DNA from: an uncultured Saprospiraceae bacterium
GTDB taxonomy: Bacteria; Bacteroidota; Bacteroidia; Chitinophagales; Saprospiraceae
Direction: 5' to 3'
DNA length: 64,000 bases
Assembly: GCA_938015805.1 (NCBI GenBank)
Contig: CALLXF010000045.1
Span: forward strand, 16,867 to 80,866
Numbering within the stretch: the stretch's first letter is position 1; each line of letters starts with the position of its first letter. Made by a program: the position numbers and the translations under genes. Positions 1 to 64,000 of this stretch are shown in pieces. Under the pieces are notes generated by a model. That model saw only the letters and a program-made list of their open reading frames with translations, made no database searches and was not told the origin of the DNA.

Positions 1-1620
1 ATGGCTAATACCATAGATGCAAACTTTGCATATCAAGTATGTGTAGACTATTGGTCACCAAATGGTGGAGATCTGCTTTTAAAACTAGAAAATGGATCTA
101 ATCCTACATGGGAAACTTTACAAACTTCTTCTACTGCTGGAGGATGGGAAACACTTTGTTATGACCTATCTGCTGACGATATAGGAGGTAGTGCAACGGG
201 ACCTGCAACGGGAAGAATATTTTCTAGAATGGTTCTTTTTGCAGATTTCGGAACGATGGGAGCTGCTACAGATACAGAATATTATTTTGATAACTTCTTA
301 GTAAAAGTTGATAATTCAGTTTCTGCTTACGACGTAACTTTTAGTGTGGATATGAATGGTGTAACTGGTTTTACACAACCTTATGTCTCTGGAACATTTA
401 ACAATTGGTCTGGAACTGCAAATCCTCTAGACGATGCAGATGGAGATGGAGTATGGTCTGCTACTTTAAATATAGATCAAGGTACTCACGAATATAAATT
501 CAATTTTGACGATTGGGCAGGACAAGAACAATTTGATTTAGGCTATAGCTGTACAGTAACAAACGATACGGGAGAATTTACAAATAGAGTTACCGTTATT
601 ACAGATAATACAGATCTAGGTACTGTTTGTTATAACAGCTGTTATGCATGTGGAGATGCAGTTTCTATAACTATAAATATGGGGCAAGGAAATGAGATGG
701 TAAGTCCAGAAGGATTTTATATAGCTGGTGGAGGAAACTTTGGTAATCCTGGAGACTTTCCTCTTACAGATGATGATGGTGATGGTGCTCATTCGATTAC
801 AATCGAAAGACAAGTAGGATTTACATCTTTCTATACTTTCACTAATGGAGCATGTGGAGATTACAGTTGTAAAGAAAATATAGCCGGTCAAGACTGTGCA
901 AACCCAGATGATTTTAATGACAGAGATATGGGTCCTGTTATGCAGGACACTGTGATCAATACGTGTTTTGGATTTTGTAGTGATAATCTAGAATGTGGAG
1001 ACGCTGCACTTAGAAGTATCACTTTTGAAGTAAATACTAATCCTATTGCAGGTACTTTTACGCAGCCATATCTTTCAGGAAATTTTAATAGCTGGTCGGG
1101 AGATGCAAATCCGATGGATGACGCAGATGGAGACGGAATCTACTCTCTTACATTAGATCTTTTACCGGGTAACTACGAGTATAAATTTACTTTCGATAAC
1201 TGGGCGTTACAAGAGGAATTTGTTGGAGGAGAAGACTGTACGATTACCGATGCCTCTGGAGATTTTGTAAATAGAGAATTAGTTGTAGGAGAGGATGACA
1301 TGATGTTTTGCTTTACATTTAATACTTGTAGTGATTGTACTTCTAGTACATCAGACTTAGACTACGATGGTGCTATTTTTGAAGTTAATCCTTCTGTAAT
1401 CGTAAATGGACAAACACAGATTATCTTCGGAGATAATTATACGGATCAGAAAGAATTAACGATCGTAAATGCAGTAGGTCAAAGAATACAATCCATTCTT
1501 CTTAATGGTAATACGGATCGTTATACACTTAACGTGAATGAACTAAAAGGAGGGTTTTACTTTATCAATGTTCAGACCCAAGGAAAACAAATGACTAGTA
1601 AAATAGTTATTACATACTAA
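1..1620 (+). CDS. T9SS-sorted secreted protein with repeated E-set/glycogen-binding-like modules (5' end probably outside window)
   Basis: Open from base 1 without a signal peptide; two near-identical modules (TQPYVSGTFNNWSGTANPLDDADGDG... and TQPYLSGNFNSWSGDANPMDDADGDG...); C-terminal type A sorting-like domain ending GGFYFINVQTQGKQMTSKIVITY. Confidence 0.8.
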   Translation: MANTIDANFAYQVCVDYWSPNGGDLLLKLENGSNPTWETLQTSSTAGGWETLCYDLSADDIGGSATGPATGRIFSRMVLFADFGTMGAATDTEYYFDNFLVKVDNSVSAYDVTFSVDMNGVTGFTQPYVSGTFNNWSGTANPLDDADGDGVWSATLNIDQGTHEYKFNFDDWAGQEQFDLGYSCTVTNDTGEFTNRVTVITDNTDLGTVCYNSCYACGDAVSITINMGQGNEMVSPEGFYIAGGGNFGNPGDFPLTDDDGDGAHSITIERQVGFTSFYTFTNGACGDYSCKENIAGQDCANPDDFNDRDMGPVMQDTVINTCFGFCSDNLECGDAALRSITFEVNTNPIAGTFTQPYLSGNFNSWSGDANPMDDADGDGIYSLTLDLLPGNYEYKFTFDNWALQEEFVGGEDCTITDASGDFVNRELVVGEDDMMFCFTFNTCSDCTSSTSDLDYDGAIFEVNPSVIVNGQTQIIFGDNYTDQKELTIVNAVGQRIQSILLNGNTDRYTLNVNELKGGFYFINVQTQGKQMTSKIVITY

Positions 1621-1633
1621 TAGTGGTTTTTAA

Positions 1634-1665
1634 GGGAGTAGCTAAAATTTAGCTACTCCCTTTTT
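1634..1665 (+). terminator. Rho-independent-type terminator between the first gene and susC
   Basis: Perfect 10-bp stem gggagtagct/agctactccc with 7-nt loop followed by TTTTT. Confidence 0.8.
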
Positions 1666-1711
1666 CAATTTTTATTTGCTCGAATTAATAAAATTCTTAA
1701 TCAACAAGAAA

Positions 1712-4700
1712 ATGATTAAAAAGTCAATTATTTGCTTTTTACTAGCCTTCGCTTTGCAAACTGTTAACGCACAGATCAGTATTTCCGGAAGCATAACCGA
1801 GTCTGACGGAACTCCTCTCATAGGCGTAAATGTGCTAGAAAAAAACACTAGTAATGGATCTATCACTGATATAGATGGGAATTACGAGATGCGTGTAACG
1901 GATGTCAATTCTGTATTAGAAGTTTCCTACCTAGGATATAAAACTCAAGAAATAGTCATAGGGTCTCAAACTAAAATCGATGTGGTTTTAGAAATTAATG
2001 CAAACGAACTAGATGAGATTATAGTCGTAGGTTACGGTGTACAAAAGAAAAAAGTAGTCACTGGCTCTATTACTAAAGTAAATGGTGAAGACTTAGAAGA
2101 ACAACCTATTGCAACAATAGACGAAGCACTGCAAGGAAGAACCTCAGGAGTAAGAGTAATCTCTAACTCAGGTCAGCCAGGAGATGGTGCAACGATTAGA
2201 GTTAGAGGAACATCTAGCTTTGGAGCAAGTGACCCTCTTTTTGTAGTGGATGGAATTCCTATTGGTGGAGGAATAGATTTTTTAAATCCTGCAGACATAG
2301 AATCTATAGAAGTATTAAAAGACGCGGCATCAGCTAGTATATACGGTACGAGAGGAACTGGCGGAGTTATATTAGTTACCACTAAATCTGGTAAAAAAGG
2401 AAAAACAGAAGTTAACTTTCAATCTTATTATGGCGTTCAAGCTCCCGAGAGATTGTTGCCTGTCCTAAATGCAACTGAGTACGGAACATTGATGAACGAA
2501 TCTTCCGTAGCTTCAGGAGGATCCATATTATTTGATAACCCTAGTGCATTAGGAGAAGGTACAGACTGGCAAAGAGCCGTTTTCAGAATGGACGCACCGA
2601 TGCAAGATCACCAGTTAAGCATTACCTCTGGTTCAGAGAAAACAAATGTGTTTGCATCCTTTGGATATTACGACCAACAAGGAATCGTTATCGGTAGTGG
2701 TTATAATCGATTTACTACACGTCTAAATTTAGTCCAAAATGTAAATGATAATATAAAATTTGGAAGTTCATTGGCTTACGCCAAAGTAAATGCCCAAGGT
2801 GTGTCTACTAACTCAGAATTTGGATCCCCTTTAGGTAGGGCTTTAAATCTCGATCCTATAACTCCTGTTATAGAAACAGATTCTGCAGTATTAAATAATA
2901 CCGTTTTCCAGAACTTTAATGTAGTAACAGACGAAGAAGGTAATCCATATGGTATATCTAATTTTGTAACATCCGAAGTCTTAAATCCTGTCGCTGCAAA
3001 TAAAGTGGCTCAAGGAACAGGATTTAGTGACAAGTTTGTGGCTTCATTTTATGGAGAGGCTAAGTTTTTAGATCATTTTAAAATAAGATCTAGTATAGGA
3101 ACAGACCTCGCATTCTGGGGAGGAGAAAATTTCTCTCCTTTATTCTATCTTAACTCTGCAAATCGAAATGATCTAACCAGCTATGGACGATCTCAAAATA
3201 GAGGACTTTATTGGATCCAGGAAAACTTCTTGAGTTATAAACTAGAAACAGACAATCATAATTTTGAAATAGGTGTAGGAAATGCCATCGAAAGAAATGC
3301 GGGTCAAGGAATAAACATAACTGTAACAGATATTCCTGTCGATAATTTAGAAGATGCTTCGCTAGGATTTTTCTCGGGACCTGATAATCAGTTTGCCGGA
3401 GGATTTGAATATCTAAATACAAGACTTGCCTATCTAGGAAGATTAAACTACAATTATCAAGAAAGATATTTATTGTCTGCTGTAATGAGAGCCGATGGTT
3501 CTTCTAGCTTTGGACCTAATAATAAGTTTGGATATTTCCCATCAGTATCTCTAGGATGGATAGTCTCTGACGAAAACTTCTTCAATGTTTCTGCTGTAAA
3601 CTACTTTAAAATAAGAGGGTCCTATGGGATATTAGGAAACGATAATGCGGGTCAGTTTGGATATGTATCCACATTAGGAGGAGGACGTAGTTATACTTTT
3701 GGACTAGATGATATTTTAACTAATGGTGTAGTTCCTGATGCTTTAGCAAATCCAGATCTAAAATGGGAAAGAACAATCCAGTCAAATATTGGTTTTGATG
3801 CAAAATTTTTCAAAAGACTTACATTGACATTTGACGTTTTTAATAAAGCCACCGATGGCTTGTTGCTAGGAATCTCGGTTCCTGGATATGTAGGTAATGG
3901 AGGTCCGTTAGGAAACATTGCAGATATGTCTAATAAAGGTTTTGATCTTGAACTGGGTTATGATAATGATATAGGAGACTTTTCTTATTCGATCAGTGGA
4001 AATATATCGTACGTAAAGAACGAAGTGGTTTCTATAGGTTTAGACAAAGAATTCTTACCAGGTTCTGGTTTTGGACCTTCTGGATTAGAATTAACTCGGA
4101 CGACACCTGGTCTTCCTATAGGATACTTTTACGGTTTCCAGACTGATGGATTATTCCAGAACCAATCCGAAGTAGATGGATATGTAAACGAAGAAGGTGA
4201 GCTCATACAGCCTAATGCAAGTCCTGGAGATTTTAAATTTGTTGATGCAAATAATGATGGTATTATAAATGCAGACGATAGAGGGTTTTTAGGAGATCCT
4301 ACTCCTGAGATCACATATGGTTTTGGAGTGGACTTGAATTGGAAAGAGTTTAGCTTTTCAGTTTTCGGTATCGGTGTCGCTGGAAACCAAATTGTAAATG
4401 CAACAAGAAGATTTGACTTACCTATGGCAAATCTCTCAGGTGAGGCTCTGAACAGATGGACTGGAGAAGGTACATCTGATAGTTATCCGAGACTTACGAT
4501 GACAGATCCTAATGGTAACTTTAATAGACTTTCCGATTTCTTTATTGAAAGTGGATCGTTTATGAGAATAAAGACTATGCAGTTAGCGTATAATATTCCT
4601 ACGGATCCGCTGAGCAAAGTAGGATTTAGTAAGTTTAGAATTTATATTCAAGCTAAAAACCTACTGACTATAACAGAATATAAAGGCTATGACCCTGAGA

Positions 4701-4783
4701 TTGGAGGAGGAAGTTATGGTATAGATAGAGGATTCTATCCTCAAGCCAGAACTTTTATTTTTGGATTAAACGCTTCATTTTAA
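1712..4783 (+). CDS. SusC/RagA-family TonB-linked outer membrane protein
   Basis: CarboxypepD_reg-like N-terminus (ISISGSITESDGTPLIGVNV), TonB plug (IIVVGYGVQKKKVVTGSITKV), SusC size and motifs; ORF track starts at a TTG at 1676, ATG at 1712 precedes the signal peptide. Confidence 0.95.
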   Translation: MIKKSIICFLLAFALQTVNAQISISGSITESDGTPLIGVNVLEKNTSNGSITDIDGNYEMRVTDVNSVLEVSYLGYKTQEIVIGSQTKIDVVLEINANELDEIIVVGYGVQKKKVVTGSITKVNGEDLEEQPIATIDEALQGRTSGVRVISNSGQPGDGATIRVRGTSSFGASDPLFVVDGIPIGGGIDFLNPADIESIEVLKDAASASIYGTRGTGGVILVTTKSGKKGKTEVNFQSYYGVQAPERLLPVLNATEYGTLMNESSVASGGSILFDNPSALGEGTDWQRAVFRMDAPMQDHQLSITSGSEKTNVFASFGYYDQQGIVIGSGYNRFTTRLNLVQNVNDNIKFGSSLAYAKVNAQGVSTNSEFGSPLGRALNLDPITPVIETDSAVLNNTVFQNFNVVTDEEGNPYGISNFVTSEVLNPVAANKVAQGTGFSDKFVASFYGEAKFLDHFKIRSSIGTDLAFWGGENFSPLFYLNSANRNDLTSYGRSQNRGLYWIQENFLSYKLETDNHNFEIGVGNAIERNAGQGINITVTDIPVDNLEDASLGFFSGPDNQFAGGFEYLNTRLAYLGRLNYNYQERYLLSAVMRADGSSSFGPNNKFGYFPSVSLGWIVSDENFFNVSAVNYFKIRGSYGILGNDNAGQFGYVSTLGGGRSYTFGLDDILTNGVVPDALANPDLKWERTIQSNIGFDAKFFKRLTLTFDVFNKATDGLLLGISVPGYVGNGGPLGNIADMSNKGFDLELGYDNDIGDFSYSISGNISYVKNEVVSIGLDKEFLPGSGFGPSGLELTRTTPGLPIGYFYGFQTDGLFQNQSEVDGYVNEEGELIQPNASPGDFKFVDANNDGIINADDRGFLGDPTPEITYGFGVDLNWKEFSFSVFGIGVAGNQIVNATRRFDLPMANLSGEALNRWTGEGTSDSYPRLTMTDPNGNFNRLSDFFIESGSFMRIKTMQLAYNIPTDPLSKVGFSKFRIYIQAKNLLTITEYKGYDPEIGGGSYGIDRGFYPQARTFIFGLNASF

Positions 4784-4804
4784 TATTGATTAAAGAAAAA
4801 ACAA

Positions 4805-6310
4805 ATGAAACTTAACAAGATATTTACCTTATTAATAATCACTGGTTTTTTTACTTTCTCATGTAGTTCTGATTTTTTAGAACTGGAACCGAGAGGCCAA
4901 GAATTAGAAAGTAACTATTACCAAACGGAAGATCAAGTTTTCGAAGCTTTAGTGGCGACGTATGATGTTCTACAGTGGGGCGGAACTAATGGTTGGACAA
5001 TGAAACTAGGACTTCTAAATGCAGCTTCTGATGACACCTTTGCTGGAGGAAGTGATTCTGGAGACCAACCTAGCTGGGTAGCTTGGGATAAATTTACACT
5101 TGATCCTTTTATAGGTCCTCAGTCTGGATTATGGAATAAAGGCTACACTGGAATATACAGAGCAAATTTAGTATTAGAAAAACTAGAAGAAAGCGAAGGG
5201 TTTTCCGAAGCATTTATTGCTCGTACTTCAGCAGAAGCAAAGTTCTTACGAGCCTTTTATTATTTTGACCTGGTAAGATTGTTTGGTGATGTTCCTTTAT
5301 TTACAAACACGATTTCAGGTGATGCTATTTACCTTCAAGAAAAATCTCCAAAAGAAGAAATTTATGCACTCATAGAACAAGATCTTACAGATGCAAAAAA
5401 CACATTTGAATTACCGGCGACCGTCCCTCCTAATGAGTTTGGAAGAATTACGCAAGGTGCTGTTTCAGCTTTACTTGGTAAAGTAATCCTTTTCCAAAAT
5501 GACGAAAATAGAATGGGGATTGCCGCAGAACATTTTCAAGATGTAATCAATTCTAATCTCTACGCCCTAGAAGAAGACTTTGGAGATATCTTTAAAAGTA
5601 GTAATGAGTTTGGAATAGAATCTGTTTTTGAAATACAGTATTCTGATGTACAAAGTGGAGGCTGGGAGAATTTTGCTAATGGAACGGAAGGGAATTATGA
5701 TGTACAGTTCTTTGGAATGAGAGACTATGTCGGAGCTACATATGCGACGGGTTGGAGCTTTTGTCCAGTCACCCCAAAATTGGTGGACCTACTAAAAAAC
5801 GATCCCAGATACGAACACACTATCATCGATGGTAATCTTTTAAAACTCCAAGGAGCGAGCTATACCGAAGGGTACCAAAATACAGATTATTTTATTAGAA
5901 AATATGCCCCCCTCGCTGATGAAAGTGCTCCCGATGGAGAACCTGCATTAAACTGGGGTAACAATGTAAGAGAAATAAGATATGCAGATGTTTTACTGAT
6001 GGCTGCAGAAGCTTATGCAAGATCAGGGGACGAAACCACTGCAAAACAATATTTAAATCAAGTTCGTTTAAGAGTAAGTGTACAACCATTATCTGGATCT
6101 GGACAAACGCTCCTTGATCGTATCCTTAGAGAAAGACAAAGAGAGTTAGCAACAGAAGGCCATCGATTTTTTGATTTAATCAGAACAGGTAAAGCAGCAG
6201 AGGAACTAGCTGATCAAGGCTTTACTCCTAATAAAAACGAACTATTACCTATTCCTCAAACAGAAATAGATATTACAGAAGGATTGATCACTCAAAATCC
6301 TGGTTACTAA
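4805..6310 (+). CDS. SusD/RagB family nutrient-binding outer membrane lipoprotein
   Basis: Lipobox TFSCSS, SusD-type motifs (AEAKFLRAFYYFDLVRLFGDVPL; RERQRELATEGHRFFDLIRTG), immediately after SusC. Confidence 0.95.
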   Translation: MKLNKIFTLLIITGFFTFSCSSDFLELEPRGQELESNYYQTEDQVFEALVATYDVLQWGGTNGWTMKLGLLNAASDDTFAGGSDSGDQPSWVAWDKFTLDPFIGPQSGLWNKGYTGIYRANLVLEKLEESEGFSEAFIARTSAEAKFLRAFYYFDLVRLFGDVPLFTNTISGDAIYLQEKSPKEEIYALIEQDLTDAKNTFELPATVPPNEFGRITQGAVSALLGKVILFQNDENRMGIAAEHFQDVINSNLYALEEDFGDIFKSSNEFGIESVFEIQYSDVQSGGWENFANGTEGNYDVQFFGMRDYVGATYATGWSFCPVTPKLVDLLKNDPRYEHTIIDGNLLKLQGASYTEGYQNTDYFIRKYAPLADESAPDGEPALNWGNNVREIRYADVLLMAAEAYARSGDETTAKQYLNQVRLRVSVQPLSGSGQTLLDRILRERQRELATEGHRFFDLIRTGKAAEELADQGFTPNKNELLPIPQTEIDITEGLITQNPGY

Positions 6311-6322
6311 AAAATAAAAATT

Positions 6323-7192
6323 ATGAATCGATTTAAAATTAGTTTTTACTTTTTTATCTCTTGTTTTGTTTTAATTAGTTGCGATCCTTCCTTAGAGGAT
6401 AAAACTGCACTCGGTGATCTCCCCTCTCCTAGCTTTGATATTATTGAAGGCTCAGATGGAAATACTTTTACATTAGTAAATACGACACCTGATGTATTTA
6501 TTATAAACTGGGTAATAGAAGGAGTAGGAAATCTGGAAGGAGAAGAAGTAGATATCGCAATAAATAACCAAGGTGTTTATCTAGCTACTTTGACCGTTTT
6601 TAATCAAGGTGGTTCCGCTTCCACTACAAAATCTATTACCGTCACAGAAGATGCAACTAATCCCTGTGAAGGCAATCTAGAGTTACTAACAGACTGCGGT
6701 ACTAAAACATGGGTACTTGCTCCAGAGGCGGGTGCTTTACATGTCGGACCTGATCTTATACAGTCTTATTATAGTAACTCGGAAGATGAAGTAACAGAGA
6801 GAGCATGTCAGTTTGATGACGAATTTATTTTTAGTGAAGATGGTACATTCGAATATAAAAATAATGGAGATTTCTGGGCCGATTCAGATGGAAATGGAAA
6901 TGTTACACCTCCAGAACTTGCCGTCAGTGTGGGATGTAATCCTAGCTCAGCATGGCCAGCTTCATTGAGTTCATGGGATTCAGGAACACACAGTTTTAAT
7001 ATCGATGAAAATAACCTAACTGTCCTAGGTGAAGGAGCATGGATCGGATTATATAAAGTAGGAACTAGCAGCGAAGTAACAACCCCGCAATCATCTGTGA
7101 CATATAATATATCCGAACTATCATCAGATCGTATGATCATTTTTGCAGACCTAGGAGATGTATTTTGGAAATTTACTCTGGTAACAAAATAG
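6323..7192 (+). CDS. PKD-domain lipoprotein, probable surface glycan-binding protein
   Basis: Lipobox VLISCDP; PKD-like segment (NWVIEGVGNLEGEEVDIAINNQGVYLATLTVFNQGGSASTTKSITV); follows SusD. Confidence 0.8.
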   Translation: MNRFKISFYFFISCFVLISCDPSLEDKTALGDLPSPSFDIIEGSDGNTFTLVNTTPDVFIINWVIEGVGNLEGEEVDIAINNQGVYLATLTVFNQGGSASTTKSITVTEDATNPCEGNLELLTDCGTKTWVLAPEAGALHVGPDLIQSYYSNSEDEVTERACQFDDEFIFSEDGTFEYKNNGDFWADSDGNGNVTPPELAVSVGCNPSSAWPASLSSWDSGTHSFNIDENNLTVLGEGAWIGLYKVGTSSEVTTPQSSVTYNISELSSDRMIIFADLGDVFWKFTLVTK

Positions 7193-7196
7193 ATAA

Positions 7197-8393
7197 ATGA
7201 TATTTATGAATGTTGTGAAATTTACTTTTACATTTTGCCTATTGAGTATATTCTTAATCTCATGTGGTGGAGATCCAGAACCGATGGAAACTTCGGTTCT
7301 GCCTAAACTCTCTATCAGTAGTGTCACAAAATTTGAAGGAGATATCGATGGCATCTTTTCCTTCATAGTAAATCTGAGTGAGGCTTCAGAGGATGAAGTA
7401 TCATTTGACTATAGGACAGTAGAAATAACTGCTAAGTCCAATGATGATTATACCCCTCAAGCGGATAATCTTACTTTAAATCCAGGAGAAACATCGGTTA
7501 CGATAGATATACAAATCTTAGCAGACACTTGGAAGGAAGGAGACGAGCAATTTAAAGTAGTGCTTTCCAATCCTGTAAATGCGACCTTGTCAACTACGGA
7601 AGGTCTGGGAACAATCAGAAATGAAGATACAGAAGTGATGACCAGCGAAGATGGATATATAACACCTGACAATTACCCAAATTATACACTAGTTTGGGCC
7701 GACGAGTTTGACGGGGATTGCTTAAACTTGGAAGACTGGACACATGAGATAGGCAACTCAGGATGGGGAAATAACGAATTACAATATTACACAGATAGAA
7801 AAGATAATAGCTTTCTTCAAAATGGAAACCTCATTATCGAAGCAAAAGAAGAATCTTTTGGTTCGGCAAACTATACCTCTGCACGCATAGTTACTCAGAA
7901 CAAACAATCCTTTACTTTTGGAAGAATAGACATCCGTGCTACTCTTCCAGAAGGACAAGGAATATGGCCCGCACTATGGATGCTAGGATCTAACTTCCAA
8001 GATATCGGATGGCCTGCATGTGGTGAAATAGATATTATGGAATTAGTAGGTCACCAACCTTCAACCACACATGGTACTGCTCACTGGGGTCCACAAGGAC
8101 AAGGATTTAGTAATAACAACGGTAATGGATACAACCTAAGTGCTGGATCAAAATTCTCTGATGAGTTTCATGTATTTTCTATAATATGGGAACCGGGAAA
8201 AATAGAATGGTATGTAAACGATAATAAGTTCTTTACATTAACAAATGCTGCCGTAAATGGGACATATCCTTTTGATCAAGATTTCTTCTTCATATTTAAT
8301 ATTGCGGTAGGTGGAAACTGGCCAGGCAATCCTGATAGCAGTACGGTTTTTCCACAGCAAATGATAGTGGATTACATAAGAGTTTTTCAATAA
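7197..8393 (+). CDS. GH16 family beta-glucanase lipoprotein with N-terminal Calx-beta-like domain
   Basis: Lipobox FLISCGG; Calx-beta-like FSFIVNLSEASEDEVSFDYRT; GH16 catalytic motif GEIDIMELVG; WGNNELQYYTD. Confidence 0.9.
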   Translation: MIFMNVVKFTFTFCLLSIFLISCGGDPEPMETSVLPKLSISSVTKFEGDIDGIFSFIVNLSEASEDEVSFDYRTVEITAKSNDDYTPQADNLTLNPGETSVTIDIQILADTWKEGDEQFKVVLSNPVNATLSTTEGLGTIRNEDTEVMTSEDGYITPDNYPNYTLVWADEFDGDCLNLEDWTHEIGNSGWGNNELQYYTDRKDNSFLQNGNLIIEAKEESFGSANYTSARIVTQNKQSFTFGRIDIRATLPEGQGIWPALWMLGSNFQDIGWPACGEIDIMELVGHQPSTTHGTAHWGPQGQGFSNNNGNGYNLSAGSKFSDEFHVFSIIWEPGKIEWYVNDNKFFTLTNAAVNGTYPFDQDFFFIFNIAVGGNWPGNPDSSTVFPQQMIVDYIRVFQ

Positions 8394-8446
8394 ATAAAAA
8401 ACCAGGATCACTACGTATATTATTATACGTTAGATAATAGATAACA

Positions 8447-9262
8447 ATGAAAATCCTAATTCTAATAGTCTCTACTTTTACGTTTACTATCTGGTTATCT
8501 CTGGATAGCAACGGTGTTGCTAATAAGATACATCCAGAATTAGTATGGAGTGATGAGTTTGACTATCAGGGACTTCCAGATGCAAATTTATGGGATTATG
8601 ATTTAGGAAATGGATGTCACTTACCCTGTGGCTGTGGATGGGGAAATAACGAACTACAATATTACACAGATGGTAACCCGCAAAATGTAAGAGTGGAAGA
8701 TGGACACCTTACCATAAGCCTTACTAAAGATCCTGATCACAAATACACTTCTGCTAAAATCCATACCAAGCATTCTGCATCTTGGAAATATGGTACCATC
8801 GAAGTAAAAGCAAAAGCCGCAAAGGGACTAGGAGCATGGTCTGCAATCTGGATGATGCCCCTAGGAAATAAATACGGAGGATGGCCTAAAAGTGGAGAAA
8901 TAGATATAATGGAACAGGTGGGTTATGCACAAGACACCGTATGGTCAGCGGTACATGTAGATGCCTATAACGGTATGCATGGAACTCATAAAAACGGACA
9001 ATCATATGTGCCCGATGTAGCAGAGGAATATCACATTTATAAATTAGTATGGACTAAAGATAAATATGAAACCTTCATAGATGGCAAGCATAACTTTACT
9101 TACGTCAATGAACACAAAGGCTCCGAAAAATGGCCTTTTGATCAAGAATTTTACCTCATCCTTAACCTCGCTTACGGAGGAAATTGGGGAGGAAAAAAGG
9201 GAACTGACGATAGTCTATTACCCATGGAAATGCATATAGACTACGTAAGAGTTTATCAATAA
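8447..9262 (+). CDS. GH16 family endo-beta-glucanase (laminarinase type)
   Basis: N-terminal hydrophobic signal; WGNNELQYYTD, catalytic GEIDIMEQVG, C-terminal MHIDYVRVYQ. Confidence 0.93.
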   Translation: MKILILIVSTFTFTIWLSLDSNGVANKIHPELVWSDEFDYQGLPDANLWDYDLGNGCHLPCGCGWGNNELQYYTDGNPQNVRVEDGHLTISLTKDPDHKYTSAKIHTKHSASWKYGTIEVKAKAAKGLGAWSAIWMMPLGNKYGGWPKSGEIDIMEQVGYAQDTVWSAVHVDAYNGMHGTHKNGQSYVPDVAEEYHIYKLVWTKDKYETFIDGKHNFTYVNEHKGSEKWPFDQEFYLILNLAYGGNWGGKKGTDDSLLPMEMHIDYVRVYQ

Positions 9263-9278
9263 TAAGATCGAATTTGAA

Positions 9279-11603
9279 ATGATAAGAAAATATTCAACCT
9301 ACACCATATCAGTAATGTTCTTATGTTTCTGCATGATGTTTATCTCATCTTGCAATAAGCATACTGTCGCCGCTGCAATGACAGAAAAAAATAACAATAC
9401 TCTTATCTCAAATAAAGTAAAAACGCTTTTAGCTAAGATGACCTTAGACGAAAAGATAGGTCAGATGAACCAGTATTCAAGTTTTTTTGATGTTACAGGT
9501 CCAGCCCCAAAAGAAGGAGATGCACAATTGAGGTATGAACATATTAAGCAAGGAATGGTAGGTTCCATACTTAATGCTAGAGGTGCAAAGGAAGTAAGGG
9601 GTTTACAAAAACTAGCAGTAGAAAATTCAAGATTAGGTATTCCTCTAATCTTTGGATATGATGTAATACACGGATATAAAACTACAGCTCCTATACCATT
9701 GGCGGAAGCCGCTAGCTGGGATTTAAAAGCTATAGAAAATTCTGCTCGACTAGCCGCACAAGAAGCTACCGCAGCAGGACTTAATTGGACATTTGCCCCC
9801 ATGGTAGATATCTCCAGAGATGCAAGATGGGGACGAGTTATGGAAGGTGCAGGAGAAGACCCATTTTTAGGAAGTCGGATAGCCGAAGCTAGAGTGAATG
9901 GTTTTCAGGGAAAAGATTTAAGTTTACCACATACTATGGCCGCTACAGCAAAACATTTTGCAGGATACGGATTTGCGGAATCGGGTAAAGATTATAATAC
10001 TGCAGATGTAGGCACCTCTACACTCTATAACATCATTCTTCCTCCATTTAAAGCTGCAAAAGAAGCAGGTGTAAGAACCTTTATGAATTCATTTAACGAA
10101 CTCAATGGAGTACCAGCTACAGGAGATAAATATTTACAAAGAGATCTATTAAAAGGAGAATGGGGATTCGATGGATTTATCGTTTCTGACTGGGGATCTA
10201 TAGTAGAAATGAAAGATCACGGTTATGCTGCTAATGATACCCATGCTGCAGAAATCGCTGTTACGGCTGGATCAGATATGGATATGGAATCACATGTATA
10301 CATTAAGTATCTAAAAGAAATGGTAACCTCCGGAAAGGTAGATGTATCTATCATCGATGATGCGGTCAGTAGAATACTCACGGTAAAATACGAGCTAGGA
10401 CTATTTGATGATCCATATCGTTACTGTAATGTAAATAGAGAACAAAAAGTTACTGGATCATCGGAGCAGCTTGCGGGAGCTCTGGATATGGCTAAAAAAT
10501 CTATCGTTCTTCTTAAAAATAAGGACAACATCTTACCACTTCCAAAAGAGGGTAAAAACATTGCTGTTATCGGCCAGCTAGCCGATAGTAAAAACAGTCC
10601 ACTAGGAAACTGGAGACTAGGAGCAGATGATCACTCCGCGACCTCTGTTATAGAAGGACTTAAAAAATATGATAGGAATACGATTACCTATCAACAAGGT
10701 GTAGAACTTTATAAAGGTAACGAGGGATTTATTTTCGAACTAGACATAAACACAAAGGATAAAACAGGAATATCAGAGGCGGTAACACTAGCAAAAAAAT
10801 CCGATGTCGTCATTATGGTTCTCGGCGAACATGGCTATCACTCTGGAGAAGGAAGAAGTAGAGCTGATATCGGTTTTCCAGGATTACAACAAGAACTATT
10901 AGAAGCAGTCTACGAAGCCAATCAAAATATCGTACTAGTTTTAAACAATGGTCGACCACTTGCTATAGAATGGGCTGACGAGCACGTACCCGCGATTGTC
11001 GAAGCTTGGCAATTAGGTACGACGAGTGGAGATGCCATAGCACAGGTCTTATATGGAGACTATAATCCGAGTGGGAAATTGCCTATGACTTTTCCTAGAC
11101 ATGTAGGACAAGTTCCTATTTATTACAACTATAAAAATACAGGACGGCCCGGTCCTAAAGACTTAGTATTCTGGTCTCATTACACAGATCAGACAAACAA
11201 ACCACTCTACCCTTTTGGCTATGGATTAAGTTATGCTGATTTTGAATACACTAATCTAAACATCTCCTCCAGCACTACAAAAATCAAAGTAACGGTATCG
11301 GCTACCTTGCAAAATACATCTGACGTAAAAGGAGAAGAAGTAGTCCAGTTATATATTAGGGATCAAGTAGGATCGGTTACCAGACCTGTAAAAGAACTAA
11401 AAGGATTTAGAAAAATTCTTCTTGATAGTAACGAACAGCAAACCATAGATTTTGTACTTACAGAAAAAGAACTAGGCTTTTACAATAATCAAGGCGAGTT
11501 TATTTGCGAACCTGGTACTTTTGACATCTGGATAGGTGGTAGCTCAGATGCAACCTTACACAGCACATTTACTTTAAATGGACAAACTAAATCCGTAGAG
11601 TAA
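9279..11603 (+). CDS. bglX: GH3 beta-glucosidase, lipoprotein
   Basis: BglX-like throughout (KMTLDEKIGQMNQ; FAPMVDISRDARWGRVMEGAGEDPFLGS; nucleophile region GFIVSDWGSI); C-terminal FN3-like domain; lipobox FISSCN. Confidence 0.92.
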   Translation: MIRKYSTYTISVMFLCFCMMFISSCNKHTVAAAMTEKNNNTLISNKVKTLLAKMTLDEKIGQMNQYSSFFDVTGPAPKEGDAQLRYEHIKQGMVGSILNARGAKEVRGLQKLAVENSRLGIPLIFGYDVIHGYKTTAPIPLAEAASWDLKAIENSARLAAQEATAAGLNWTFAPMVDISRDARWGRVMEGAGEDPFLGSRIAEARVNGFQGKDLSLPHTMAATAKHFAGYGFAESGKDYNTADVGTSTLYNIILPPFKAAKEAGVRTFMNSFNELNGVPATGDKYLQRDLLKGEWGFDGFIVSDWGSIVEMKDHGYAANDTHAAEIAVTAGSDMDMESHVYIKYLKEMVTSGKVDVSIIDDAVSRILTVKYELGLFDDPYRYCNVNREQKVTGSSEQLAGALDMAKKSIVLLKNKDNILPLPKEGKNIAVIGQLADSKNSPLGNWRLGADDHSATSVIEGLKKYDRNTITYQQGVELYKGNEGFIFELDINTKDKTGISEAVTLAKKSDVVIMVLGEHGYHSGEGRSRADIGFPGLQQELLEAVYEANQNIVLVLNNGRPLAIEWADEHVPAIVEAWQLGTTSGDAIAQVLYGDYNPSGKLPMTFPRHVGQVPIYYNYKNTGRPGPKDLVFWSHYTDQTNKPLYPFGYGLSYADFEYTNLNISSSTTKIKVTVSATLQNTSDVKGEEVVQLYIRDQVGSVTRPVKELKGFRKILLDSNEQQTIDFVLTEKELGFYNNQGEFICEPGTFDIWIGGSSDATLHSTFTLNGQTKSVE

Positions 11604-14309
11604 ATGATAAAAATCTCACATCTAGCCACACTTCTACTTTTCTTTGTTTTCTCTCATTCGGCTTTAAGCCAAAGTTATCTTAAGGCTGAAGGAAAAGTAA
11701 TCACAAACGAAGAAGGAGATACTATTTTATTACGTGGCATGGGTTTAGGTGGGTGGATGGTGCAGGAAGGTTATATGTTACAGACGTCAGAGTTTGCAAG
11801 TCCTCAATGGCAAATTAGAGAAACTATTGAAGATCTAGTAGGAGAAGAAGAGACCAATCTCTTTTACGAATCCTGGCTTCAAAATCATGTGACTAAAACA
11901 GATATAGACTCATTAAAATCATGGGGTTTTAATCATGTGAGATTACCGATGCACTATAATCTCTTTACCCTCCCGATACAAGACGAACCCATAGCAGGAG
12001 AAAATACTTGGATAGAAAAAGGATTTGAGCTAACTGACAGCCTAATATCCTGGTGTGCCCAAAATGAAATGTATGTCATCTTAGATCTCCATGCAGCACC
12101 TGGCGGTCAGGGATATGCTCAAGAAATTTCGGATTATAATCCGGCCTATCCTTCACTCTGGGAAAGTAACGAAAATAAAAATAAGACCGTGGATTTATGG
12201 CGTCGCATAGCAGAACGTTACAAGGACCAACCATGGGTAGGAGCATATGATTTAATAAACGAACCCAACTGGGATTTACCTGGAGGAACAGCTCTTAGAA
12301 ATCTTTATATCGATATTACCGATGCCATAAGAGAAGTAGATACAAAGCATCTTATAATAATTGAAGGTAACTGGTTTGCCAATGATTTTACAGGACTAAA
12401 TAATCCATGGGATAGTAATATGGCGTATGGACCCCATAAGTATTGGTCGTTTAACAACCCTAATGATAACAACTGGCTGATCCAATTAAGAGATGATAAT
12501 AATGTTCCTATTTATCTAGGCGAAAGTGGAGAAAACTCTAACGTCTGGTTTAGAGATGCCATTAAACTTCTAGAAGACGAAGGTTTTGGCTGGGCCTGGT
12601 GGCCGGAAAAAAAAGTAGAATCTATCTCAGGTCCCTTATCAATGCAAAAAGGCACTCGCTATCAGCAACTACTAGATTACTGGAGTGGTAACGCTCCTCA
12701 ACCTAGTAATACTAACGCAATACTAGGACTACAGGAACTATCCCAAAGTGCCAAATTACAAAATTGCGTTTACCAAAAAGATGTAATCGATGCGATGTTC
12801 CGACAGGTACAAACAAATGAGACTCTACCCTTTTCCGATCATATTATTCCTGGTATTATACATTTATCTGATTATGATTTAGGGACTAACGGTTATGCGT
12901 ACTTAGATCAAGGAACAGCTACATATCATGTCACTACTGGCGAATTTACGGCATGGAATAATGGATGGCAATATCGCAATGACGGTGTAGATATAGAAAG
13001 ATGCCAAGATAATATAAATACAAATGGTTATAATGTAGGATGGGTAGAAGAAGGAGAATGGATGAAATATACAGTCGATGTTTTAGAAGAAGGTCTCTAT
13101 GATGTAATTCTTAGAGTTGCCGCATCCGGCACTAACGCTGCCTTTACTATAGCATCAGGAAATACTGATCTGACGAGAACTTATTTTGTACCTAATAGCA
13201 ATGGATTCCAAAACTGGCAAACCGTAACAATAAGTGATATTGTGCTTACGCCCGATGATAAATCCATCTATTTTAAAAGTCTAGGAACTGGAGCAAATTA
13301 TAACAGCCTAGAATTTATCAAAGTGGGAGAAAGCAATGAAGTCTCGACTGTCTTTACCTCAGCTGAGACTATTGATGAAAACAGTATCTCAGTCGGCATT
13401 TCTAAACCTCTAGCCTCTCCTATAAACGTAAGCAATAATGATTTTAAAGTGACCATAAATGGGAACAACATCCCGATCACATCCATAGAATTAGATCCTA
13501 ACAACCATCGAGCAGCTATACTAAATGTAGACTTTGTAATGAAATATGGCCACTTTATAAAAGTATCATATGATGGAATCCAGTTAGAGGCTTTTGACAA
13601 TACACTAGTTAATAATTTTGATCAGGAAAACGTCCTAAACACACTTCCGTTTTTCCACCCTATACCTGGAAAAGTAGAAGCCGAGGATTTTACATTCCAG
13701 TCCGGTATCCAACTTGAAGACTGCAGTGATGAAGGTGGAGGACAAAATATCGGCTACCTTGATGTAGGTGACTATATGGATTATAGAGTTCGCATAAATC
13801 AAAGCGGTATCTACACCATAAACTACAGAACAGCATCAGAAAGTGCTGGCGGAGGAATTGCTATTACACTGATAGATGATCAAGAAAATGTAATTCCCGT
13901 TAATCAGGCATATTTCTCGGCTACAGGAGGATGGCAAAACTGGACTACCACTTCCTACAATACACAAATTCCCGCAGGAAGTTATACAATGAGACTAACC
14001 GTAATCGAATCTCAATTTAATCTCAATTATTTAGAGTTTAAATCTATTACTTCTACCGACGATCTAGAATCATTATCCTATGTTGTTTTTCCTAATCCCA
14101 CCTCTGATAAATTATATCTTAAAGGATTAGAAAAAAATAGCCTTCCCACAAAAGGGACTATTTTAGATATCAATGGAAAAGTAATTTATTCAGCAATTAT
14201 ACGTAATCAAGATTTTATAGATTTATCTAATGTACTATCTGGAATGTATATCTTACGCTTAGAAAAAGAAGGATTCCGACCTTTACAACAAAAAATAATC
14301 AAGTTATAA
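11604..14309 (+). CDS. GH5-like glucanase with two CBM6-like modules and T9SS sorting domain
   Basis: GH5 motifs (LRGMGLGGWMVQEGYM; NHVRLPMHYN; acid/base INEPNW; nucleophile YLGESGENS); CBM6-like (NVGWVEEGEWMKYTVDV; VEAEDF..NIGYLDVGDYMDYRV); C-terminal FPNPTSDKLYLKGL...GMYILRLEKEGFRPLQQKIIKL. Confidence 0.9.
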   Translation: MIKISHLATLLLFFVFSHSALSQSYLKAEGKVITNEEGDTILLRGMGLGGWMVQEGYMLQTSEFASPQWQIRETIEDLVGEEETNLFYESWLQNHVTKTDIDSLKSWGFNHVRLPMHYNLFTLPIQDEPIAGENTWIEKGFELTDSLISWCAQNEMYVILDLHAAPGGQGYAQEISDYNPAYPSLWESNENKNKTVDLWRRIAERYKDQPWVGAYDLINEPNWDLPGGTALRNLYIDITDAIREVDTKHLIIIEGNWFANDFTGLNNPWDSNMAYGPHKYWSFNNPNDNNWLIQLRDDNNVPIYLGESGENSNVWFRDAIKLLEDEGFGWAWWPEKKVESISGPLSMQKGTRYQQLLDYWSGNAPQPSNTNAILGLQELSQSAKLQNCVYQKDVIDAMFRQVQTNETLPFSDHIIPGIIHLSDYDLGTNGYAYLDQGTATYHVTTGEFTAWNNGWQYRNDGVDIERCQDNINTNGYNVGWVEEGEWMKYTVDVLEEGLYDVILRVAASGTNAAFTIASGNTDLTRTYFVPNSNGFQNWQTVTISDIVLTPDDKSIYFKSLGTGANYNSLEFIKVGESNEVSTVFTSAETIDENSISVGISKPLASPINVSNNDFKVTINGNNIPITSIELDPNNHRAAILNVDFVMKYGHFIKVSYDGIQLEAFDNTLVNNFDQENVLNTLPFFHPIPGKVEAEDFTFQSGIQLEDCSDEGGGQNIGYLDVGDYMDYRVRINQSGIYTINYRTASESAGGGIAITLIDDQENVIPVNQAYFSATGGWQNWTTTSYNTQIPAGSYTMRLTVIESQFNLNYLEFKSITSTDDLESLSYVVFPNPTSDKLYLKGLEKNSLPTKGTILDINGKVIYSAIIRNQDFIDLSNVLSGMYILRLEKEGFRPLQQKIIKL

Positions 14310-14334
14310 ACCGACCCACTTAAAAACAAAACCA

Positions 14335-16014
14335 ATGGCAATATTTAGTTTCGTCGCATTCACACTTTTAGTCGCTGGACTATCCTACTGGTTTACTGGA
14401 AAAACAGAAGAGTCTTCTGATGGATACTTTCTCGGAGGTAGATCATTAACAGCAGGTGTTATAGCAGGATCTTTGTTGTTAACTAATTTGTCTACAGAAC
14501 AGTTAGTTGGTCTTAACGGTGCGGCGTATACGGAGGGTATATTAGTAATGTGCTGGGAAACACTCGCTGCTATTGCGATGGTTGTAACGGCTTTCTTTTT
14601 ACTACCTCGATATTTAAAAGGTGGTCTGACTACGGTACCGCAATTCCTTGCAGTGCGTTTTGATACGATGACTAAAACCTTAACGTCTGGCTTATTTCTC
14701 TCTGGGTACATGATCGTGCTTTTACCTATCGTTCTTTACTCTGGAGCTGTAGCCATAGGAAATATGTTTGATCTTCCTGACATCATCGGTCAGCCGATAT
14801 CAGATATGGTCGGAGGTTCTATAGACAAGCACATGGCCTCTATCGTGGTATGTGTCTGGAGTATCGGCATCATCGGTTCCATATATGCTGTTTTTGGTGG
14901 TCTAAAAGCAGTGGCGGTTTCCGATACGATAAATGCGATTGGATTATTAATCGGTGGATTTACATTGACTTTTTTAGGTTTACAATACATAGGAGACGGC
15001 TCTGTTTCTGCTGGTCTTACTAATCTTTATAACGATGCTCCCGAGAGATTCAATGCGATTGGTAACGCTACAGCTTCTGTTCCTTTTTCTACCATTTTTA
15101 CGGGAATGATGTTAGTACAGTTATTTTATTGGGGAACTAATCAGGCCATTATACAAAGAGCCTTAGCCGCAAAAAATTTACAAGAAGGACAGAAAGGATT
15201 AATGATTGCCGCAGCATTTAAAATTCTAGGACCGCTCATTCTAGTTATTCCAGGAATGATAGCATATAATATTTTTGGAGACAGTTTAGCTAAAGCAGAT
15301 TATGCATATCCGGAATTAGTAAAAACAGTTTTACCTGTTACTATGGTAGGCTTTTTTGCCGCGGTTATTTTCGGAGCAATTCTAAGTTCTTTTAACAGTG
15401 CTTTAAATAGTTCCGTTACACTTTTTGGGCTAGACATTTACAAACAACATATAAACATTGAAGCAGACGAACGGACAGTCGTACGCATGGGAAAACGTTT
15501 TGGTATTTTGCTAGCCCTAGGAGCAATGATAATCGCACCATTTATAACCTACGTAGAAGATGGACTTTTTAAATATTTACAGGAGGTAAATGGATGCTAT
15601 AGTATTCCGATACTTACGATAATAGTCGTGGGATACTTGACTAAATACGTTCCAGCGATCGCTGCAAAAATAGCTTTAGGACTTGGAGTCGTATTATATA
15701 TAATATCGCAATTTATTTTAAAACCATTATTTGGTAGTAATGCAGTCGATGCAGCCAAAGCTTCTGGAATTATGGATGAAGCAGCATTAGAAGCAATAGA
15801 AAAAGCGGCATACCCTCACTTCTTACATGTAATGGCTATTCTTTTTGTAATGAATGTAATTATCATGCTCGTCATCGGAAAATTATATCCACGTAAAGAG
15901 GCATTTGTATTGCCTTATACCCAGGAAGTAGAAATTACACCCTATAAATACGTTAAGCCAGTAGGAATTACGATAGTTGTTATCGTAATTGCGACTTACT
16001 TGATTTTCTCATAA
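14335..16014 (+). CDS. SSS-family sodium/solute (sugar) symporter
   Basis: Multi-TM protein with SSS signatures (GGRSLTAGVIAGSLLLTNLSTEQLVGLNG; FFAAVIFGAILSSFNSALNSSVTLFGLDIYKQ). Confidence 0.92.
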   Translation: MAIFSFVAFTLLVAGLSYWFTGKTEESSDGYFLGGRSLTAGVIAGSLLLTNLSTEQLVGLNGAAYTEGILVMCWETLAAIAMVVTAFFLLPRYLKGGLTTVPQFLAVRFDTMTKTLTSGLFLSGYMIVLLPIVLYSGAVAIGNMFDLPDIIGQPISDMVGGSIDKHMASIVVCVWSIGIIGSIYAVFGGLKAVAVSDTINAIGLLIGGFTLTFLGLQYIGDGSVSAGLTNLYNDAPERFNAIGNATASVPFSTIFTGMMLVQLFYWGTNQAIIQRALAAKNLQEGQKGLMIAAAFKILGPLILVIPGMIAYNIFGDSLAKADYAYPELVKTVLPVTMVGFFAAVIFGAILSSFNSALNSSVTLFGLDIYKQHINIEADERTVVRMGKRFGILLALGAMIIAPFITYVEDGLFKYLQEVNGCYSIPILTIIVVGYLTKYVPAIAAKIALGLGVVLYIISQFILKPLFGSNAVDAAKASGIMDEAALEAIEKAAYPHFLHVMAILFVMNVIIMLVIGKLYPRKEAFVLPYTQEVEITPYKYVKPVGITIVVIVIATYLIFS

Positions 16015-16060
16015 AATATTAAGTATACAACGATGTATATTTAAGACTATAACACTTACT

Positions 16061-19000
16061 ATGGGTTTTAGTAGATCATTAACAACATGGATACTTTGCA
16101 TTTTAAGTACGGCAGTATATTGCCAATCTATCGTCATTAATGAAATCCAAGCCTCTAATTCTCAGTTTACGGATCAAGATGGAGACACCCCAGATTGGAT
16201 AGAGGTTAGAAATCTTAGCACTACTGATATCAACCTAAAGGACTGGTCTCTCAGTGACGATAAGGAGGATTTAACTAAGTGGCTTTTTACTGATTTTTCG
16301 CTTACCGCGAATGAACATCTGCTAGTATGGGCCTCAGGAAAAAATAAACAAGAGATCGGTTATGCCCAGTCTATTATTACAGAAGGCGATGAATTTAAAT
16401 ACTTGATACCTAATTCTGCCCTCTCATCAGATTGGAATTCGTTAGCTTACGATGATTCTTCATGGGATACTGGAGTCTCTGGTTTTGGTTATGGGGATAA
16501 CGATGATAATACTCAGATTCCGGATGGTACGAGATCTATTTTTATTCGTAAAAAATTTACTATCGATGATATATCCTCTATAGTGGAACTCATCATGCAT
16601 ATAGATTTTGACGATGGATATGTTGCGTACATAAACGGGAAAGAAGTGTCCCGAGAAAATATTTCTGGGCAATTTCCAGCCTATGATCAGTTTGCTGATG
16701 ACTACCTAGAAGCTTTATTAATAAATGGACAAAAACCATTAACCATCTCGATAAATGATTTTACAGATATCATAGAAGAAGGAGAAAATGTCCTTGCTAT
16801 ACAAGTGCACAATTTTAATACTTCCTCATCTGACATGACGATGATTCCTTTTTTATCCAGTATATCTACTACTGACATACTAGATGACCCTATACCTATT
16901 CTAGAGGTTAATGACCTAGAGCTTCATACAAATTTTAAAATTTCCTCTAGCTCAGAAACAATTTATTTAAGTGATCCGACAGGACTGCTTATTGATAGTA
17001 TGAGCGTTAATAATTTTCCTGCAAACATTTCCATTGGGTTAAACCCAATCAATGATATCGTTTACTTCGAGACACCTACTCCTGGAACACTAAATAGCGG
17101 GACAGAACTCATAGGTATCGTTAATGATCAAATTAATTTCTCAGAACTTGGAGGAATTACTAATCCACTGGAATTATCACTTACGGGAATATCGCCACCT
17201 CATATAATCCGTTACGCACTAGACGGTGCTGTACCAGATGAATCCTCTCCTATTTATACCGCTCCTATTACTATTAACCAAAACACGGTCGTAAGGGCCC
17301 GAATATTCCGACAAAACTATTTGCCTTCTCCTACTCAAACAGAAACTTATTTTATAAACATAGATCATAACTTGCCGATCATATCCTTAGTTACCGACAC
17401 TGAAAATCTATTTAATGAAGAAACAGGAATATATAGCTATGGAGATAATTTTGAATTTGGATATCCCTATTTCGGTGCAAATTTTTGGCAAGACTGGGAA
17501 CGACCTATTCATTTTTCCATTTTAGAAACTGATGGTATTCATTTCTCTTTTGATGGAGGTATTAAAATTTTTGGAGGATGGTCTAGAGCAAATGACCAAA
17601 GATCTTTTTCCTTATTTGCAAGATCAAAATACGGGCCTAAGGAGATAGACTACCCGTTATTCTCAGATAATTCATATGAGACTTACCAGGCCTTTATTCT
17701 TCGTAATTCGGGAAATGACTGGCAGAGCACTATGATGAGAGATGGGACCCTAACAGGACTTATGAGAAGCTCTATTCTAGAAACCCAAGCTTACAAACCG
17801 ACTGTCGCATATATAAACGGTGAATTCTGGGGTTTATACAATATGCGAGAAAAAGTAAACGAACATTTTCTAGCGAGCCGTCATAATATCGATCCTGATG
17901 AAATACAAATCATGGAGCTTAATTCATTACCAATCCACGGATCATCAGAAGATTATGAGGATTTAATTGATTTTGCAAGCAACACAAATTTTGTAAATGA
18001 TATCAATTATGACATGATTTCTGATCTCGTCGACATCGATAATATCATCATGTACTATCTTGCACAGATCTATTTCAACAACACGGACTGGCCAGGTAAT
18101 AATATAAAATATTGGAAAGAGACCGGAGGCAAATGGAAATGGATCTTATTTGATACTGACTTTGGTTTTGGTAGATGGAATTACTTTGACTTTCAGAATA
18201 ATACTTTACAATTTGCATTACAAGCTAATGGACCTGAATGGCCAAATCCACCATGGTCTACTCTACTTTTTCGTAGACTAAATCAAAATTTATCATTTAG
18301 GCAAAAGTTTATTAATCAATTTGCAGATGAAATGAACTCTCGATTTCTGGAAGACCGAGTACATACACATATCGATAGCACTAGAGATTTAATAAGCTCA
18401 GAAATATCAAAACAACGTCAAAGATGGGGCGAATCTGCAAACGACTGGAGCGGCAATGTAAAAAACATGAAGGACTTCGCATCGGAGAGATCTTCGTTTT
18501 GCAGACAACATATTTTAGATGTATATAATCTTCCTGATGATCATATTTTACAAATCCTAAATACTCAGCCAGCTAATGGTTATGTTCAATTAAATAGTCT
18601 AACTATTGAGGAGTCTAACTGGAGTGGCTATTACTTTGAGAATGTACCTATCAGCGTAACTGCTATTCCCAGACCAGGCTATAAATTTGTAGAATGGCAA
18701 GCGGATATCTCCGGAACGGACCCTTATCAGGAAATTAATATGATTACCTCTATGCAAATCAGACCGATATGGGAATTAGACGAAGACTATCAGTATGGAG
18801 TCGTTATCAATGAAATCAATTATAACTCGGACTCTACAAACGATACAGGTGACTGGATCGAACTTTACAATTCTAATGACGAGGCGATGGATTTATCTGG
18901 ATGGATATTCAAAGATGATGAAAATGATCACGCCTTTATCATCTCAGAAGGAACAGTACTAGATAGTGATGATTATCTCATTATCGCAAAAGACCTAGAT

Positions 19001-19555
19001 GCTTTTACATCCATCTACACCGATGTGCAAAACGTAATCGGTAATTTTGACTTTGGTCTCAGCAGCACTGCCGATCAAGTAAGGATATATGATACCGATA
19101 ACTTATTACAAGATAGTGTCGCATATCTATCTATACAACCATGGCCTACCACTCCTAACGGACAAGGATTTACGTTAGAACTCATCAGCCCGACATTAGA
19201 CAACACCCTACCTCAAAACTGGAAGGGTATAAATCAATCAGGAAGCCCAGGAAGAATAAATCAAGAAATATCGTCTACTATCGAAACGGCTAAAAAATCT
19301 AATATTACGATTACCCCTAACCCAACATCAGATGTATTTACGCTAGATTTAGAGTCAGTACATGGTGAAGCTTACACATTAGAAATTATAGATACTGGAG
19401 GAAAAATAGTAAAATCTCTAACTAAAGATTTAAAAAATACAAATAATAAAAACCAAATAACCGTAAAAGTATCAGAGCTTCCACCTGGGCAATACTTTGT
19501 ACGCATAACTACTAATATTGGAAACTCTGATATTACCACTTTTGAAAAAATATAA
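16061..19555 (+). CDS. Secreted protein with lamin-tail domains, chitobiase C-terminal-like segment, CotH kinase domain and T9SS sorting domain
   Basis: LTD motifs (SIVINEIQASNSQFTDQDGDTPDWIEVRNLS; VVINEINYNSDSTNDTGDWIELYNSNDEAMDLSGW); CotH-like core NNTDWPGNNIKYWKETGGKWKWILFDTDFGFG; C-terminal ITPNPTSDVFTLDL. Confidence 0.87.
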   Translation: MGFSRSLTTWILCILSTAVYCQSIVINEIQASNSQFTDQDGDTPDWIEVRNLSTTDINLKDWSLSDDKEDLTKWLFTDFSLTANEHLLVWASGKNKQEIGYAQSIITEGDEFKYLIPNSALSSDWNSLAYDDSSWDTGVSGFGYGDNDDNTQIPDGTRSIFIRKKFTIDDISSIVELIMHIDFDDGYVAYINGKEVSRENISGQFPAYDQFADDYLEALLINGQKPLTISINDFTDIIEEGENVLAIQVHNFNTSSSDMTMIPFLSSISTTDILDDPIPILEVNDLELHTNFKISSSSETIYLSDPTGLLIDSMSVNNFPANISIGLNPINDIVYFETPTPGTLNSGTELIGIVNDQINFSELGGITNPLELSLTGISPPHIIRYALDGAVPDESSPIYTAPITINQNTVVRARIFRQNYLPSPTQTETYFINIDHNLPIISLVTDTENLFNEETGIYSYGDNFEFGYPYFGANFWQDWERPIHFSILETDGIHFSFDGGIKIFGGWSRANDQRSFSLFARSKYGPKEIDYPLFSDNSYETYQAFILRNSGNDWQSTMMRDGTLTGLMRSSILETQAYKPTVAYINGEFWGLYNMREKVNEHFLASRHNIDPDEIQIMELNSLPIHGSSEDYEDLIDFASNTNFVNDINYDMISDLVDIDNIIMYYLAQIYFNNTDWPGNNIKYWKETGGKWKWILFDTDFGFGRWNYFDFQNNTLQFALQANGPEWPNPPWSTLLFRRLNQNLSFRQKFINQFADEMNSRFLEDRVHTHIDSTRDLISSEISKQRQRWGESANDWSGNVKNMKDFASERSSFCRQHILDVYNLPDDHILQILNTQPANGYVQLNSLTIEESNWSGYYFENVPISVTAIPRPGYKFVEWQADISGTDPYQEINMITSMQIRPIWELDEDYQYGVVINEINYNSDSTNDTGDWIELYNSNDEAMDLSGWIFKDDENDHAFIISEGTVLDSDDYLIIAKDLDAFTSIYTDVQNVIGNFDFGLSSTADQVRIYDTDNLLQDSVAYLSIQPWPTTPNGQGFTLELISPTLDNTLPQNWKGINQSGSPGRINQEISSTIETAKKSNITITPNPTSDVFTLDLESVHGEAYTLEIIDTGGKIVKSLTKDLKNTNNKNQITVKVSELPPGQYFVRITTNIGNSDITTFEKI

Positions 19556-19836
19556 AAGAAAAGATCACCAAACACCATTTTCCTATGGACTGTAGTTTAG
19601 AAAAAAAGAAGCTTATTAACTTCAATTAAAATTTTAAAATAAAATTATCAATTCGAACTTTGTAGATGCCTCGGTTTCGCTCGGCCTGAAAAGTAAAAAA
19701 TGTAAGTCTGATACTCAAATAAAAAGACTAATTCTCTCACAACGTAAAGTTCCATCTCAACTCCTAAGATAATTTCAAAAAAAAATCCACCTAAAGTAAA
19801 CAAGCTGACACCGCCGCCTCACTAAGTATAAAAATT

Positions 19837-19867
19837 GGAGATATTTTAGTTTTCTAAATCTCCTTTT
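19837..19867 (+). terminator. Possible weak terminator / leader hairpin
   Basis: ggagat-att-ttag ttt ctaaatctcc followed by TTTT; bulged stem. Confidence 0.35.
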
Positions 19868-19932
19868 GATCTGAGACAAGTCCCAAAAACAATAATCAAT
19901 TTCCTTACATTTAGTACTTTACAATCCCATAA

Positions 19933-22900
19933 ATGAAAAACCCATTTATACACATTTATTTCCTCTTGTTTCTCTGTAGTATAAAACCCTACTCTACATT
20001 GGCACAAGCCACAGAAAAAGCAATCTATCTAATAGGTAATGCAGCAGGTACTGATAAAGAATGGGTCGATTTACTGATAGAAGAAATAGACAAAAACGAC
20101 TTTCCTTCCAGCGTTTATCTACTCGGCGACATCACAGATAAAGATGGTATACATCATAAACCAAAATCAAAAAACGAGAAACGACTCAAACGATATAAAC
20201 AAATAGAAAAGAAAACTAAGGCAAAAGTATATTTCTTAAGCGGTGACAGAGACTGGGATAATTCCGGCAAGAGTGGAAAGAAAAAAGTAAATCATCTAGA
20301 GAAATTTATTGAAAAAGATCTAAAATTAAAAAAGCGTTTTATTCCATCTTTTGCCTGTCCAGGTCCGCACTTGATCAAAGAAAATGATAACCTACTCGTA
20401 GTGGCGATAAACTCACAATGGTTTATACATCCTTATGATCGCCCCGAGGCACCTGATACAGAATGCCCTATTATTTTCGAAGCTGATTTCTGGGAAGAAT
20501 TTGAAGATATACTAGATGAAGCAAAGGATAAAAACATTCTCGTTTTAGCTCATCATCCTATTTATTCCTTTAGTCAGCATAATGGTAAAAAACTCGGACT
20601 AAAACACCTTATTCCTTTTTATGGATCCTTCTATGCATCCTATAAACAAAATATAGGTAAACCTACCGATCTAGCTTATCCTCGATATTTACATTACGTA
20701 GATAAAATGCGTTCTCTTATAAACGAACATAACGGTATAATATATGCGAGTGGTCATGATTATTATAATTCCATACTAGCCCACAATCAAAACATATTTA
20801 TCACAAGCAGTATCAGTAAAAAAAATCGAAAATGGGAAAACGATGAAGATTTGATTTTTGCCTCAAAGCAACCAAGTATAATAAAACTTAGTTACGATAG
20901 TCAAGGAAACATTTCATCTAAAATCCTGGAAGTAAAAAATGGTGAAATCGCGACCTATGATCGCATACTATTTAGTCCTATTGAAAATAATAAGCGTGCT
21001 ATTTTTAACAATCAAAGACTAAATAAAGAAGAAAACAATTATATCTATGAGCGAAGATTTTCCAATTTAAAAGACCGTGTACAAATAATTGCCGGCTCAG
21101 AATACAAAGCAAATCCATTTATGAGAAAATGGATGGGTAAAAATTATCGTAACGAATGGACGAAAAAAATTTCTGCTCCCATACTTGACATTTCTAAAAT
21201 GCATGGAGGTCTAAAACCATATGCCCGCGGCGGAGGACTACAGACTAATTCGCTCAAATTTAAAGGAGGTGATGGACAAAATTATGTATTTAGAGCGGTA
21301 GATAAAAACCCTGAACGAGCACTAGACGAGTTACTAAGTCAAACCATTTATCGTAAAATTACAAAACAACTTATTACCACACAGCATCCATACGGAGGAC
21401 TAGTAGCAGCGGAATTACTAAAAGCAACAGACATACTACATGCTACGCCTACCTTATACGTTATGCCTGACGATCCACAACTAGGTCCTTATCGAGAGGC
21501 TTTTGCCAATGTGTTAGGATTTCTAGAGATTAAACCTAAAACACTAAAAAAGAAAACAGGAAAAACCTTTGCAGATGCTGATGCCATAGTCTCAACGCAT
21601 CAGATGTTACGAGCGATGAATAATGATCATAAGCATAGAATGGATCCTTTGGCTTATGCAAAGGCTAGAGTTTTTGATATGTGGATCGGAGACTGGGATA
21701 AACATGAAGACAACTGGAAATGGGCAATGTATAAATCAGGGTCTTTACATATATACAAACCTATACCTAGAGATAGAGATCACGTTTTTTCTAAATGGGA
21801 AGGAATCATTCCAAAATTATCAGATCAATTTGTACCAAATGCAGAAAACTTTGGTCATCATTTCGTGAACTTAACCCAGCTTAATTATAAAGCCTGTAAT
21901 CTGGATCGTCGCTTTGGGGTAGAAATTACAAACGACCTATGGAAGGAAGCAGCCATCTACATTCAGTCTAAAATGTCCGAGAATGTAATAGACCTGTCCT
22001 TACAAAAATTACCTCCAGAATTAAACAAGGATCGTACAATAGAAATAAAAGAAAAACTACTTAGTAGAAAAAAAGAGCTTCCTAAGATGATAATAGATTA
22101 TCTTGATATTCTTAAAAACGAAGTCACCGTTTTAGGCTCTAACAAAAAAGAATATTTTGAGATATATAGACTTCCAGATGGACAAGTAGAAGTCTCTATC
22201 TATCCTCTCTCTTCCAAAGGAAAGATCAAAGATCAAATTTATCAACAGTCATACTATTTAGAAAAAACAAAAACAATTTACATCTATGGCTTAGGAGGTC
22301 AGGATGAGTTTGTAATCAGAGGAGAAGTAGATAACAGTATCAAAATAAGAATTATCCCAGGGGGCGGAAAAGATAATATAACCGATTTATCACAGGTTAA
22401 AGGTTCAAGTAAATTATCGCAGATATATCAAGGTAAAAAAGAAAAAGATATTATCTCTAAAAGCTCAGAGACAGCAGTAAAGCGTCCATTCCATCAAGCA
22501 ACATATGATTATCATAATTATCATCTGGATGCTCTGCTACCTTTTCTTAGTGTACAGTTTAGCGGATATAGCGGAATAGGTTTCTCCTTAGATGTAAAGA
22601 AAACAAAGCAGGGATATAATAAACCAGACTTTGCTAAAATCCATCATTTTAAACTTAAATATTATCCTAAGGTAAATGCCTATCGAGCTCAGTATCAATA
22701 TATGTTTAGGCATTTAATCCGAGATTGGGATTTTAAGACTAAACATTTGATCTCTGACCAACTCGATAAATATCCATTCTTTTTTGGATTAGGTAGTAAT
22801 ACTAGAGTAAATGATGAACTCCAAGATCAGAATTACTATCGCATAGATTTTGATACCTATCGAGCTAAATTTGGATTAGAAAAAGATTTTCTCTTTAAAA

Positions 22901-23604
22901 GTGACATGGGTATTTTCCTAAATTATGAATATAATGAAGTTTCATCTTTAGATGATTCTCAATCCCTATTGGATAATCCGGCATTTAATGATTTACAAGG
23001 CAAAGGTAAAAACCATTCATTCGACATAGAATCTCACTTAACACTAGATTTTAGAGATCACCAAATTTCAAGCTATCAAGGTTCACTCTTCCATCTAAAG
23101 CATCGGTTATATTACAGCTTTAATAATCAAAAACTAGGAGGTCATATTGATCTTAATATGAGTCATTATGAAACTATAAAAATACTTTTACCCATCACTT
23201 TTATCGGACGGATAGGTTCTTTAAAAACGTACGGTAGCTTACCTTTCTATCAGAGAAGTATACTAGGATCTAACACATACCTTAGAGGTTATGATCGCAA
23301 TAGATTTATAGGAAACCATGCGGCATACCTTAACCTAGAATCCAGAATACAGATTGATACATGGTATAATCTATTGGCTCCGATCACTTACGGCATATTT
23401 GGATTTTACGATCAGGGAACTGTATGGAATGACTTTAGCGAATTTTCTGACCAGGCGATAAACTGGCGGACTACCATAGGATTAGGTATTTTTGCAGCTC
23501 CTTTATCTAGAGATTTTACCTTTAGCATGAGCTATGCTCGCAATGACGAAAAAAGAGGTTACTTTGAACTCGGATTAGGTTTTGATCTAGATAGAGATTA
23601 CTAA
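19933..23604 (+). CDS. Multidomain protein: calcineurin-like metallophosphatase-like N-terminus, kinase-like middle domain, Omp85/BamA-like C-terminal barrel
   Basis: MPE-like order LIGNAAG..LLGDITD..SGDRDWD..LAHHPIYS..ASGHDYY; GDWDKHEDNW and PRDRDHVF in the middle; aromatic/Gly-alternating C-terminal third ending GYFELGLGFDLDRDY. Confidence 0.75.
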   Translation: MKNPFIHIYFLLFLCSIKPYSTLAQATEKAIYLIGNAAGTDKEWVDLLIEEIDKNDFPSSVYLLGDITDKDGIHHKPKSKNEKRLKRYKQIEKKTKAKVYFLSGDRDWDNSGKSGKKKVNHLEKFIEKDLKLKKRFIPSFACPGPHLIKENDNLLVVAINSQWFIHPYDRPEAPDTECPIIFEADFWEEFEDILDEAKDKNILVLAHHPIYSFSQHNGKKLGLKHLIPFYGSFYASYKQNIGKPTDLAYPRYLHYVDKMRSLINEHNGIIYASGHDYYNSILAHNQNIFITSSISKKNRKWENDEDLIFASKQPSIIKLSYDSQGNISSKILEVKNGEIATYDRILFSPIENNKRAIFNNQRLNKEENNYIYERRFSNLKDRVQIIAGSEYKANPFMRKWMGKNYRNEWTKKISAPILDISKMHGGLKPYARGGGLQTNSLKFKGGDGQNYVFRAVDKNPERALDELLSQTIYRKITKQLITTQHPYGGLVAAELLKATDILHATPTLYVMPDDPQLGPYREAFANVLGFLEIKPKTLKKKTGKTFADADAIVSTHQMLRAMNNDHKHRMDPLAYAKARVFDMWIGDWDKHEDNWKWAMYKSGSLHIYKPIPRDRDHVFSKWEGIIPKLSDQFVPNAENFGHHFVNLTQLNYKACNLDRRFGVEITNDLWKEAAIYIQSKMSENVIDLSLQKLPPELNKDRTIEIKEKLLSRKKELPKMIIDYLDILKNEVTVLGSNKKEYFEIYRLPDGQVEVSIYPLSSKGKIKDQIYQQSYYLEKTKTIYIYGLGGQDEFVIRGEVDNSIKIRIIPGGGKDNITDLSQVKGSSKLSQIYQGKKEKDIISKSSETAVKRPFHQATYDYHNYHLDALLPFLSVQFSGYSGIGFSLDVKKTKQGYNKPDFAKIHHFKLKYYPKVNAYRAQYQYMFRHLIRDWDFKTKHLISDQLDKYPFFFGLGSNTRVNDELQDQNYYRIDFDTYRAKFGLEKDFLFKSDMGIFLNYEYNEVSSLDDSQSLLDNPAFNDLQGKGKNHSFDIESHLTLDFRDHQISSYQGSLFHLKHRLYYSFNNQKLGGHIDLNMSHYETIKILLPITFIGRIGSLKTYGSLPFYQRSILGSNTYLRGYDRNRFIGNHAAYLNLESRIQIDTWYNLLAPITYGIFGFYDQGTVWNDFSEFSDQAINWRTTIGLGIFAAPLSRDFTFSMSYARNDEKRGYFELGLGFDLDRDY

Positions 23605-23613
23605 CAGATATTA

Positions 23614-24612
23614 ATGATTACAAAATTAATTTTAGAAAGAGAGTTTGTTATACAATATGTAACTAGCCCATACAGTAGATTAAAAACTCTCCTAGCATTT
23701 TTTATAATATGTCTATTAGCATCCTGCAATTCATCACCTGAATTAAAAAAAATTACATTTTCTAAATCACCCAGTTTATTGAACAAAAGTGTTAACACAA
23801 AAAACTCAACTGCGGTTTACGATTATACCAGCCCCGATAATACTCATATCCTCGCCTCATTTTTAGATGAAATATCAGGACTATCCTATGATCAAGAAAA
23901 AAATGTTTTTATCACGCATGATGATGAAAACGGATCATATTATCTTCTTCATAAGGAATCTTTTAGGATTGAGAAAAAAATCGACTTTGGAAAGAAAGAT
24001 GATTATGAGTCTATAGAAAAAGTAAAAAGTGATATCGTTATCTGTAGAAACGATGGAACTCTATTTTTTCATCATGAGAAATCAAGTAACACCTCAACTT
24101 ATACCACACCGTTATCCAAAAAAAATAATGTCGAAGGTTTATGCTATCAACAAGATAAAAATATCTTACTCCTAGCATGTAAAGGAAATTCCTTAGCAGA
24201 TGAAAGCCAAAACATAAAATCTATTTATGCATTTGACCTAGAAGAAAAGACATTAAACCCTACGCCGTACATCACAATTAAGAATGAAGATCTTAAAAAA
24301 TACGTTTTAGAAACTAATGAAGATGTAAGCAAATCTCAGCGTAAAAAGCTAATCAAAAGAATTAAAGAATTTGCTCCTTCTGGGATCGCTATCCAACCTG
24401 ATTCCAAAGAATTCTATATACTATCTGGAAGAGGATCTACACTCATCATTTTAGATAAAAACAAAATACTAAAACGTATTGTTTATTTGGACAAAGCGAT
24501 CATACCTCAACCAGAAGGAATCACTTTTGACGACAAAGGCCATTTGTATATTGCTACAGAGGGACAAGGTTTTAATGCTAAAATATTCCAGTTTAAGAAA
24601 GCCGATAAATGA
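23614..24612 (+). CDS. SdiA-regulated/esterase-like-phytase type beta-propeller lipoprotein
   Basis: Lipobox LLASCNS; LDEISGLSYDQEKNVFITHDDENG; IPQPEGITFDDKGHLYIATEGQG. Confidence 0.7.
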   Translation: MITKLILEREFVIQYVTSPYSRLKTLLAFFIICLLASCNSSPELKKITFSKSPSLLNKSVNTKNSTAVYDYTSPDNTHILASFLDEISGLSYDQEKNVFITHDDENGSYYLLHKESFRIEKKIDFGKKDDYESIEKVKSDIVICRNDGTLFFHHEKSSNTSTYTTPLSKKNNVEGLCYQQDKNILLLACKGNSLADESQNIKSIYAFDLEEKTLNPTPYITIKNEDLKKYVLETNEDVSKSQRKKLIKRIKEFAPSGIAIQPDSKEFYILSGRGSTLIILDKNKILKRIVYLDKAIIPQPEGITFDDKGHLYIATEGQGFNAKIFQFKKADK

Positions 24613-25793
24613 TCAAATTCTTATACGCCATTTCCATACTATGCTTCTTATCCAGTTGCGGCACGTTGCATAAACCATATTATAACGATACGGTAAAAGA
24701 CTGGAAAAATAATAATCCTTTACCTCAACAAGAAATCATCCATAGTCTATACCTCATAGGCGACGCTGGCGAACTAGATAACAATCTCCAAAAAACCAAT
24801 GCGGTTACTACAGCTCTTAAAAAACAAATTGCCTTAGAAAAATCAAAAACGAGTTTGGTGTTTTTAGGTGATAATGTATATCCTCACGGCTTGCCTAAAA
24901 AAGATGCTCACGATAGAGCGTATACAGAAGAAATTCTTCTAGAGCAAATCAGTTGTGCCTCAGCACATCAAGGAAAGACCTACTTTATTCCGGGAAATCA
25001 TGACTGGAATAAGCATTACCCTGGCGGTAGAAAAGCCATACTGAGACAAGAAAAATTTATAGAAGCCTATAACACCGAGGCAAACCCGATCAGCTTTTTA
25101 CCTGATAATGCCTGTAGTGATCCTGAGATCATAGAAATAAATGATAATCTAGTATTTGTTTTTTTGGATACCCAGTGGTGGTTACAGAGATGGCAATACG
25201 AAAAAGATATAAATCAAGGTTGTAAAATACAAACTAAGCAAGAATTTCTAGATCAGATGAGCAGTATCTTTTCGACTTATCAGAGTAAAGAACTTGTCAT
25301 TATGATGCACCATCCGATACATAGTGATGGAGTACATGGAGGACATTTTGGGTTTAAACATCATGTATTTCCATTGACGGAAGCCTATCGACACTTATGG
25401 ATACCGTTACCCTTTATAGGATCTCTTTACCCTGCCTTTCGGCGAATAAAAGGGTCACGACAAGACATCCCTAATAATCATAACAAGACATTAATGCAAG
25501 AGCTAAAACGTATGGCACAAACTTCAGGTGGTCAGGTCATTTTTGCATCAGGACACGATCATGGATTACAGTACTACGACCAGGATAAGATCAAATATAT
25601 CATCAGTGGAGCGGGTGGAAAAATAGATTTTGTAAAAAGAAATGGAAACGCAGACTACGCCAGAGGAAAACGAGGTTTTGTAAAAATAGATTTTTACAAA
25701 AACAAAGAATCCTGGGCTTACTATTATGTAATTAATCCTGACAAAGATGAGACAATGCTCGAATTACGAGTTAACCTCAGGAAACCAGATTGA
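24609..25793 (+). CDS. Calcineurin-like metallophosphatase lipoprotein
   Basis: Lipobox FLSSCGT; intact motif set LIGDAGE, LGDNVYP, PGNHDWN, MHHPIHS, ASGHDHGLQ; 4-nt ATGA overlap with upstream gene. Confidence 0.88.
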   Translation: MIKFLYAISILCFLSSCGTLHKPYYNDTVKDWKNNNPLPQQEIIHSLYLIGDAGELDNNLQKTNAVTTALKKQIALEKSKTSLVFLGDNVYPHGLPKKDAHDRAYTEEILLEQISCASAHQGKTYFIPGNHDWNKHYPGGRKAILRQEKFIEAYNTEANPISFLPDNACSDPEIIEINDNLVFVFLDTQWWLQRWQYEKDINQGCKIQTKQEFLDQMSSIFSTYQSKELVIMMHHPIHSDGVHGGHFGFKHHVFPLTEAYRHLWIPLPFIGSLYPAFRRIKGSRQDIPNNHNKTLMQELKRMAQTSGGQVIFASGHDHGLQYYDQDKIKYIISGAGGKIDFVKRNGNADYARGKRGFVKIDFYKNKESWAYYYVINPDKDETMLELRVNLRKPD

Positions 25794-25813
25794 GATCACA
25801 TACAAAATACTAA

Positions 25814-26256
25814 CTACTGCACCACTATTTTTCTAAAAATAGAATGCCCCATTGTCCTCCACATTCTCAGCACATAAATACCACTATTCCACCCTATAGT
25901 GTATATAGCCTCAGGCCTCACAAGTATTTTTCTCGAATGCTCAATTTTTCCATCTTGAAAAAACACATCAAAATAATAAGGTTGATAGTCAAATTAAATT
26001 GTACTTCTATGGTCTCACCAGAAGTCAGAACATTGGGTTTAACCCTAATAAGATCCTCCTCAATATTACTTAGATGATCCATGCTGGTAAATTATTTAAA
26101 TTTAAACTCTATTATAGCTATAGGTCCAAAGCCCGAATAAAAAGACCCATTAGCTGCAAAATAGTTATCTGACTTTAAGACCATGTAAAGCATAAAATGA
26201 TAAGTATGAGAAACAAGGATTCTTTTCTCATTATTAATAGCGATTTGGTTAGATTT
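25814..26256 (-). pseudogene. Decayed C-terminus of a T9SS-exported protein
   Basis: Minus-strand reading: NQIAINNEKRILVSHTYHFMLYMVLKSDNYFAANGSFYSGFGPIAIIEFKFK*FTSMDHLSNIEEDLIRVKPNVLTSGETIEVQF[frameshift]DYQPYYFDVFFQDGKIEHSRKILVRPEAIYTIGWNSGIYVLRMWRTMGHSIFRKIVVQ*; one in-frame stop and one frameshift inside a recognisable type A sorting domain. Confidence 0.7.
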
Positions 26257-26335
26257 CTAAATTATTGACAAGCAACAAACCTATAGGTATGAGTCTTTAC
26301 TTAATATTATTAGTTAGGACAGTATGTTCAAGAAA

Positions 26336-28618
26336 TTACTCCAGGATAGTAAACACATTAGACTTTTCTTTTCCTGATGGGGTTACTATAGTCAGTGTAT
26401 GTTTTCCTGGCGATAAATCCAATGGCAATTTATGAGATCCAGATGTTACAGAAATCAATTTATGATCCACAAACCAGTAAAGAGAATCTACTGCATCCCC
26501 TACCACCGCTTTACCTACAAGAGACTGCTGACGCTGATCTATATCGATAGGCAATAAAAGCTCTGACTGATCCGAGGGATACATAATTTCAATCTGATCA
26601 GACATTTCTGTACATCCGGGTAAATAAGGAGGCAGACGGTAAGATTTTCCAGTAAACTTTTTATAATAATTATCTATTGTGAGCGGTAACACAAAAGCTG
26701 TAGTGGATACGACCTCACTAGCACAATTATGAAAGACTCTAAACTGCTCAGTCTGATCTAAAGTAACATGTCTATGGTATTTACATGTGGCTAAACTATT
26801 ATTTGTATATGGTAACCACACATCAGTTTTTTGTTTGCATATAGCTGTCGCTACATAGCCTGACTGAAAACATATCTCTTTAGATACAAAACCTGAAATC
26901 GGTCTCTGTAATTTGCTGGCCCGAGGTAATAATTCAAAAATATCAAACAAAATAGGAGCTGCCTTTTTTACACCCATTAGTCCTGGTTTCCCTTCTCCAT
27001 CTGCGTTTCCTACCCACACTAAAACAGTATACTCAGACGTAGAACCTACAGACCATGCATCCCTAAACCCAAAACTAGTACCTGTTTTCCAAGAGATATC
27101 TTGGGATCCACTAAAATATTTCCAACCATCCTGGCTATCAGGACGATGCACACCTTTAAGCATTTCTAAGATAGTAAAAGATGTTGCTGGAGTAAATGGA
27201 AAATCGTAATATTCCTTATTAACGGAATGTATATACGATGGCACTACTCCCTCTTGTGATTTTGCAGATCGCACAAGATTCATATATCCAGCGGCCAATT
27301 CTAATCCGGTGACTTCTCCCCCTCCTAAAATTAAAGACAATCCATAATGATCTGGTAATTTATCTAATGATGAAAATTGCAATTCTCGCAGATCTTCATA
27401 AAACGGAGCGACACCATACTGCTGTAGTAATTGTACTGCAGGAATATTTAAGGACTGCGTTAGTGCCGATTCTGCATGGACTACCCCTCTATAATTTTTA
27501 TCAAAATTAACAGGGCTATAACCGTTATAGAATATTGGAATATCTTCCAATAGACTCTGAGGACCTATCATTCCTGATTCTAAGGAAGCAGCGTACAAAA
27601 ATGGTTTTAGAGTACTTCCAGGACTACGTAAAGCAGTAAGTATATCGACATCATTACTACAGTTATCCGGACATGCGGTATTAGCCACATAGGCAGCGAT
27701 GGTACCATCGTTACGCAGTACAATAGCTGCTATATTATTTATATCATTTTCTAATGCATAACGATCTCTGTAGTTTTGGGTAATCCTTTTTACATTAGTT
27801 TGCAGTGATCGGTCCAAAGTAGTTACATAACTAAAAGCATTACGTTCCATCTTTTTACATTCCTGCAAAAGGTGCGGAGCTAGAGATGGAAATGTACTGC
27901 TCTGACTGGGTAGATTTTCTAAAATCGATAGTCGATAACTAATAGAATCTATAAGGCTCTGAGCCAATAGTTTTTTTAGCAATGCATTCCTTTTATTGAC
28001 TAAGACCTCCTGTCCCTTACCTGGATAAATCTTAGATGGAGCATTGGGTAAAACAGATAAGGTAGCTGCCTCACTCCATGATAATAAAGATGCATCTTTA
28101 CTATAATATCGATGAGCCGCGGCACAGTAACCGATCGTGTTACCACCATAAGGAGCATATTGGGCATACAGCATTAGTATCTCATTCTTAGAATATTTTA
28201 TTTCCAGAGCAAAAGCTAAAAGCAGTTCTTTACATTTTTGCCAATACGTACGCTTCTGATTTCCTTCATGAATTCTGGCTAGCTGCATAGTCAGTGTACT
28301 ACCCCCTCGGACTATCCTACCCGCTTTAATATTGTCTTTTACTGCATGTATAATAGATACCGGATTTATGCCTGGATGATAATAAAAATATTGATCCTCA
28401 AATAAAGTAAGACATATAGCTAGCTTCTCTGGTAGTGCTTCTGTACATTTTATTCTCCATTGCTGATCATCAGAGACTTGAGCATTAATAATCTCTCCAT
28501 CCGCATATAATACGTAAGCAAAACGATCCTCAAAAGCAATAGTCGTAGATAAATAAAGGATATAAAGAACGAGTCCTAGCAATGTAAACAAACTATATTT
28601 TAAGCATCTTTTTTTCAC
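26336..28618 (-). CDS. pbpC: Penicillin-binding protein 1C
   Basis: Transglycosylase motifs (EDQYFYYHPGINPVSI, GGSTLTMQLAR), transpeptidase (SPGSTLKPFLYA, WKTGTSFGFRDAW), PBP1C-type C-terminal domain. Confidence 0.93.
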   Translation of the reverse strand: MKKRCLKYSLFTLLGLVLYILYLSTTIAFEDRFAYVLYADGEIINAQVSDDQQWRIKCTEALPEKLAICLTLFEDQYFYYHPGINPVSIIHAVKDNIKAGRIVRGGSTLTMQLARIHEGNQKRTYWQKCKELLLAFALEIKYSKNEILMLYAQYAPYGGNTIGYCAAAHRYYSKDASLLSWSEAATLSVLPNAPSKIYPGKGQEVLVNKRNALLKKLLAQSLIDSISYRLSILENLPSQSSTFPSLAPHLLQECKKMERNAFSYVTTLDRSLQTNVKRITQNYRDRYALENDINNIAAIVLRNDGTIAAYVANTACPDNCSNDVDILTALRSPGSTLKPFLYAASLESGMIGPQSLLEDIPIFYNGYSPVNFDKNYRGVVHAESALTQSLNIPAVQLLQQYGVAPFYEDLRELQFSSLDKLPDHYGLSLILGGGEVTGLELAAGYMNLVRSAKSQEGVVPSYIHSVNKEYYDFPFTPATSFTILEMLKGVHRPDSQDGWKYFSGSQDISWKTGTSFGFRDAWSVGSTSEYTVLVWVGNADGEGKPGLMGVKKAAPILFDIFELLPRASKLQRPISGFVSKEICFQSGYVATAICKQKTDVWLPYTNNSLATCKYHRHVTLDQTEQFRVFHNCASEVVSTTAFVLPLTIDNYYKKFTGKSYRLPPYLPGCTEMSDQIEIMYPSDQSELLLPIDIDQRQQSLVGKAVVGDAVDSLYWFVDHKLISVTSGSHKLPLDLSPGKHTLTIVTPSGKEKSNVFTILE

Positions 28619-28626
28619 TGTACTTA

Positions 28627-31600
28627 CTATTTTACCACTGCCCAGAACCCCTTAGTTTTGGCTCTTATTCTGGCATCATACATCGCCTCACAAAACGCTG
28701 GAGCAGCCCAGTATTTCCCTTCGTATGTGGCATTCATTTTAAATCTAAACATTTTCTTTTCGTTCTTTTTTAAATCAAAATAGAGATGTACTCTATCATC
28801 TCTGATATCTTGATAATCCGCTACACTACCTTCATCAAAACTCGAATCTTCTTTTAGTCTCTGGTTTAAAATTTCCCAGCCAGATGGAAAGATTCCTGTC
28901 AGTGCCATATTTTCATAATCATCTCTGACGCCTGTATGTTTAACAGAATACTGAATTACAAAATCGGTTCCTTTTATAATTTCTTGTGGCTTGAGGATTT
29001 TACCTTCAAGATCTGTGTAAAGAATTTCCAGAGATAGATCATTGGCCTCAGCCTGAGTGTCATCCCGTAACGGTTGCCCTGAAATAACAACAGAAGTATA
29101 TAATTCTGACTCTCCTTTATTAGTTACAGATATTTTAGACTGAGTTATAGCATCTTCATCTAAATCATAAGACTGAGGTTTCTCATCTATCTCTACATCT
29201 AACAGTTGCTGAGTATCAGATAGGATAATATCATACTTGATGCTATCCTCTACCTTGTCTAGCGAGGATACAAATTTTGCAAACGTAATGAGGCTTTGGG
29301 CTCTATCCTGAGTTGATAATTGACTTACTTTATCGGCATCAAAATTAGCGATCATTTCATCTATCAGCACTTTTGCTTTAAGCTTATCTCCACTATCGAT
29401 TAATACTCTAGCTATGATGGCCTGATCTCTTAATCCACTTCCAAAATTTCCTCCTAATTCGCGATAATCACTTACTGTTGCTGTAGCAGAATCGATCATT
29501 GCCTTAGCTAATGATTCTTCTCCTAAGATGGTAAAACTGTGAGCCAATATCCATCTTGCTGTATTATGCAAATTAGGTAATAAACGTAATCGATTCATCG
29601 CTGCATAGTTAGGTTTTCCTGCCTGGGCTAATGTATATAACCTGTAAGCATATCCGATAGTACGATAGTCAGAAGTAGTTCTATTATTATTAGAGGAAAT
29701 GATGTCTATATTCTCAGATGCTTTATACTGATAGTCGATACATTTTTTGATCATCGACTCAGGAACTTCGTAACCATATTTTTTTGCTTCGAGTAAAAAC
29801 TGGAATGTATAAGACGTACCCCACTCATTTGCACGATTACCTCCAGGCCAATAAGAAAATCCCCCATTAGGCATTTGTAGAAATCGTAATTTTTGAATAG
29901 CAGCTTTATATTGCTGACGATATTTTAGCTGATCTACATCATCTAGTAAGTTCATTTTGTATAAATAAATCTGCGGAAATATCCTAGAGATGGTTTGCTC
30001 TAGACATCCATGAGGATAGTTAGACAACCACTGTACTTGTGGAGCAAACGAAAAATTTAATCCTTTACTTACCGTCACTTGACCCGTATTAGTACCCTCC
30101 ATCCCGACGGACTTATATTCTATACCTTTTGTTTGGCCGGCACTGACCATACTACTAAAACTCTTAGATATCAGTGGAGCTGACGGACGTAAATCTATGT
30201 TAATTGTCTCTTTATATTGATATGATCCAGAGATGACCTCTACTATCACTTCCGTCACACCGATAGTGGTTCCTGTCTCTATCTCAAAGAATATATCTTT
30301 TTCTCCTTTTTTATCAAAAATGATTTCTTGTGTCGATGACCCGAGTACTTTGATAGCATCACTTGCTTTTACTGTGGCAGTTACTTTTTTAATATCATCT
30401 TGCATTGTAAATACGGTAACAGGTAATTTCATTTTTTCCTCAGGTCCTAGTACCCTAGGGAGCGTCGCATATAACATCAGTGGCTTAGTAACAGGCACTG
30501 TTTTTTCGTATCTCCCTAAAGCAGAACCATCGGTAGCTACGATCATAGCTCTGACTGATCCGGCGTAATCATTTATCGTAAACTTATGAGACCTGGTCTC
30601 ACCAGCATTTAATTTAAAAGGGCCGATATGCTTTACTACAGGTTTAAATCTCCGGGCTTTTGCGGTAGGTTTTATAGCCGCTGAGCCATCGCCTCCTACT
30701 GCAAGTAAAGAAGTATACTCTCCTAAAAAGCGCTGGAATATCTGTCGATACATATCCCATGTTTTTACATTTAAGCTTTCTTTACCAAAAAATAAAGCCC
30801 ATGGATTTGGAGTTTTAAACTGGGTAATATCTAGTAAACCTTCGTCGACTATGGCTAGTGTGTAGGACATGCTTCGATTATCAGCTTCAGAAATCTGTAC
30901 CGTAAATGACTCATCCGTTTTTAGTTCGTCAGGCATATCTAATTCCGGCTTTAAAATAGTAGATGGATCATATACCTTTATCGGCTTTATCCCAAACAAT
31001 CTTAAAGGTCTATCATTTTTATGGCTTTCCCACGCTTGTATTAAATGTACGTGCACATAAGCTGTGGGAGCCATTTTGCTAGTCACAGGGATTTGCATCG
31101 CTATCGGTAAAGAGCTTCCTTTAACGATTTTTTTATAAAGAATTCTTCCTCCATTTTCTACAGTTACTAAAAATCTACCAGTGCTCATCGCTGGAAGCTC
31201 AAATGATAAATTATCTCCAACCTCATAGTCGGTTTTCTCTATTAGTAGCGGTAATACTTCTAGCTGACTTACCTCCTGATTATCCTCTCTCCACTGATTA
31301 CTATAACTATAAATGACTCTACTTATGGAGTGTCCGCTTTTGATATCTTTTACTTCAAGTAAAAAACGACCATAGTCTTTAAAAGAAAGAGTACCACCCT
31401 CTTTTCCTATAGTCATGGAATAATCCTTTAGCTTAGAAGTTGTGTAATTAGTTAGAGCCGCATAGTTACCACTCGCTCCGAACTGATACCACCAGTTATG
31501 ATCTATCTTAAATAACTTTACTTGTACCTCCCGTTGTGCTGCCTGACCATTTTGATCTAAAGCAGCAAGTATAACGGCTTCATTATCCTTTATATAAATT

Positions 31601-34203
31601 TCCGTCCCGTTATCACCTCCAGGGAATTTAGCTCCGATATAATGCGAGTAAGGAGAATACTTTATGGCTTTCATATCGCTACTAAAAGCACCGCCTTTTT
31701 CAAAAGATCGAAGCTCAAAATTAAACTGCATCATCGATGGATAAGAATCATCTGCATCAGTAGGAATATCAAAATTAAGTACACCCTTACTGTTTGTTAC
31801 CTCATCTTTTACAATTCCTATATCGCTTTGTTTTTCTTTACGCAAGTCGTTAAAAATGTAATTGGTGTAATCCGCTCCAAAGGGATTAGTCAGTACTTTT
31901 TGTAACATATATATCTCAGTTCGTAATCCCTTGGCTTCTAATCCGTGCATCCACTTAACAGAGACAGGTGCTGTTTTAGGATCTGTATGTTTAACGATTT
32001 TTTCATTGGCGAAAGCCATTTCCATCTTTAACCTATTAGGTCGGATCGTTTCTATCCTTACACTTTGCTTATGTACCTTACCACCCATTTTAAATAGCAG
32101 TCTCCAGTAGCCAGTCGGATCATTAATATCTGTTACAAACTGACAATCGTAAATTCCATTAGAATTATTCTTTACCGTCCATTCTTTGACCAGTTTATTA
32201 GTCGGATCGTATAACTTTAGAGCGACTGGTAATCGTTCTGGTAAAATATTATCTGGACTATATACGATCGTATTCATGTGTACAGTATCACCTGGTCTCC
32301 ACACATCTCGATCCCCGTAGAAGAACACCTTAGTCGCTCCATCCCAGTTTTTTCCTTCTACTTGGAAAGTACTAAGGGATAATGCTTTTGCATCTTGTAC
32401 AGGAAGGTAAGTGGTCTGATTATTATAGGTGGCTTTCGCCAAAAAAGCTTTTTGATCCGGAAGAGGAATATCCGCCATGCCGGAACCATCTGTGTAACCT
32501 GCGGCGATCTCTTTTCCTTGAATATTATACAATGTAATACTGGCATTAGATATCGGATCTGCCTTAGAAATACTAGAGGAATAGATGAAGAAACTGTTTT
32601 TCTCTGGTTCGTATTTAGCTACTAATCCTACGTCAGAACACATCAGTAATCGAGCATCCAAAATATCAGAATCGTATGATAGATCACATGGATTTTTATA
32701 GGTCTCGTCCTGATACTGATCACTATAATGTTGGCTACCTAGATTATTATTGTAATAACTTCCATAATAATAGTCATCCTCATAATAGTCATAATCATAC
32801 CGTATCCTAACCCACGGTTTATCAAAATCTATAGCATCTATGTGATCCCTACGATCGGTTCCTTGCGACTGAGGACAAGGATATAAATTATTTTCATTAG
32901 GGATCGTTAAGATTACTTTGTAAAGAGCACCTGTCTCTTTTTTAATTACACGATCCAGTGCGATGGAATGATAGCTATCTATAAAAGGTCTTTTTTTATC
33001 CATAGTTATTATCGTATCTAAGGTAAGACGACCGATATTTTCTAATCCTCGTTGGAAAACATATGGTTCGGCATTTTCTTGATAAAATCGGGGTATATTA
33101 TGATCGTAGATTTTTAAGATCCTAAGTCTAAACCCATTTGCTGACACAAGCGACACCGGCAATTCCCAACGATTACCCGGCGGTAAAATATTTCCTTTCT
33201 CTGCAATCTTTACTTTAGGTTTAGGAGGTGTAAAAAACAACTCTTTAGTGTAGGTATCCCTAAGAGGAAAACCAGCCATATTTTTTATTCCTGGTGATAT
33301 AGACAAATCAAAATATCCATAGTTTTCATTTTTAAAATAGACTTCAACATGATTATTATTGATTTTAGTCTGCGTGATAATCCTTCCTTTTACGTTTATA
33401 AGTCCATCTATTTTTTGATTTTTTTGTAATGGGTCTGTAAAAGTTATTTTTAAATGATTGTTATTTACAATGCGATAATTATGAAAAGAAAAATCAGAAG
33501 TAGATGGAATAGCGAGTCTAAGATCAGCTTTGTCTTTCACATTTATCGCTTCCATAGAAAGTTCTACATTCACAAAATCAGGGTCCTCTCTTCTTTCTAT
33601 ATTATGTATTGTAAACTGAGATCGTCTCTTATTATTTTTCTGATGAGTCCAGGTAATATTTAACTTTTTATCACCCTGTCTTGCAATAAGACTATTTTCT
33701 AAAACTTGAGGACGTGGCTCACACACTCCAAATTTTACAACTCCTGAATAACTTACCTTTTCCATTGATTTATTGACAGGTGGATCCATAGTGATATCCC
33801 ATGTCTGCGTTTGTGCTTCTAGAGGAAAACTAAATGACTGCATATCGATAGGCATTTCTGTTAGCATCCCTACATTAAATTTTACATTATACTCCACATT
33901 ATGTTTTATATCTGCATTCTTTATACGAATCTGCTTACCAGAAGAAGTCAGCTGGTAATTACCTCCGATGGGTGGACTTATTTCAAAAAGACCACTAGGT
34001 AAAATATATCCCTCCGGTAATTGGAATCCCAGTTTTACAAAAACATCATCACATCTAGACACTGGGCTTTGACTATAGCCTGTTATATAATTTGTAAATT
34101 TTTTATACTCGATTTTAGATTCATCGATAGCTGATTTTTTACAGCTAGTAATTAAGAATGTAATTAGTATTACAAAGAGAAAAGCAGATTTAGATAGATT
34201 CAT
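28627..34203 (-). CDS. Bacterial alpha-2-macroglobulin family lipoprotein with thioester motif
   Basis: 1858 aa; lipobox LITSCKKS; thioester motif YPHGCLEQTISR; PNGGFSYWPGG; MG-domain phrases (FFYGDRDVWRPGDTVHMNTIVY); directly upstream of pbpC in the same orientation. Confidence 0.93.
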   Translation of the reverse strand: MNLSKSAFLFVILITFLITSCKKSAIDESKIEYKKFTNYITGYSQSPVSRCDDVFVKLGFQLPEGYILPSGLFEISPPIGGNYQLTSSGKQIRIKNADIKHNVEYNVKFNVGMLTEMPIDMQSFSFPLEAQTQTWDITMDPPVNKSMEKVSYSGVVKFGVCEPRPQVLENSLIARQGDKKLNITWTHQKNNKRRSQFTIHNIERREDPDFVNVELSMEAINVKDKADLRLAIPSTSDFSFHNYRIVNNNHLKITFTDPLQKNQKIDGLINVKGRIITQTKINNNHVEVYFKNENYGYFDLSISPGIKNMAGFPLRDTYTKELFFTPPKPKVKIAEKGNILPPGNRWELPVSLVSANGFRLRILKIYDHNIPRFYQENAEPYVFQRGLENIGRLTLDTIITMDKKRPFIDSYHSIALDRVIKKETGALYKVILTIPNENNLYPCPQSQGTDRRDHIDAIDFDKPWVRIRYDYDYYEDDYYYGSYYNNNLGSQHYSDQYQDETYKNPCDLSYDSDILDARLLMCSDVGLVAKYEPEKNSFFIYSSSISKADPISNASITLYNIQGKEIAAGYTDGSGMADIPLPDQKAFLAKATYNNQTTYLPVQDAKALSLSTFQVEGKNWDGATKVFFYGDRDVWRPGDTVHMNTIVYSPDNILPERLPVALKLYDPTNKLVKEWTVKNNSNGIYDCQFVTDINDPTGYWRLLFKMGGKVHKQSVRIETIRPNRLKMEMAFANEKIVKHTDPKTAPVSVKWMHGLEAKGLRTEIYMLQKVLTNPFGADYTNYIFNDLRKEKQSDIGIVKDEVTNSKGVLNFDIPTDADDSYPSMMQFNFELRSFEKGGAFSSDMKAIKYSPYSHYIGAKFPGGDNGTEIYIKDNEAVILAALDQNGQAAQREVQVKLFKIDHNWWYQFGASGNYAALTNYTTSKLKDYSMTIGKEGGTLSFKDYGRFLLEVKDIKSGHSISRVIYSYSNQWREDNQEVSQLEVLPLLIEKTDYEVGDNLSFELPAMSTGRFLVTVENGGRILYKKIVKGSSLPIAMQIPVTSKMAPTAYVHVHLIQAWESHKNDRPLRLFGIKPIKVYDPSTILKPELDMPDELKTDESFTVQISEADNRSMSYTLAIVDEGLLDITQFKTPNPWALFFGKESLNVKTWDMYRQIFQRFLGEYTSLLAVGGDGSAAIKPTAKARRFKPVVKHIGPFKLNAGETRSHKFTINDYAGSVRAMIVATDGSALGRYEKTVPVTKPLMLYATLPRVLGPEEKMKLPVTVFTMQDDIKKVTATVKASDAIKVLGSSTQEIIFDKKGEKDIFFEIETGTTIGVTEVIVEVISGSYQYKETINIDLRPSAPLISKSFSSMVSAGQTKGIEYKSVGMEGTNTGQVTVSKGLNFSFAPQVQWLSNYPHGCLEQTISRIFPQIYLYKMNLLDDVDQLKYRQQYKAAIQKLRFLQMPNGGFSYWPGGNRANEWGTSYTFQFLLEAKKYGYEVPESMIKKCIDYQYKASENIDIISSNNNRTTSDYRTIGYAYRLYTLAQAGKPNYAAMNRLRLLPNLHNTARWILAHSFTILGEESLAKAMIDSATATVSDYRELGGNFGSGLRDQAIIARVLIDSGDKLKAKVLIDEMIANFDADKVSQLSTQDRAQSLITFAKFVSSLDKVEDSIKYDIILSDTQQLLDVEIDEKPQSYDLDEDAITQSKISVTNKGESELYTSVVISGQPLRDDTQAEANDLSLEILYTDLEGKILKPQEIIKGTDFVIQYSVKHTGVRDDYENMALTGIFPSGWEILNQRLKEDSSFDEGSVADYQDIRDDRVHLYFDLKKNEKKMFRFKMNATYEGKYWAAPAFCEAMYDARIRAKTKGFWAVVK

Positions 34204-34384
34204 AAATGCAATTTATAGCTAATAAACAAATGGTAATAACCTTAATTTAACTATAAGATTATGATAAATGGTAGTTACAGGAAACCAGATTTTATAATTC
34301 GTTATAATTTGAATATTATTCGATGGGATACGACTAGTACATAGCTTATCACTAATTTGCAAATCATAATCAAAATATAACAAC

Positions 34385-35423
34385 ATGTGGATAAGGAAAC
34401 ATTTCTCCTTTAGGAATATTATAAATTTTACTGGAATTCATATTTTATGGATATCAGGATGGTGCACTTTAGTGACATGCTTACATATCATTCTGCATGA
34501 CTACTGGCCAGAGATTCCATGGCTACCTATATCCATTATAGGTACGGCGGTAGCCTTTTATGTAGGTTTTAAAAATAATCAATCCTATGACCGAATGTGG
34601 GAAGCTATAAAAAATATGGGGAGCGATCGTAAATAGCAGCCGAGCATGGGGAAGTGCAGTGGATAATTTTGTTTCCGATCAGTTTATGGAAACTGCGTTA
34701 TCTAAGGACGAACTTTATAAAATCAAGAAAAAACTTATCTACCGTCATATAGGTTGGTTATATTCTCTCCGCAGCCAGTTACTCATCCCTACTCCATGGG
34801 AACACATCAGACAAGGTGCAAAAATGAAAAAATCTACAGAAGCAAGGATGAAAAGATTTGGGATTGGTCTATTTGATGATAAGGACACTCGAGAAAATCT
34901 AAAATGCTATCTTCCGTCAGAAGAAAGAGAACGCTTAATCAATGCTAGTAATACAGCAACACAAATTATAAATCAGCAAGCTAGAGATCTCAGAGACTTA
35001 CGTCAAAATAATATTATCGAAGATTTCCGACACATGGAATTACAAAATATCCTCAAGGATTTTTATGTTCATCAAGGAAAAGCAGAGCGGATAAAAAAAT
35101 TCCCATTACCTCGACAATACGCTAATTCCAGTCTCATATTCGTCGTGATATTTATCCTACTCCTACCTCTAGGAATGGTTACAGAATTCCACAAAATGGG
35201 AGACTATGGACCATGGGTCTCTATTCCATTCTCTATTATCGTATCATGGGTATTTATCATGATGGAACTTGTGGGTGATTACTCAGAAAATCCATTTGAA
35301 GGATTAGGAAATGATATCCCTATGTTGTCCTTATGTCGGGTTATAGAAATAGATCTTATGGAAATATTAGAAGAAGAAAAAATACCTAAGCCTATAGAAG
35401 CCGTTAACGGAGTATTGATGTAA
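34385..35423 (+). pseudogene. Bestrophin-like (RFP-TM / YneE-type) channel gene split by a single frameshift
   Basis: 34385-34636 (GTAVAFYVGFKNNQSYDRMWEAIK...) and 34659-35423 join as ...WEAIK-IWGAIVNSSRAWGSAVDNFVSD if one A is removed from the A6 run at 34609-34614. Confidence 0.75.
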
Positions 35424-35527
35424 TGCTATTTACTAATTTATTTATCAGTTCAAAATATTCTTTTTTAACTCAGGCAACCATTTTGATAGATTACAGGTAT
35501 AGCATTATGTAACGAATTATTTCGACA

Positions 35528-36079
35528 TTGATAGAGATTGTCCATATCATCCATAAAGCAACCAAAGGGAATCCAGATGCCCAAAGAGCGATCTATGATA
35601 AGTATAGAACTCGCTGGTATATGACTAGTCTACGATATGGTAAAAACAAGATGGAAGCAGAAGACATCTTCCAAGAAGCACTGATTAATATCTTCAACAG
35701 ATTAAATACTTATGACTCTAATAAATCAGCGTTTACCACATGGTCTACTAAAGTGATCATTAATACAGCGATGACTTATCTTAAGAAAAACAGTTGGGCC
35801 AATTCGATGTCAGGCTTAGATCACTTATATGATGTACATGACAAATCCGAAACAGTCTATGATACACTATCAGCAAAAGAACTTACTATGCTGGTTCAAA
35901 GCTTACCTGTAGGTTACCGACTCGTTTTTAACATGTATGCAATAGAAGGATTTTCCCATAAAGAAATAGCAAGCCAACTGGATATAACTGTAGGAACTTC
36001 TAAATCACAGCTTTTTAAAGCTAGAAGAGAACTACAGCAAAAATTAGAATCACAATTAAATTCATCCAATCATGAATAA
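35528..36079 (+). CDS. ECF-type RNA polymerase sigma-70 family factor
   Basis: Region 2 (YDKYRTRWYMTSLRYGKNKMEAEDIFQEALINIFNRL) and region 4 (LPVGYRLVFNMYAIEGFSHKEIASQLDITVGTSKSQLFKARRELQQKL); TTG start. Confidence 0.92.
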   Translation: MIEIVHIIHKATKGNPDAQRAIYDKYRTRWYMTSLRYGKNKMEAEDIFQEALINIFNRLNTYDSNKSAFTTWSTKVIINTAMTYLKKNSWANSMSGLDHLYDVHDKSETVYDTLSAKELTMLVQSLPVGYRLVFNMYAIEGFSHKEIASQLDITVGTSKSQLFKARRELQQKLESQLNSSNHE

Positions 36080-37589
36080 GATGGACGAGTACTATAAAAA
36101 ACAACTGACTGATTATCAGCCAGCGGCCGACGAATGGAATATCCCTTCTGAAGAATTATGGAATAATGCAAAACCCCATTTTCCAAAACCTAAGAAAAAA
36201 AGAGGAACACTAATTTTACTTTTATTGCTTACTATTGTAATTCCTTCCACATATTTCCTACTAGAAGGCTTTTCCATAAAAAGGGATACTGCGATCAACT
36301 ATGATTCTAATTCCTCAGATCAACATAATAGTACAATCGATGACTTACCTATCAACAAAAATAAATACAATAATTCATTAAAAAACAGATCAGCCAGCCC
36401 ATCAATAAAGATAGATGATTACAACTCCAATGCTATTAGCAAAGAAATCATAAAAGAATCGTCTCCAATTGCCCAACATAACAATATCATTAGTTGGGAT
36501 AAGAGTAACTATGATAATAAAGCAAAACTTCTCTCATCAAATAACACATCGTCATTTGCTATAGAACCCAAAACCAATACAACATTTAAAACGAAAAGCA
36601 ATAACACGAGTAATGATCATGACAGCCACAATGACATAATACATTCGACGAAAGTCAAAGTGAACGCTAAAAAAATTGCTAATCCTAAGCAATACATAAA
36701 TCCAATCGTATCCCCTAATAACCATTCTAACAGAACTATTAACACTATCGCATACGTAAATCAGTTAGATCTTCTTCTTTTGGCTTCAGAAGATTTAGAA
36801 CGTCCATTATCTTTTAGACAAAACCTTACCTCAACGCTACTACCTTCAGTATCCAAAACAGGAAATCACGAAGTAGGTATCGGATCAACTTTACATCTAT
36901 TAACGCTTATAGGCGAGGTCAAAAATGGAGATAATGATGAATGGCCGGATGAAGAAATTTTCTTTAAGTCGAGTAGAAACAAAAATATCAATTTGCACTA
37001 CCAGTATGCATTGTCTAGGAAATGGTATATATCCAGTGGTCTTTATTATCATCATATCAATTTTAACTTATATGGTTTTACGTATGATGTTCTTACACAA
37101 TCTACCTTAGATGATTTTATATCGACTAATTTAAACGATCAGCTAAATGCAAACCTTACTGATCCGAGACAATCCAATGACCAAAAAATCGAATTAATCA
37201 GTGGGCAATCTGTCTCTACAGGTGATACTTTAAAATTTGGGTTAGACGTATCACTATCACTAAATACGCTCCAAATTCCTCTAGTCATCAATAGAAAATG
37301 GGGTATAAAACAAACAGAAGTATTTATAGGAATCGGTGGATCGGTAAACTTTGAATCTTGGAAACAAAATTCTGCAGATGTCCAATTATTTAAGGATAAC
37401 ATACTCATTACTAAACCATATTCTGAAGGTGCGGAGCCTCCAAACAGAAAAACTACTTTTGAATTTATTTTCCAAACGGGAATCGATTATAAAATTACCG
37501 ACAACTTAAAAATAGGTCTAGCAGGAAGAATATTTCTGCCCGGACTAATTCCTACGGGACTAGAGGCACGACTCATGTATCGCCTCTAA
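36072..37589 (+). CDS. Candidate dual-membrane-spanning anti-sigma protein: cytosolic N-terminus, one TM helix, N/S/K-rich linker, C-terminal beta-barrel
   Basis: TM segment GTLILLLLLTIVIPSTYFLL; low-complexity linker of about 150 aa; barrel-like C-terminus (NINLHYQYALSRKWYISSGLYYHHINF ... NLKIGLAGRIFLPGLIPTGLEARLMYRL); 8-nt overlap with the sigma gene. Confidence 0.65.
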   Translation: MNKMDEYYKKQLTDYQPAADEWNIPSEELWNNAKPHFPKPKKKRGTLILLLLLTIVIPSTYFLLEGFSIKRDTAINYDSNSSDQHNSTIDDLPINKNKYNNSLKNRSASPSIKIDDYNSNAISKEIIKESSPIAQHNNIISWDKSNYDNKAKLLSSNNTSSFAIEPKTNTTFKTKSNNTSNDHDSHNDIIHSTKVKVNAKKIANPKQYINPIVSPNNHSNRTINTIAYVNQLDLLLLASEDLERPLSFRQNLTSTLLPSVSKTGNHEVGIGSTLHLLTLIGEVKNGDNDEWPDEEIFFKSSRNKNINLHYQYALSRKWYISSGLYYHHINFNLYGFTYDVLTQSTLDDFISTNLNDQLNANLTDPRQSNDQKIELISGQSVSTGDTLKFGLDVSLSLNTLQIPLVINRKWGIKQTEVFIGIGGSVNFESWKQNSADVQLFKDNILITKPYSEGAEPPNRKTTFEFIFQTGIDYKITDNLKIGLAGRIFLPGLIPTGLEARLMYRL

Positions 37590-37664
37590 AATTTTAATCC
37601 TAAATCCTCATTCTTAAAAACTGATTCCATAAACGGACTGGGATCACTATGTAAAATATCAACT

Positions 37665-40040
37665 ATGACATTATTGAAAAAAGCATTACAAAAAATTCCA
37701 ATACTTCCTTTAATAGCATTACTACTATCCATAGGAACGATCCATGCACAAGAGGAGAGAAAATTTACTCTAAGTGGTCATGTAAAAGATGGTAATTCGG
37801 GAGAAGAACTCATAGCAGCTAATATTTATGTAAAAGAGCTGGGCTTAGGAAACACCACTAATCTATATGGCTACTATTCCCTTACACTAAAAGCAGGGAC
37901 TTATCAAATCGTCTACAGCTATCTTGGTTTTGAGGATAAAACTATAAGTGTAACATTGGATAAAAATATAAGAAAAGACATTGATCTTGCAGAAGCTGGA
38001 CATATGATTTCTGAAATCACAATCCTGGCAGAAGAAAAAGATAAAAACGTAGAATCTACAGAGATGAGTCGAGTTACGATAGACGTCGCTGCTGTAAAAA
38101 AGATGCCTGCACTTTTTGGAGAGGTAGATATCATCAAAGCAATACAATTATTACCTGGCGTAAAATCGATAGGAGAAGGAACTTCCGGATTTTATGTAAG
38201 AGGTGGAAACGCCGACCAGAACCTCGTATTGCTAGATGAGGCTCCCATTTACAATGCCTCTCACTTACTCGGGTTTTTCTCATCATTTAATCCAGATGCG
38301 ATAAAAGATATGCAACTATATAAAGGTGCTATCCCTTCTCGATATGGAGGTCGCTTGAGTTCGGTTTTAGACATTAGGATGAAAGAAGGAAATGCCAAAA
38401 AATTTGGAGGATCTGCGGGAATCGGGTTAATTATGTCTCGTCTGTCATTGGAAGCTCCTCTAGGAAATAATGGAAGTTTTATAGTATCTGGCCGGAGGTC
38501 TTACCTCGATGTAATGGCCAAAACTTACTTTGCACTTAAAGGTAAGAGCAGCGAAGATCAGTTTTACTTTTATGATCTAAATGCAAAAGGAAATTACAGA
38601 ATAAATGACAACAATAGAATATTTGTTTCTGGCTATTTTGGAAAGGATATCTTAAGTCAAGAGGAAGAGGAAGAAGACGGTTTAGACTTAAATGTGTTCT
38701 GGGGAAATAAAACAGCGACTGTAAGATGGAATCACATTTTTTCTCCTAGGCTATTTTCCAATGTTACTGCTTACTATAGTAATTATAATTACGGACTAGG
38801 GTTCGAAGATGGAATTAATTCTGTAGACTGGAATTCAACATTAGAGGAACTCAGTGTCAAGGCTGATTTCACTGCTTTCCTAACTCCAGATTACAGTATA
38901 GATTTTGGGGTACAATCGATTAAACATGATATCGCTCCTGGAGAAATAAAAGTATATGACAGTGCAGATAGTCTCCTAGTAGATTACGATATCGATCATG
39001 TATCCAGCATAGAAAATGCGATTTACGTGAGTAATAACTGGAATGTAAATGATGACCTTTCTGTCGAAGTTGGTTTGCGAGGATCATCACTTCACAACGT
39101 GGGACCTCATACTCATTACACTGCCAATGAAGAATCAGAAATCACAGATTCTACTGTTTACAAATCTGGTATTTATAATAGTTACTATAACCTGGAGCCT
39201 CGACTAGGGATCAAATATTCTCTAGGGAAAAATAACTCTATAAAAGCCAGCTATAATCGCACAGCTCAGTATATCCAGCAGGCGTCTAATGGTAATATAG
39301 CTACCCCATTTGACATTTGGTTTAATGCAACACCATTAGTTAAGCCACAACTTGCCGACCAATATGCAATAGGCTATTTCCAAAATTTTAAAGACAATTC
39401 TTATGAGGCATCTGTAGAAGTTTATTTCAAAGATTTTACTAACGCAATCGACTTTAAAGAAAGAGCCAGTTTACTTCTAAACGAAAACCTAGAAGGCGAA
39501 TTAAGACTCGGAGTCGCTAGAGCCTATGGAGCAGAATTTATGGTCAAAAAAGATCTTGGAAAACTTACAGGATGGATCAGTTATACCTATTCCAAAATAG
39601 AAAAGAGAATAGAAACTATTAATAATAATCAATGGTATAATGCTAAGTATGACAAGCCTCATGACCTCTCCATTGTATTAGCCTATGAACTATCTGATCG
39701 TATTAGACTTTCGTCCAATTTTGTATATTCCTCTGGAGCAGCAGTTACTTTTCCTACTGGTAAATATTTTTTCCAAGGCACAGCAGTGCCGATCTATTCG
39801 GAAAGAAATGGCGAACGTTTACCCGACTATCATAGGATGGATGTATCCCTAACTTTAAAGTCAAAAAATAAAAACCGAAGATTTAAAGGAGAATGGGTTT
39901 TCGGGATATACAATCTGTATGATCGAAGAAATGCTTTAGCTATAAACTTTAAGGAAGATCTAATGGGCGGCGGCACCTATGCCGAAAAAAGATCAATCTT
40001 TTCTATAGTACCCTCTATCACTTACAATCTTAAATTTTAA
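37665..40040 (+). CDS. TonB-dependent receptor with CarboxypepD_reg-like N-terminal domain
   Basis: FTLSGHVKDGNSGEELIAANIYVKE; plug LLPGVKSIGEGTSGFYVRGGNADQNLVLLDEAPIYN; C-terminal SIVPSITYNLKF. Confidence 0.92.
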   Translation: MTLLKKALQKIPILPLIALLLSIGTIHAQEERKFTLSGHVKDGNSGEELIAANIYVKELGLGNTTNLYGYYSLTLKAGTYQIVYSYLGFEDKTISVTLDKNIRKDIDLAEAGHMISEITILAEEKDKNVESTEMSRVTIDVAAVKKMPALFGEVDIIKAIQLLPGVKSIGEGTSGFYVRGGNADQNLVLLDEAPIYNASHLLGFFSSFNPDAIKDMQLYKGAIPSRYGGRLSSVLDIRMKEGNAKKFGGSAGIGLIMSRLSLEAPLGNNGSFIVSGRRSYLDVMAKTYFALKGKSSEDQFYFYDLNAKGNYRINDNNRIFVSGYFGKDILSQEEEEEDGLDLNVFWGNKTATVRWNHIFSPRLFSNVTAYYSNYNYGLGFEDGINSVDWNSTLEELSVKADFTAFLTPDYSIDFGVQSIKHDIAPGEIKVYDSADSLLVDYDIDHVSSIENAIYVSNNWNVNDDLSVEVGLRGSSLHNVGPHTHYTANEESEITDSTVYKSGIYNSYYNLEPRLGIKYSLGKNNSIKASYNRTAQYIQQASNGNIATPFDIWFNATPLVKPQLADQYAIGYFQNFKDNSYEASVEVYFKDFTNAIDFKERASLLLNENLEGELRLGVARAYGAEFMVKKDLGKLTGWISYTYSKIEKRIETINNNQWYNAKYDKPHDLSIVLAYELSDRIRLSSNFVYSSGAAVTFPTGKYFFQGTAVPIYSERNGERLPDYHRMDVSLTLKSKNKNRRFKGEWVFGIYNLYDRRNALAINFKEDLMGGGTYAEKRSIFSIVPSITYNLKF

Positions 40041-40052
40041 AAACAACGAATC

Positions 40053-40871
40053 ATGATTACTAAATATTTATATATTCTTCTTATTTCCATCCTTTCTCTA
40101 ATTATGCTATCTAGCTGTTTTTCGGAAAGAATAGATTTAGATTTAAATACACTTGAAAACAAAAAAGTGGTGATTACCAGTTGGCTCAATAATCTAGATG
40201 ATGACCAATATGTCCAAGTATATTATACGGGAGATTACTTTATAGATCCTAACATGGAGTCTATAAATGATGCCACTGTTACCCTGAGCTATGAGACAGA
40301 GGAACTAGTCCTCGAGAACACTACTAATGGAATCTATCTTTTACCCTCTGAGTGGAAAGGAGTCGAAGACATACAATACACACTAACGGTTACGCATAAT
40401 AATATGGAGTACCGAGCTGTTTCTATACTCAGAGCAATGCCTTTAATTCAAAACATAGAATCCGTCCTACAGATAGAAAATGATACGACTAGCTTTTATG
40501 AAATCTATTTTGAGTTTCAGGAAACAGCCGGCGAAGGAGATGGATATTTTGCTATCGACTATATTAAAAATAGTAATCAAAAAAATGTAATCAAGACAGG
40601 TGACTGGATAGATGACTCTTATCTCGACGGAGAATATATCACTGATCTTACGGTTACCAGTAACAATCATCAACAGGGGGATACCGTGATTTTAGAAACC
40701 CATAATATCGGATTAAAAGCAGTAGAATATCTTGAAAGCATCGATACGGAAATATTTAGAGAAGGACTACTCGATCCACCTCCAGTAAATGTGCCTACTA
40801 ATTTTTCCAATGGAGCAGTCGGCTATTTCCTAACAAGCGGAAAAAGAATAAACGAGATCATTATCGACTAA
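40053..40871 (+). CDS. DUF4249-like lipoprotein
   Basis: Lipobox IMLSSCFS; KKVVITSWLNNLDDDQYVQVYYTGDYF; typical partner position after a TonB receptor. Confidence 0.75.
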   Translation: MITKYLYILLISILSLIMLSSCFSERIDLDLNTLENKKVVITSWLNNLDDDQYVQVYYTGDYFIDPNMESINDATVTLSYETEELVLENTTNGIYLLPSEWKGVEDIQYTLTVTHNNMEYRAVSILRAMPLIQNIESVLQIENDTTSFYEIYFEFQETAGEGDGYFAIDYIKNSNQKNVIKTGDWIDDSYLDGEYITDLTVTSNNHQQGDTVILETHNIGLKAVEYLESIDTEIFREGLLDPPPVNVPTNFSNGAVGYFLTSGKRINEIIID

Positions 40872-41120
40872 TGGCATAAATGATCCAAACAAACAGAAAA
40901 ATGGTATAAATCATCAAAAGATTAATATTAAAGATTTACGAAGTCATGGTTTGTGTATGACTACTAAATAGGCTGTTTAGTAGTAGCACTCCATGCTCGT
41001 AAATCCTAAATCACTTTATAATTACATTATTCATATTAAACATTTTAAACTTTCGTTAACATGTTGTTATCATAATCAGCTACTATTAGTTATTACATTT
41101 ACGATAGTCTAAAATGCAAT

Positions 41121-43934
41121 ATGAAATCACCACTCCTTTCCTTACTGCTTTGCCTATTCTCTATTTCCTGTTTGTCGCAAAATTACTCGATTAAGGGAAT
41201 CGTAACCGACACCTTAGATGTTACACTGATATCTTCCACCGTTTTACTATTAGAACAGTCAGACTCTACAATGGTCGATTTTACTCGTACCGAACTGGAT
41301 GGATCATTTAAATTTGAACAAGTAACACCAGGTGCGTATATCGTTAAGACCACTTATATAGGCTACATTCCTAAGACCGTAAATGTCCCCGCGGAAAACA
41401 AAGAAGATATAGATGTCGGTATCATTAAAATGGTCGAACTAGCAGAGGAACTTATGACTGTAGTTATAAAAGCCGCTAAAGCTCCGATAAAAATGCGTGG
41501 AGATACCATAGAATATGATGCGACTACTTTTAAGGTCCCTGAAGGATCGACGGTAGAAGATTTACTTAAGAGACTGCCGGGCATAGAAGTAGAATCTGAC
41601 GGCAGTATTATGGCAGATGGCAAAGACGTAAATACAGTAACGGTAGATGGAAAAGCATTTTTTGGGCAAGATCCTAAAGCCGCCACAAAAAATTTGCCAG
41701 CAGAAGGTATCTCCAAAGTACAAGTCTTTGATACTAAAACGGAAGAAGAAGAAATCACTGGTGCAACCTCGCAGTCCAAAGAAAAAACGATGAATCTAGA
41801 GCTAAAAGAAGATTTTAAAAATGGTGGATTTGGGAAGGTGATCGCTGGTATGGGTACAGAAAGCACTAAGGAGCTCAAAGGAAACTATAATCGATTTAAT
41901 AAAAAAATACAGTTTAGTCTTGTCGGTGTAGGCAATAACACAGGACGTAACGGATTATCATGGAATGACTACCAAGATTTTATGGGATCGCAGTCTTTTA
42001 ATTTTGGAGGTGGCACGGACTATGGTTTTGGAGGAGGTGGATGGAGAAGTTTTACTTTTGGAGGTGGTAGCGGAGGATTAGAGTCCAATATCCAATCTAT
42101 CTTTTTTAACAATTCCGGTAATGGAGGGTTACCCGAAAACTACAACGGAGGAATCAATTTTAACTACGAGCATAATAAGACCAAAGTAAGTTCTGTCTAT
42201 TACTATAACCAGTCAGGAATCATAAGAGATGGTAACTCATCTAGAGATCGATTTTTTCAAGAGTTTACCACTAACGAGGAAGCAACTAATTTAAATGATA
42301 ATCTATCCAGAGGTCATCGTATCGAGCTGGAATTTACAAAAGATATCGACAGCTTACATTTTGTAAAACTAAAAACTAACGGAGCTTTTATAAACGAAAA
42401 CAACCAAGCTCAAGAAAACACAGAATTGCGTAAAGACGGAGTATTAACCAGTACATCAGATATCAAAAACGATATAAACACTAATGGTTATCTAGGTAAT
42501 GCACTATTACTCTTAAGAAAAAAGTTTAAAAAGAAAGGACGTAGCCTAGGAGTAAACGCTTCTTATCTCTACACTGAACTGGAAGATAACTGGACGCAAA
42601 ATTCCGTTACGAATTTTTATAACAACGCTGCAGAGATAGATAGTACCGCGATTATAAACCAGCTGAATACTAATATCAGAAACAAAAAACAACTTAAGGC
42701 AAACGCATTGTACGTAGAACCGTTGAGCGAAAAATTCTTCTGGCAGACCTTTTATAATTTTAGCAATAGAGAAGAAACTGGAGATCGGGAAGTAAATGAT
42801 ATCAGTGGATCAGAAAGGTTATTAAACGAAGATCTTAGTAGAACGTATATCAATAATATAGATCTGGATCGAATAGGATCTTCCTTAAGATACTCTTACG
42901 AGGGCGTTAATATAACGATGGGATTAGGGTATCAGCGTTTTGATCTTAAAGGTGATTTTAAAGGAAAAGGAGACAGCCCTATTATAGGAAAAGTGGACAA
43001 GATCTTTACTAATTGGATTCCGCATTTCTCTCTAAATTTTGAACCGATAAGGAATGGTTATATGTCATTCGGCTATAGCCGAAATGCTACAGAACCATCT
43101 ATAGATGATCTGCAGCCGATCGTAAATAATCTAAATCCGCAGTATATAGTCATCGGTAATCCCGGATTAACTCCAGAAATTAATAATCGATTTTCTACCT
43201 CATTTAATCACTCCCATCCGCTAAGTGGAAGAAGAATAAATCTGAATGCCAGTATCGAATTTAACGAAAGCCAGTTTTCTACTAGTGAGACTGTAGATTC
43301 GTTTCTGATCACTACAGCTCAGCCGATTAACGTATCGGGCGGGCGATCTTGGGACGTCAGCGGAAGTTTAAATTTTCCAATTATAAAAAATAGGATTACC
43401 ACACGGATGCGACTAAATGTGGGCCAAAACATCAGACCATCATTTGTAAATGATATAAAAAACAATACGACCTCTCTAAGTTATAATCCCTATATACGTG
43501 TAAACATTACTCCAGTGGATGCCATAGGTATTTACCTCACCGCTAGAAGTAGTTTTGTAAATACCACTTATGATATAAATACTAGCCAAAATCAAAGTAC
43601 CAGAAATGATACATACTCTGCAGAGCTAACAGCAAAAACCTTTGCAGGAATATTTTTAAATGCAAATTTCAATTATCAGAAATTTAAGAATAACAGGTTT
43701 AATGTAGACCGGAGTATACCTATACTTAACCTTTCTATCTACAAGCAAATCTTAAAAGGTAATCGTGGAGAAATACGTGTTTCTCTTTATGATGCCTTTA
43801 ATAAGAATGTGGGTTTTACCTCATCTGACACGTACAGGTCTGAGACTCAGTCTCTAGCTAGATATGTAATGCTGAGCTTTACGTATAACATTAGAGGAAT
43901 ACAATCGTCTGCTCATAAGAAGAGCTGGTGGTAA
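41121..43934 (+). CDS. Outer membrane beta-barrel protein (TonB-receptor-like, CarboxypepD_reg-like N-terminus)
   Basis: YSIKGIVTDTLDVTLISSTVLLLE; LLKRLPGIEVESDGSIMADGKDVNTVTVDGKAFFGQDPKAATKNLPAEGISKVQVFD; Gly-rich barrel. Confidence 0.9.
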   Translation: MKSPLLSLLLCLFSISCLSQNYSIKGIVTDTLDVTLISSTVLLLEQSDSTMVDFTRTELDGSFKFEQVTPGAYIVKTTYIGYIPKTVNVPAENKEDIDVGIIKMVELAEELMTVVIKAAKAPIKMRGDTIEYDATTFKVPEGSTVEDLLKRLPGIEVESDGSIMADGKDVNTVTVDGKAFFGQDPKAATKNLPAEGISKVQVFDTKTEEEEITGATSQSKEKTMNLELKEDFKNGGFGKVIAGMGTESTKELKGNYNRFNKKIQFSLVGVGNNTGRNGLSWNDYQDFMGSQSFNFGGGTDYGFGGGGWRSFTFGGGSGGLESNIQSIFFNNSGNGGLPENYNGGINFNYEHNKTKVSSVYYYNQSGIIRDGNSSRDRFFQEFTTNEEATNLNDNLSRGHRIELEFTKDIDSLHFVKLKTNGAFINENNQAQENTELRKDGVLTSTSDIKNDINTNGYLGNALLLLRKKFKKKGRSLGVNASYLYTELEDNWTQNSVTNFYNNAAEIDSTAIINQLNTNIRNKKQLKANALYVEPLSEKFFWQTFYNFSNREETGDREVNDISGSERLLNEDLSRTYINNIDLDRIGSSLRYSYEGVNITMGLGYQRFDLKGDFKGKGDSPIIGKVDKIFTNWIPHFSLNFEPIRNGYMSFGYSRNATEPSIDDLQPIVNNLNPQYIVIGNPGLTPEINNRFSTSFNHSHPLSGRRINLNASIEFNESQFSTSETVDSFLITTAQPINVSGGRSWDVSGSLNFPIIKNRITTRMRLNVGQNIRPSFVNDIKNNTTSLSYNPYIRVNITPVDAIGIYLTARSSFVNTTYDINTSQNQSTRNDTYSAELTAKTFAGIFLNANFNYQKFKNNRFNVDRSIPILNLSIYKQILKGNRGEIRVSLYDAFNKNVGFTSSDTYRSETQSLARYVMLSFTYNIRGIQSSAHKKSWW

Positions 43935-44034
43935 AATAAAAAAATGGATTTTGTGGACATCTTTATTTTAGATCCTACATAAATTTTAAAGTACTAGATT
44001 CTAAAAACCAAAGTTGATTATTTATTCAATCGTT

Positions 44035-44781
44035 ATGATACAAAAAAAAATACTTTTAGGATTTCTGATATTTATCATTGGCGGAAGCCTCTACGCTCAA
44101 GACGTAAAAGGTGTGGTTACTTATAATCGTAAGACGGATTATATTTCTATTATTTCTAAGTTACCTCATATGACTAAAGAAGAAGTAGATCGGATGTCTC
44201 TGACCTGGGGAAACTGGGCCTCTGAAGGTCGCGATCATCATCTTTTTTTCAAGAAAAATAAATCTCTATATCAACCAAAAAAGCGAGAAAACGATAACGG
44301 TTATTCTTGGAAACAAGATCAATTTGTCCTTATCCGAGACTATAAAAATAAGGAGCGAGAAGACGTTATAGAGACACTCGGCAACCTGTATCATATTAAA
44401 GGTCCACTAGTAAAGAGAAAATGGAAAATACTAAACGAGATTAGAGAAATAGCGGGTTACCTCTGTATGAAAGCAGAAACTTACAACCCTATAAAAGATC
44501 AGACGATTCATGCCTGGTTTGCAGATGGAATTACTTTTAGCGGTGGTCCTGAAGGTTTTGGTGGATTACCTGGTCTGATCCTAGAGATCGATATAAACAA
44601 CGGAGACGCTGTTATCACCGCTACTTCTGTGGATCTAGATAGAGAGGATGTTACCTTACCTATCCCTAAAAAAATAAAAGGTAAAAAAATCACTGAAGAA
44701 AAATTTGATGCCATTATTAAAAAATACGTAAAAGAGACCATCGAGGGCAAAAAGAATCCTTACTGGAGAGTGAGGTATTAG
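44035..44781 (+). CDS. GLPGLI family protein
   Basis: Signature GFGGLPGLILEIDINNGDAVITATSV; ATG at 44035 precedes the signal peptide (track starts at TTG 44014). Confidence 0.9.
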   Translation: MIQKKILLGFLIFIIGGSLYAQDVKGVVTYNRKTDYISIISKLPHMTKEEVDRMSLTWGNWASEGRDHHLFFKKNKSLYQPKKRENDNGYSWKQDQFVLIRDYKNKEREDVIETLGNLYHIKGPLVKRKWKILNEIREIAGYLCMKAETYNPIKDQTIHAWFADGITFSGGPEGFGGLPGLILEIDINNGDAVITATSVDLDREDVTLPIPKKIKGKKITEEKFDAIIKKYVKETIEGKKNPYWRVRY

Positions 44782-45091
44782 AGATTTATACTATTATATT
44801 TCAGTTTGTTAGATTCTTCAACATCAATCATATGGTATGGTTTTACGATATCGAATATCTATTCTAATATGAAGTAATTCGATTAAATTATATTACTGCT
44901 TGATCTAAAGATCCATGAGTGAATTACAAAAAATCAACATCTACTTAGTTGCTCAATTAAGACAGGATAGAAATAGTCCTATAGCTAAGACTAAGAGGCA
45001 AATGTTTTTAATTGAATTTTTTGATTCATAATAAACCTAAAGGGGTCATCTAAATAGTGGCGAATTTTTGATTACCGATAACTAAAGCCAA

Positions 45092-45811
45092 TTACCGCAA
45101 CCGCTGGATCTCATTGATGATATTTTTTTTAAGCTTTTTTTCGTAGCGATCCATATTGTTAAATTCCATTATCATACTGTTTACAAGCTCCGTTTTTAAT
45201 TCGGCTTGCCTTGTCTCTTCTAAGTATATCGCATATTCTAACCGTTGCGGATAGTTTGTATACGGAATATTTAATTTTTGAAAAAGACCATCAGCCATTG
45301 CTGATTTATTCTCATAATGGTATGACCATGCAAGGTATACCGCTTCGTTACTTTTTGTAAATTCCTTTTGATCTAATAAATCTTTACCTAAAGCGATTAC
45401 TGTATCATACTCTTTAAGCTTATAGCTAGCTTGGATAATCTTTTTCTTTAAGCCTAGATCGTCTTTATAGGATCCTTTAGTTTCCTGCTGATATAGATCT
45501 AAAGCTTCTGAGTATAATCCATTTTTTAAATACTCATCAGCAAGAAGGATACGATTAGTATGGGTATTAGAGAAATTAAGATTTTTTTGAAGCTTGTCAA
45601 TTTTTAAATTTTTAAAAATAGCTTCTTTGATATTTTCTGAGACTTGCTCTACTTGATCCCTATTATAAAAATGATGATATAGATAAAACAAGCAGCCTAC
45701 TAAGGGAATAAAAAATATTACAAAGAACCATTTATAATCAGACTTATGGGCATAAGCATGGTAAAGGCAAAACATTTGCAAGATAAATATAGGAGAATAA
45801 TAGCCTATCAT
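45092..45811 (-). CDS. Membrane-anchored TPR-like protein
   Basis: Two N-terminal TM segments then helical repeats (RILLADEYLKNGLYSEALDLYQQETKG...LKEYDTVIALGKDLLDQKEF). Confidence 0.65.
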   Translation of the reverse strand: MIGYYSPIFILQMFCLYHAYAHKSDYKWFFVIFFIPLVGCLFYLYHHFYNRDQVEQVSENIKEAIFKNLKIDKLQKNLNFSNTHTNRILLADEYLKNGLYSEALDLYQQETKGSYKDDLGLKKKIIQASYKLKEYDTVIALGKDLLDQKEFTKSNEAVYLAWSYHYENKSAMADGLFQKLNIPYTNYPQRLEYAIYLEETRQAELKTELVNSMIMEFNNMDRYEKKLKKNIINEIQRLR

Positions 45812-46086
45812 GTAGTTTGATTATAGTGATATAAACTGGATTCGGTAAACGCAATGTACAAAAACAAAAGTGGTTAAATCAAATACGATATATTATTCAT
45901 TTTACTAATATCAGAAATTTTCAATATTGCAATCATTGAATAGTAAGATATGTTTTAATTTACATCCCGATTAAGGTAAAAAAGTAAAAACCAGTCTTTA
46001 AAGATCCAAAACGATACGTATCACCGTATATAAAATCGTATCTGTTATACAGAGATATGTAATACCAGTCACCACAAAAAAAACCA

Positions 46087-48306
46087 GTGAAAAACGCAAT
46101 AACCATTTCCATTCTACTTTGTTTTCAAGTCCTATCTTATAGTCATTCTATCACAGGAAAAATTACAGACCAAGACAATGATGCTATTTTTAACGCACAA
46201 GTTTTAAACCTCAGTTCTAACGACCATGCACATACCGATGAGTCAGGAATGTTTGTTTTAAAGTCTGTAAATATTGGAGATACCTTACGTTTTACGCACC
46301 TCGTTTATAAAACCAAAACGCTTATTATTACAGAAATAGAGAAACCGTTACATATCGTTATGGATGATGCATTTGTATCCATAGATCAGATAGTAATCGT
46401 TCCAGAGATAGATGCAATAAATTTAATCACAGACATAGATATACAAACGGAGCCTGTAAACTCTTCGCAAGATATACTAAGAGCAGTACCTGGTCTTTTT
46501 ATAGGTCAGCATGCTGGAGGTGGTAAGGCCGAACAAATATTCTTAAGAGGATTTGACATAGATCATGGAACTGATATCGCTATAAATGTCGATGGACTCC
46601 CTGTAAACATGGTATCTCATGCACATGGTCAAGGATATGCAGATTTACATTTTGTTATTCCTGAGACTGTCAGTAAAATTGATTTTGGGAAAGGGCCCTA
46701 TTACGCTGATAAAGGAAATTTTAATACCGCTGGATACGTAGATTTTAAAACCAGAAAAAGTATAGACGAGAGTACTCTAAAAATAGAAACAGGGAGATTT
46801 AATACTCATAGAATTTTAGGAATGTTTAATGTGGCAAATACTAACAAGCATAAATCGTATCTAGCTGCAGAGAGAATCTCTAGCGATGGTCCTTTTGAGA
46901 GTCCACAAAATTTTAATCGCCTAAACATTATAGGCAAATACACTGCTACTATCGGTAATAATGATCGTATCGGTGGCTCGCTATCTCATTTTACGAGTAC
47001 GTGGGACGCTTCAGGTCAAATTCCCGAGCGGGCTGTAAACGATGGGAGTATTTCTAGATTTGGAGCGATAGATGATACAGAGGGAGGTAATACGAGTCGC
47101 AGTAACCTAACTCTGGAGTATGATAAATTCATCACCCAAAAAAGCTTGATTAAAAACTCGTTTTTTATAAGTAAATATGATTTTGAACTGTTTTCTAATT
47201 TCACCTTCTTTCTAGATGATCCTATTAATGGTGATCAAATAAGACAAAATGAGAAAAGGACTATTTATGGCTTTAACAGCGAATATTTTCAATCCTTTGA
47301 AACCAGAGGTATTGATGGAAATTGGCAAATTGGTATTTCACTCCGTAATGACCAAAGCAATAACAATGAATTATCTCATACACTAAATCGAAAAGCGGTA
47401 TTAGAATATTATGCCCTCGGTGATATTAATGAAACCAATATCGGAGGATACATAAATTCAGAATGGCACTTAGGAAAATGGATGATTAACCCATCGATCA
47501 GAATGGACATTTTTAATTACCAATATAAAGATGCTCTATCCCCTACCTACCAAAACTTATCCACCGCTAAATCTATCGTATCTCCTAAATTAAATCTACT
47601 TTATAATTTCTCTAGTGACCTTCAGTTGTATTTAAAGACAGGTAAAGGTTTTCATTCTAACGATACTCGGGTCGCTGTTGCACAAAACGGAAACAAAATT
47701 CTACCAGCAGCTTATGGTGCAGACCTTGGATTTATCTGGAAACCGATTCCTAATCTTGTAATTAATAGTGCTTTATGGTATTTATTTTTAGAGCAAGAGT
47801 TTGTCTATGTAGGAGATGCTGGAATAGTCGAACCGAGCGGAGAAACCAAAAGACAAGGAATAGATTTAAGTGTCCGATATCAGATTAGTAATAATTTGTT
47901 TTGGGATTTTGATACTAATTACACCCTGGCTCGCTCCTCAACTGAAGAAAAAGGTATGGACTATATTCCTCTAGCTCCGAATTTTACAATGGTCAGTGGG
48001 TTAAAATATATTACAGATAATGGTCTTTATGCTGGAGCCAATGTAAGATTCCTAGATGATAGACCGGCTAACGAAGATAATAGTATCGTCGCTAAAGGAT
48101 ACACTGTAGTAGATATGAACCTCGGCTATGTATGGAGATCTTTAGATTTTGGATTGCAAGTTCAAAACTTACTAAATACCGAATGGAACGAAACCCAATT
48201 TGCAACTGAATCTAGGTTACAAAACGAACCACAACCGGTCGAAGAAATTCACTTTACCCCGGGGACACCTTTTTTTATTAAAGGAGTGGTTTCTTTTAGG
48301 TTTTAG
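46087..48306 (+). CDS. TonB-dependent receptor
   Basis: ITGKITDQDNDAIFNAQVLNLSS; ILRAVPGLFIGQHAGGGKAEQIFLRGFDIDHGTDIAINVDGLPVNMVSHAHGQGYADLHF; GTG start. Confidence 0.92.
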   Translation: MKNAITISILLCFQVLSYSHSITGKITDQDNDAIFNAQVLNLSSNDHAHTDESGMFVLKSVNIGDTLRFTHLVYKTKTLIITEIEKPLHIVMDDAFVSIDQIVIVPEIDAINLITDIDIQTEPVNSSQDILRAVPGLFIGQHAGGGKAEQIFLRGFDIDHGTDIAINVDGLPVNMVSHAHGQGYADLHFVIPETVSKIDFGKGPYYADKGNFNTAGYVDFKTRKSIDESTLKIETGRFNTHRILGMFNVANTNKHKSYLAAERISSDGPFESPQNFNRLNIIGKYTATIGNNDRIGGSLSHFTSTWDASGQIPERAVNDGSISRFGAIDDTEGGNTSRSNLTLEYDKFITQKSLIKNSFFISKYDFELFSNFTFFLDDPINGDQIRQNEKRTIYGFNSEYFQSFETRGIDGNWQIGISLRNDQSNNNELSHTLNRKAVLEYYALGDINETNIGGYINSEWHLGKWMINPSIRMDIFNYQYKDALSPTYQNLSTAKSIVSPKLNLLYNFSSDLQLYLKTGKGFHSNDTRVAVAQNGNKILPAAYGADLGFIWKPIPNLVINSALWYLFLEQEFVYVGDAGIVEPSGETKRQGIDLSVRYQISNNLFWDFDTNYTLARSSTEEKGMDYIPLAPNFTMVSGLKYITDNGLYAGANVRFLDDRPANEDNSIVAKGYTVVDMNLGYVWRSLDFGLQVQNLLNTEWNETQFATESRLQNEPQPVEEIHFTPGTPFFIKGVVSFRF

Positions 48307-48403
48307 ATTGGATATTTAATTTTTAGTTATCGGACCCGAGTGTTTAGAACTCCTTGAAACTTAGAATTTAAGCCTTAGTCCTTCAAACTAAATACTCAAA
48401 ACA

Positions 48404-49132
48404 CTACCCTTTCTGAGCAACATAAATCGTCGAAATTCCTTGAGCTTGAGGTATGATCTCTACATTCTGGAAACCTACTCTTTCTAATATTATTTGCAGG
48501 GCTCTCCCATAAGGAAAATCCAATGCCGAATCCGATAAATAAGAATACGCTTTTTTGTCCTTTGAAAATAATTTCCCCCAGATTGGCATTATTCTCTTGG
48601 TATAAAAATGATACCCTTGTTTAAAAGGAAATTTTTCTGGAACAGAAGTTTCTAATATCACGCAGATTCCGTTATCATTTAAAACTCTTAGAATTTCCGA
48701 CAAGCCTTTCTCGAGATCTTCAAAGTTTCTAATCCCATAAGTAACCGATACTGCATCAAAAGAATCATCTTTAAAATTAAGATGTTCCGCATCACAGAGT
48801 TCAAGAGATATTTTGTTTTGCAGGTTTCTTTTTTTTATTTTTTCATTGGCAACAGCCAACATCCCTTCCGAAATATCTGCACCCACTATTTTATGTACGC
48901 TAGTTTTAGAATATAATAACAACATATCTCCTGTTCCTGTAGCTATGTCTAGAATATTTTTAGGATTTTGCTGATCGATAAGCCTACATACATTTTTTCT
49001 CCATTTTATATCCATCCCAAAAGTGATGAGCTTATTCATCCGATCATAGTTACCTGCAATATTATTGAACATAGTAGTAACCTGGGACTTTTTACTCTCC
49101 TCCGAAGTGCTGTAAGGCTTTATTTTAGTCAT
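48404..49132 (-). CDS. ubiE: Demethylmenaquinone methyltransferase (UbiE/MenG family)
   Basis: MFNNIAGNYDRMNKLITFGMDIKWR; ILDIATGTGDMLLLY; SVTYGIRNFEDLEKGLSEILRVL. Confidence 0.95.
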   Translation of the reverse strand: MTKIKPYSTSEESKKSQVTTMFNNIAGNYDRMNKLITFGMDIKWRKNVCRLIDQQNPKNILDIATGTGDMLLLYSKTSVHKIVGADISEGMLAVANEKIKKRNLQNKISLELCDAEHLNFKDDSFDAVSVTYGIRNFEDLEKGLSEILRVLNDNGICVILETSVPEKFPFKQGYHFYTKRIMPIWGKLFSKDKKAYSYLSDSALDFPYGRALQIILERVGFQNVEIIPQAQGISTIYVAQKG

Positions 49133-49361
49133 AATGATTTAACAACTATTAACTATGTATAGTTTATAAAAGGTTACAAAGTAAACTGTATTATTTTTTT
49201 TACAATAATTATTACCCACATATCCTAAAAGGCTTTTCAAATATTTTGCCTTAACAACCAAAATGTCGCAATTACATATCATCATCGGCATAATCCTTCT
49301 TTTGTTATTACATAAAAAAGGTATATTTAGAAACATAAATATCGGATAAATCAAACCAACC

Positions 49362-52300
49362 ATGAACAGAAAAAAAATCGCTAGAGGCCTATCTTATATC
49401 ATCTGTCTACTCTTAATCAGTAGCATCCAATTGCAAGCACAGTCTAATGAAAACAAATTACACTCTGTTAATACAATGTCCGCTCAGTATTTAGGTACTA
49501 CTGCCCCACTTCGGGATTTAATCCCTAAACAAGCCACACCCTTAGAAAAAATTAAATCGAGAAAAGATAATAAACCCGCAAAGGAAGTACCCAACTTTTT
49601 AAATTATGCCACAAATCCTAATTATAATAAGCACGCTCTTCCTACTGACGGAGATCCTTTATTACAAAAGCATCTAACTAAAAAAATGGGTAATGTTTCT
49701 GAGCCTGAAGTAATAATCGAAGGAATCGATCAGAACACCACTAATATATTCCCTCCAGATCCTAATGGAGATGTAAACCAAGAATACTACATACAAACCA
49801 TTAATGCCTCTTTTTTCCAAATTTTTGAAAAAGATGGCACGTCAGTAACACAACCAATAGCTAATAATACAATATGGAATGAAATCGGATTTTCTGCCAT
49901 CGGTGATCCTATAATTTTATTTGACGAAAGTGCAGACAGATGGCTTATCAGTGACTTGGCAAATTTAGATCTCATCCTTTATGGTGTGTCTGTTACAAAT
50001 GACCCGCTCGGAGAATGGGATGTTTATTCTTTTAGTGCTCCGGCCTTTGTCGATTATCCAAAATTTGGAATATGGCCTAATGCTTATATTTTTACCGCAA
50101 ACGAAGCAGGCGTTGGAAACGGTAATTATCCAGTATACTGCATAAATAGAGACTCTCTCCTTGCTGGTGCCGCTAATGTACCCATACAGTATTTAGAAAT
50201 AGATGGCGTAATAGGAGGCTTCCCTACTGCGACGCCTCTAGACTGGAACAGCCCTATAGCTCCTCCAAATGATAATGTATATGCAGTTAGATTAAATGAT
50301 GACGCTTGGGGATTAGGCCCAGATGCCGTCGAAGTTTGGACAATAAATATAGACTGGAATGATGCTAATAATTCCACCCTCGCTCTCACTAATATTCCGA
50401 CTGCTGCTTTTGATGTTCTGGCATGTCCGGGAATAGGGCTACCAGGAACCAGTTGTGTTCCACAGCCAGGTCTCGGAAGATCTTTAGATGCAATCATGAC
50501 GATAGTAATGAATAATGTAGTCTACTGGAATTACGGAACTCATGAAAGTGCCGTTCTAAATTTTACTGTCGATTTAGGAGATGATGTAATGGGAGTGAGA
50601 TGGATGGAACTAAGAAAAACGGATAGCGAAGAGTGGAGCCTTTACCAAGAAGGGACTGTAGGTTCTGATGATGGTTTGCATAGATGGATGGGAAGTATCT
50701 CTATTAATAGCAATGGAGATATAGGCCTTGCATACTCTGTGTCATCAGATGATCTTTTTCCATCTTTAAGATATACAGGTCGTAGGTCTTCTGATCCTTT
50801 AAACGAAATGACATTTGATGAATATCAATTTGCAGATGGGTTATCCTCCATTAGTGCTTCGAGTCGTTTTGGAGATTACTCCAAAATGTCCACTGACCCT
50901 AGTGATGATTCTTTCTGGTTCTGCGGGGAATATACTATCGAAAACGGATTTTATGGTTCTAAAATTGTAAATTTTCAATTACGGCAAGACACCTTTGACA
51001 TACGTCCGGAATTATTAGTTTCTCCATCTAGTGCAGACGATCTTACTGATATGGAATCCGTACAAATGAGCATAATAAACAATGGACTGATGCCAGCGAC
51101 AGAAATCGAAGTAGGATATATCTTTGAAAATGGAAATGAAATTATCGAGTCTATTGCATTAGATACTCTTTTTCCTGATAGTAATTATACGCATACATTT
51201 AATGACAATGTAGATATGTCTACTATCGCATCATATGACTTTAGGATATTTACAAATTTTGAAAAAGATGATAATCGTGCAAATGATACATTAGATATCA
51301 TTATAGAAAAGTTACCAATATGGGATTGTGCAATAACAGAAATAACAAATTTGGATAACACCGTTTGCGGTTTTGATGCCACAGCTACTTTTAATTTAAC
51401 CAATAATGGAACAGAGGCACTGACCTCCGCCTTACTCATTTATACTTTAAATGGAAACCTACCAGATACGATAAACTGGAATGGTAATATAGCTTTTGGA
51501 AATAGTGCTGATATCTCGATTTTATTAGATAATTTACTAGACGGCAATATTACTATTACTATTCGTTCTTCCATGCCGAATGGTCAAATAGATCAAAGAC
51601 CTGGAAATGATGAGACAAGTAAATCTTTTATAGTTTCTACTATGGGGTCTGAAATTTTAATCGAGATACTCACAGATTTTTATCCTACAGAAACGACTTG
51701 GGCATTATTTGACGAAAATGGTTTAACCGTGAGCTCTGGAGGTCCTTACACAACTCGTCAGACTGTTCAGGAAACTAGAGTCTGCGTGATGGATTCTAGT
51801 TGTTACATTTTTGAAATTTACGATTCATTTGGAGATGGAATCTCGGCTTTAGGAATTACTGGAGATTATATTATTACTGATAGCGATGGAAATGTACTTG
51901 CCTCTCTTATAGAACCTAGCTTCCAATTTGTAGAACAAAATAGTTTTTGCCTAAATGTGGAATGCAATTTAGCGGCGACACTTAATATTAATGATGCGGC
52001 AACCTCTAACTCTGATGACGGACTGATCATTGTAGATGTACAGTCAGGAGTTAGTCCGTTTCAGTACAGTATAACTGGTGGAAATGGTTTACAAAACGCT
52101 CCCATTTTTCCTGGCTTAGAGGTCGGCGATTACACAATCACTGTGATCGATGCAAATGGATGCGAAATCACTCTTGAGGCCTCCATAGATTCTGTTGTGG
52201 CTAACGAAGAAATAGACAAAGAGTATTCTATACAGATATCACCAAACCCCTCAGAGGATGGCATCTATAATCTGACTGTCAATGGTCTTCCCTATGATAA

Positions 52301-52487
52301 CCAAGATTTAAAAATTATAGTAAGAGACATTCAAGGCCGCACAGTATCTAAAGAAATGATTCCGCGATTTAATGATTCTTACAAAGGAAAAATTTCTTTA
52401 TTATCTTATCCTAGCGGTTCTTATTACTTCCAATTATTTCATAAAGATTTAGTCAAAAACCAAACCTTGAAAGTCATTAAGTTATAA
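49362..52487 (+). CDS. T9SS-exported secreted protein
   Basis: Signal peptide; DPNGDVNQEYYIQTINASFFQIFEKDG; C-terminal ISPNPSEDGIYNLTVNGL...YPSGSYYFQLFHKDLVKNQTLKVIKL. Confidence 0.8.
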   Translation: MNRKKIARGLSYIICLLLISSIQLQAQSNENKLHSVNTMSAQYLGTTAPLRDLIPKQATPLEKIKSRKDNKPAKEVPNFLNYATNPNYNKHALPTDGDPLLQKHLTKKMGNVSEPEVIIEGIDQNTTNIFPPDPNGDVNQEYYIQTINASFFQIFEKDGTSVTQPIANNTIWNEIGFSAIGDPIILFDESADRWLISDLANLDLILYGVSVTNDPLGEWDVYSFSAPAFVDYPKFGIWPNAYIFTANEAGVGNGNYPVYCINRDSLLAGAANVPIQYLEIDGVIGGFPTATPLDWNSPIAPPNDNVYAVRLNDDAWGLGPDAVEVWTINIDWNDANNSTLALTNIPTAAFDVLACPGIGLPGTSCVPQPGLGRSLDAIMTIVMNNVVYWNYGTHESAVLNFTVDLGDDVMGVRWMELRKTDSEEWSLYQEGTVGSDDGLHRWMGSISINSNGDIGLAYSVSSDDLFPSLRYTGRRSSDPLNEMTFDEYQFADGLSSISASSRFGDYSKMSTDPSDDSFWFCGEYTIENGFYGSKIVNFQLRQDTFDIRPELLVSPSSADDLTDMESVQMSIINNGLMPATEIEVGYIFENGNEIIESIALDTLFPDSNYTHTFNDNVDMSTIASYDFRIFTNFEKDDNRANDTLDIIIEKLPIWDCAITEITNLDNTVCGFDATATFNLTNNGTEALTSALLIYTLNGNLPDTINWNGNIAFGNSADISILLDNLLDGNITITIRSSMPNGQIDQRPGNDETSKSFIVSTMGSEILIEILTDFYPTETTWALFDENGLTVSSGGPYTTRQTVQETRVCVMDSSCYIFEIYDSFGDGISALGITGDYIITDSDGNVLASLIEPSFQFVEQNSFCLNVECNLAATLNINDAATSNSDDGLIIVDVQSGVSPFQYSITGGNGLQNAPIFPGLEVGDYTITVIDANGCEITLEASIDSVVANEEIDKEYSIQISPNPSEDGIYNLTVNGLPYDNQDLKIIVRDIQGRTVSKEMIPRFNDSYKGKISLLSYPSGSYYFQLFHKDLVKNQTLKVIKL

Positions 52488-52534
52488 AGCTGGGCAAACA
52501 ATTTTTGGACCAGGCACAAAAAAACATATAATCA

Positions 52535-52562
52535 GATCGGGTTACTGTAAAGTAATCCGGTC
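52535..52562. terminator. Hairpin between convergent genes, likely terminator
   Basis: gatcgggttact-gtaa-agtaatccggtc stem (10/12 Watson-Crick plus wobbles); T-run follows on the minus strand. Confidence 0.5.
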
Positions 52563-53081
52563 TATTAAAAGACTAAAGGTCTCTTCCTTTTTATTTCCGA
52601 TGAGTACGGTAATTTCCTCTAACTGCTGTCCCGGATAAAAAGGCATATCTAATTCACGCCCTCTAAAGCTGGGTATCATTTTATTCAATGGTATAATAAC
52701 TTCCTCCCATTCTCCAGAAGTTGTAAAGCTGTAAATATAGGAGTGTCGATCATAGGAATTAGACTTTATTCTAAACTGATAGTTCTTCTGATCTCCTTTA
52801 ACTCTTAGCATACAAGTTTTAAACATGCTCACATCCATAGAATTACATCTATGTCTTACCGATGTAAAGCCTCCATAATTTTCTAATGATACATTACCAG
52901 AAAATAAAGCATGTCCCTCATCTGTAAGTATAAAATCACCTTTGGACAAACCACCCATAACTCCGTCATTTACGATTTTCCAATCACTTAAATCAGAATC
53001 TGCATTAAAGTCAAATATATCCTTACTTGTCATAACTCCTCCTATTAAAAAAAGCATGGAAAAAAAAATTGATAATCTCAT
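52542..53081 (-). CDS. CIA30-like (complex I intermediate-associated protein 30 family) secreted protein
   Basis: LSDWKIVNDGVMGGLSKGDFILTDEGHALFSGNVSLENYGGFTSVRHR. Confidence 0.85.
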   Translation of the reverse strand: MRLSIFFSMLFLIGGVMTSKDIFDFNADSDLSDWKIVNDGVMGGLSKGDFILTDEGHALFSGNVSLENYGGFTSVRHRCNSMDVSMFKTCMLRVKGDQKNYQFRIKSNSYDRHSYIYSFTTSGEWEEVIIPLNKMIPSFRGRELDMPFYPGQQLEEITVLIGNKKEETFSLLIDRITLQ

Positions 53082-53160
53082 GTCGTGTAATAAGTATTAA
53101 AAGCAAGAAACATACAAAAACTTGCAGTTGTTCACTGATCAAAAAAAGCAGTAATATTAT

Positions 53161-53745
53161 CTATGCAATATCAAATTGATCAACCTCGATAAAATCTCCT
53201 GATGATAGATCATTTAGAAAAACATTTCCGATCCGCACTCTTACTAATCGGAGCGTGGGATAACCGACTGCTGCGGTCATTTTACGAACTTGTCTAAACT
53301 TGCCTTCTGTAATTGTAATAGAAATCCAGCTTGTAGGACCATGCCTATCGCTTCGTACTCTTTTCGATCGTTCTTTAAAGCCTGGAGTTGGATCTAATTT
53401 GGATGCTTTACATGGAAACGTCACATATTTATTACCGTGTATTCCTATCTCGACTCCTATCATTAATGACTTTAAGGCTTCCTCTGTTATGACCCCGTCT
53501 ACCTGAACGAAATATTCCTTTTCTACTTTTTTACTTCTTACCTGTTCGCTCACCATACCGTCAGTGGTTAGAAAAAGTAAGCCTTCCGAATCCTCATCTA
53601 GCCGACCTATAGCCATAGTTCCTATGGGAAAAGGATGTAACTCCCCAAGGAGACGTTTACTAGATTTACGCTTACTCTGATTATTAACAAACTGCGAGAG
53701 ATAACCATAAGGCTTGTGTATTACAAAATGTCGATGCCCACTCAT
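53161..53745 (-). CDS. rluE: 23S rRNA pseudouridine synthase, RluE type
   Basis: HKPYGYLSQFVN; IGRLDEDSEGLLFLTTDG; TSWISITITEGKFRQVRKMTAAVGYPTLRLVRVRIG. Confidence 0.88.
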   Translation of the reverse strand: MSGHRHFVIHKPYGYLSQFVNNQSKRKSSKRLLGELHPFPIGTMAIGRLDEDSEGLLFLTTDGMVSEQVRSKKVEKEYFVQVDGVITEEALKSLMIGVEIGIHGNKYVTFPCKASKLDPTPGFKERSKRVRSDRHGPTSWISITITEGKFRQVRKMTAAVGYPTLRLVRVRIGNVFLNDLSSGDFIEVDQFDIA

Positions 53746-53837
53746 TGATATCTAGAAGTATTATTTATAATTCTGCAATATAGGAATAGCGTTTATATTG
53801 GATTAAAGTTTTTAGGCTTACGCCAATGTTCTCTCAA

Positions 53838-54392
53838 TTATTTTAGAATCTGTAATATTTCTTTTTGTATGGATTGTCCTTTATCCTTATTATACCAATG
53901 CTGTAGATTTCTTTTTTTAGTTTCTGGGTCTATAGACTCATCTGTTTTACTCTGAAGAACCATTTCCTGAGCCTCCGCTGCACGTGGTCCCCATGTAGCG
54001 ATATCTTTTCCATTTCCGTTTCTCATCACAAGTATAGGTATGGATTTAGAACCATTAGTTAAATAATCATCAATCTCGCTATCTGGAGCATCCCTATTCT
54101 GATAAACTAAGGAAATAAGAGGATTTATGGCTGCCAGTTTTTCTATAAACGGCTGACTATGAGCAGCATCTCCACACCAAGGTTCCGTGATCAGTAACCA
54201 AGTTTGCGGATGTTTTATCTCCTTTATTTTTTGCTCTAACTCTGGAAGTATCTTACCTGTTTTACGCCATCTTTTTATACGTGCTTTATTCATTTTAACA
54301 TAGTTTATATAATCCACAGTATTATAGGGATAAGCTATATTAACACCCTCTAATATTTGATCAAATTGCAAGTCGTATGTGATTGTTTTCAT
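53838..54392 (-). CDS. Thioredoxin-family protein
   Basis: TWLLITEPWCGDAAHSQPFIEKLAAINPLISLVYQNRDA; SIPILVMRNGNG. Confidence 0.8.
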   Translation of the reverse strand: MKTITYDLQFDQILEGVNIAYPYNTVDYINYVKMNKARIKRWRKTGKILPELEQKIKEIKHPQTWLLITEPWCGDAAHSQPFIEKLAAINPLISLVYQNRDAPDSEIDDYLTNGSKSIPILVMRNGNGKDIATWGPRAAEAQEMVLQSKTDESIDPETKKRNLQHWYNKDKGQSIQKEILQILK

Positions 54393-54526
54393 TTCTTTAA
54401 TTTAGTTTAAGTATGTTTCAGTACCTCAAGATCATTTAGCTATAAAAGTAAAAACAGTTAATAAAAAGCAACTGCCTTTTACAGCAGCTGCCTAAATCTG
54501 TAGTGATACATTTCTGAACACTTATT

Positions 54527-54841
54527 TTATATTAGTGCATTTACCTTTTCTCTAAGCACTTGCTCTGATACTAATCCTTTTATACTATCGATAACTTTAT
54601 TTTTTTTCATAAAATATAAAGCTGGAATACTCTTAATATTAAACTTCTGAGCGAGATCTCTTTGTTGATCCACATTTACTTTTAGAATCTCAACATCTTC
54701 TTTAAACTCTTCAGAGAGTTTTTCTACCGTAGGTAGTAAAGATCGACATGGATCGCACCAGTCTGCATAAAAATCTAGTACAAAAGGCTTTTCCTGATTT
54801 GTTAGATTATTAAATTGTTTGTTTGAATTAATGGACTTCAT
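54527..54841 (-). CDS. Thioredoxin
   Basis: FVLDFYADWCDPCRSLLPTVEKLSEEF; KFNIKSIPALYFMK. Confidence 0.93.
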   Translation of the reverse strand: MKSINSNKQFNNLTNQEKPFVLDFYADWCDPCRSLLPTVEKLSEEFKEDVEILKVNVDQQRDLAQKFNIKSIPALYFMKKNKVIDSIKGLVSEQVLREKVNALI

Positions 54842-55015
54842 AATTTAAATTTTAGTATTTATACTACAAAGATCATCCACAACTAGAGATTTACAATCAT
54901 CTAATTTTCCCGAAGATTTAGCATTACTTCCCCTTCTTTAAAATTTCACCCCAAAGGGTGAAAAAACATTATACTATTAATCATTCCTTTACAAATCGAT
55001 TAAATAAAAACCTTT

Positions 55016-57232
55016 ATGAAACATTTAGCAACAACTTCTATTTTTCTATTTTTTACAGCCGTTTCTGGTCTGTTATCTCAAGGAAACATGTATCCAGAAA
55101 TTCAGCACTATGGACAAATTTTTACAGATATCAAAGCTACAGACTCAGATGTAACTGCCGCAGGAGATAATATTATTCTTAACTCTAAGGATAACGGGAA
55201 TACATGGCAAGAAATTAAACTACCGACTAATGCAGCGTACGTAAAACATGTAGCTCGTATTGCAGACGGACATTACCTTGCCGCTGGCAGAGGATTATTT
55301 GTTACTACTGATGATGGTAAAGAATGGATTATAAACGAGGATCTAAATGATATTACCTCAGTGGAAAACTATGGGAGTACTATATTCTTAACTAGACAAG
55401 ACGAAGATGATCGTTTTATGCGATCGGATGATGGAGGCCTGAGCTGGGTAAGTTTATCAACGTCTAACGCTGAGGATCCGCAAAACCTAAACTTCATCAA
55501 CACTTCCGATGCATTTTTTAGTGATATAAACGGGACTATTTACTACAGCTTTAATGGCGGGCTAAGCTGGGAAGTCATAAATGACACCCAATTTTCAGAA
55601 CCGATAGGTTCTATCCAATTTGAGACAGTCGATCATGGCTATGCTCAGGTAGGTGATCTCGTTTATGAAACAACTGATGCCGGTGCAAGTTGGACAGAGA
55701 TATTAGATTCCTTTATCGCCAGCGATGGACTCTTTTTATTATCCTCAGGACTTTATACTTATTCCGGATCTAGTTTTGGAGTTTACGTAAATAACGGTAT
55801 CTCCTACGTTCTAAAAGATGATGATATTGATGAAATTTTTAGTTTAGATATAGCTGAGGGCAACGGATACCTGTACGTAACAGGTTCTGGAATGATTACA
55901 AATCATATTATCGGAGAATCTTTTGAAGAATGGACAGATCTCACTCCTGGGCCTAATGATGGATTTAACGGAATGATTATCAGAGATCAAGACGTTATGG
56001 TTGCAGGCGGACGTAGACTAGAGTTATCTAATGACGGCGGATCTACTTTCCGTACCATAAATACAGGAGCATTTAGTTACGCAGATATGGATATCGCACC
56101 TGACGGAAACCTATATGTAATCAGAAATACATTATATCGATCTACTAACGATGGACAAGACTTTGAGTATATCATTCCGGGAATAAAGGTTTTACATATT
56201 TTTGAAGATGGACGATTATTAACAGCAGGTACTGGATCGATTAGCCAATCTCTTGATAATGCAGAAAGCTTTGACACACTCTACTCCTACCCTTCAACAA
56301 GTGAAAAAGATTTCTATTTCTTCAATGATAATCTAGGATGGTTCATGACCGGATCAGGAACTTTATACCGTACTCAGGATGGAGGAGTGACATGGTCAGA
56401 TCTTGTTTTTCCATTTGGGTCATCTCCGTCTGCAATGCATTTTATAAATCCTCAAATAGGATATGCCGTAAGAAATTTATCAGATAGATTCTGGAAAACC
56501 ACTGATGGCGGAGATACCTGGGAGGAATTAAACTTTCCTCTAGAGGCAGATCTGACAGGAGTCTATTTCCAAGACGAAATGACAGGATATGTAGTAGGAA
56601 GGGAAAAACCTTTTACAGAAGGCATAGTGCTAAAAACAGAAGATGGTGGAAACACCTGGACCCTATTCCAAAAAGGTATAGATCTTTTCTGGGGAATCTT
56701 AGGAGATAATAGCACTGATAAATTTTATGTGTTTGGGATGAGAGGACAATTACTATCTTTTAAGTCATGTGACGATCTAAAACCCACTCTTACAGTTGCA
56801 AATAATACGATTACCTGTAACGAGAGTTCTGAATTTTATAAATGGTTTTTAGATGATGATTTTCTTGTGGAAACTACCGATCCTTTTATAAATTATGTAG
56901 CAGAAGGGATTTATACTGTGCGTATAATAGGAGCGGAAAACTGTATTAGTGATTTCTCAGAAGGCATTGACGCAATTGTGACAACCCAAGATATTATTGA
57001 TGAAGAAAAGATTCATGTTTTCCCAAATCCCAGTAGTGGCCTCTTTACCTTAGAGTTAGATCCAGATTTAGAGGTAAATCACATTACCATATATAATCTT
57101 GCAGGAAAAGAAATTTATCAGCAAAAAGGAATATCTAGAAACATAGACCTATCCCATTTACCTAAAGGACAGTATTTCATTCGCATGCAAATGCATCAAG
57201 GATACGGGATTAAAAAAATTACAATTAGATAA
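55016..57232 (+). CDS. T9SS-exported BNR/YCF48-type beta-propeller protein
   Basis: Repeated NDGG/TxDGGxTW motifs (YRTQDGGVTWSDLVFPFG, KTTDGGDTWEELNFPL, KTEDGGNTWTLFQKG); C-terminal VFPNPSSGLFTLEL...LPKGQYFIRMQMHQGYGIKKITIR. Confidence 0.88.
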   Translation: MKHLATTSIFLFFTAVSGLLSQGNMYPEIQHYGQIFTDIKATDSDVTAAGDNIILNSKDNGNTWQEIKLPTNAAYVKHVARIADGHYLAAGRGLFVTTDDGKEWIINEDLNDITSVENYGSTIFLTRQDEDDRFMRSDDGGLSWVSLSTSNAEDPQNLNFINTSDAFFSDINGTIYYSFNGGLSWEVINDTQFSEPIGSIQFETVDHGYAQVGDLVYETTDAGASWTEILDSFIASDGLFLLSSGLYTYSGSSFGVYVNNGISYVLKDDDIDEIFSLDIAEGNGYLYVTGSGMITNHIIGESFEEWTDLTPGPNDGFNGMIIRDQDVMVAGGRRLELSNDGGSTFRTINTGAFSYADMDIAPDGNLYVIRNTLYRSTNDGQDFEYIIPGIKVLHIFEDGRLLTAGTGSISQSLDNAESFDTLYSYPSTSEKDFYFFNDNLGWFMTGSGTLYRTQDGGVTWSDLVFPFGSSPSAMHFINPQIGYAVRNLSDRFWKTTDGGDTWEELNFPLEADLTGVYFQDEMTGYVVGREKPFTEGIVLKTEDGGNTWTLFQKGIDLFWGILGDNSTDKFYVFGMRGQLLSFKSCDDLKPTLTVANNTITCNESSEFYKWFLDDDFLVETTDPFINYVAEGIYTVRIIGAENCISDFSEGIDAIVTTQDIIDEEKIHVFPNPSSGLFTLELDPDLEVNHITIYNLAGKEIYQQKGISRNIDLSHLPKGQYFIRMQMHQGYGIKKITIR

Positions 57233-57297
57233 GGTCTACAATAAAGTTTTTAGTTTGTTTTACGTAATGCTAATCAAAACATTACTCCCCTTTAAAG

Positions 57298-57338
57298 AAT
57301 CGTATCTTACTCAAAATTTAGTGAGATGCGATTTTTTT
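57298..57338 (+). terminator. Rho-independent-type terminator
   Basis: aatcgtatcttact/agtgagatgcgatt stem followed by a T7 run, downstream of the 55016-57232 gene. Confidence 0.75.
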
Positions 57339-57339
57339 A

Positions 57340-57360
57340 TTTTGGCTTTGAGCCAATGTT
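57340..57360 (+). repeat. 21-nt hairpin repeat, copy 1
   Basis: ttttggctttgagccaatgtt; exact reverse complement at 63918-63938; internal stem ttggct/agccaa. Confidence 0.6.
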
Positions 57361-57727
57361 GAGCAGCCCTAGGACAAAACAAAATCGATAGTAATTTTTA
57401 TTTTCGAGCTGACCTTACTAAAAAGTGTCCCCTTTATATTCCGAATATTTACAAATCTCCAGCAATAAAAGAAGCCTTAAAAACACACGGAAATGATCTT
57501 ATGATTCGGTGTTTAAAAAACGAAAGACCAACAGTATGTAATTCCTACAGTCAGAATTAAAAATACTGAGACTAATCTAATAATTAAGTATTGAGATCAA
57601 AATTGGTTTGCATATATGTCAAGGGTAAAAAGAATTCAAAATATTTTAGGAACAACACAATAGATAGTAATTTTTGAGGGTTTTAAAGTCTTTAGAATTT
57701 AGTCACGGCAATAATCCATAAGTGAAG

Positions 57728-58486
57728 ATGAAAAAATTTATTTTAATCCAAATGATATGTTTTGTTATCTCGGGTACCCTTCTTTCTCAAGCCACTAAAT
57801 CTGATACTACTTATTCTAAATTTAAATATTCCATAGGTGGAGGAATTGGAAAGTTGCAATTAGTAAGCTCTATTAAAGAAAACACTCAATTCACTGAAAA
57901 TCCAGAGCGAATTCTATTAAGTAGTAAAGGAAATTATAATTCATTTATCTACCTATCTGTCGAAACAAAAAGTCCTAGATGGAAAAATTTGTATAGACAA
58001 ATAGAATTAGGATTCTCAAGAATCAGTGGACAACTAGAATATAAAGAATTAGGAGGTAGTTCTATTCTAATCGACAATGTCTCTTATGAGTTTCAGCGAT
58101 ATAAAAATATTGAATTTCGAGAATTTCAATTTTACTCGAGTTACCAAGTAAAAAAAATAATCCTAAATTCATTTTCATTTGCAATTGGCCCCCAACTATC
58201 CGCCAGAATTAAAAAAACAAACAACGGTATAATTGAAAGATCTATATATGAGGGCAATCTGCCTCCCAATCAATCAGACCAATATAGTACCTCAAACAAA
58301 ATCTCTTCAGACGATAATTTTATTTCTGCACAGCTCTCTATAACTGCAGAAATCGGAAAAACATTTAGAATAAAAAATTCCACCTTTAATACTGGAATAA
58401 AATATTCTCGTGGCATTACCAACTTTCATAATGCTGGTGACACCAAAATTTCCAATATCTCATATTATCTGAAATACTATCTATAA
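57728..58486 (+). CDS. Outer membrane beta-barrel-like protein of unknown function
   Basis: Signal peptide MKKFILIQMICFVISGTLLSQA; alternating strands (FKYSIGGGIGKLQL ... IKYSRGITNFHNAGDTKISNISYYLKYYL). Confidence 0.55.
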   Translation: MKKFILIQMICFVISGTLLSQATKSDTTYSKFKYSIGGGIGKLQLVSSIKENTQFTENPERILLSSKGNYNSFIYLSVETKSPRWKNLYRQIELGFSRISGQLEYKELGGSSILIDNVSYEFQRYKNIEFREFQFYSSYQVKKIILNSFSFAIGPQLSARIKKTNNGIIERSIYEGNLPPNQSDQYSTSNKISSDDNFISAQLSITAEIGKTFRIKNSTFNTGIKYSRGITNFHNAGDTKISNISYYLKYYL

Positions 58487-58723
58487 GTATTCAAAGATTA
58501 AGAATCAAAGTAAACTTACATTAACTCAATCAAGACTTACATACTGCTACCCAAGTATCTAAATTAAAATTATTAGTTCCCCATCTCTATACCTCTGGTA
58601 TCTCAGGAATCCTAAGACAAAGCTGTCTATTACGAAGGCATTAAAACTAATTCAAAAAATATTTACGATTTCTGTAACTATCTTTAGATACCTCTGTACT
58701 CATAAACAGAAGGAACGGACAAC

Positions 58724-59272
58724 GTGAATTTTACCGACGAAAACATAATGCTACAAATAAAAAACGGAGAGATAGGCAAGACAGCAGTCTTGTTTGATCG
58801 GTACCACACGTCTATATATAATTACTTTATGAAGATCCATCGTAATAAAATGATTTCTCAAGACCTAACACAAAATGTGTTTGAGAAAATCATAAAGTAT
58901 AGATCTTCTTACACTGATCATAAAAATTTTAGATCCTGGATTTTTACGATTGCTAGAAACGCTAATATAGATGAGCATCGTAAAAAAAGACCAACGGACG
59001 CATGTGATGATTATATCACATTAAGCTCTAAAGATGATAATGCTCAGGTGGTAATGGAAAAATCAGAAAAAAGCAAGCAGCTGATGAGAGCTTTAGACTT
59101 ATTGCCGGCTGAAGAGAAAGAACTAATCGTCCTTACAAAATTTGAAAAAATGAAATTTGCTCAAGTCGCAGAAATTTTAGGAATGACGGAAAACGCAGTA
59201 AAAGTAAAATCTCATCGTACAATTAAAAAACTGAGATCCATTCTCGTAAATGATATTAAGTATGAATATTGA
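58724..59272 (+). CDS. ECF-type RNA polymerase sigma-70 family factor
   Basis: LTQNVFEKIIKYRSSYTDHKNFRSWIFTIARNANIDEHRKKRP; LLPAEEKELIVLTKFEKMKFAQVAEILGMTENAVKVKSHRTIKKLRSIL; GTG start. Confidence 0.92.
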   Translation: MNFTDENIMLQIKNGEIGKTAVLFDRYHTSIYNYFMKIHRNKMISQDLTQNVFEKIIKYRSSYTDHKNFRSWIFTIARNANIDEHRKKRPTDACDDYITLSSKDDNAQVVMEKSEKSKQLMRALDLLPAEEKELIVLTKFEKMKFAQVAEILGMTENAVKVKSHRTIKKLRSILVNDIKYEY

Positions 59273-60041
59273 TCAATGGGAAGATAAAATAATCTCTTAT
59301 TTAGAGGGTGATTTAGAGTCAGTAATGAAACAAGAAATCACAGAGGCGGCGAATAAAAATAAAGAAATAGAGGCTCTATGGATATCCTATCGTAGTATTT
59401 ATAATACTATTGATAATATTCCTACAGCAGAAACTTGTGACACTTTAAAATCAAATTTCGGGACATTCTTAAAGAAAGAGATAGACACACAGGAATCTAA
59501 AAAGATAACAGGAAACAAGGTCATTGCGATTCCCGCATGGAAAAAAATCATGACCATTGCTGCCGTTTTGGTAGGGCTATTATTTATCTGGAATACAAAT
59601 CAAAATAATCAAGATATAAATAATAACCTAGCAGAGGTAAATACCCAGTTAGAACAGATTCTGGATACCAAGAGTTCTACAGAAAAAATAAAAGTGATCC
59701 GAGTGAGTCACGATAATCAATCTCCCTCTAATGATGAAAATACTAAACAACTATTAGTAAACGTCCTTAAAAAAGACCCAAGTTCCAATGTAAGATTAGC
59801 TGCGGTAGAGGCTCTTGCAAACTATACTAATGATGATAAAATAAGAGAAGCTTTAATAAAAGCTTTAATGGTAGAAAAAGATGGCTTTGTAAAACTTGCA
59901 TTGATTAAAACGCTTGGTAGTCAGTTTGATCATGATATAGCAGACACCTTTGAAGAAATCGTAAATGATAAGACCAACGAGAAGTTTATTAGAGACGAAG
60001 TAGAAAAAGAATTATTTAGACATAATAAAATAGAATCCTAG
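59262..60041 (+). CDS. Anti-sigma-like single-TM protein with C-terminal HEAT repeats
   Basis: Zinc-finger-less anti-sigma-like N-terminus; TM WKKIMTIAAVLVGLLFIW; HEAT-like DPSSNVRLAAVEALANYTNDDKIREALIKALMVEKDGFVKLALIKTLG; start overlaps the sigma stop. Confidence 0.75.
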   Translation: MNIDQWEDKIISYLEGDLESVMKQEITEAANKNKEIEALWISYRSIYNTIDNIPTAETCDTLKSNFGTFLKKEIDTQESKKITGNKVIAIPAWKKIMTIAAVLVGLLFIWNTNQNNQDINNNLAEVNTQLEQILDTKSSTEKIKVIRVSHDNQSPSNDENTKQLLVNVLKKDPSSNVRLAAVEALANYTNDDKIREALIKALMVEKDGFVKLALIKTLGSQFDHDIADTFEEIVNDKTNEKFIRDEVEKELFRHNKIES

Positions 60042-60078
60042 AATTGAATTTTTTAAAAGTACACCAAAATTTTAAATT

Positions 60079-60915
60079 ATGAAATATTTACAAATCATCA
60101 CCTCATTACTTTTTGTAATAGGAACGCCATACTTAGGTGCATCTCAGAAAAGTATTAAGGAGTATAAAGTGGCCTTGTCCAACGGAACCTTAGTACTGGA
60201 TGATATTAATGATCTAGAAGTAATCGGTTACACGGGATCCGATATAATTTTTATGAGTGAATACGAAGACGATGAATCTTCAGATCGAAAAAAAGGCTTA
60301 AAACTATTAAATGCAGATGGTCTTAATGATAATACCGGAATAGGTATAGCGGTAAACAAAGATGGCAAAACAGTAGTCGCTTCGCAAATCACAAGTGACT
60401 GTACCTGCGAAAAAATAACGGTAAAAGTACCTCGTTCCGTAAACGTTAATATAGTCTCATCTAGTCATGACGGTAATAGGATCTTAGTTAAAGATTTTGA
60501 AAACGAATTAGAAATCTCTACTAACTATCATGATATACAATTAGAGAATGTAACAGGTCCTATGGCTGTAAAAACACTTTATGGTAATATAGAAGGATCA
60601 TTTAAAAAACTGAGTCAGACAGGATCCGTATCGATATACTCTGTATACGAATTAGTAGATATCACTTTACCTCGTGATGCCAAAGCAAATGTTTCCTTAT
60701 CTACTCCATACGGCGACGTATATACTAACGCTCCTATTACAGTAAATAATGTCGACAAAGTAAAAAACGTAAGTACCGGTAATGGTGCAGGAGGATCTGT
60801 AAATGTTTGTTCGCCATCTTCAAAATCAAGCACTATTAATGGAACACTAAATGGAGGCGGAGTCGAGTTAAGTATAAAATCGTCATATGAAGATATCTAT
60901 CTGAGACAACTCTAA
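60079..60915 (+). CDS. DUF4097-like secreted repeat (head GIN/adhesin-type) protein
   Basis: Signal peptide; beta-helix-like pattern (LEISTNYHDIQLENVTGPMAVKTLYGNIEGSFKKL...VSLSTPYGDVYTNAP). Confidence 0.6.
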   Translation: MKYLQIITSLLFVIGTPYLGASQKSIKEYKVALSNGTLVLDDINDLEVIGYTGSDIIFMSEYEDDESSDRKKGLKLLNADGLNDNTGIGIAVNKDGKTVVASQITSDCTCEKITVKVPRSVNVNIVSSSHDGNRILVKDFENELEISTNYHDIQLENVTGPMAVKTLYGNIEGSFKKLSQTGSVSIYSVYELVDITLPRDAKANVSLSTPYGDVYTNAPITVNNVDKVKNVSTGNGAGGSVNVCSPSSKSSTINGTLNGGGVELSIKSSYEDIYLRQL

Positions 60916-61046
60916 AGAAAATAAAACATTTACGCAACATATCTTTTTATAATATTCGTAACCATCCATTTTAAAATTTCATTGCTTTAGATGTAAATTC
61001 TATTTCTAAGCATTCTGTTAACCACCATAACCTAATATCAAAACAG

Positions 61047-63470
61047 ATGAAAAAACATATTATAACCCTAGCATGTTTATGTCTGGGCTTCATTGGCTTA
61101 AGCCAAAAATCGCTGCAAGCATTAAGAATAAATCAAGATATTAAAATCGACGGCCATCTTAATGAAGCAGTCTGGAGCAAAGCAGAAATCGCATCTGATT
61201 TTACTAACTGGCAGCCAGAGGCAGGTACAAAACCTGCCTTTAAAACAGAAGTGAAAATTATCTATGATGATGATGCGATCTACATGGGTGCGATTATGCA
61301 TACCGATAGTCGTGATGATATACAGACCCAATTAACAGCAAGAGACCAAGTAGGTAATACTGATTTTGTCGGAATAATAATAGATACTTATGGAAATGGA
61401 ACGCAAGGATTTGAATTTTTACTTTGTGCAACAGGCGTCCAATTTGATGCAAATGTAGATGAGTCCAGTGGGGAAAATTCTGACTGGAGCGAGGTGTGGT
61501 ATAGTGATGTAAAAATTACTGATAATGGATGGACAGCCGAAATCAGAATCCCCTACTCTGCTATCAGATTTCCCTCTCAAGAAATTCAAGACTGGAGAAT
61601 AAATATCCTGAGATCTATACCCTCAACCGGAGAAAAATGTTCATTCCAGTTTATCGATCCAGAAATTCAAGGGTTTGTAAACCAGACTGCATTTCTTAAA
61701 GGAGTTACTAATATTAAAGCTCCAATAAGGCTGAGTCTTTCTCCATACATTACAGGTTATATACAGCAAAATAAAATGCCTGGTGCGGATCCAGAAAACT
61801 CTACCAGCTATTCTTATAATGGAGGCCTAGATTTAAAATATGGGATAAATGATGCTTTTACTCTCGACATGACACTCATTCCCGATTTTGGACAAGTACA
61901 GTCTGATGACCAAGTGCTCAACCTCTCTCCTTTTGAGGTGAGGTTTGCAGAAAATCGTCAGTTTTTTACCGAAGGCGTAGACTTGTTTACTAAAGCGGAT
62001 TTATTCTACTCTCGACGTGTAGGCGGTGTTCCACTGCATTACTGGAATATACAGCATAATTTAAAAGAAGGACACAGAATAATAAACAACCCTGGCGAAA
62101 CCCAATTATATAACGCCACAAAAATATCTGGTCGTACGTCTAATGGTTTAGGAATAGGTGTATTTAATGCGATTTCTGGAAAAACAGAAGCACAAATAGA
62201 AAACTTAAGTTCCGGAGAAATATCTAACCAGACTACTTCTCCACTGACTAACTATAATGTAACTGTTCTAGACCAAAACCTTGCAAACAACTCACATATT
62301 TCCTTAACTAATACTAATGTTTTTAGAAGAGGTAAAGATTTTTATGATGCTAATGTTACGGGTACTACTTTTAACTTACGCACTAAAAATCAAAAATGGG
62401 GAGTCTCTGGAAATGGTGCCATTTCCACTATCCTAAATGCAGATGATGATAATGTAGTAGGTGGTAATTATTCCTTATCTGCCGGAAAAATATCAGGCGT
62501 TTTTAATTACGAATTCCAAACTGATGGAACGAGTCCAGACTATAGCATCAATGATCTCGGATATAATACGACGACGGACGTAAAGTCATACAGTGCATAC
62601 GCAGGCTTTAATAGAAATACGGCCTGGAAAGGATTTGCTAACGGTAGCATATGGTTTAATGCAACTTACGGGACGACTTACACCACTAACGCTTATAGGT
62701 ACGTACATTTTAATTCCGGAGTATGGGCTAGATTAAAAAATCTCTGGACCATAAATATGTGGACTAATTTTAGACCAGAAAACCATGACTACTTTGAACC
62801 GAGAGTTCAGAACAGGTATCTCCGTAGAGCAGGTACGTATAACATGGGCTGGTATGTCGGTACGGATAACAGAAAAAAATTACGTATTGGTCTTTACGTT
62901 TTTGGGGTTAAGAGATTTAGAGAAGGAGCAAATGTAAAAGAAATCAGTATAGATCCGAGATATCGCTTTAATGATAAATTATCAATGTATATCTCAACTG
63001 GTTTTTACCAACAAAACAGAGATCTCGGTTGGGTTAGTTTTATAAACAACGAGCCTATCATGGGAATCAGAGATCGTAATACAGTTATTAATCTGATCGG
63101 TATAGATTACTCTTTTAATCATATCATGAGCTTAGAAACCAGAGTAAGACATTACTGGAGTAAGGTGATTTACGATTCCTTCCATGGTATCGATAATCAA
63201 GGTGGGCTTATCGAAACAGACTATAATGAAGCAAATGATTTTAGCTTTAATTCTTTTAATATCGATATGAATTTTAGATGGAGATTTGCACCTGGAAGTG
63301 ATATTATTTTAAACTGGAAAAATGCAATATACGGCGGACTTGGAGGTGAAGATGTAGATTTTAATAAAAGAACCTACAAAGATGGATTATCTAGTTTATC
63401 TAACCTACCCCAGACTAATAGTATATCTCTGAGGATCGTTTACTTCCTAAACGCCCAAGATTTATTATAA
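61047..63470 (+). CDS. DUF5916-like outer membrane protein with CBM9-like N-terminal domain
   Basis: IDGHLNEAVWSKAEIASDFTNWQPEAGTKPAFKTEVKIIYDDDAIYMGAIM; FEVRFAENRQFFTEGVDLFTKADLFYSRRVGG. Confidence 0.88.
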   Translation: MKKHIITLACLCLGFIGLSQKSLQALRINQDIKIDGHLNEAVWSKAEIASDFTNWQPEAGTKPAFKTEVKIIYDDDAIYMGAIMHTDSRDDIQTQLTARDQVGNTDFVGIIIDTYGNGTQGFEFLLCATGVQFDANVDESSGENSDWSEVWYSDVKITDNGWTAEIRIPYSAIRFPSQEIQDWRINILRSIPSTGEKCSFQFIDPEIQGFVNQTAFLKGVTNIKAPIRLSLSPYITGYIQQNKMPGADPENSTSYSYNGGLDLKYGINDAFTLDMTLIPDFGQVQSDDQVLNLSPFEVRFAENRQFFTEGVDLFTKADLFYSRRVGGVPLHYWNIQHNLKEGHRIINNPGETQLYNATKISGRTSNGLGIGVFNAISGKTEAQIENLSSGEISNQTTSPLTNYNVTVLDQNLANNSHISLTNTNVFRRGKDFYDANVTGTTFNLRTKNQKWGVSGNGAISTILNADDDNVVGGNYSLSAGKISGVFNYEFQTDGTSPDYSINDLGYNTTTDVKSYSAYAGFNRNTAWKGFANGSIWFNATYGTTYTTNAYRYVHFNSGVWARLKNLWTINMWTNFRPENHDYFEPRVQNRYLRRAGTYNMGWYVGTDNRKKLRIGLYVFGVKRFREGANVKEISIDPRYRFNDKLSMYISTGFYQQNRDLGWVSFINNEPIMGIRDRNTVINLIGIDYSFNHIMSLETRVRHYWSKVIYDSFHGIDNQGGLIETDYNEANDFSFNSFNIDMNFRWRFAPGSDIILNWKNAIYGGLGGEDVDFNKRTYKDGLSSLSNLPQTNSISLRIVYFLNAQDLL

Positions 63471-63521
63471 TATAAAATACCACTGAATATATGATGGTAC
63501 AAAAACTAATCTGTTTTTTAA

Positions 63522-63559
63522 AATGGCTGTCGCTAATGTGCGGTGGCCATTATTTTTTA
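63522..63559 (+). terminator. Rho-independent-type terminator after the DUF5916-like gene
   Basis: aatggctgtcgc-taatgt-gcggtggccatt (12 bp with three G-U wobbles) followed by aTTTTTT. Confidence 0.7.
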
Positions 63560-63705
63560 CTAACGCCTACCATTATTTCTTTCTTTAGTGCAAACTTTTA
63601 ATCTTAAGAGGGCAAGAAGAGTTATGATTTTATTTTGTTATCCGTCTGCTGTAAAACTGTATTAATCGATAAAAATGATCTTTTCATATAGAACTATGCT
63701 AAATA

Positions 63706-63732
63706 ATAGTACTATGCTTTGCATAGTACTAT
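63706..63732. promoter_or_regulatory. Perfect inverted repeat, candidate operator
   Basis: atagtactatgc-ttt-gcatagtactat; each half contains the palindrome ATAGTACTAT. Confidence 0.6.
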
Positions 63733-63748
63733 ATAAATTATACATTTG
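63719..63748 (+). promoter_or_regulatory. Consensus Bacteroidetes-type promoter
   Basis: TTG (63719-63721), 19-nt spacer, TACATTTG (63741-63748), matching the -33 TTG / -7 TAnnTTTG consensus. Confidence 0.6.
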
Positions 63749-63917
63749 TATTGTCTAACTAAGGCAAAAAAAATTAAAAGCTATGCTAGACTAATCGCAT
63801 TCGTAACCATCACCATAACCATGATTGCATCACTTTTCCTTTTAAAAAACTATTATAAACAGATCACTCAAAAAAAATACGCCTCACTGTAAACTAACTA
63901 TAGATCAGATAGAAAAT

Positions 63918-63938
63918 AACATTGGCTCAAAGCCAAAA
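63918..63938 (-). repeat. 21-nt hairpin repeat, copy 2
   Basis: aacattggctcaaagccaaaa, exact reverse complement of 57340-57360. Confidence 0.6.
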
Positions 63939-64000
63939 AAATATACTAATCAGTTTTATTTAAATTAATTGACTACGGCTAAAGAGTTGTGGTCAATTTT

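Follow-up and report, generated by a model that had tools for sequence, protein, structure and literature searches.

A protein-kinase-like domain joined to a purple acid phosphatase-like domain and a predicted Omp85 barrel in Bacteroidota

In a 64,000-nucleotide stretch of DNA from an uncultured Saprospiraceae bacterium (here, the window), the gene at 19933-23604 encodes a 1,223-residue protein in which a purple acid phosphatase (PAP)-like domain is followed by a protein-kinase-like (PKL) domain, a beta-rich linker, and an Omp85 barrel. As an explanation of this protein (the query), we favor an outer-membrane-anchored, periplasm-facing PKL transferase that would modify an envelope substrate, a reading to which we give about an even chance. 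A broader proposal, which in our judgment falls a little short of an even chance, is that PKL domains form an unrecognized family of kinases or nucleotidyl transferases that act outside the cytoplasm, are for the most part anchored in the outer membrane, and occur in more than a third of the phylum's genomes. Such enzymes would work with purple-acid-type phosphatases as a writer-eraser pair, and one clade would have changed both active sites and become a sensor or a different enzyme.

The features of the gene are as follows.

19933-23604, forward strand: whole coding sequence, 1,223 aa
19933-20010, forward strand: putative Sec signal peptide, residues 1-26, MKNPFIHIYFLLFLCSIKPYSTLAQA, read from the sequence with a predicted cleavage site
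20014-20967, forward strand: PAP/calcineurin-type metallophosphatase-like domain, residues 28-345, with a substituted active site (alignment; fold match to GAP50)
21124-22137, forward strand: PKL domain, residues 398-735, without a Pfam or NCBIfam family (alignment, model, and profile comparison)
21229-21237, forward strand: GGG of a glycine-rich hairpin, residues 433-435, candidate nucleotide loop (conserved in 82-83 of 84; hairpin in the model)
21304-21306, forward strand: K458, just past the third strand, candidate ATP lysine (K in 84/84 and 101/102)
21367-21369, forward strand: Q479, in the helix of residues 472-483; Asp in relatives (80/83 and 95/102)
21526-21528, forward strand: E532, candidate acidic residue of the hinge strand (E in 83/84)
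21688-21717, forward strand: catalytic-loop motif GDWDKHEDNW with D587, D589, H591, D593, and N594 (alignment; D589 at the position of the HipA/CotH catalytic Asp)
21766-21789, forward strand: PRDRDHVF, metal-Asp motif with D614 and D616 (alignment; matches DTD of CotH)
22138-22512, forward strand: beta-rich linker where POTRA would stand, residues 736-860 (nearly all strands in the model)
22513-23601, forward strand: Omp85/BamA-type 16-stranded barrel, residues 861-1223, with an LRGY loop (sequence, model, and fold match)

The original prediction had given the same open reading frame and motif coordinates, and a re-reading of the sequence confirmed them, with LIGNAA (N36 at 20038-20040), SGDRDWD from 20242, GHDY from 20752, and the Gly-rich segment HGGLKPYARGGG starting at about 21202.

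In the PAP alignment, every checked active-site residue was intact in about a third of the copies. In all 35 canonical relatives, the site comprises D36, D66, Y69, N105, H106, H207, H208, H275, and H277 in the pattern GDxG, GDxxY, GNHD, HH, and GHxH, while the query has N, D, D, D, R, H, H, H, and Y, in order, at the same positions. Accordingly, the dinuclear-metal ligands of purple acid phosphatases (GDxG, GDxxY, GNH, H, and GHxH) are found in 35 of 35 canonical relatives but not in the query, and the claim of a phosphatase module that is devoid of most metal ligands stood (N36, D69, D105, R106, and Y277). Based on its best structural match, Plasmodium GAP50 (PDB 3tgh; E = 9e-9), the PAP part of the full-length model is nevertheless predicted to have the purple acid phosphatase fold. 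Within the query's clade (33 members from several families), N36 was present in 32 of the 32 members with a letter at this position, D66 in 33/33, D105 in 32/33, R/K106 in 32/33, H207 in 33/33, and H275 in 30/33, while Y69 and H277 were lost; the 13 altered copies outside this clade, which lie on other branches, had differing and irregular losses. Because the same altered site is fixed in 33 clade members, it looks retooled and not decayed, and by alignment it is a fixed substitute (N36, D66, D105, R/K106, and H207) rather than a product of random decay. Thus, the description of the module as lost or dead through decay did not hold. Canonical homologs, which could have marked this copy as a mere decayed allele, exist, yet the altered site is clade-wide; a decayed single allele as its cause was ruled out by the identical substitutions fixed in 33 members.

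In sequence searches of PDB, Pfam, and NCBIfam, the middle domain and its PKL alignment had no informative match; the 1,223-residue query as a whole had zero matches in Pfam, and neither the query nor any of 26 members matched HipA (PF07804) or CotH (PF08757). The AlphaFold model of the PKL domain, based on 84 aligned sequences, had a mean pLDDT of 94.4, and the full-length model had a pLDDT of 88.8 and a pTM of 0.85. All 13 PDB fold matches of the PKL model at E ≤ 0.001 were to CtkA, HipA, PI4KII-alpha, or CotH (CtkA 3akj, 5.6e-6; HipA 4pu4, 4.9e-5; PI4K type II 4hnd, E = 2e-4; CotH 5jda and 5jd9), and the next-best matches were Rio2 and Fam20C. The global TM-scores of these matches were modest (0.3-0.5), as expected between distant kinase-fold relatives. 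Independently of structure, the PKL profile scored 35.0 against the CotH alignment, with 26.0 as the best of 299 column-shuffled controls; as a yardstick, the two accepted PKL families CotH and HipA scored 35.4 against each other. The profile alignment places GDWDKHEDNW on NxD....N of CotH and PRDRD on DTD. A change of D228 or D251 inactivates CotH (PMC7821199), and by our own assignment these residues belong to the two motifs aligned with DWD..N and DRD. The score against HipA was not above shuffles (42 of 299 reached it); the register was nonetheless the same, with GDWDKHEDN on NxDxHxxN. These results support the claim of a kinase-like middle domain of the HipA/PI4K/CotH type, for which kinase-fold matches in a structural search had been the proposed check; as modeled, the domain is a PKL fold of the HipA/CotH/PI4K branch.

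Among the 84 aligned relatives, R454, K458, D587, H591, W597, D614, D616, and G624 are invariant. In a set of 102 sequences, R454, D587, D614, and D616 were found in all, K458 and H591 in 101, and E532 and D593 in 100, while position 594 was Asn or Gln in all 102. The query has the Lys after the third strand (K458), the DxxxxN motif (D589 to N594), and the metal Asp (D614/D616) of a PKL, and by alignment the motifs of the middle domain are not due to chance. K458, D587, D614, and D616 are essentially fixed while the PAP state switches at least eight times in a tree built without the catalytic motif. By contrast, D589 varies (D 50, G 23, and S 11 among the 84 relatives; D 68, G 21, and S 13, i.e., Gly/Ser in 34/102, in the larger set). 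The expectation that GDWDxxxxN and DRD are invariant was therefore borne out for D587, H591, D614, and D616, but not for D589, at which 32 of the 33 members of the query's clade carry Gly or Ser.

D589 occurs together with Q594 in all 35 PAP-intact copies. The 32 Gly/Ser copies of the query's clade all have N594, and the query is the lone exception and an intermediate, with an altered PAP site, N594, and a retained D589. It takes a basal position in the Gly/Ser clade of the tree (support of 97 for the 36-row clade and 87 for the query's own placement), by which a reversion to D589 is disfavored. That a clade with an altered PAP site carries Gly/Ser589 with N594 and keeps the other pocket residues fits a pseudokinase or a changed chemistry, in which the PKL domain would bind nucleotide and metal without ordinary phosphorylation, e.g., for AMP transfer as in SelO or for sensing, and the query's clade, altered in the PAP site and the DxxxxN Asp, would be a receptor- or regulator-like branch. 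This clade has also left the ancestral neighborhood, with an HD-PycTM gene near 0 of 34 copies as opposed to 21 of 35 PAP-intact copies, and the query has Gln479 where Asp is conserved in 95/102. We consider this alternative possible but on balance doubtful: the query keeps D589, the invariant D587 might serve as the base in place of D589, and D589 is present in 13/13 pseudo-PAP copies outside the query's clade. Because D589 is variable and the query carries D479Q, the proposed live phosphotransferase is plausible for the family but uncertain for the query.

The query deviates at 7 of 60 conserved columns, including D479Q, R655C, and Y724L, which puts it among the worse members, and it lies on a long branch. 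Such deviations would be expected of a decaying paralog, i.e., a degenerate relic of a once-active fusion, but the full-length open frame within a compact gene cluster, the substituted PAP residues identical in 32 relatives, and the confidence of both models make this very improbable. We counted Gly/Ser589 in 32/33 clade members, the deviations of the query, and the HipA profile score against the PKL transferase as the best explanation.

The C-terminal part matched NCBIfam Omp85_fam with an E value of 4e-19, which is below the curated cut-off, and the C-terminal fold matches of the full-length model in PDB were BamA, TamA, and Sam50. In the DSSP listing of the model, we counted 16 long C-terminal strands, and the barrel contains an LRGY loop motif in which R1118 and G1119 are nearly invariant. 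The sub-threshold family match and the BamA fold match agree with the earlier assignment of the C-terminus as a BamA-type barrel. The model has no POTRA domain, and its linker is nearly all strands without a POTRA-like alpha/beta unit. Hence, the query has the 16-stranded barrel with (V/L)RG(F/Y) of the Omp85 superfamily but not its POTRA; "noNterm" and "Metallo" proteins are counted as Omp85 subfamilies despite their other N-termini (PMC4104836). The protein is putatively exported by its N-terminal Sec signal peptide. Omp85 topology, together with the demonstration that the patatin domain of PlpD is periplasmic (PMC11116518), favors periplasmic N-terminal domains, and we infer that these domains face the periplasm. 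A barrel with an LRGY motif but no POTRA, along with GAP50, an anchor according to its PDB title, as the best structural match of the PAP fold, would also suit an Omp85 protein that works in assembly or translocation and uses its PAP and PKL folds only as periplasmic binding platforms replacing POTRA. Such a structural role is unlikely in our view, as a scaffold would not need the several invariant charged pocket residues of the PKL domain and some PKL genes stand alone, with no barrel.

The gene has the following neighbors.

16061-19555: CotH-domain gene just upstream, a real CotH of a different family from the PKL domain
23614-24612, forward strand: SdiA-regulated/phytase-like beta-propeller gene, 332 aa, 9 bp downstream of 19933-23604
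24609-25793, forward strand: stand-alone metallophosphatase gene, 394 aa, with a 4-bp overlap with the beta-propeller gene

As read in the sequence, the stand-alone metallophosphatase has intact PAP motifs (GDAG, GDNVY, GNHDW, HHP, and GHDH). The 9-bp gap and the 4-bp overlap suggest that the query gene and the two downstream genes form a single operon. Near canonical relatives, an HD+PycTM gene was found at 29 loci in 22 genera, and the SdiA-regulated propeller gene was found near 20 related loci in 18 genera; other neighbors included class III cyclases (18 loci, 10 genera), DUF2652 (7 loci, 7 genera), polyphosphate kinase (17 loci, 5 genera), and SixA-like histidine phosphatase (6 loci, 5 genera), all of these being raw counts. 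An HD or SdiA context was found for 0 of 34 relatives in the query's clade, although the window has the SdiA gene. On other contigs, the window's genome has HD-PycTM and polyphosphate kinase genes. We found no synteny between the window and the loci of its nearest altered-PAP relatives, no second PKL-barrel remnant in the window's genome, no PADLOC defense family for the query, and no relatives in viral contigs.

Conserved homologs, which had been anticipated in Bacteroidota, were found by protein search there and beyond. Matches were present in 24 of 61 related genomes and at >580 loci in GTDB species genomes of Bacteroidota, Ignavibacteria, Chlorobi, Gemmatimonadota, and one deltaproteobacterial MAG; in a sample across the phylum, the middle domain was found in 112 of 297 genomes and 62 of 141 genera. 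As judged by these matches, the PKL domain is widespread in environmental bacteria. It occurs in four architectures: PAP-PKL-Omp85; PKL-Omp85 without PAP (in Gemmatimonadota, Ignavibacteria, Chlorobi, and others), at times immediately preceded by a separate metallophosphatase gene (L081, L089, and L097); stand-alone PKL, in some cases with a lipoprotein-like N-terminus and an adjoining metallophosphatase gene (L175 and L176); and PKL proteins of about 429 aa with an N-terminal membrane anchor (L169, L170, L172, and L173). The barrel-borne, lipoprotein-like, and membrane-anchored forms mark the PKL domain as an autonomous envelope module, while the gene fusion, the adjacency at L081, L089, L097, L175, and L176, and the gene order of the window tie it to PAP-type phosphatases. 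Tandem copies also exist, and at L068 the order is a partial-PAP copy, an SdiA gene, and a canonical copy. This order is the same as that of the window, where the phosphatase alone stands for the second copy.

Together, these observations suggest that, at the cell envelope, the PKL domain transfers phosphate or carries out a related reaction. In the PKL transferase that we favor, the Omp85 barrel would be the membrane anchor, and the PKL domain would be a HipA/CotH/PI4K-type transferase that depends on a nucleotide and modifies a substrate in the envelope. The PAP-type domain fused to it may originally have been an opposing phosphatase or a phosphate-binding partner that, in the query's clade, would now serve, conserved but without hydrolytic activity, in docking or regulation, and the intact PAP-type phosphatase two genes downstream could supply the activity in trans. 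To our knowledge, few cases of periplasmic or outer-membrane phosphorylation have been described in Gram-negative bacteria, in part because a periplasmic pool of ATP is not known, which counts against this explanation. With a barrel-fixed, phosphatase-linked PKL domain so widespread, the question can be put to a direct test in culturable genera such as Hymenobacter, Dyadobacter, and Pedobacter.

Among known kinase-like proteins, the cytosolic HipA and CtkA are the best fold matches of the PKL domain, which has no HipA_C match and is part of an exported protein. PI4K type II matches in fold but not in sequence, and the PKL domain belongs to a predicted bacterial outer-membrane protein; we take the catalytic-loop pattern of PI4K type II to resemble that of the PKL domain. 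CotH (PF08757), an atypical spore-coat kinase, shares the fold and has DxxxxN and DxD motifs that align, but the PKL domain has no Pfam CotH match, has DWD where CotH has NxD, and is part of a membrane-anchored fusion. For purple acid phosphatase and GAP50, the ligand motifs are found in canonical relatives, while the query's clade lacks D36, Y69, N105, H106, and H277. Like the query, the patatin-Omp85 fusion PlpD carries an enzymatic-type N-terminal domain on an Omp85 barrel, but the enzyme fold is a different one and PlpD has a POTRA domain where the query has none. The closest architecture is that of the "Metallo" subfamily of Omp85 proteins, which combines a PF00149 calcineurin-like domain with the barrel and was taken for metalloproteases (Heinz and Lithgow 2014, PMC4104836). 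The query likewise has a PF00149-type domain and an Omp85 barrel and so matches this subfamily as its main text describes it, on the basis of architecture and of motifs from canonical relatives, the query itself being without a Pfam match. Canonical members retain the phosphatase site, unlike the query's clade. The main text of the survey presents "Metallo" without a kinase-like domain and uses the word "kinase" 0 times, and we found no report of such a domain in PAP-Omp85 proteins in the open-access literature. A function for the PKL domain would give one to the "Metallo" proteins, whose role was only guessed, as proteases, in 2014. Thus, the Omp85 architecture is known but functionally unexplained, and it includes a PKL family that lies outside Pfam.

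The second gene downstream of the altered fusion (window 19933-23604, +) encodes a metallophosphatase similar to the purple-acid-phosphatase (PAP) part of the canonical fusions, that is, of homologues with an intact PAP site. This gene apparently shares an operon with the altered fusion and may be the remnant of a second fusion copy. The features in and around the fusion are as follows:

16061-19555 (+), just upstream: T9SS-sorted product of a distinct gene, combining lamin-tail domains with a genuine CotH kinase domain
22138-22512 (+), linker between kinase-like (PKL) domain and barrel: conserved GLxGxDxF and GGxGxD-like stretches
24609-25793 (+), downstream: stand-alone metallophosphatase that keeps its PAP motifs intact
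26336-34203 (-): penicillin-binding protein 1C-type gene adjoining a bacterial alpha-2-macroglobulin gene, a common adjacency

The linker forms a beta-rich unit at the usual POTRA position. CotH matches in the window genome number eight.

At L169, L170, L172, and L173 in other genomes, the PKL domain occurs as a free-standing membrane-anchored protein of about 429 aa carrying the motifs DWDRH and DRDNAF, and these forms offer a simpler biochemistry target.

PPK1 (polyphosphate kinase) is encoded at most a few kilobases from the relatives at L041-L060, L058, L081, L085, L089, L091, and L097, a proximity common to altered-PAP Hymenobacter copies and PAP-free Ignavibacteria and Longimicrobiaceae copies.

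Next to canonical relatives, the gene that recurs most often (at 29 loci in 22 genera) fuses an HD domain to a PycTM (Pycsar-effector-like) domain; it is represented by 28 similar loci and

L073:9052-10326 (-): HD and PycTM domains in one protein

This gene is often accompanied by a class III cyclase matching the PADLOC PycC models, and the pair possibly represents a housekeeping cyclic-nucleotide module rather than a defense system.
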